Virus record (IMG/VR): IMGVR_UViG_3300035660_000087
Span: 1-23,173 of that record
Length of the DNA: 23,173 nt
DNA from: a virus
Strand: one strand, 5' to 3'
Part shown: positions 1 to 23,173 of the stretch, piece by piece
Numbering within the stretch: the first letter of the stretch is position 1
Layout: every line of letters starts with the position of its first letter
Made by a program: the position numbers and the translations under genes
The notes under the pieces: generated by a model
The model's database searches: none
What the model saw: the letters and a program-made list of their open reading frames with translations, nothing else
What the model was told of the DNA's origin: nothing

Positions 1-1
1 G

Positions 2-2401
2 GAGATGGAGACCGGAACCGGAAAAACCTACGTCTACCTGCGCACGGCGCTCGAACTCTACCGGCGATATGGGCTGAGAAAGTTCATCGCAGTGGTACCG
101 TCCGTGGCGGTGCGCGAGGGCGTGCTTAAGGCGCTCAAAGTGACGGAGAAGCATCTGCGCGAGCTCTACGGGAACACGCCCTACCGGTACTACGCTTACG
201 ACTCGGCCAACCTGTCCCAGGTGCGGCAGTTTGCGCTTTCCGATGGCGTTGAGATCATGGTGATGACGATTGACTCGTTCAACAAGGCGTCCAACGTCAT
301 CCGCCAGAGCACCGACCGCTTGCAGGGCGAGACGCCCATCCATCTGGTGCAAGCGGCCCGCCCGGTGCTGATCCTGGATGAACCTCAGAATATGGAGAGC
401 GAGCTGCGGGTGCGCGCGCTGGCCGCACTCGACCCGTTGTTCGCGCTTCGCTACAGCGCCACGCATCGCAACCCCTACAACGTCGTCTATCGCCTCTCCC
501 CATTCGAGGCCTACCGGCAGGGCCTGGTCAAGCGCATTGAGGTCGGCTCCGTCGTGCAGTCTGACGACGAGAACCTGCCCTTCCTCCGCCTCGACCAGAT
601 TCGCGCCGAGAAACGCACGCTCACCGCGCGAATCGCTCTTCACAAGCTGATGAAAAACGGTACGGTCAAGGAGCAGGTGGTCACGGCCCGCCCTGGCGAC
701 CGCCTTGAGGAGAAGGCCGGGCGACCGGAGTACGCCCCGTTTGTGGTGGACGAGATCGACGCGGCCGCGGGCGTGGTGACCTTCGCGAATGGCGACGAAC
801 TCCGCCTCGGCGAGACCAAAGGCGCCGACAAGGATGCTATCTTCGCGGCTCAGATCCGGTACACCGTGGAAGCGCATATGCGCAAGCAGGCGCGTCTGCG
901 CGGCGCCGGCATCAAAGTGCTCTCTCTGTTCTTCATCGACCGGGTCGACAACTACGTTCGCGAGGACGGTATCATCCGTCGGCTCTTCAACGAGGCGTTC
1001 ACTGACCTGAAGGTCCAACATTCAGGCTTTCGGGAGGTCGACGCGGCCGCTGTCCAAGCAGCCTACTTCGCTCAGCGCCGCACGCGCGCCGGTCAGGTCG
1101 TCTACGAGGACAGCAGGACCGGCGAAGCCGAACGGGACCGAGAAGCATACGAGCTCATCATGCAGGAAAAAGAGCGACTGCTCTCCTTTGATGAGCCAAC
1201 CGCGTTCATCTTCTCCCACTCGGCGCTCCGCGAGGGGTGGGACAACCCAAACGTCTTCCAGATCTGCACGCTCAACCAGACTGTCTCCGAGATGAAGAAG
1301 CGGCAGGAGGTGGGCAGGGGCGTGCGCCTTGCCGTCAACCAGAACGGCGACAGAGTACACGATGAGCAGATCAACGTCCTGACCGTGGTCGCGAACGAGA
1401 GCTACGAGCGCTATGTCGAGCGTCTGCAATCCGAGATCGAGGCGGAGTACGGCATGGAAGGTCTGCCGCCGAAGCCGGCCAACGCGCGGAAGCGCCGAAC
1501 CGCTCGACTACGCAAACAATACACGCTGCGACCGGAGTTCCGGGAGCTATGGGACAAGATCAAGCAGAAGACGCGCTATGCCGTCAGGATCGACTCTGAG
1601 CGACTGATCGCCGAGGTCTTGGCGGAGTTGGACAGGATCACCATTGCGCCACCCCGGGTCACCATCACCAAGGCGCAGGTGGAAGTCGAAGGCGCAGACG
1701 AGTTCGTGGCCCGCCAGGCAACCGCGACTAGGACGGTTATCGAGCTGCGCGGGAGGTACGTCTCACCTAATCTGGTCGGGCTGATGGAGCATCTTCTGCT
1801 TCACACCACGCCTCCTGTTCGGCTGACTCGGCGGACGCTGCTGGAGATCTTCCGTCGCAGTGCGCAGAAGCAGGCCGCGCTCGACAACCCCCACGGCTTT
1901 GCCACTGAGGCGGTGCGCATCGTCAAGGAGAAGCTGGCCGATCAGCTCGTTGCCGGAATCCAGTACGACAAGATCGACGAGTGGTACGAGATGTGCCAGT
2001 TCGAAGGAGAGATCGAGAGCTGGGAACAGTACCTGGTGCCGGCCAAACGCTCTGTGTATGATCACGTGATCTTCGAATCCGACACTGAGCATGAGTTCGT
2101 GCAGGGGCTGGAGCGGCGGGATGACGTGCGGCTCTATCTGAAGCTTCCCTCATGGTTCACGGTGCCGACGCCGGCAGGCGAGTATAACCCCGACTGGGCG
2201 ATCGTGATGGAGGATCGAGACGAGCACGGTGAAGCGCGGGGCCGGCCTCTCCTGTACCTGGTCCGCGAAACGAAAGACACGACCGACCGCGGCAAACTCA
2301 GACCCGACGAGCGCCGGAAGATCGAATGCGGGGAGAGGCATTTCGGGAGGGCGCTTGGAGTGGATTACGGGGTGGTGACGAGCGCGGGGGAGTTGCCGTG
2401 A
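2..2401 (+). CDS. res: Type III restriction enzyme, Res (helicase/endonuclease) subunit, 5'-truncated by window edge
   Basis: ATP-dependent translocase and nuclease subunit of a type III restriction-modification enzyme, which cuts DNA with unmethylated sites when complexed with the Mod methyltransferase. The frame is open to the first base, so the true start lies outside the window; the fragment opens on the Walker A motif METGTGKT. Superfamily 2 helicase motifs follow in order: motif II ILDEPQ near residue 125, motif V REGWDNPNVFQ near 405, and motif VI QEVGRGVRL shortly after. The C-terminus carries a PD-(D/E)xK-type nuclease core, NPDWAI near 727 and VRETK near 753, followed by LRPDERRKIECGERHF, which is characteristic of type III Res proteins. 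No frameshift is visible over about 800 codons, so it looks intact apart from the edge. Mod is normally encoded upstream and is not visible. It converges on the amidoligase operon. Family assignment is secure; activity is inferred. Confidence 0.95.
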   Translation, partial: EMETGTGKTYVYLRTALELYRRYGLRKFIAVVPSVAVREGVLKALKVTEKHLRELYGNTPYRYYAYDSANLSQVRQFALSDGVEIMVMTIDSFNKASNVIRQSTDRLQGETPIHLVQAARPVLILDEPQNMESELRVRALAALDPLFALRYSATHRNPYNVVYRLSPFEAYRQGLVKRIEVGSVVQSDDENLPFLRLDQIRAEKRTLTARIALHKLMKNGTVKEQVVTARPGDRLEEKAGRPEYAPFVVDEIDAAAGVVTFANGDELRLGETKGADKDAIFAAQIRYTVEAHMRKQARLRGAGIKVLSLFFIDRVDNYVREDGIIRRLFNEAFTDLKVQHSGFREVDAAAVQAAYFAQRRTRAGQVVYEDSRTGEAERDREAYELIMQEKERLLSFDEPTAFIFSHSALREGWDNPNVFQICTLNQTVSEMKKRQEVGRGVRLAVNQNGDRVHDEQINVLTVVANESYERYVERLQSEIEAEYGMEGLPPKPANARKRRTARLRKQYTLRPEFRELWDKIKQKTRYAVRIDSERLIAEVLAELDRITIAPPRVTITKAQVEVEGADEFVARQATATRTVIELRGRYVSPNLVGLMEHLLLHTTPPVRLTRRTLLEIFRRSAQKQAALDNPHGFATEAVRIVKEKLADQLVAGIQYDKIDEWYEMCQFEGEIESWEQYLVPAKRSVYDHVIFESDTEHEFVQGLERRDDVRLYLKLPSWFTVPTPAGEYNPDWAIVMEDRDEHGEARGRPLLYLVRETKDTTDRGKLRPDERRKIECGERHFGRALGVDYGVVTSAGELP

Positions 2402-2466
2402 GGCGCAATGCCGAGATGGATCGCTCCGCGCTGTGGGACGGCCCCGTCTACGAGTTATCCACCTGA
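2398..2466 (+). CDS. Possible 22-aa ORF or gene remnant overlapping the res stop
   Basis: A GTG codon overlaps the res TGA stop (GTGA) and follows a purine-rich stretch (GGGGGAG) at a workable distance. It opens a 22-codon frame ending in TGA. I recognise no domain. The start/stop overlap and ribosome-site-like sequence are what a coupled downstream gene would show, so this could be a very small peptide gene or the 5' stub of a gene cut by recombination at the boundary between res and the amidoligase operon. Chance is also a fair explanation at this length. Confidence 0.15.
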   Translation: MRRNAEMDRSALWDGPVYELST

Positions 2467-2489
2467 ACGTTCCCCATGCGAGGGCCGAA

Positions 2490-2900
2490 TCAGGTATCGG
2501 CCGCCCGTCCTCCGTGCTCGGTAGTCCAGCTTGTCAGTGACGCACCTGGTTCATACCCGGCGGCGATGTCGCCCTCATACACGAGAATCGCATCCTGGAG
2601 GAGCTTCGCCAAGCTCAGGCCGGTACTCTCGGCGAGTTCGCGCATCCGAGTGGCGAGCGGCCCTCGGATCGCCACCGTGAGCATGTCGTCATGCACACGC
2701 GGCCGTAAACGGCGCGCCGTGTGCGCCTGTGTCGGGCTTTCGGTCGCCGGTTGGGGTTGGGCCTCGGCTTGCTGCTGTTCGCGGCGTTGTCGCCGCGTTT
2801 GGGCACCTCGTTGGGCGGCCTCCCGCCGGCGCTCGGCCTGCTCGACCAGCCTCTGCTCGGTGCGTTCTGCTACTGCGTCTCGTCGGGTTCGTCTCGGCAT
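2490..2900 (-). CDS. Small basic protein with C-terminal ribbon-helix-helix-like domain
   Basis: A 136-residue protein, last gene of the amidoligase operon. Residues about 1-65 are rich in Arg, Glu and Gln and probably form a charged helix or coiled coil. Residues about 70-125 look like a ribbon-helix-helix fold: a short strand (DMLTVAIRG), a helix (PLATRMRELAESTG) and a second helix (SLAKLLQDAILVYEGD). Such proteins usually bind DNA as dimers and repress their own operons, so it could recognise the palindrome before the first gene; that link is inference. The ATG has a good AAGGAG-type ribosome site with about 8 nt spacing, inside the end of the preceding gene, with a 31-nt overlap. Alternatives are a relaxase-accessory or plasmid-type protein, or an antitoxin without a visible toxin. 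Confidence 0.65.
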   Translation of the reverse strand: MPRRTRRDAVAERTEQRLVEQAERRREAAQRGAQTRRQRREQQQAEAQPQPATESPTQAHTARRLRPRVHDDMLTVAIRGPLATRMRELAESTGLSLAKLLQDAILVYEGDIAAGYEPGASLTSWTTEHGGRAADT

Positions 2901-3067
2901 CTGTTTCTCTCCTTTTCCCAGTCTTGTTTCGCTTCACGAAGTACGTCATCAATCTTCTGCACCACGTCAGGCGGGGGCGGCCCGAGGACGCTGTGAACAA
3001 CGTCAAGGATGACTCGGCGCAGGCGCTGCCATATCTGCTCATGGCGGCCGGTGCGTTGGTCGCTCAC
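2870..3067 (-). CDS. Unrecognised 65-aa protein in amidoligase operon
   Basis: I do not recognise this protein. It is short, charged and predicted to be mainly helical (EQIWQRLRRVILDVVHSVL, then DVVQKIDDVLREAKQDW), with a Gly-Pro-Pro-Pro-Pro hinge between two helices. It has no signal peptide or membrane segment. It starts at a GTG that overlaps the TGA of the 104-aa gene (GTGA), and its 3' end overlaps the RHH-like gene by 31 nt, so its place in a coupled operon is the main support for its being real. It could be a small scaffold or partner protein; no function should be assigned. Confidence 0.5.
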   Translation of the reverse strand: MSDQRTGRHEQIWQRLRRVILDVVHSVLGPPPPDVVQKIDDVLREAKQDWEKERNRCRDEPDETQ

Positions 3068-3378
3068 AGGTCAACCGTCCCCTTGTCCGGTATGGCTTCT
3101 TGCTCCAGGCGGCCTAGCTCGCACGCCAGGACCGCGACTACCGGACGCACCTCGTCACTCGGCTCCAGTTCCCAACCGCGCTCGTAGACCGCGGTTTCCT
3201 CACCGCCCTTCTTCTTCGGCCCCGTCCACAGGTACAGCTTGCTGACCTGGCCGCCGTCAATCCCGTAGTGGCTGGGCTCCGCGAACACCAGCGCCTCAAA
3301 GTGGCGATCATCCACGCGTCCGACGTACCAGACGCCGCCGCTGAGGCCGGCGTGCTTACTGGTGATTCTGATGCTCAT
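3064..3378 (-). CDS. Unrecognised 104-aa protein coupled to the amidotransferase gene
   Basis: The protein starts MSIRITSKHAGLSGGVWYVG and contains conserved-looking stretches (FEALVFAEPSHYGIDGG, VSKLYLW) typical of a compact beta-rich domain, followed by an acidic C-terminus. I do not recognise the family and give no function. The reading frame extends further 5', but the ATG at the given start is chosen because it forms a 4-nt ATGA overlap with the stop of the glutamine amidotransferase gene, as elsewhere in this operon. No signal peptide or membrane segment is visible. The coupling implies it is made in proportion to the amidotransferase, so it may be a substrate, carrier or accessory of the amide-forming reaction; this is inference only. 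Confidence 0.65.
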   Translation of the reverse strand: MSIRITSKHAGLSGGVWYVGRVDDRHFEALVFAEPSHYGIDGGQVSKLYLWTGPKKKGGEETAVYERGWELEPSDEVRPVVAVLACELGRLEQEAIPDKGTVDL

Positions 3379-4118
3379 GCTCGCCTCCAGGACCTCGTCC
3401 CCTTCGTCCGCTCTTTCTGGATCACCACTTGCCCGTCGCTGACCTCCATCCGGTAGACGATGCCCGGCCGCGCGGCCGCGAAGCGCGCGTGCAGGCCGAC
3501 TGCCGCCAGCGCATCCTGTGCAATCTCCTCTGTCGAGGCCCACCAGAGGCCACCCACGCCCTCCACACGGAACGCCACCAGGGGCATCTCCCCGTTGGTC
3601 CAGGCCAGCATCCCCCGCGTGCGGGTGTTGATGGCGAGCACCGACTGCTTCCCGCCGAGGGACAGGCATACGTCCGGGCCGGCGCGTTCTCCGTAATGGC
3701 AGAGCGCCTGCACCAGGAGTTCCGAGTCACATTGCGAGTGCAGCGGAAGCCGGAGCTTGGCTGCCTTCTCCTCGTGAGCCGGCAGGAATCCGTTGTGCAC
3801 CAGCGCCCAGTCGCCGGCGAGGTGAGGATGGTTGTTACCGTTGACGGCCGGTGCGCCGGTGGTAGCGAGTCGAGTATGGCCGATCGCCATCACCACGTTC
3901 CGGCGGCGCAGAGCGGTGAAGTCCGAGCTGCCAAAGAGCTCACGCGCCGGCCCGGGCTGCCGCCGCCAGAGCAGATCGCCTGACGAGGTGAGGGCGGCGA
4001 ATCCGGCGGCGTCTACGCCGCGGACCTCGGATGCGACGGCGAGCTCCACCATCAACTGGTGAGCGGCCGTCCAATCCCGGCGGGTAAGCTTCCCGATGAA
4101 TCCGAAGACCCCGCACAT
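3375..4118 (-). CDS. Stand-alone class II glutamine amidotransferase (GATase)
   Basis: An N-terminal-nucleophile glutaminase domain without a synthase partner domain, 247 aa. It starts MCGVFGFIG, so Cys2 becomes the nucleophile after Met removal. Other class II (GlmS/PurF-type) signatures follow in order: RGVDAAG at 33-39, GHTRLAT at 80-86 (Arg83 binds the glutamine carboxylate), NNHPH at 95-99, VHNGF at 107-111 (oxyanion Asn-Gly) and DSE at 131-133. It has the length of the glutaminase domain alone and lacks SIS or phosphoribosyltransferase domains, so ammonia must pass to another protein; the adjacent amidoligase is the obvious candidate. It begins one base after the amidoligase TAG stop and overlaps the next gene by ATGA. 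Biochemical class is secure; acceptor is unknown. Confidence 0.92.
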   Translation of the reverse strand: MCGVFGFIGKLTRRDWTAAHQLMVELAVASEVRGVDAAGFAALTSSGDLLWRRQPGPARELFGSSDFTALRRRNVVMAIGHTRLATTGAPAVNGNNHPHLAGDWALVHNGFLPAHEEKAAKLRLPLHSQCDSELLVQALCHYGERAGPDVCLSLGGKQSVLAINTRTRGMLAWTNGEMPLVAFRVEGVGGLWWASTEEIAQDALAAVGLHARFAAARPGIVYRMEVSDGQVVIQKERTKGTRSWRRA

Positions 4119-4119
4119 G

Positions 4120-5064
4120 CTACGCCGCCCCCTGGTCGTACTTGCGGGCGAGACGCTTCAGCTCGCGCTTGACCGGCTTCACGTCCTCGATCGGCGCTAT
4201 CCATCCCGCGAGGTGCACCTCCGACTTGCCCACGTCTCGCCGGCCTAGCGTCCATCCCGTCAGGTACATCAGGCGGTTGAGCTCGCGCAGGCCCCGCCCG
4301 TTCGTGTGGTAGGTCTTCTCGGAGGCGATGCTCTCCCAGTCCATTCTGGTGGTTTCTGTTGCCCGCTCGGCGAGGGCGAGGCAGGTGCAGATGTGGCCGA
4401 TCATCTTGGTGGCCTCAGTGGTCCCTGCCGGGAAGCGAAACTCGACCGTCGCCTTTGAGGTGAAGAGGTTGGTGAGGTTGAGTGTGTGGTAGCGGTCCAG
4501 TCCGTAGACGACATCTCGGAGTGCTTCGCGCTTGCGGTGGTCGCTGGCCTTGCGCACCTTGTCCGCGGCCTCCTTCTGGCGCTTCACGCTGCGGGAGTAG
4601 CTTCCGTTCTCCCGACGATGGGTTCCGGTGGAGGCGTAGAGCGCGGTCTCGTGCATCGCCGTCTGGTAGAGGAGCTTGCCTACCCATTCCGCCACCTCGG
4701 CGTGACTCTCTCCGGCGACGCTGCGCGCGCCCACGTGGACGTGCATCCCGGTGGTCTGGTTGACGGTGGCTTCGAGGCTGCGCAGGATTCCGGCTACCTG
4801 CTTCACCTGCTCGATACCCGCCCGGCCCTGCAGGATGGGACTCACTATCTCGACCGCGACGAAGCCGCGCCGGTCGGTGTGCAGGCTGCCGTCTCGCTCC
4901 GCCGTCCAGCCCTGCGGGAAGGGGGCGGGCAGGGGATGCCCATGATGGTAGGAGCCGACGCTAATGCCCAGTTCCTGCACCTTGCTCTGGGGTAGGAAGC
5001 ACTCGATCTCTATGCCCCAGGTGTAGCTCTCCGCTTTGCTGCTCGCCGTCTGCGTCTGGCCCAT
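4120..5064 (-). CDS. Amidoligase_2-type COOH-NH2 ligase, first gene of operon
   Basis: A 314-aa protein of the putative amidoligase family related to glutamine synthetase/gamma-glutamyl-cysteine ligase, which joins a carboxylate to an amine using ATP. Typical motifs in order: GIEIE at 17-21, ERDGSL at 56-61, EIVSPIL at 72-78, GMHVHVG at 106-112, a LNLTNL segment near 195-200 and TVEFRFPAGT at 206-215. The Glu and His residues in these motifs are expected metal and ATP ligands. The ATG given here is preferred over an in-frame ATG 27 nt upstream: it has AAGGAG at 10 nt, whereas the longer form would start inside the palindrome and lack a ribosome site. Comparative genomics (Iyer, Aravind and colleagues, 2009, from memory) links such ligases with glutamine amidotransferases in phages and mobile loci. 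The substrate is unknown. Confidence 0.9.
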   Translation of the reverse strand: MGQTQTASSKAESYTWGIEIECFLPQSKVQELGISVGSYHHGHPLPAPFPQGWTAERDGSLHTDRRGFVAVEIVSPILQGRAGIEQVKQVAGILRSLEATVNQTTGMHVHVGARSVAGESHAEVAEWVGKLLYQTAMHETALYASTGTHRRENGSYSRSVKRQKEAADKVRKASDHRKREALRDVVYGLDRYHTLNLTNLFTSKATVEFRFPAGTTEATKMIGHICTCLALAERATETTRMDWESIASEKTYHTNGRGLRELNRLMYLTGWTLGRRDVGKSEVHLAGWIAPIEDVKPVKRELKRLARKYDQGAA

Positions 5065-5083
5065 CTCGCCCTTTCTCCTTGGT

Positions 5084-5099
5084 GCAAACATCTGTTTGC
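5084..5099. promoter_or_regulatory. Perfect 16-bp palindrome, candidate operator of amidoligase operon
   Basis: GCAAACA, a 2-nt centre, then TGTTTGC: a perfect 7+2+7 inverted repeat. It lies between the proposed -10 element and the ribosome site of the amidoligase gene, where a bound dimer would cover the transcription start. A ribbon-helix-helix-like protein is encoded at the end of the same operon and is a natural candidate ligand. The repeat is seen directly; the regulatory role is inferred. Confidence 0.55.
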
Positions 5100-5108
5100 G
5101 TTAGTCAC

Positions 5109-5136
5109 ATTGTGCCATAGAAAGGGCAACAGTCAA
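5109..5136 (-). promoter_or_regulatory. Sigma70-like promoter for amidoligase operon
   Basis: On the minus strand TTGACT (5131-5136) is separated by 16 nt from CACAAT (5109-5114), matching 5/6 and 4/6 of the consensus hexamers. A second TTGACC lies immediately upstream (5137-5142). Transcription would start near 5102, just before the palindrome and about 38 nt before the chosen ATG. The region is AT-richer than its surroundings. Confidence 0.5.
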
Positions 5137-5201
5137 GGTCAAAGTGAGTGGTTTCTTGGTGGGAATGCCGGCCCGGCACGCGCGCAGGCCTGGTCCTGCC
5201 G

Positions 5202-5230
5202 GTGACCTGCGGCCAGCTCTGTGGTAGTAT
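5202..5230 (+). promoter_or_regulatory. Sigma70-like promoter for cupin-GNAT gene
   Basis: GTGACC (5202-5207), a 17-nt spacer and TAGTAT (5225-5230), with a TG-rich run just before the -10. Transcription would start near 5237, giving a leader of about 34 nt before the GTG start at 5271. It faces away from the amidoligase promoter, so the two operons are divergent with about 70 bp between promoters. Confidence 0.5.
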
Positions 5231-5270
5231 GCGGCTGCTATTAGCCGAGAAGGCGAGGAGGCCAGACTCA

Positions 5271-6158
5271 GTGCTGATCAGGCAACGGGACCGGGCCCCG
5301 TTCGACTTCCACGGTTTGGCAGTCCGCGACTTCGGTGTGGTGGCCGACGGATCGGTATCTGTGGCAACCGTCGACGTGCCGGCGCACGCCGAGCATCGGT
5401 TCGCGTACTCCTCGGCGTGTCACAAGCTCTACCTTCTGCTTGAAGGTTGTCTACGGTTCGACGTGGACGGGGTGGCGTACGAAGCTGAGAGCGGAGATCT
5501 CGTTGCGATCACGAAAGGTACCACGTTCCGGTACTTCGACCACCGTGGTATCCCGGCGCGGCTGCTGCTCGTGCACTCACCTCCCTTCGACAGCGGAGCG
5601 GAGCACATCATCCCCAACTTGCTGAGAGAGCATGACGTGCATCTGACAGGCGAGCGCGTTCGCCTCCGGCCAATGAAGGAGAGCGACTGGAAGCCTGTGC
5701 TTGCCTGGAACGCGGACTCGGAGGTGCTGATGTGGGCGGATTGCACCGACGAAGTACGGCCACCAGAGGAGACGAAGGCGATATACCGGGGAGTCTCGCT
5801 GTTCGCCCACGTCTTCATCATCGAGCTCGACGGCGTGCCCATCGGTGAGTGTTGGCTCCAGAAGATGAACATGCCCGACATCATCGCGCAGTTTCCAGAC
5901 CGCGACCTGCGACGGATCGATCTCGCGATCGGTCGGAAGGAACTGTGGGGTCAGGGGCTGGGGAGTGACACGATCAGGACGCTTGTCAGGTTCGGCCTTG
6001 AGCAGGAGAAGGCAGACGGGATCTTCGGGCTCGTTGATCGGAAGAACGCGAGGAGCTGGGGAGCGTTTCGGAAGTCGGGGTTCCACGAGCTTCAACTCGG
6101 AGGCGGCGAGCAAGTGCTAGTGACGTGGCGGGAGACTCGGGGCGAGGGATCGGGATGA
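5271..6158 (+). CDS. Cupin-GNAT acetyltransferase fusion protein
   Basis: A 295-aa two-domain protein. Residues about 10-100 form a cupin-like beta barrel (VATVDVPAHAEHRF, YLLLEGCLRFDVDG, ESGDLVAITKGTTFRYF), with His residues in the first motif that could bind metal. Residues about 122-290 are a RimJ/RimL-type GNAT N-acetyltransferase: LTGERVRLRPM at its start, the acetyl-CoA motif GRKELWGQGLGSD, and a C-terminal NARSWGAFRKSGFHE. It would transfer an acyl group from acyl-CoA to an amine; the cupin half may bind the acceptor. The GTG is preferred to upstream in-frame starts because GAGGAGG lies 9 nt before it and a promoter lies further upstream, whereas an ATG at 5229 would overlap the -10. 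It is coupled by ATGA to the next gene. Some aminoglycoside acetyltransferases are distant relatives, so antibiotic modification is possible but unproven. Confidence 0.82.
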   Translation: MLIRQRDRAPFDFHGLAVRDFGVVADGSVSVATVDVPAHAEHRFAYSSACHKLYLLLEGCLRFDVDGVAYEAESGDLVAITKGTTFRYFDHRGIPARLLLVHSPPFDSGAEHIIPNLLREHDVHLTGERVRLRPMKESDWKPVLAWNADSEVLMWADCTDEVRPPEETKAIYRGVSLFAHVFIIELDGVPIGECWLQKMNMPDIIAQFPDRDLRRIDLAIGRKELWGQGLGSDTIRTLVRFGLEQEKADGIFGLVDRKNARSWGAFRKSGFHELQLGGGEQVLVTWRETRGEGSG

Positions 6159-7591
6159 GCGCGATGGCAAGTTTCGACGGCACGACACCTGAGTACCTGA
6201 GGAGGCCGCCACAGCCGGCAGGTGCCGAAGCGGTGCCGGCGCTGCGTGTTGAGGACGGCTCTGGAACGCTTCGGTGGCAGGTGCCGGTCGCGCTGTACTC
6301 TTATCCGCGAGAGGACTTGGGCGGCTTCCGCTATCCGGCAGGGATCACCCCAGAGCGGCCGCTGAAGGTGAAGGGGCCACTGGTGTTCGTTGGCTACGGG
6401 CTGACGCGCGAGGGATGGGATGACTATCAGGGCAGCCAGGTCGGGGGCAGCATCGCGGTGATGTTCACAGGAACGCCGCAGACCGAGCCGGAGGCCGACC
6501 ATGCGGATGCGACCGAGTTCGAAGCCTGGTCCGACCTGATCCGCGAGAAGGTAGAGAACGCCAAAGCGCACGGCGCAGTCGCTGTGTGGCTGGAGCGCAA
6601 CCCACTGAGTCCGCAAGATGGCGGGCACGTGTTCTTCCACCCGAGCCGATCACCTTCGCTGTGGGGAGCGGTGGTGGGATCGGAACTACCGCTTCCGACT
6701 TTCTGTGCGGGCACCGACACACTCGGCGTCATCGTCGGACTTAGCAGCGACCTCTACGGAGGACACCGCACACCTGGGGATGGCGCGCTGACCGGCCTCC
6801 TGAGGGAGGCTGAGAGTGCGAAACGCGGTCTAGGGCCGGTCCTCTTGGCGCTGGTGGGCGAGCTGATATGGGAAGGCGGACAGCTTCAGAAGTGGGAAGG
6901 AAGGCGCTGCACAGTCTGGTACCAGCCGGGCTCACCTGCGGCACGCGACGTCGACGCGGTGGGGCGGGAGTGCGAGAGCGCGCTACGCGACATCGAGCTG
7001 CTGCTCTCGGCGCACGTCGAAGAGCGTGTCATCGTGCTGCTTTTCGGCGACTGGCGAAGTAAGATGTACGGCACGCGCACGCTGGGGTGGGGGTCAGGCG
7101 GCGACGGGCGCATGGCTATGGTCTACGAGGGGACAGACGCTGATCGGGAGACCCTGCTCCACGAGTTATGTCACGTGGTGGCCGGCGCCATGGGTAGCAA
7201 CAATCCGCCCGCGTGCCTCGCGGAGGGACTGGGCGAACTCGTAGGCAAGACGCGAGGTGAACTGCGGTCGGTGCAGGCCGGCCGAATAGGGGCGGATGAG
7301 GTGACCGCGGCAAATCTGTGCGGCGGGAGGCTGTGGACGTTACAGGAACTGATTCAACTGTCGGCAATCGGCCCAGAGGGGACGAACCCGGCCGTCGCCT
7401 ACCCGGAGGCCGCGTCGCTCTGTGCGTTCCTCATACGACAGGTCGGATTCGACGGGTTCAGGAAGCTTTACCGGGAGCTCAAGTCGGGTGACTTGCCCCT
7501 GATCACTGCCGGCCTGGAGCGTGCGACTGGGCGGGATCTGACTCAGCTTGAAGCCGACTGGCACGCATACCTGACGGGGAAGACAGACTAG
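6155..7591 (+). CDS. PA-like domain fused to HExxH gluzincin (MA-clan) peptidase-like domain
   Basis: A 478-aa protein with two recognisable parts. Residues about 70-160 resemble the protease-associated insert of M28 aminopeptidases (LVFVGYGLTREGWDDYQG, IAVMFTGTP, and a helix with KAHGAVAVWL). Residues about 250-475 resemble the Peptidase_MA/M1-like gluzincin fold: LLHELCH supplies His336, Glu337 and His340, and LAEGLGE after a 16-residue gap supplies the likely third zinc ligand Glu357. Catalytic residues are intact. Related proteins are usually secreted, but no signal peptide is visible from the chosen ATG, which overlaps the cupin-GNAT stop (ATGA) and follows a GGCGAGGG-like ribosome site. 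It may therefore act inside the cell. The 3' end overlaps the oppositely oriented phage amidase gene by 89 bp. Confidence 0.75.
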   Translation: MSAMASFDGTTPEYLRRPPQPAGAEAVPALRVEDGSGTLRWQVPVALYSYPREDLGGFRYPAGITPERPLKVKGPLVFVGYGLTREGWDDYQGSQVGGSIAVMFTGTPQTEPEADHADATEFEAWSDLIREKVENAKAHGAVAVWLERNPLSPQDGGHVFFHPSRSPSLWGAVVGSELPLPTFCAGTDTLGVIVGLSSDLYGGHRTPGDGALTGLLREAESAKRGLGPVLLALVGELIWEGGQLQKWEGRRCTVWYQPGSPAARDVDAVGRECESALRDIELLLSAHVEERVIVLLFGDWRSKMYGTRTLGWGSGGDGRMAMVYEGTDADRETLLHELCHVVAGAMGSNNPPACLAEGLGELVGKTRGELRSVQAGRIGADEVTAANLCGGRLWTLQELIQLSAIGPEGTNPAVAYPEAASLCAFLIRQVGFDGFRKLYRELKSGDLPLITAGLERATGRDLTQLEADWHAYLTGKTD

Positions 7592-8021
7592 GAACACGGC
7601 CCCGAAGCAGATTGCGGATCACTGCTACGTCGAATCCCGGACAGGTCTTCCCTTGCTCTTGACCAGACGGCCGCTCACCATGACCGACTACGCGACTGAC
7701 CGGGATATGGTAGGCCGTCATCAACTGCCCCACCAGCCGGATCAGACCGTCCCACATCGCCTGGTTCATGTAACCCGCACCGATCGGCAGCGCGTGCCCC
7801 TTCCCCACACAACAGACGCCGATGCTGGTGGCATTGTCGCCCTTGCAGTGCGCGCCGACCTCGCCGTTCAAGCGGCCCTTGTGGACCGAGCCATCGCGGT
7901 AGATCACGTAGTGGTAACCGATCCCGGCCCAGCCCAAAGAGCGGTGGTAGCGGTCGATGGACTCGACCGTCGCGGTAGTCGTATCGGTCTGGTGGATGAC
8001 GATCATGTCGATGGGTCGCAC
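7503..8021 (-). CDS. Phage endolysin: N-acetylmuramoyl-L-alanine amidase (Amidase_2/T7 lysozyme type)
   Basis: A zinc amidase that cuts the bond between N-acetylmuramic acid and L-alanine in peptidoglycan for lysis at the end of infection. Residues 1-140 form the Amidase_2 fold: IVIHQTD with zinc ligand His10, GYHYVIYRDGSV near 35-46, GAHCKGDNATSIGVC near 56-70, VVGHGERPSG with His114, and KTCPGFD with Lys125 and zinc ligand Cys127. The start is GTG with GGAGG at 8 nt spacing. There is no cell-wall-binding domain. The last 30 or so residues have no family counterpart that I know and are translated from the strand opposite the peptidase gene's 3' end, suggesting a recombination junction. It follows the holin candidate by one base, as expected for a lysis cassette. 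Confidence 0.93.
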   Translation of the reverse strand: MRPIDMIVIHQTDTTTATVESIDRYHRSLGWAGIGYHYVIYRDGSVHKGRLNGEVGAHCKGDNATSIGVCCVGKGHALPIGAGYMNQAMWDGLIRLVGQLMTAYHIPVSRVVGHGERPSGQEQGKTCPGFDVAVIRNLLRGRVPSLSSPSGMRASRLQAESDPAQSHAPGRQ

Positions 8022-8022
8022 T

Positions 8023-8271
8023 TCAGTTGCCTCCGTTCAGCCGCTCGCACACGTGCTCTAGGCTCTCCTTGACCTGCAGCAGCGCGTCGGTCGTGTGCTG
8101 GGCGTGGTTGATCACGAACTCGTTGTGCTCCTTGCGCATCTCCTGGCGCTCCTGACGACTCGCCTTCAGTTCCTCCACGAAGGCGCGGATTACCGGCACC
8201 ATCACCGCCAGGATGACGAGTGCCACCAGGCCGTTCGCTCCGTATTTCAGGTAGTCGCCCATGGCACTCAC
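8023..8271 (-). CDS. Holin candidate, one membrane segment plus charged helix
   Basis: An 82-aa protein with a hydrophobic segment at residues about 13-31 (GLVALVILAVMVPVIRAFV), then a charged helical tail of about 45 residues ending in LNGGN. Small size, a single transmembrane helix with a charged C-terminal coil, and position directly before the endolysin gene fit a single-segment phage holin or hemolysin-XhlA-type membrane protein. It would set the timing of lysis by letting the amidase reach the wall. The start overlaps the previous stop by ATGA; an in-frame ATG three codons later is an alternative. Sequence alone cannot separate a holin from another small virion or lysis membrane protein. 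Confidence 0.7.
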   Translation of the reverse strand: MSAMGDYLKYGANGLVALVILAVMVPVIRAFVEELKASRQERQEMRKEHNEFVINHAQHTTDALLQVKESLEHVCERLNGGN

Positions 8272-8615
8272 CCCACCGCATCCAGGTATACGGTCAGGTC
8301 GCAGTGCTTGTCCGCGTCATCCGCCGACTTCGCGAGAACGCGCACCCAGCGGTCGTAACGGCTGAAGCGGTACGGCTTGTGACCACCGGCCGCGAGCGCC
8401 GGGATCCCGCTACCGGACAGATCTTCATCCTCCCAAGGACCTGCCGCGGTCGGCCCGGTCTGCACCTTCACATCGGCCAGCCCGCGCTGCTCCGCTCCGC
8501 CGGCCACCTCGAAGGTGATCACCCGGTGTGGCCGCGTCTCCAGATCGCGCGGTGGGATCACCTCTACCAGCGATGTGCTCAGGTTCGAAACGACGAACTT
8601 CTCGTGCCAACTCAT
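8268..8615 (-). CDS. Unrecognised 115-aa late phage protein
   Basis: I do not recognise a family. The protein appears beta-rich (KFVVSNLSTSLVEVI, HRVITFEVAGG, YRFSRYDRWVRVLAKS, DLTVYLD), with a Pro/Gly-rich middle (TGPTAAGPWEDEDL) that reads like the per-residue property proteins found at the tail end of many phage structural modules. AGGAGG lies 6 nt before the ATG. It sits between the tail-tip genes and the lysis cassette and overlaps the holin candidate by ATGA, so it is probably a minor virion protein. No signal peptide or membrane segment is seen. Confidence 0.65.
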   Translation of the reverse strand: MSWHEKFVVSNLSTSLVEVIPPRDLETRPHRVITFEVAGGAEQRGLADVKVQTGPTAAGPWEDEDLSGSGIPALAAGGHKPYRFSRYDRWVRVLAKSADDADKHCDLTVYLDAVG

Positions 8616-8628
8616 GCTCCGCCTCCTA

Positions 8629-8868
8629 TCACGGTCTCACTGCCCCCAGCATCCCGATTGGCTGACCAGTCTCGGTGTTGATGAGAACAGCGACGGACTG
8701 ACCGGCCTGCGCCGACGCGCCGCCGACGGCCGGCACTTCGTACTCGGTCCCCCCGACTCGCACGCGGTAGCGCCCGGGCCCCGCCATTCCCGCGACGACT
8801 CCTATGGCAGCCGGGTTGTTCTTTCCGGCAAGGTTGCGGATAGCGCGATAGAGCCGGCCGGCACTCAT
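8629..8868 (-). CDS. Unrecognised 79-aa phage tail-module protein
   Basis: Short protein starting MSAGRLYRAIRNLAGKNNPA. The second half is a probable small beta barrel (RYRVRVGGTEYEVPAVGG, QSVAVLINTETGQPIGML), similar in style to OB-fold-like modules of baseplate or tail-hub accessory proteins. A longer in-frame 5' extension exists, but the ATG given is chosen because it overlaps the previous gene's stop (ATGA), the rule in this cluster. No family is assigned; a role in the tail tip is inferred from position. Confidence 0.6.
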   Translation of the reverse strand: MSAGRLYRAIRNLAGKNNPAAIGVVAGMAGPGRYRVRVGGTEYEVPAVGGASAQAGQSVAVLINTETGQPIGMLGAVRP

Positions 8869-10241
8869 CCCTCGCCCTCCACGATGCGCGCGGCGTAGAT
8901 GTCGTCTCCCTGGCGGAAAGCGCAGAAGCCGTCGCGTGGGGCAGGCGTTTCCATGCCGCCGCCGGCCACGATCCCGCGGGTGGTGTCGGCGATAGGCGAG
9001 ATCGGGTTCGAGGGGCATTCGATGTCCTCGTCCTCATTGCCAGGAGGAAGGCCGTAACGTAAGAGCCTGCCCGCGCTCATGTCCGGGTAGCGGCTGGTCG
9101 CCCACGCGACCTCAGCAGCCGAGTCATCCTCGAAGTTGCGCTGGAAGCCAACCGTCGCCCCGTACCAGAAGTCCAGCAGCACCGACTCCGTCTCCCACGC
9201 GATGGCTCCGCCGCTCAGTCGCCCCTGCTTCCACACAAGCCCGCGCGCTTGGTCCTGGTAGGCGACGTGGAGACGGCCGTCAGGCAAGCCCGTGCAGCCG
9301 AACTGATAACCGTAGGCGTCGAATCCGGGATCTGCGGCCGACCCCCAGGCGCCGCCGCCCCAGACCCGGTAGATGACGTCGTCGTACATCTCCTCGTCCA
9401 CCTGCAAGCTGCTCATGCGAAACAGCACCGGCGTGCCGTCCACCACGCACAGCCAGGGCCGGCGCCAGTTCTGGGGTGGGTTGGGATGAAGCGCGTAGAA
9501 GGTCTCCTCCCAGGCCGCGATGCTGTTGGGCGCGCTGCTGCGCCACATGTGCTCCTGCCACTCGGGCGGTTCGGTGATGTAGGGGTAGCTCGACCAACTC
9601 GCGATGTGGAAGTAGCCATCGCCGTCCTGGCACATCGAGGCGTCCAGGGGCTGCCCCTCGAAGCTGCAGGGGAGAGGGCCTTCGAGCAGGCCGAAGCCCA
9701 GACCGCCGGCATCAGGGTCAATGGTGACGCGGCGCGCATAGATGCCAAACGGCTCCCGGCCCAACTCGATAATCGAGTCTCCGTCTGCCAGCGTCGCACC
9801 GCACTGCACATCGGCGTGCATTCCCTGGCCCCGGTAGGTCCAGTTGGGGGTGAGGAAGTCGTCGGATTCCTGGCTGAAGTACTGCACGCCGACCTTGACC
9901 CAGTAGCGGCCGCTGCTGTCGCGGTGCGCCAGGCCGAGTTTGGTGCTCGGGGTGTCCGCGGCAACGAGGACCTGCTCCCACTGCTTGCCAACTGCCGGCG
10001 CGAACAGGGCGGGGAGCAAGGCGCGAACGTTGCGGCATGTCACCAGCGTCCCCTGGTCGACACGCACCCAGGGAGCCAACTCGCCCATTGCGGGCATGTG
10101 GTTGCCCGCCACCAGCACGCGCTCGCGCCTGGTGTCAAGCTGCACTTGGCCCGGGCGCGTGATGGCGGTAACGCGGGCGAGGCCGGCCTTATCGCCCCCG
10201 CGGAGGATGCGCCGTATCACTCTCGCCAGGCGCGCGCTCAT
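8865..10241 (-). CDS. Tail-tip protein, candidate host-contact (receptor-binding) protein
   Basis: A 458-aa protein downstream of the tail hub. The N-terminal ~50 residues are basic and helical (SARLARVIRRILRGGDKAG) and could dock to the hub; the bulk is rich in Trp, Tyr and Gly with repeated short beta-type segments (DDVIYRVWGGGAWGSA, GLPDGRLHVAYQDQARGL, DGDGYFHIASWSSYPYI) that resemble a beta-propeller or exo-alpha-sialidase-like sensor fold. I see no definite catalytic motif or Asp-box signature. Position between the hub and the lysis genes and the aromatic-rich composition fit a receptor-binding or carbohydrate-contact protein. The start is set by the ATGA overlap with the hub gene's stop; an upstream in-frame start four codons earlier has no such support. 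Confidence 0.6.
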   Translation of the reverse strand: MSARLARVIRRILRGGDKAGLARVTAITRPGQVQLDTRRERVLVAGNHMPAMGELAPWVRVDQGTLVTCRNVRALLPALFAPAVGKQWEQVLVAADTPSTKLGLAHRDSSGRYWVKVGVQYFSQESDDFLTPNWTYRGQGMHADVQCGATLADGDSIIELGREPFGIYARRVTIDPDAGGLGFGLLEGPLPCSFEGQPLDASMCQDGDGYFHIASWSSYPYITEPPEWQEHMWRSSAPNSIAAWEETFYALHPNPPQNWRRPWLCVVDGTPVLFRMSSLQVDEEMYDDVIYRVWGGGAWGSAADPGFDAYGYQFGCTGLPDGRLHVAYQDQARGLVWKQGRLSGGAIAWETESVLLDFWYGATVGFQRNFEDDSAAEVAWATSRYPDMSAGRLLRYGLPPGNEDEDIECPSNPISPIADTTRGIVAGGGMETPAPRDGFCAFRQGDDIYAARIVEGEG

Positions 10242-13200
10242 GACTCTGGCCACGCTTCCAAAGAGACGTCATGCGTCCACGCCGCGCCGGCCACGCTGAA
10301 CTGCGTCCTCACCCGCGTGATGATCGCGATCATGTCCGGTACGTCGGCCGGCAGGTGGGTGAGGGTGACGCGGTCGCCCTTGCGGTAGGGCAGAGGCCGG
10401 GGCCAGAACAGCTCGAACTGATAGAGCCACTTGCCGCTCTCGGAGGCCATGTCCGCGGCGATCTGCTGGCAAGCGCCGTCGCTCATCAGGTTCGCGTCGG
10501 AGTGCTCGCGGGGGATGCCGCCCGGCGTTTCGACTGCCCGGCCGTAGTACTGCCTGGTCTCCTCAACCTTGCGCCACCGCTCGGGCTGTTTGCCGTCCTC
10601 GTTCTGGTCCCAGGCATGATCGGGGGAGGGGCTGATGTGCAGCGCCGATTGCAGCGTCCCTGGCTGCTCCACCCGCGTCGGGTAGTCCTTCTTCACCTTC
10701 AGCTCCCCGTCCACCACCTTCCACTCAGTCGTGGTAGTGCGCACATCGGTCGGGGTGATCTGCTCGAAGCGGACCAGGCTCTTCTCCTTCAGCTCGAACT
10801 CGTGGGAGTCCGAGTCATAGACGCGTTTGGATTCCTCGCGCCGGATCAGCCGCCAGTCGCCGTCATAGCTGAGCTTGGTGGTGCGCCTCTCGGTCTTGCT
10901 GGTCGCGAGGTGCATGTTGGTGGTGATCGTAGTGCGCGACTCCAGCAGTACGCGCCCGATCCAGTGGTCGCCGTCCCACACCTCCTCGAAGATCTGGTCC
11001 TCGACCTCCTCCTGGGTCTGCACCCAGCGCCCGTCCGGCTGTTGGAGGTAGGTGCGCACCACGCGGTGGCCGGAGCCATCGTCTTCGATCTCGACCTGGC
11101 TCTCGCGCTCGTCCGACCCCTTCTCCTCATGGTGATCCTCTGGCACGTAGGTGGTGCGGATCACCTCTGTGCCTCCGAGGACGGTGACCTCGCCGACGGT
11201 GGGCTGTCGCTCGCGCGAGATGCTGCGGACCATTCCCTGACGGCAGTCGAGGCCTCCGAGGATAGGGCCGTTGCCGCGGCGGCGCACCACCAGGTTGTCG
11301 CCGTCCACCCAGGCGTCTGCGCGATAGCGCCGGCCGACCTGGAGCGGCCCCAGCAGTCGGCTCAGTGCGCTGCTGACCGACTCGTCCGGCCTGACAGTGA
11401 ACTCCTTGAGCGGGTAGTTGGGGGCATCCCACACCAAACCGAGGCCGACGCGGGCGGCGAGGAGACGCGCAATGCTTGAGCAGTAAGGGCGGGCCGCCTC
11501 AGTCGCGTCCTGCTCGGGGTACGCCCCGAACGCGAAGTAGGCGCCCCCGGGATCGCGCCCCCGCTCCTCGATCAGCAGCGCCGCCTTGTCGCGGCCGTGG
11601 AGTTCAGTGACGATCTGCCGCTCGGAGACACGCACCGCGGCGCCGTCGATACGGAACACCCCATAGTCGTCGAACCCCAGGCCGGCGAGGCCGAGCCGCA
11701 CCTGCACCAGATCTCCCTCGTCCAGGGAGCGCCAGGCCTGCGCCTTTGGGGTGAGCGGATTGGACGGATCGGACTCCACCAGCGTGAGATCAAACGCGTC
11801 GGCCAGCGCATCGAGGGAGGACTCGATGCTGCACTCCATGATGTGGCGGGAGAGGATGGCGATTCGCTCCGCGGCCTCGATTGCTGTCGCTGCATCGGCG
11901 ATCTCGCTCAGCGCGGCCGAAAGCCCGGCCGAAGCATCCGCCGCGACGCCGGCGTCCATCCCCTCGTAGTAGCCGACTGGCGTCTGGGCAGAGTCTGCAC
12001 CCGCGCCTGTGTCGCTCGCGCCGACCGGGTTGATCTCCAGCACCGCCTGATCGTCGGCGGAGGCGTTGGAGTCGCTGAGCGCGATCTCGTACCAGAGGGC
12101 TGCCAGGTCAACCCCAGACCCGGGCTCCTGGCGCACGTGCTCAACGACTGGTGGCTCTACCTTCTGATCCATCAGCGCCCCTGAGTCGGAGGCCGCGAGC
12201 TGGTTGTGGACGACCTGTCCCGCGCCTTCAGTCGCCGCCCCGTCCTGCTGCCGCTCGTAGAAGGCCTCCACGCCAGGGTGAAAGACCCACATCCAGGGCG
12301 GCCCGCCCGGCCCCTCGGGGATGTAGAACATTCGCTCCAGCGTGTAGTAGCCGGCGCGCTCCTTATCGGTGGCTGCGGAATCGGAGCCGCTCTTGGCGGT
12401 CAGCTCCAGCACCGAGGCACCGGCCTCTGCGCCCTGGCCGCTGTCGCTGCCCGACTTCGCAGTCACCTCGCTGAACGTCACCTCGACGTACATCCGGCAC
12501 ATGCGGCATGACACGGAGCCGCCGGTCCGCTTGATCAGCGGCTCGAGCGCGTTTGCCTCGGCCGCGGTCCAGGGCTGCCCGGTGGCCGGGTTGGTGGTCC
12601 ACTCCCGCGCGACCTCGGTCCAGACGCCCGCGTTCTCGGTGAACCCGGTGGCATGCCAGTAATCGGCCCCGGCCACGCGAAGGCCAACCTGGCCTTCGGT
12701 GTAGCCGGTGGAGGCATATCGGCGCACCCTTGCGGCCACCTTGACGGAGCTGATGCTGGCGGAACCAGGCACGCCACCGCTGGTGACGAAGCTCGCGACC
12801 AGTCCGCTCACACCTGAGTTGATGCTGCGGCTGTAATCGTCGAGCGGCTCGACCCCCGCGCCCAGGTTCGGCGGCAGGCACACCGCCTCGTAGTGAGGCA
12901 TGCCGTAGGAGGGGTTTTGCCACTGCTGGTAGTAGCCCGGCCCGGTCGGGACCAGGTTCATCGGGCTGGACTTGTTCTCAACCCATAGGATGGGCCGCTC
13001 GCCCGCGGTCGCATGGTCGGAGGCGCGGAACCCAACCGTGGTCGAGGCGGCCTGATCCTGATCCAGCTTCAGCAGTAGGCCGTAGTTGCTGTAGACCCCG
13101 TCCAGCCAGTCGCGTATGGTCTGCGTGAGGAGAAACGAGAACCAGCAGTTGGCGCTGTCTCTGGCTCCCGTGTTGATGTCCTGGGAGTCAACGGTGGCGC

Positions 13201-13552
13201 TGTCGAAGTCGCCTCCAGGCGCACCCCAACCAACGCCGCTCTGCCGGCTGTTCCAGGTGACTTCGGACTCGACCCAGGAGGCGGTGAGCCGCTTCGCCTG
13301 CGCGGTGGCGGGGAAGGTGCCGGTCGGCCCCTGCGCCGGATGCAGGAGCATCTTGGCGAAGGCGATCTGGCTGCCCTGGGTGACGCCGAGGCCGGATAGG
13401 TCCCACTGGATCAGCGAGCGATAGCGGGCGGCCGCGGTTGCCCGGTTGACGTACATCGAGGCGTACCCGCCGTAGTTGGAGCCGGGCGACGCCTCCCGCA
13501 GTTCCGCGTCTTTGCCCGCCGCGGCGGGTTGTAGCAGGGACTCGGAAGCCAC
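10238..13552 (-). CDS. Large phage tail hub/tip protein with N-terminal DNRLRE-like module
   Basis: A 1104-aa structural protein. Residues about 15-165 match the DNRLRE (CBM96-like) beta-sandwich pattern: LREASPGSNYGGY, RSLIQWDLSGLG, ASWVESEVTWN, DWLDGVYSNYGLLLK, GERPILWVE. About 170-355 is a second beta domain (GYTEGQVGLRV, EWTTNPATGQPWTAAEAN). About 355-535 is a low-complexity linker with SDSG-type repeats. About 580-790 resembles a tail-hub (gp27/gpD-like) fold with LHGRDKAALLIEE near 650 and EFTVRPDESVSSALSRLL near 716. About 790-1000 is charged and beta-hairpin-rich, and the end (YRKGDRVTLTHLPADVPDM near 1054) is typical of hub C-termini. GTG start with GGAGG at 7 nt. It probably forms the tail tip and displays carbohydrate-binding-like modules. 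Confidence 0.78.
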   Translation of the reverse strand: MASESLLQPAAAGKDAELREASPGSNYGGYASMYVNRATAAARYRSLIQWDLSGLGVTQGSQIAFAKMLLHPAQGPTGTFPATAQAKRLTASWVESEVTWNSRQSGVGWGAPGGDFDSATVDSQDINTGARDSANCWFSFLLTQTIRDWLDGVYSNYGLLLKLDQDQAASTTVGFRASDHATAGERPILWVENKSSPMNLVPTGPGYYQQWQNPSYGMPHYEAVCLPPNLGAGVEPLDDYSRSINSGVSGLVASFVTSGGVPGSASISSVKVAARVRRYASTGYTEGQVGLRVAGADYWHATGFTENAGVWTEVAREWTTNPATGQPWTAAEANALEPLIKRTGGSVSCRMCRMYVEVTFSEVTAKSGSDSGQGAEAGASVLELTAKSGSDSAATDKERAGYYTLERMFYIPEGPGGPPWMWVFHPGVEAFYERQQDGAATEGAGQVVHNQLAASDSGALMDQKVEPPVVEHVRQEPGSGVDLAALWYEIALSDSNASADDQAVLEINPVGASDTGAGADSAQTPVGYYEGMDAGVAADASAGLSAALSEIADAATAIEAAERIAILSRHIMECSIESSLDALADAFDLTLVESDPSNPLTPKAQAWRSLDEGDLVQVRLGLAGLGFDDYGVFRIDGAAVRVSERQIVTELHGRDKAALLIEERGRDPGGAYFAFGAYPEQDATEAARPYCSSIARLLAARVGLGLVWDAPNYPLKEFTVRPDESVSSALSRLLGPLQVGRRYRADAWVDGDNLVVRRRGNGPILGGLDCRQGMVRSISRERQPTVGEVTVLGGTEVIRTTYVPEDHHEEKGSDERESQVEIEDDGSGHRVVRTYLQQPDGRWVQTQEEVEDQIFEEVWDGDHWIGRVLLESRTTITTNMHLATSKTERRTTKLSYDGDWRLIRREESKRVYDSDSHEFELKEKSLVRFEQITPTDVRTTTTEWKVVDGELKVKKDYPTRVEQPGTLQSALHISPSPDHAWDQNEDGKQPERWRKVEETRQYYGRAVETPGGIPREHSDANLMSDGACQQIAADMASESGKWLYQFELFWPRPLPYRKGDRVTLTHLPADVPDMIAIITRVRTQFSVAGAAWTHDVSLEAWPES
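11945..12490 (-). repeat. Degenerate SDSG/GAD repeat linker inside the tail hub gene
   Basis: The encoded residues about 355-535 contain repeated short units: TAKSGSDSGQGAEAG, TAKSGSDSAATDK, AASDSGALMDQ, ALSDSNASADDQ, GASDTGAGADSAQ and DAGVAADASAG. The units share an S/T-D-S/T-G core followed by Ala/Asp-rich residues and are spaced irregularly, with YY or hydrophobic segments between. It joins the adhesive-looking N-terminal domains to the hub fold, and probably acts as a flexible or fibrous spacer. Confidence 0.7.
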
Positions 13553-13565
13553 GCAATGGCCTCCG

Positions 13566-14102
13566 CTAGCTCAAGCTGATTTCGATGGTTAGCTGCCAGG
13601 AGCCCGAGGACTTGGTGCCCAGGTTCTCGACCTTGCGGTTGAGCAGCTTGTGGGCTGAAGCGCCGTTGTCCACTCCCCATTCCAGCCAGGCGAAGTTGCC
13701 CTCACTGGAGCCAAAGATGGAGCGGAAGGTGATCTTCTTGTCGGCGAGCGCGCTCACCACCGGATACCCGACCTCCATCCCCTTCCAGGCCTTGCTCGCG
13801 CCGATCAGATCGGTATCAGTGGCCTGGGCGGCGGTGTTGTCGTTGCCCACGCCCAAGCGCGCGTTGGCGTTACTGTAGGCGGTCGCGGTCAGACCGGCCA
13901 CCAGCTTCCAGATGGCCTCGATTCCGGTCTGGGTGAGGATGTTGCCCTCGCGGACGATCTCCTCGGTCGGGGAGTGCTCGGCGTAGAAGCGCCGCAGTCC
14001 CTCCTCCTCGCCGAAACGGGCGATGTAATCACTCACATCACCCTCGAACTTCCGCACCGTGGTGCGGCACTTCCACTTGGCTTGTTCGAGCGTTGCCGTC
14101 AT
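13566..14102 (-). CDS. Phage minor tail/structural protein, 178 aa
   Basis: I recognise the style but not a named family: proteins of this kind, with a GIEAIWKLVAGL segment, a variable LGVGNDNTAAQATDTDL stretch, FRSIFGSSEGNFAWLEWGV and a LLNRKVENLGTK C-terminus, recur in the tail-tip region of siphophage genomes. The N-terminus is charged and helical (KWKCRTTVRKFEGDVSDY); the rest is beta-rich, suggesting a trimeric or barrel structural component. The ATG has GGAG at 9 nt. It lies between the repeat protein and the hub gene on the same transcript. It contains two Trp-rich motifs and no enzyme signature. Confidence 0.65.
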   Translation of the reverse strand: MTATLEQAKWKCRTTVRKFEGDVSDYIARFGEEEGLRRFYAEHSPTEEIVREGNILTQTGIEAIWKLVAGLTATAYSNANARLGVGNDNTAAQATDTDLIGASKAWKGMEVGYPVVSALADKKITFRSIFGSSEGNFAWLEWGVDNGASAHKLLNRKVENLGTKSSGSWQLTIEISLS

Positions 14103-14114
14103 GCGTGTTGTCTC

Positions 14115-14354
14115 CTAGAGGAATGTGATCTCGGCCTGCGGCGCGAGCACGCGCCCGGCCGCGGCCGCCTCGAAGTCCTGGTTGATGATGGTCGCGCGCA
14201 GTTGCACCGAGTCGCGCATGAGCGGCGCGACCGTCGCCTGTAGCTCCTGGGAGTCCGCGATCCGGTGAGCATAGACCGAGGCCTGGAGCAGTTGGCTATC
14301 AACGACCCGCTGCCGGACCTCGACTTGCAGTTCCTGGGAATCCGTGATCATCAC
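14115..14354 (-). CDS. 79-aa tandem-repeat protein (DSQxLQ repeats)
   Basis: Almost the whole protein is a 14-15 residue repeat in four copies: DSQELQVEVRQRVV, DSQLLQASVYAHRIA, DSQELQATVAPLMR and DSVQLRATIINQ, followed by a 20-residue tail ending EITFL. Each unit is DSQxLQ plus a hydrophobic alternating strand, a pattern that could form a beta-helix or stacked strand rungs, as in tail-fibre shafts. Start is either the GTG overlapping the previous stop or an ATG one codon later (TGATG). No ribosome site is strong, so it probably relies on coupling to the preceding fibronectin-like gene. Function is unknown; a fibre-linker or capping role is inferred from position. Confidence 0.65.
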   Translation of the reverse strand: MMITDSQELQVEVRQRVVDSQLLQASVYAHRIADSQELQATVAPLMRDSVQLRATIINQDFEAAAAGRVLAPQAEITFL

Positions 14355-15067
14355 GCGCCGGTTTCCCTGAAGGTGACTTTCGCGCGGCGCGGATTGCCGA
14401 CTTGGGTGGCGCCGGCCGGGATGGAATAGCGCGTCCAGCAGGCCACGAACGCGCCCGAGCTCAGGTCGCCGATGGTTATGTCGTCAGTGATCCAAGTGCC
14501 AGGTGCGCCAGACGTGTTGAGCGTCGGCGGGGCTGCGCCCAGGCTCGCGTCTGGAGTCTCGTCGAGGTAGCTGGTGGTGACGTTGTCGGCGATCTCGTGG
14601 ACCAGCTTCAGCGTGCCTCCGCCCACGGCAGTCCGGTAGAGGCGTCGCTTGGTGACCCCGCTCGGCCCGACGGGGATCGCGCTCAGGTCCACCTTCTGGT
14701 TGCCCGAGGTGGTGGTGATGCTGCGTCTGGTTCCGGCCAGCGTCTCCCCGTTGGGAGTCACGAAGGTGACGGCGTACTCGTAGTAGCCGATCTCCAGGGC
14801 GATCCCGGTATGGAGCGCGGCGCTGCACTGCCCGGGCGCAGACACAGGCAGGTCGGGCGCCATCTGCAGATAGTCATCGCCGTCATTCTCGCCGACCGCC
14901 TCGATCTCGAACTGGCACCCCTCGAGGGTCTCTCCCTCAGTGGACGCGTTCTTCCACCAGTCGCGTCGGGGCGCGGTGGACTCGCCGTCGTGCACCGCGC
15001 CCTCGTCGTAGGACGACTGGGCGGTCGTGATGCCGTCGCTCTCGTATCGGTTCACCTGCTTGGCCAT
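14351..15067 (-). CDS. Tail-tip protein with fibronectin-III/Ig-like domain
   Basis: A 238-aa protein. The N-terminal ~70 residues are charged and unassigned (MAKQVNRYESDGITTAQSSY). Residues about 75-160 read as a FnIII-like beta sandwich (GYYEYAVTFVTPNGETLAG, KVDLSAIPVGPSGVTKRRLY, LVHEIADNVTTSYLDETPD), a form common in phage tail and baseplate proteins, and the C-terminal ~70 residues form another beta domain (WITDDITIGDLSSGAFV). The ATG is taken two bases before the previous gene's stop region, with GGAGG at 9 nt. An upstream in-frame start would lie inside the neighbour's 3' end and is less likely. Such domains aid weak surface contact or virion assembly. Confidence 0.65.
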   Translation of the reverse strand: MAKQVNRYESDGITTAQSSYDEGAVHDGESTAPRRDWWKNASTEGETLEGCQFEIEAVGENDGDDYLQMAPDLPVSAPGQCSAALHTGIALEIGYYEYAVTFVTPNGETLAGTRRSITTTSGNQKVDLSAIPVGPSGVTKRRLYRTAVGGGTLKLVHEIADNVTTSYLDETPDASLGAAPPTLNTSGAPGTWITDDITIGDLSSGAFVACWTRYSIPAGATQVGNPRRAKVTFRETGA

Positions 15068-15068
15068 C

Positions 15069-15440
15069 TCAAAGCGCCTCCACGACGTCGAACACCATCT
15101 CCACCCGATAGGCGGCATGCCCGCGGATGCGCTCCGGGTTCAGCGACCGGAAGAAGACGCGATATTCGTCCCCGCCATTGTCCACCCACCGCCAGAGTCT
15201 GCCGGTCTGCGCGAACTTGGCCTTCAGTGCGCCCAGGGTCGCCTCGCTTATCCAGTCCGTCCGCACCCTGATCTGGCGGTCGACGTCCGTCGCGCCGAAG
15301 TCCTGCCATACGCGGCCATCCGCGGTCGCGTGCGCACTTGCCCTCCTCTCTGCCGGCCCGTCATCGTACTGGATCGGGTCCTCATCAAGGTAGGTGGCGT
15401 TGGAGCCGTCGATCTCGCTCAGGACACAAGTGCTGGCCAT
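15069..15440 (-). CDS. Tail protein directly downstream of tape measure (distal-tail position)
   Basis: A 123-aa protein with beta-rich character (VWQDFGATDVDRQIRVRTDW, YRVFFRSLNPERIRGHAAYR, EMVFDVVEAL). Its place, immediately 3' of the tape measure gene, is where many siphophages encode the distal tail or a minor tail protein. I do not recognise an exact family, and it is shorter than typical Dit proteins. The ribosome site is weak (AGGGG at about 11 nt, inside the end of the tape measure gene). It probably belongs to the tail tip complex; the function is inferred from order only. Confidence 0.6.
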   Translation of the reverse strand: MASTCVLSEIDGSNATYLDEDPIQYDDGPAERRASAHATADGRVWQDFGATDVDRQIRVRTDWISEATLGALKAKFAQTGRLWRWVDNGGDEYRVFFRSLNPERIRGHAAYRVEMVFDVVEAL

Positions 15441-15447
15441 GGCAGTG

Positions 15448-18400
15448 CTAACCCCTGGAGTGGGTCACCTCCCGCTCCAGTAGTTCCGCGAGCTGGTCGG
15501 CGATACGGCCGATATCAGCGCTGCCGCCTACTCGCTGGCCGTTGAAGTAGAGGTTCACGACGCGGCCGCCCCCGCCCGGACCCGGCAGCGCGCCCGCGAA
15601 GGCCGGCTCCAGCTTGATGGTGCCGAGGGCCTTGATGCGCTTTTCGAGGAGATTGAAGACCGACTGCGCGACTTGCGTGATCCGGCCGCCGGTCTCTGAC
15701 AGTTGGTCGCGCAGCGTCTTCTGTTCGGTCTGAAGCTGCTTGAGCGTCTCCTCATGCTGCTTCTTGCGCTCCTCGAAGGCGGCTTTCTCCTGGGCGGCAA
15801 CCTCGTCGCGGGCTGACTTCATCTCCTCGAACACCGCGCCGAGCGCCTTGGTGGCATCGCCCTGGGGCATGACTCCGGCCTGGGTGATCTCCAGGATGAG
15901 CTGGCGCTCTCGCTCCAGCGAGTCCAGCCGCTCTTGCGCTGAGAGCTGTTCCTCTTCGCGCCGCTGCTGAAGTGCGGCCAGCTCCTCCTGCGCAATCTGG
16001 GCGGAGGTCTGCTCGTCCTCCTGGCCGGTGATGCGCGCCAGGTCGCGCTTGTGCTGGAAGGTGAGGTCGATCAACGAGAGCTCGTACTCGTGGAGGCGCG
16101 TGCGCTGGTCCAGTTCCTCCTGCGCCCACTGCTTGCGCTCGTCGGCGACCCGCTTCTCCCCGGCCTGCAACTCGGTCTGCATGCGCTTGCGCTCGGAGAA
16201 GATGGCCTGGGCGAGGCGGAGTTCATCCTGCTCGAACAGGCGGCTCTGACCGGCCTGAGCGCGGGCTAAGTTCATCTGGCGGATCAGGTCGAGCACCTTG
16301 CTCAGTTGCCCGAGGTACTCGGAGGTGGAGAGCTGGTCGGCCTGGCGCATGGACTCGACCGCGTTGACCCAGGTGGTGACGATCTGTCCGGCCGATTCCT
16401 CGAAGGCCTTCGCCCGCTCCTCCGCCTCTTGCCGGGCGAGCTCGATCAGCTTCGCGCGCTTCAGGCGCTCGGCCGCCTCCGCCGACTTCTCCTTACCGAG
16501 CCGCTGTTCGTTTTGCTTGCGCCACTCCTCGGCTTCGGCGAGGATGGCTTTGACACGCGCCTCGTGGGTCTTGCCCTCGGCCTCCAGCAACTGGGCCTCG
16601 AGCTTGAGAATCTCGGCGTCGGCCTGCTGACGGGCGGCGACGCGCTCCTGCTCGGCGAGTTCGTTGGCCAGCCGCTCGTCCACGCCGGCCTTGATGCGCG
16701 CCTGGCGCTCCCGCTCGATCTCGCCCAAGCGATTCTGCAGCGCGGTCTTGCGCATCTCGTCCAACCGCTTCTGCACATCCGCAGTCTGCTCGGCGGCGAG
16801 ACGGCTGCGGCGCTCCGCCTGCTCCACCGCGCCTCCGGCCATCTCCACCTGCTCCCGCCACATCTTCACCTGGTCGATGGCCTCCAGCCCGAACATCTCC
16901 CGCAGCCCGGAGAAGAAGAACTGCGCCTGGCTAGGCCGGAGATCGTTGAGGGCGGGCAGCGCTTTCCCGACCTTCTCGGCCTGCTGATAGAGGTCTATGA
17001 GCTGATCGTTGAGTCGATTGCTCTCGTCGGTGGCGCGGATCAGGGCGGTGGTAAACACATAGATGCCCGCGATGATCGCGCCGTAGCCGAGGGCGGCCGG
17101 CGGCGGAGCCTTCAGCGTCGCCCACAAGCCCTTCGCCGCAGTGCCGAGCTTTGCGAAGCCGGGGGCCGCCGCCGCGACCTGCACCTGGGTGGTGGCGAGC
17201 GCGCCGAGCATCTGGCGCATCGCCGACACCATCTGCAGCATCAGCGGAATCGAGGCCTTGATCTGGGTGTTGTAGAGGATGAAGGCGGCGGTCAGGCCGG
17301 CCAGCGCGCCGGCCAGGGCGACGGCCGTGACCGCGAGCGTGCGCAGGATGGGCGACAGGCTCCCGGCCGCGCGCAGCATCTCGGCGATCAGACGCAGCGC
17401 GTTGGTGAGCTTGTTCAGGATGGGCAGGATCGCCGCCCCCGCCTCTATGCCCAGCGCCTGGATGGTGGCCCACGCCTTCTGCCACTGCAGCGCGAGGGCT
17501 TTGCTCTGCTCCTGGAACGCCCGGGCGGTGGAGCCGGTGGCCTCGGCCATGAACTGCATCTCCTGGGAGAACACCTGCCCGCCCTGGGAGGCCAGCACCA
17601 GCGCGCCGCGCAGCCCACGCACCTCGGGAAAGAGCGCGCTGAGCTTCTCCGTGGTCATCCCGGCGTTCTGCGCCACCGCCTGCATGATCTCGGAGTCGCT
17701 CGCCCCAGCCTTGGTGAGTGCGTCCACATCCTTGACGGAGGTCTTCAGCACCGCGCTCAGATCGCGGAAGGTCCCCAGGAGCCCCTTCGAGGCGAGCCCG
17801 GCAGCGTTCCACTGGATGCCCATCTCGGCCGCGGCGGCTTTCGCCTCTTCGGCGGGGTTGATGAGTGACCGGATCACCATGTTAAGCGAGGTGAAGGCCT
17901 CGGCCGGCTGGATGCCGGCCTTGGTCATGGCCGCGATGGCCGCGCCGATCTCCTCGAGGGGCACCTTCGCGGTGGCCGCCATCGCCACCACATCGCCCAT
18001 ATTCTGGGCCAGGTCCTCGAAGGTGAGCACCCCGCGCTCGACTGTCTTGAACATCACGTCGGAGACATGGCCCGCCTCGGAGGCGCTCATGCCGTAGGCG
18101 TTGAGCACCGCGGTGATGGCGCGGGAGGCCACCGCGGTGGTGCTCAAGCCCGCAGTCGCGGCCTTTGCTGCGGCCTCCAGCACCTTCAGCCCGTCCGCGC
18201 CTTCGAAACCGGAGGAGGCAATGTCGTAGAGACCGCGAGCGAGGGTGGCAGGGGCCTGGCCGGTCTTGCCGGCGAGAGAGAGCACCGCGTCTCCGAGGGC
18301 CTTGATGTTCGGCTCGGTCTCGTGCAGGATGGAGTTCACGTTGCGCATCTGCTGCTCGAACTCGGCCGACCACTTGACCGCCACACCCAGGCCGCCGGCC

Positions 18401-18546
18401 GCGGCCGCAGCAATGCCGCCCAGCATGGTGACGGCCCGCGCCGCCTGCTGGTTGTATTGCTCCAGCAGGGAGTTGGCCTTCCCCAACCCCTCGCGGAAGT
18501 TGGTCATGTCGAGTCGCAGTTGCGCTACGATTGCGCCAACCGTCAC
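15448..18546 (-). CDS. Phage tape measure protein (TP901 type)
   Basis: A 1032-aa protein that sets tail length and takes part in DNA entry. Residues about 1-60 are an amphipathic start (MTVGAIVAQLRLDMTNFREG) then a Gly/Ala-rich segment; about 80-330 carries the conserved TP901 core with phrases such as LARGLYDIASSGFEGADGL, DVMFKTVERGVLTFEDLAQ, AIAAMTKAGIQPAEAFTSL. Hydrophobic segments lie at about 400-440 (VTAVALAGALAGLTAAFIL) and 488-505. Residues about 560-1000 are a long Glu/Arg/Gln-rich coiled coil, and the C-terminus has Gly-rich GALPGPGGGGRVVNLYFNGQ. At about 1.5 angstroms per residue it implies a tail of roughly 150 nm. GTG start overlaps the frameshifted chaperone stop by GTGA, with GGAG about 6 nt upstream. 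Confidence 0.95.
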   Translation of the reverse strand: MTVGAIVAQLRLDMTNFREGLGKANSLLEQYNQQAARAVTMLGGIAAAAAGGLGVAVKWSAEFEQQMRNVNSILHETEPNIKALGDAVLSLAGKTGQAPATLARGLYDIASSGFEGADGLKVLEAAAKAATAGLSTTAVASRAITAVLNAYGMSASEAGHVSDVMFKTVERGVLTFEDLAQNMGDVVAMAATAKVPLEEIGAAIAAMTKAGIQPAEAFTSLNMVIRSLINPAEEAKAAAAEMGIQWNAAGLASKGLLGTFRDLSAVLKTSVKDVDALTKAGASDSEIMQAVAQNAGMTTEKLSALFPEVRGLRGALVLASQGGQVFSQEMQFMAEATGSTARAFQEQSKALALQWQKAWATIQALGIEAGAAILPILNKLTNALRLIAEMLRAAGSLSPILRTLAVTAVALAGALAGLTAAFILYNTQIKASIPLMLQMVSAMRQMLGALATTQVQVAAAAPGFAKLGTAAKGLWATLKAPPPAALGYGAIIAGIYVFTTALIRATDESNRLNDQLIDLYQQAEKVGKALPALNDLRPSQAQFFFSGLREMFGLEAIDQVKMWREQVEMAGGAVEQAERRSRLAAEQTADVQKRLDEMRKTALQNRLGEIERERQARIKAGVDERLANELAEQERVAARQQADAEILKLEAQLLEAEGKTHEARVKAILAEAEEWRKQNEQRLGKEKSAEAAERLKRAKLIELARQEAEERAKAFEESAGQIVTTWVNAVESMRQADQLSTSEYLGQLSKVLDLIRQMNLARAQAGQSRLFEQDELRLAQAIFSERKRMQTELQAGEKRVADERKQWAQEELDQRTRLHEYELSLIDLTFQHKRDLARITGQEDEQTSAQIAQEELAALQQRREEEQLSAQERLDSLERERQLILEITQAGVMPQGDATKALGAVFEEMKSARDEVAAQEKAAFEERKKQHEETLKQLQTEQKTLRDQLSETGGRITQVAQSVFNLLEKRIKALGTIKLEPAFAGALPGPGGGGRVVNLYFNGQRVGGSADIGRIADQLAELLEREVTHSRG

Positions 18547-19255
18547 GATGCTCTCCGATCAGTCAAACCCAGGGAGCGAATCAGCTCCTCGGGATCAGGC
18601 GGCCGTTCCACTCCTGCTTCTCTGCGAAGTCGGCGCACCGCGGAGCGAAGTGCCTGGAAGGCCTTCTTGCCCCCCTGCGCTGCCCCGGCCGCGAGGTACA
18701 TCAGCTCCATCTCCTCCGCCATGCGTAGCGCCCGCCGCCGGCGAATGCACTCGGCCCACACCAGCGCCTGCGCGGGGGTCACGTGCCAGAGCACATACTC
18801 GTGGGTCCACCCGTATTCGCTCTGCAGCAGATCGAACGCGCCCGCCCAGCTCGGCTCTACAGAGTCGCCGTCGTCCTCGCGGTCTGAAGGGCGCGCCGCA
18901 CGTTTCCCCGGATCACCGGGAGCTGGTTCACTTCCAGCGCGGCGGCCACGATCTCAGTCGCCTGCGCCAACGTGAGGTGCTCCTTGAGATAGCTCTCCTC
19001 CACGCCGAAGAGCCGCTCCAGAATCCGGCCCAGCCACTCGGCGATGATGGGGAAGAGCGCCTCGAGGTGTTCATCGAGCCGGGTCAGCTCGATCTCCGGG
19101 TGCTCCTTGATGATCCGCTGGGCGATGGTGCCCAGGTCGGCCGCCACCCGCTCATAGTCGCCGATCACCAGGGGGCGCACCACGATCTCGCGCTCGCCCA
19201 CCAGGAAACGGCGCTCCTGGGGGATGATCACCTGGTCAGAGGTCGGCCCGGTCAT
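18543..19255 (-). CDS. Tail assembly chaperone frameshift product (gpG-gpT type), -1 PRF
   Basis: Predicted 237-aa fusion made when ribosomes slip one base back at GGGAAAC. It is residues 1-118 of the 132-aa upstream protein joined to 119 residues of the -1 frame. The -1 frame is continuous from the slip site: it reads CGT after AAC, then ARPSDREDDGDS, SWAGAFDLLQSEYGWTHEY, VLWHVTPAQALVWAE and ends in IRSLGLTDRRAS. A gpT-like segment (SEYGWTHEYVLWHVTP) precedes the first internal GTG of the -1 frame, so the segment is only translated as a fusion. In lambda and relatives this product guides tape measure folding before tail polymerisation. The stop overlaps the tape measure GTG. Confidence 0.88.
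18857..19255 (-). CDS. Tail assembly chaperone, short form (gpG-like)
   Basis: The unshifted 132-aa product: a compact alpha-helical protein with EREIVVRPLVIGDYERVA, EHLEALFPIIAEWLGRIL, YLKEHLTLAQATEIVAAALE. Size, helical content and position between the major tail protein and tape measure genes fit the gpG or gp13-like chaperone class. ATG overlaps the previous stop (ATGA), with GAGGAG at 8 nt. It should be made in excess of the fusion, at an expected several-percent shift rate if lambda is a guide. Confidence 0.88.
   Translation of the reverse strand: MTGPTSDQVIIPQERRFLVGEREIVVRPLVIGDYERVAADLGTIAQRIIKEHPEIELTRLDEHLEALFPIIAEWLGRILERLFGVEESYLKEHLTLAQATEIVAAALEVNQLPVIRGNVRRALQTARTTATL
18902..18908 (-). 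promoter_or_regulatory. -1 programmed ribosomal frameshift slippery site GGGAAAC
   Basis: Read on the minus strand and phased to the gpG-like frame, the site is G GGA AAC, a canonical X XXY YYZ heptamer that differs from lambda's G GGA AAG in the last base only. It lies 14 codons before the gpG-like stop, and the -1 frame is open on to the gpT-like stop. A short GC-rich stretch follows, but I cannot confirm a stem or pseudoknot by eye. Confidence 0.88.
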
Positions 19256-20061
19256 GCGCTATACTCCTCTACCCGCCCGACCTGGTCGCCGACGGCCCGG
19301 CTCGTGTCAGCCAGAACGGTGATCTGCAGGGGCAGGTCCACCTGGTCGTCACGATTCCAGGAGAGCGTCCCCGGAGCGACGATAGCGCAGCGATAGAAGG
19401 TGACCGCCCACTTCTTCCCACTGCCCGCGGGCAGAATCACCATGACGGGCTTCTCGGTGATAGCCGAGTCGCCGCCGAAGGTGAGCCGGCGTCGGCCGCT
19501 GCCCAGATCTTCGATGCCAGCCGACACGCCCCACACGTCCTTCAGATTCTCGAGGGTCACTTCCGCAAGAGGAAGCGAGAGGGAGTAGGTCTCCCCCACC
19601 TTGATGGTGCGCACCGGCAGTAGGGACTCGTTCACCTCGATGTCGGAGGTCTCGACCTCGTGCTCGATCTCCAGCGCCCCATGGGCGTGCCCCATGTAGC
19701 GCCCGTCGATGTAGAGCGCCTCCGGCGCGCCCTTGATCACCGCATTGGGGTTCTTGACGCCGGCGATGTAGAAGAACAAGGCCTGCGCCAGGCTGCCGTC
19801 AGGCGTGGACTCGCCGGAGTCAGAGACGCCGATATCGTGGATGCCCGCGTCCCACGAATCGCCGGCTGCCAGGGCCACGGTGAGTTCGGTGGCCGAGACA
19901 TAGGTGACGTTCGCCGCGTCCACCGCCTCCCACGCGGTGTCGCCGTGCTTGCGCTTGTAGACCTTCGTCTCGGTCGGGGCATCCACAAACCCCGTTCCGA
20001 TGATGGTGATGCTGTCGCCCACCTTCCCCTGGGCAGGCTTCACGTCCGTGATCGTAGCCAT
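19252..20061 (-). CDS. Major tail protein with N-terminal TIG/Ig-like domain
   Basis: A 269-aa tail-tube candidate directly upstream of the chaperone genes. Residues about 3-95 match an IPT/TIG fold (ITDVKPAQGKVGDSITIIG, ATELTVALAAGDSWDAGIHD), a binding module that phages display on major tail or capsid proteins. Residues about 105-265 form the tube domain (ALYIDGRYMGHAHGALEIE, SLLPVRTIKVGETYSLSLP, FYRCAIVAPGTLSWNRDD). No protease or transport motif is present. The TIG unit is at the N-terminus rather than the more common C-terminal decoration. The ATG has AGGAG at 8 nt, and the stop overlaps the chaperone start (ATGA). Confidence 0.85.
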   Translation of the reverse strand: MATITDVKPAQGKVGDSITIIGTGFVDAPTETKVYKRKHGDTAWEAVDAANVTYVSATELTVALAAGDSWDAGIHDIGVSDSGESTPDGSLAQALFFYIAGVKNPNAVIKGAPEALYIDGRYMGHAHGALEIEHEVETSDIEVNESLLPVRTIKVGETYSLSLPLAEVTLENLKDVWGVSAGIEDLGSGRRRLTFGGDSAITEKPVMVILPAGSGKKWAVTFYRCAIVAPGTLSWNRDDQVDLPLQITVLADTSRAVGDQVGRVEEYSA

Positions 20062-20081
20062 TCATGTTTCTCCTGCTCGGT

Positions 20082-20483
20082 CTACGAAGACGGGCTCCGC
20101 AGATCGAGAGCGATGTTGAATGAAGCGAGGTGTGCAGTCGCATTCGCGGCTTGCTCGCTCCCTACGTATGCCGGGCTGGCGACCGCCTTGATGGTGAGCG
20201 CCCACAGGCCCCCGCCGAGGTCGAGGTTCTGTTTGCCGTGCAACTTGCGGTAGAGGCTGTAGGCCTTCCGCAGCGCGGCATCCGGCGTCGCCGCACGCGC
20301 GAACAGCATCACCGTGGGATGCTCGCGTTCGGTGTAGCCGTCCGACGGATAACCGCCGGTCGCGTGCAGACTCACACACGCCAGAGGCGACGAGGGCCGA
20401 TGGAGCTTGAACAGGTCCGTGCCCACCGTTCCCTCGCCCTGGGCATGCAGATAGGAGGCAAGCTGGTCGATCAACAGGCCCAT
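20082..20483 (-). CDS. Tail terminator / minor capsid-type protein
   Basis: A 133-aa protein with MGLLIDQLASYLHAQGEGT, LACVSLHATGGYPSDGYTERE and MLFARAATPDAALRKAYSLY. The predicted alternation (helix at the start, four-strand sheet, helix with KAYSLYRKLHG) matches the small alpha-beta fold of siphophage tail terminator or minor capsid proteins (HK97 gp10/lambda gpU neighbourhood). Position directly upstream of the major tail gene supports this. GGAGG lies about 10 nt before the ATG, which overlaps the previous stop (TAATG). Terminator versus other neck protein is not separable by sequence alone. Confidence 0.75.
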   Translation of the reverse strand: MGLLIDQLASYLHAQGEGTVGTDLFKLHRPSSPLACVSLHATGGYPSDGYTEREHPTVMLFARAATPDAALRKAYSLYRKLHGKQNLDLGGGLWALTIKAVASPAYVGSEQAANATAHLASFNIALDLRSPSS

Positions 20484-20974
20484 TACTTGAGCGCCTCCCG
20501 GAGATGATCGGAGAGGTTGTCCTGGTAGCGGCCGGCCTGCTGGGTGAGATTGTCCTCGAGGTACTTCGCCTTGCCGCCCTTCGGATGGTTGAAGTCCAAG
20601 CGCTCGTGCTGGGTGAGCGCATAGGGGGTGTTGAATCCGACTTCGCCCACCACCGCGTCGCCCAGGCCGCCTTCCTGCACGGGTCGGCTCACCATCTCCG
20701 GCGCCTCGGGCTGGTCGGCGACCTCGCGGAACCCGCGGCGCGCGACCGCGCGCCCGTTCGCGTAGACCTCGGCACTGCCGCTCGCCCTCAGCGTCCCCTC
20801 ATCTACCGGCGCATCGCGCATCGCCCGCCCCAGCAGGTCTTCGGTGTTCTCGACCATGCCGTCTACCGCGGCCTTCTGGACGCGCTGCCACACCTCGCCA
20901 TCGCGGGCGAGCTGGCGCGTGAGCTGCTCGATGCCAGAAAAGCTGACTCCGAACTTGCCGCGGCGAACGGGCAT
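20483..20974 (-). CDS. HK97 gp10-like tail completion/neck protein
   Basis: A 163-aa protein with hallmarks of HK97 gp10-like proteins: basic start (PVRRGKFGVSFSGIEQLTRQL), a central helix with AAVDGMVENTEDLLGRAMRDAPVDEGTLRASG, and VGEVGFNTPYALTQHERLDF followed by a GGKAKYLEDNL segment. Such proteins join head and tail in long-tailed phages. The in-frame 5' extension to about 21052 overlaps the neighbouring small gene and is rejected; the ATG given has GTAGGAG 7 nt upstream. Confidence 0.85.
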   Translation of the reverse strand: MPVRRGKFGVSFSGIEQLTRQLARDGEVWQRVQKAAVDGMVENTEDLLGRAMRDAPVDEGTLRASGSAEVYANGRAVARRGFREVADQPEAPEMVSRPVQEGGLGDAVVGEVGFNTPYALTQHERLDFNHPKGGKAKYLEDNLTQQAGRYQDNLSDHLREALK

Positions 20975-20984
20975 AGATCTGCTC

Positions 20985-21179
20985 CTACTCGGCCTTGGTT
21001 GCCGGCACGAAGCTGCCGAAGCGCGACTTGATGAGGTCGCGCACGGTCTCAAGTCCGAGCATGGCTAACCCGGCCCACCAGGCCGGCACCGACTGGATGT
21101 CCGACAGCGCCACGCCCAGCGCGGCGAGCGCTCCGACGACAACGCCCTTGGTAATGGTCAACCGCCAGTCCCACTTCAT
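20985..21179 (-). CDS. Small membrane protein, 64 aa, in neck region
   Basis: Short protein with two hydrophobic stretches: ITKGVVVGALAALGVAL (residues about 9-25) and VPAWWAGLAMLGLETV (about 31-46), then a basic tail ending FVPATKAE. AAGGAG lies 10 nt before the ATG. It lies between head-closure and tail completion genes. Small hydrophobic proteins there are sometimes holin-like or virion-associated; no function can be given. The gene is on the same strand with close spacing, so it is probably expressed with its neighbours. Confidence 0.6.
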   Translation of the reverse strand: MKWDWRLTITKGVVVGALAALGVALSDIQSVPAWWAGLAMLGLETVRDLIKSRFGSFVPATKAE

Positions 21180-21194
21180 CTCGCATTCACTCCT

Positions 21195-21521
21195 TCACAG
21201 ATAGGCTTTCTTCAGCACTACTCCGCCGACCAGATCACGGTCAGCCGACACCGCGATCACGGTCAGGTACGTCGAACCGTCGAGCGACAACTGATCGCCA
21301 ACCGCGACTGCTTCATCTGGTCCGAGCGTCACCGAAACCTGCGAGATCACTTGCTCACCCTGCGCGTTGCGCACTAGCCGCCGCTTCTCCAGCCACCGGC
21401 CCTTCGTCTCGGCCGCTGTCCTGAAGGTCGGCTGTCCGTAGCCGTCGACACCTGTCCGCGACTTGCGCCAGATCGCCTGTGCCAGGTAGCTGCCGATCAC
21501 GGTGCTGACCCCGGCGACCAT
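21195..21521 (-). CDS. Head closure/head-tail joining-like protein, 108 aa
   Basis: Beta-rich protein (VTLGPDEAVAVGDQLSLDG, STYLTVIAVSADRDLVGG) with a basic middle (WRKSRTGVDGYGQPTF, WLEKRRLVRNAQGEQV). This is the usual look of a siphophage head-closure or minor capsid protein (SPP1 gp16 / HK97 gp7-like). It overlaps the preceding adaptor gene by 25 nt. No strong ribosome site precedes the ATG, so it probably depends on the adaptor's translation. Exact family is unproven. Confidence 0.7.
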   Translation of the reverse strand: MVAGVSTVIGSYLAQAIWRKSRTGVDGYGQPTFRTAAETKGRWLEKRRLVRNAQGEQVISQVSVTLGPDEAVAVGDQLSLDGSTYLTVIAVSADRDLVGGVVLKKAYL

Positions 21522-22033
21522 TCACCGACGGCCGAGTCCGAAGTGGCGATCACGCCCCCCTTGCTGACGTAGCCCGCGAGCAGACTGCGAGCCTCCGCAC
21601 TTAGCAACACCTGCCGGTCGGCACCGGACTCGTAGCTCTCGCTCAACCCGTCAACGGCGAAGCTCTTCACTCCCGAGGCCTGCAGCGCGCGCCGGCGCTC
21701 ATGTTCGGCCCCGCGGCTGAGCAGCGCGAGCGCCTCCTCGCACTGCGCCTCCTTCACCGCCTGCGGGATGATGAAGGTGCCGGCCGCGTCGGTGTCGATC
21801 ACCCGCGGGAAGCACAGCCGCTGCCGCGGGTCCGTGAACGCCGGTCGGTTGCCGTCCCAATAGCGAAGCTGCTCGAGGCGCCGGCAGGCGGTGAGCAGCG
21901 CCTTCTCCTTGTCGGCGTCCGAGGCGCTTCCCCACGCGTCAGCATGGAGTCGCTCGGCGAAGTGGGCCTCCGCCTCTTCGAGCGTCACGTACGAGTTGCT
22001 GTGCTCGCCGCCGACGGTCGCGTCAATCGCCAC
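21497..22033 (-). CDS. Head-tail adaptor (Ad1/gp6-like, DnaT-like fold)
   Basis: A 178-aa protein with helical N-terminus typical of phage head-tail adaptors: SYVTLEEAEAHFAERLHAD, SDADKEKALLTACRRLEQL, RYWDGNRPAFTDPRQRLCFP, and VKEAQCEEALALLSRG. Motifs YVTLEEAEAHF and QxLxFPR with DNA-binding-like helices have been annotated as putative DnaT-like ssDNA-binding in databases, although position in the capsid-tail module shows it to be the connector ring that attaches to the portal. GTG start with GAGG about 8 nt upstream. The 3' end overlaps the next gene by 25 nt. Confidence 0.82.
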   Translation of the reverse strand: MAIDATVGGEHSNSYVTLEEAEAHFAERLHADAWGSASDADKEKALLTACRRLEQLRYWDGNRPAFTDPRQRLCFPRVIDTDAAGTFIIPQAVKEAQCEEALALLSRGAEHERRRALQASGVKSFAVDGLSESYESGADRQVLLSAEARSLLAGYVSKGGVIATSDSAVGEWSPGSAP

Positions 22034-22036
22034 GTC

Positions 22037-22396
22037 TCAGTCCTCAACCTCTTCCACCAGGTGCGGCGCGCAGAAGAGCAGGTGAACAGCGTGTGCGGTC
22101 GCGAACGGCTTGGGCTGCGCCGGCACCACCAGCACGTGCTCCCCATAGCGCCAGCGCACCTCGCTGCCCGTGCGGCTGCACAGGTTGACGGTCAGCCCTG
22201 CGGTCGCGGCCTTCTCCAAGGCCTCCGTGCGGGCCGGTTCCTCCAGCGCCAGCATCGCGGTGAGCTTGCCGACGCGCTTCGGACCGGCCACTACTGCAGT
22301 CGCCGTCGGCACCGGACTCTCCGGCGTCGGAGTCGTCACCGCATCCTTCACATCACCCTCGCCCTCAGCGGGCGGAGCCATCGTTTCCTGTCGCAT
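22037..22396 (-). CDS. Unrecognised 119-aa protein between capsid and adaptor genes
   Basis: No family recognised. Residues about 1-40 are Pro/Thr/Ala-rich and probably disordered (GDVKDAVTTPTPESPVPTA); residues 40-119 contain a helix (GKLTAMLALEEPARTEALEK) and hydrophobic strands (HVLVVPAQPKPFATAHAVHLL). The start is taken at the second ATG because GGAGG lies 5 nt upstream, while the ATG four codons earlier has no ribosome site. The position suggests a minor virion or neck protein. Cys residues in NLCSRTG and LLFCAPH are noted without a known role. Confidence 0.6.
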   Translation of the reverse strand: MRQETMAPPAEGEGDVKDAVTTPTPESPVPTATAVVAGPKRVGKLTAMLALEEPARTEALEKAATAGLTVNLCSRTGSEVRWRYGEHVLVVPAQPKPFATAHAVHLLFCAPHLVEEVED

Positions 22397-22450
22397 CCTG
22401 TCCTCCATGATTGAGGTGGGGCCGGCCTATGATGACCGGCCCCGTGTCCC

Positions 22451-22939
22451 TTACGTGCCGATGGCCACCCAGTTGACCTTCGCCGCCGCGGTAGCCGCGA
22501 TGGGCGTGCAGTCATCCACTGCCGTCGGCTTGAAGACCTTGAGGTCGAGGTGACCTGCCGTCGCCGACAGTTGGGCGCTGACCCACATGGCGGCGAGCGA
22601 GATGTCGTCGTCGAGCGCCGCCACCGCGGCCACGACGGTCGTCAGTCCGGTATTCACATCGCCCGTGCCGGTGACGGCGGCCTGACCGCGAGCGAGCTTG
22701 TAGCCGCTCGCCGCGCCCAGCACCAGCGCCTGCAGCGCGCTCGCCAGCTTCGCGCTGGACACACCCCCGTCTTTGAGGCGCACCTTGCTCGGGCTGCCGC
22801 CGACCTCGAGGGTGACGCCATCGAGTTCGGCGGCGACGATCCCCGCCTCCAGCGCGCCAATGGCGGTGCCGAGGGCCGCCTCCTTGGCGGCCGGGCACAT
22901 CCGGTTGAGTTCGGCCTTCTGTGCGTCAGTCAGGGCCAT
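22451..22939 (-). CDS. Capsid-associated/decoration-like protein, 162 aa
   Basis: A 162-aa protein beginning MALTDAQKAELNRMCPAAKE and with a beta-rich second half (SGYKLARGQAAVTGTGDVNT, MWVSAQLSATAGHLDLKVFK). Proteins of this look, starting with LTDAQKxELNRMCPAA, follow the major capsid gene in many metagenomic phages. I take it as a capsid decoration or stabilising protein, from order rather than a known domain. GGAGG lies 7 nt before the ATG. Amino-acid composition is Ala-rich with no signal peptide. A minor coat or head fibre role is possible. Confidence 0.65.
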   Translation of the reverse strand: MALTDAQKAELNRMCPAAKEAALGTAIGALEAGIVAAELDGVTLEVGGSPSKVRLKDGGVSSAKLASALQALVLGAASGYKLARGQAAVTGTGDVNTGLTTVVAAVAALDDDISLAAMWVSAQLSATAGHLDLKVFKPTAVDDCTPIAATAAAKVNWVAIGT

Positions 22940-22951
22940 GGCTCACCCTCC

Positions 22952-23173
22952 TCACGCCGCCAGGTCCTGCAGGCTCCCCATGCGATAGGGGTTCCGGCAG
23001 ACCAGCTGGCTGTAGTGGGTGACCCAGATCACGTCCGAGTCCTTGGTCTTGGCCATGGGCTTGGCCTCGAAGTCCTTGAGCACCGCGTACTCCAGCAGCT
23101 CCTCATTCACGAAGTCCATCCGGGTCTGGGAGTAGCCGGGCACCTTGATGAGAGGCACACCCTCGAAGTCCAG
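22952..23173 (-). CDS. Major capsid protein, C-terminal end, 5' truncated by window edge
   Basis: The frame is open at the window edge on the minus strand, so 73 residues are seen. The end (VCRNPYRMGSLQDLAA, with DVIWVTHYSQL and EELLEYAVLKDFEAK before it) resembles the C-termini of HK97-like capsid subunits. Position upstream of a decoration-like gene and neck genes supports this. Because most of the protein is outside the window, the assignment relies on order and could be another head protein. Confidence 0.6.
   Translation of the reverse strand: MDFEGVPLIKVPGYSQTRMDFVNEELLEYAVLKDFEAKPMAKTKDSDVIWVTHYSQLVCRNPYRMGSLQDLAA

Follow-up and report, generated by a model that had tools for sequence, protein, structure and literature searches.

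Sequences and modelled structures make it very probable that an amidoligase (AMI) and a stand-alone glutaminase (GAT), encoded side by side in a probably temperate phage, together act as an enzyme that is powered by glutamine and amidates some component of the cell. The two are the first genes of a five-gene operon in the window, which here means the whole IMG/VR virus record IMGVR_UViG_3300035660_000087 (23,173 bases). We lean, at somewhat below even confidence, towards a split glutamine-dependent AMI-GAT amidotransferase that is carried as a prophage moron and would most likely act on a carboxylate of the host envelope. AMI and GAT are the conserved core of the operon, both being present in every related phage locus examined, and the three genes behind them look accessory or regulatory to this prophage lineage.

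The operon and its two enzymes

The record is classed as linear in IMG/VR and is thus perhaps a fragment. Tail, lysis and other late genes lie on the minus strand of the window, which also carries all five operon genes, from 5064 down to 2490. AMI (4120..5064, 314 aa) starts with an ATG at 5064, preceded by AAGGAG, and the start position is the same in homologues. After a 1-base gap, GAT (3375..4118, 247 aa) starts at 4118 and shares ATGA (3378-3375) with the gene for a 104-aa protein (3064..3378), which in turn shares GTGA (3067-3064) with the gene for a 65-aa protein (2870..3067). The last gene (2490..2900) encodes a 136-aa protein with a basic N-terminus and an RHH-like C-terminus and overlaps the 65-aa gene by 31 nt (2900-2870). 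Every junction was re-read, and the genes, their strand and their overlaps matched the initial annotation. For every gene tested, the dN/dS ratio between the window and its relatives stayed below 1 (AMI 0.19-0.37, GAT 0.20-0.45, RHH-like gene 0.21-0.31, 65-aa gene 0.54-0.72), the 65-aa gene being the least constrained and fastest-changing among them. These ratios, together with the family E-values given below and the gene order and exact 31-nt overlap retained in relatives, indicate that the genes are not chance ORFs.

AMI matched Amidoligase_2 (PF12224) with an E-value of 2.7e-23 and 83.6 bits, above the curated cut-off of 22. The AlphaFold model of AMI, built from a 22-sequence input, had a pLDDT of 87.7 and a pTM of 0.91. 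Its top structural matches were 1tt4 (VIA Z 14.2) and YbdK (1r8g, VIA Z 13.8), followed by glutamine synthetases and plant glutamate–cysteine ligase (GCL) at Z ~12-13, while a sequence search of the PDB gave no relevant match. E19, E21, D58, E72, N102, H108, H110, R191, N196, E208, R210 and K220 were invariant among 22 sequences reaching down to ~22% identity. AMI therefore combines a modelled GS-type fold with conserved Glu/His catalytic motifs, and the loss of these motif residues, which had been raised as a point against the system, was seen in none of the 22 AMI sequences. The family match, fold and intact active site agree with the ATP-dependent COOH-NH2 ligase initially assigned to this gene, and AMI looks like a catalytically competent glutamine-synthetase-fold carboxylate-amine ligase that depends on ATP.

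GAT matched PF13522 (GATase_6, E 4e-12), and a profile search matched it to GlmS (E 2.4e-13). The GAT model (pLDDT 93.8) gave VIA Z scores of 27.6 for PurF, 26.7 for GlmS and 23.0 for EgtC. The nucleophile Cys2 and R83, N109, G110 and D131 were intact and invariant in 25 viral sequences, so that the N-terminal Cys, the Arg/Asn-Gly/Asp glutamine site and the Ntn fold of a class II glutaminase were all found, in line with the stand-alone glutaminase of the initial annotation. Against the EgtC model TIGR03442 of NCBIfam, on the other hand, GAT scored 19.5 bits (E 5e-4), far under the cut-off of 218.65. In sequence and modelled fold, GAT is closer to the ammonia-producing glutaminases PurF and GlmS than to EgtC, and it looks catalytically competent.

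Conservation of the pair and turnover of its neighbours

An AMI-based scan returned related phage loci at 64–75% identity, with GAT adjoining or near AMI in all of them; in most close relatives the two genes are separated by a 1-base gap or overlap slightly. When viral loci were collected with a GAT profile, 73 of the 80 had a same-strand amidoligase, in nearly all cases directly adjoining, and no AMI–GAT fusion protein was found among the 80 loci. The amidoligase was absent from view at seven, at least one of which lies at a contig edge. The co-occurrence suggested earlier as a check was thus found for the amidoligase-GAT pair, which is conserved and phage-borne. In the AMI tree, the window AMI fell into a clade of 26 sequences (support 0.997), all of the single-amidoligase type except for two Phycisphaerae loci, where an AMI of 43% identity stands without GAT.

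Two viral layouts were recognized. One has a single amidoligase of ~300 aa followed by GAT; the other (L090-L152, e.g. L131:578-4886) has a 600-aa amidoligase, GAT, usually a conserved ~104-aa protein, and a 390-aa amidoligase. The ~104-aa protein of the second layout usually ends in TNIGV, and with this fixed C-terminus it is a more promising candidate for a substrate than any window protein. GGCT was present in 19 of 21 two-amidoligase records. It was found in none of ten relatives of the window, although a control search was positive, and in none of ten other single-type records; some of the records searched are fragments. A Pfam search of the five window proteins gave no GGCT in the operon, and no ATP-grasp gene was found there; R2K_3, the ATP-grasp family searched, occurred in one of ten relatives, ~36 kb from the operon. 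Armatimonadota genomes also contain AMI–GAT–GGCT operons. This division into single-amidoligase systems free of GGCT and double-amidoligase systems that carry it hints at two chemistries.

The genes behind GAT are less stable. Both small proteins had been described as unrecognised; this held for the 65-aa protein, for which Pfam and PHROG gave no family above cut-off, but the 104-aa protein matched DUF7678 (PF24726, E 5.7e-19; phrog_4709). No DUF7678 match was found in five related phage records, in a search run without a positive control. The slot after GAT is filled by a 227-aa ORF starting MREFLYHGT and a 74-aa ORF in L003, L004 and L006, by the 74-aa ORF only in L002, and by 84-aa and 74-aa ORFs in L007. 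Neither ORF of the first three loci (L003:7870-8774, L004:7870-8774, L006:7681-8585) has a confident family; the start of the 227-aa ORF (LYHGT) gives the impression of an ADP-ribosyltransferase, and the 74-aa ORF is weakly HicA-like (PADLOC E 0.0012). Elsewhere, DUF7678 homologues are often flanked by a DNA methyltransferase and a terminase, with or without an amidoligase. DUF7678 was also considered as a marker of amidoligases and rejected, being found with AMI and GGCT in Heliusvirales phages, yet also in amidoligase-free phage regions. The DUF7678 gene occupies a variable cargo slot outside the conserved core.

At six loci (the window, L002, L003, L004, L006 and L007), the 65-aa gene and the RHH-like gene stand in the same order and overlap by exactly 31 nt. 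The RHH-like protein has 68-74% identity in five relatives and accompanies AMI-GAT in every case, and searches that included an RHH-like scan found no homologue of either protein outside this phage group. For the 136-aa protein, Pfam and PHROG gave neither a family above cut-off nor an RHH/CopG profile match; the RHH label is an impression from its sequence, and a DNA-binding regulator of the operon is a possible role. Because relatives carry other genes in the DUF7678 slot and the 65-aa and RHH-like genes are confined to the lineage, the self-contained five-gene system of the initial annotation was rejected.

Prophage setting and putative control sites

In relatives, the operon follows genes for NlpC/P60 or amidase endolysins and for a holin-like protein. 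A serine recombinase and DUF2924 are encoded at the far end of near-complete relatives, from which we infer that these phages are probably temperate and that the operon sits at a prophage end. Its siting beside lysis genes may also reflect no more than this position, one open to any accessory gene. In the window, a cupin-GNAT gene (5148-6158) and a PA-domain/peptidase-MA-like gene (6125-7591), both on the plus strand, separate AMI from the endolysin; they are absent at this spot in the relatives read.

The operon does lie between a restriction gene and late genes, as first described, but the restriction gene is probably a flank of the Armatimonadota host, since the Res protein (5–2401) is 70% identical to Res of an Armatimonadota genome and unrelated genes are found there in relatives. 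The equivalent spot holds HsdM in L003, a DNA methylase in L007 and unrelated genes in L006. As a probable host flank, the restriction gene was rejected as a functional partner of the operon. A 5-kb contig of an Armatimonadota (Ca. Hebobacteria) bin carries an AMI of 64% identity with GAT, and the host likely belongs to Armatimonadota. Beyond the RHH-like gene, the R-M flanks differ (window 1-2401, L003:9665-10708, L007:9397-12276), suggesting that these prophages integrate beside R-M or defence loci. A search for words common to both prophage ends gave no convincing att site. Three contig ends begin at apparent gene start codons, which suggests provirus trimming.

Upstream of AMI, a scan located a putative promoter on the minus strand (5109..5136, TTGACT-16-CACAAT, with TG before the second hexamer). 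One such site was found against 0.8 expected in shuffles, which is weak on its own. Ten of 11 related loci, the window counted, have TTGACT at most 180 nt ahead of AMI, compared with 2.6% of background windows, a contrast inflated by the kinship of the loci. Between the promoter-like site and the AMI start lies a perfect inverted repeat (GCAAACA-GA-TGTTTGC, 5084..5099), a candidate operator, and a related motif, CAAACAG-GTG, was found upstream of AMI in L002, L003, L004, L005 and L018. Moreover, a terminator-like stem with a T-rich tail stands just ahead of the operon in L003 and L018, and the same stem folds also in L002, L004 and L006. With these predicted elements, the operon is arranged as a moron, i.e. 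as an insulated accessory unit that has its own promoter-like site. In G005, the record of L008 and the largest relative, elements resembling TTGACT-N~18-ATGAATG occur at 3987, 4520, 19271 and 44655, the one at 4520 upstream of AMI, and the copies are possibly a phage-wide promoter type.

Proposed reaction, rival readings and known systems

In the proposed reaction, GAT would hydrolyse glutamine at Cys2 and hand the ammonia to AMI, which, from its fold and residues, would use ATP to convert a carboxylate through an acyl phosphate into an amide. Following predictions in the literature, the most likely substrate would be a carboxylate of a host cell-envelope precursor, e.g. of a peptidoglycan stem-peptide residue, and the infected or lysogenic cell would be altered, e.g. 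become less accessible to other phages. The genes for DUF7678, the 65-aa protein and the RHH-like protein would be co-translated passengers or regulators and encode no enzyme subunits. The folds and active sites, the co-occurrence of AMI and GAT, the nearness of GAT to PurF and GlmS, and the failure to find GGCT, which would act on gamma-glutamyl products, in the tested records of the clade all support a split amidotransferase. Its own promoter-like motif, the upstream terminator-like stem and the place after holin-like/endolysin genes in relatives support a moron. Against the proposal stand the Phycisphaerae AMI loci without GAT and the 7 of 80 GAT loci where no AMI was seen, and free amines are the usual substrate of GS-fold enzymes. 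We know of no characterised two-subunit amidotransferase made of a GS-fold ligase and a separate class II glutaminase, and that prophages amidate the host envelope with an enzyme of this build is a doubtful proposition. An envelope target has been proposed for phiEco32/LUZ24-type cassettes from genomic context (PMC5498523, PMC11945000, PMC10580990).

The strongest rival is gamma-glutamyl chemistry, in which AMI would join glutamate to an amine, an EgtC-like GAT would remove or trim the gamma-glutamyl group, and no ammonia would be transferred. GCL, EgtA and PuuA are enzymes that join glutamate to amines. YbdK and plant GCL are among the nearest folds of AMI, EgtC is a close fold of GAT with a weak NCBIfam match, and the sister systems add GGCT, a gamma-glutamyl enzyme. 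The greater likeness of GAT to GlmS and PurF in sequence and fold, and the absence of GGCT from the tested records of the window's clade, argue against this chemistry without settling the question, and we consider it unlikely. Amidation of a small molecule, a nucleotide or a DNA base, for example in metabolic takeover or phage DNA modification, would suit the related AMI-GAT pairs of other phages that have terminase or helicase and ParB genes as neighbours instead of lysis genes. An unsystematic look at near-complete relatives, on the other hand, noticed no base-hypermodification gene, and this role appears quite improbable.

The initial annotation had also proposed that a protein or peptide is modified, with the 65-aa or DUF7678 protein as substrate or carrier. 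Although tight gene overlaps, and the small protein with a conserved C-terminus that two-amidoligase systems place between GAT and the second amidoligase, fit such a role, no evidence supporting it emerged for the window proteins. DUF7678 is swapped among relatives, and the 65-aa gene, the fastest-changing one, was not found with AMI-GAT outside the group, which leaves the carrier role highly improbable. Very unlikely, too, is an anti-phage or toxin-antitoxin-like module with the changing third gene as its effector. The ADP-ribosyltransferase-like start and the weakly HicA-like ORF in the relatives' slot point in that direction, whereas none of the five window proteins matched PADLOC at E <= 0.01, the flanking Res being the only match in the window, and AMI and GAT occur elsewhere without these third-slot genes.

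Our preferred reading, the split amidotransferase, has precedents in gene content. Iyer et al. (2009) reportedly predicted that phage amidoligase/GAT systems modify the cell wall. The association itself has been reported for LUZ24-like, OM43, Pseudoalteromonas and Arthrobacter phages (PMC3890496, PMC10580990, PMC5498523), and we found no report in the literature of a measured reaction of any amidoligase–GAT pair. In the cassettes of phiEco32, LUZ24/UFV-P2 and RIO-1/PSA-HP1, as in the window, a phage carries an Amidoligase_2 gene and, close to it, one for a class II GATase (PMC3890496, PMC5498523). The predicted amide-forming chemistry is also shared, and in the window the two genes likewise form one operon. 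In contrast to these cassettes, the window operon has neither GGCT (0/10 in related records, possibly fragments) nor ATP-grasp (R2K_3 in the one distant case among ten relatives), its GAT is 247 aa long and not ~486 aa, and it lies at the late/lysis end of a prophage whereas they are early genes. OM43 phages also have amidoligase and GAT genes (PMC10580990). In the Arthrobacter phages Ottawa and Edmundo, AMI and GAT are adjacent and in the same order, but these pairs are ~24-29% identical to that of the window and have other neighbours, with a hydrolase gene before AMI in Edmundo. AMI and GAT are also neighbours in the operons L159, L161 and L162 of Armatimonadota, the phylum of the probable host, but these operons differ in having GGCT as the third gene and in a separate AMI branch.

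Ergothioneine synthesis also combines a GS/GCL-fold ligase, EgtA, and a class II GATase-fold protein, EgtC, in one pathway, although the window GAT resembles GlmS and PurF more than EgtC. MurT-GatD, which amidates D-Glu of peptidoglycan, is the proposed analogy for a two-subunit glutamine-dependent amidation, and its GatD is class I. MurT is Mur-ligase-like (PMC3267633), whereas the window pair consists of a GS-fold ligase and a class II glutaminase. Amidoligase–GAT pairs were found on dozens of diverse viral contigs in this analysis. The pair in the window is not new in itself but is a minimal form of the known phage system, without GGCT or ATP-grasp. As the smallest version, with two enzymes, no second ligase and apparently its own promoter, it offers a convenient starting point for identifying what the whole family acts on.
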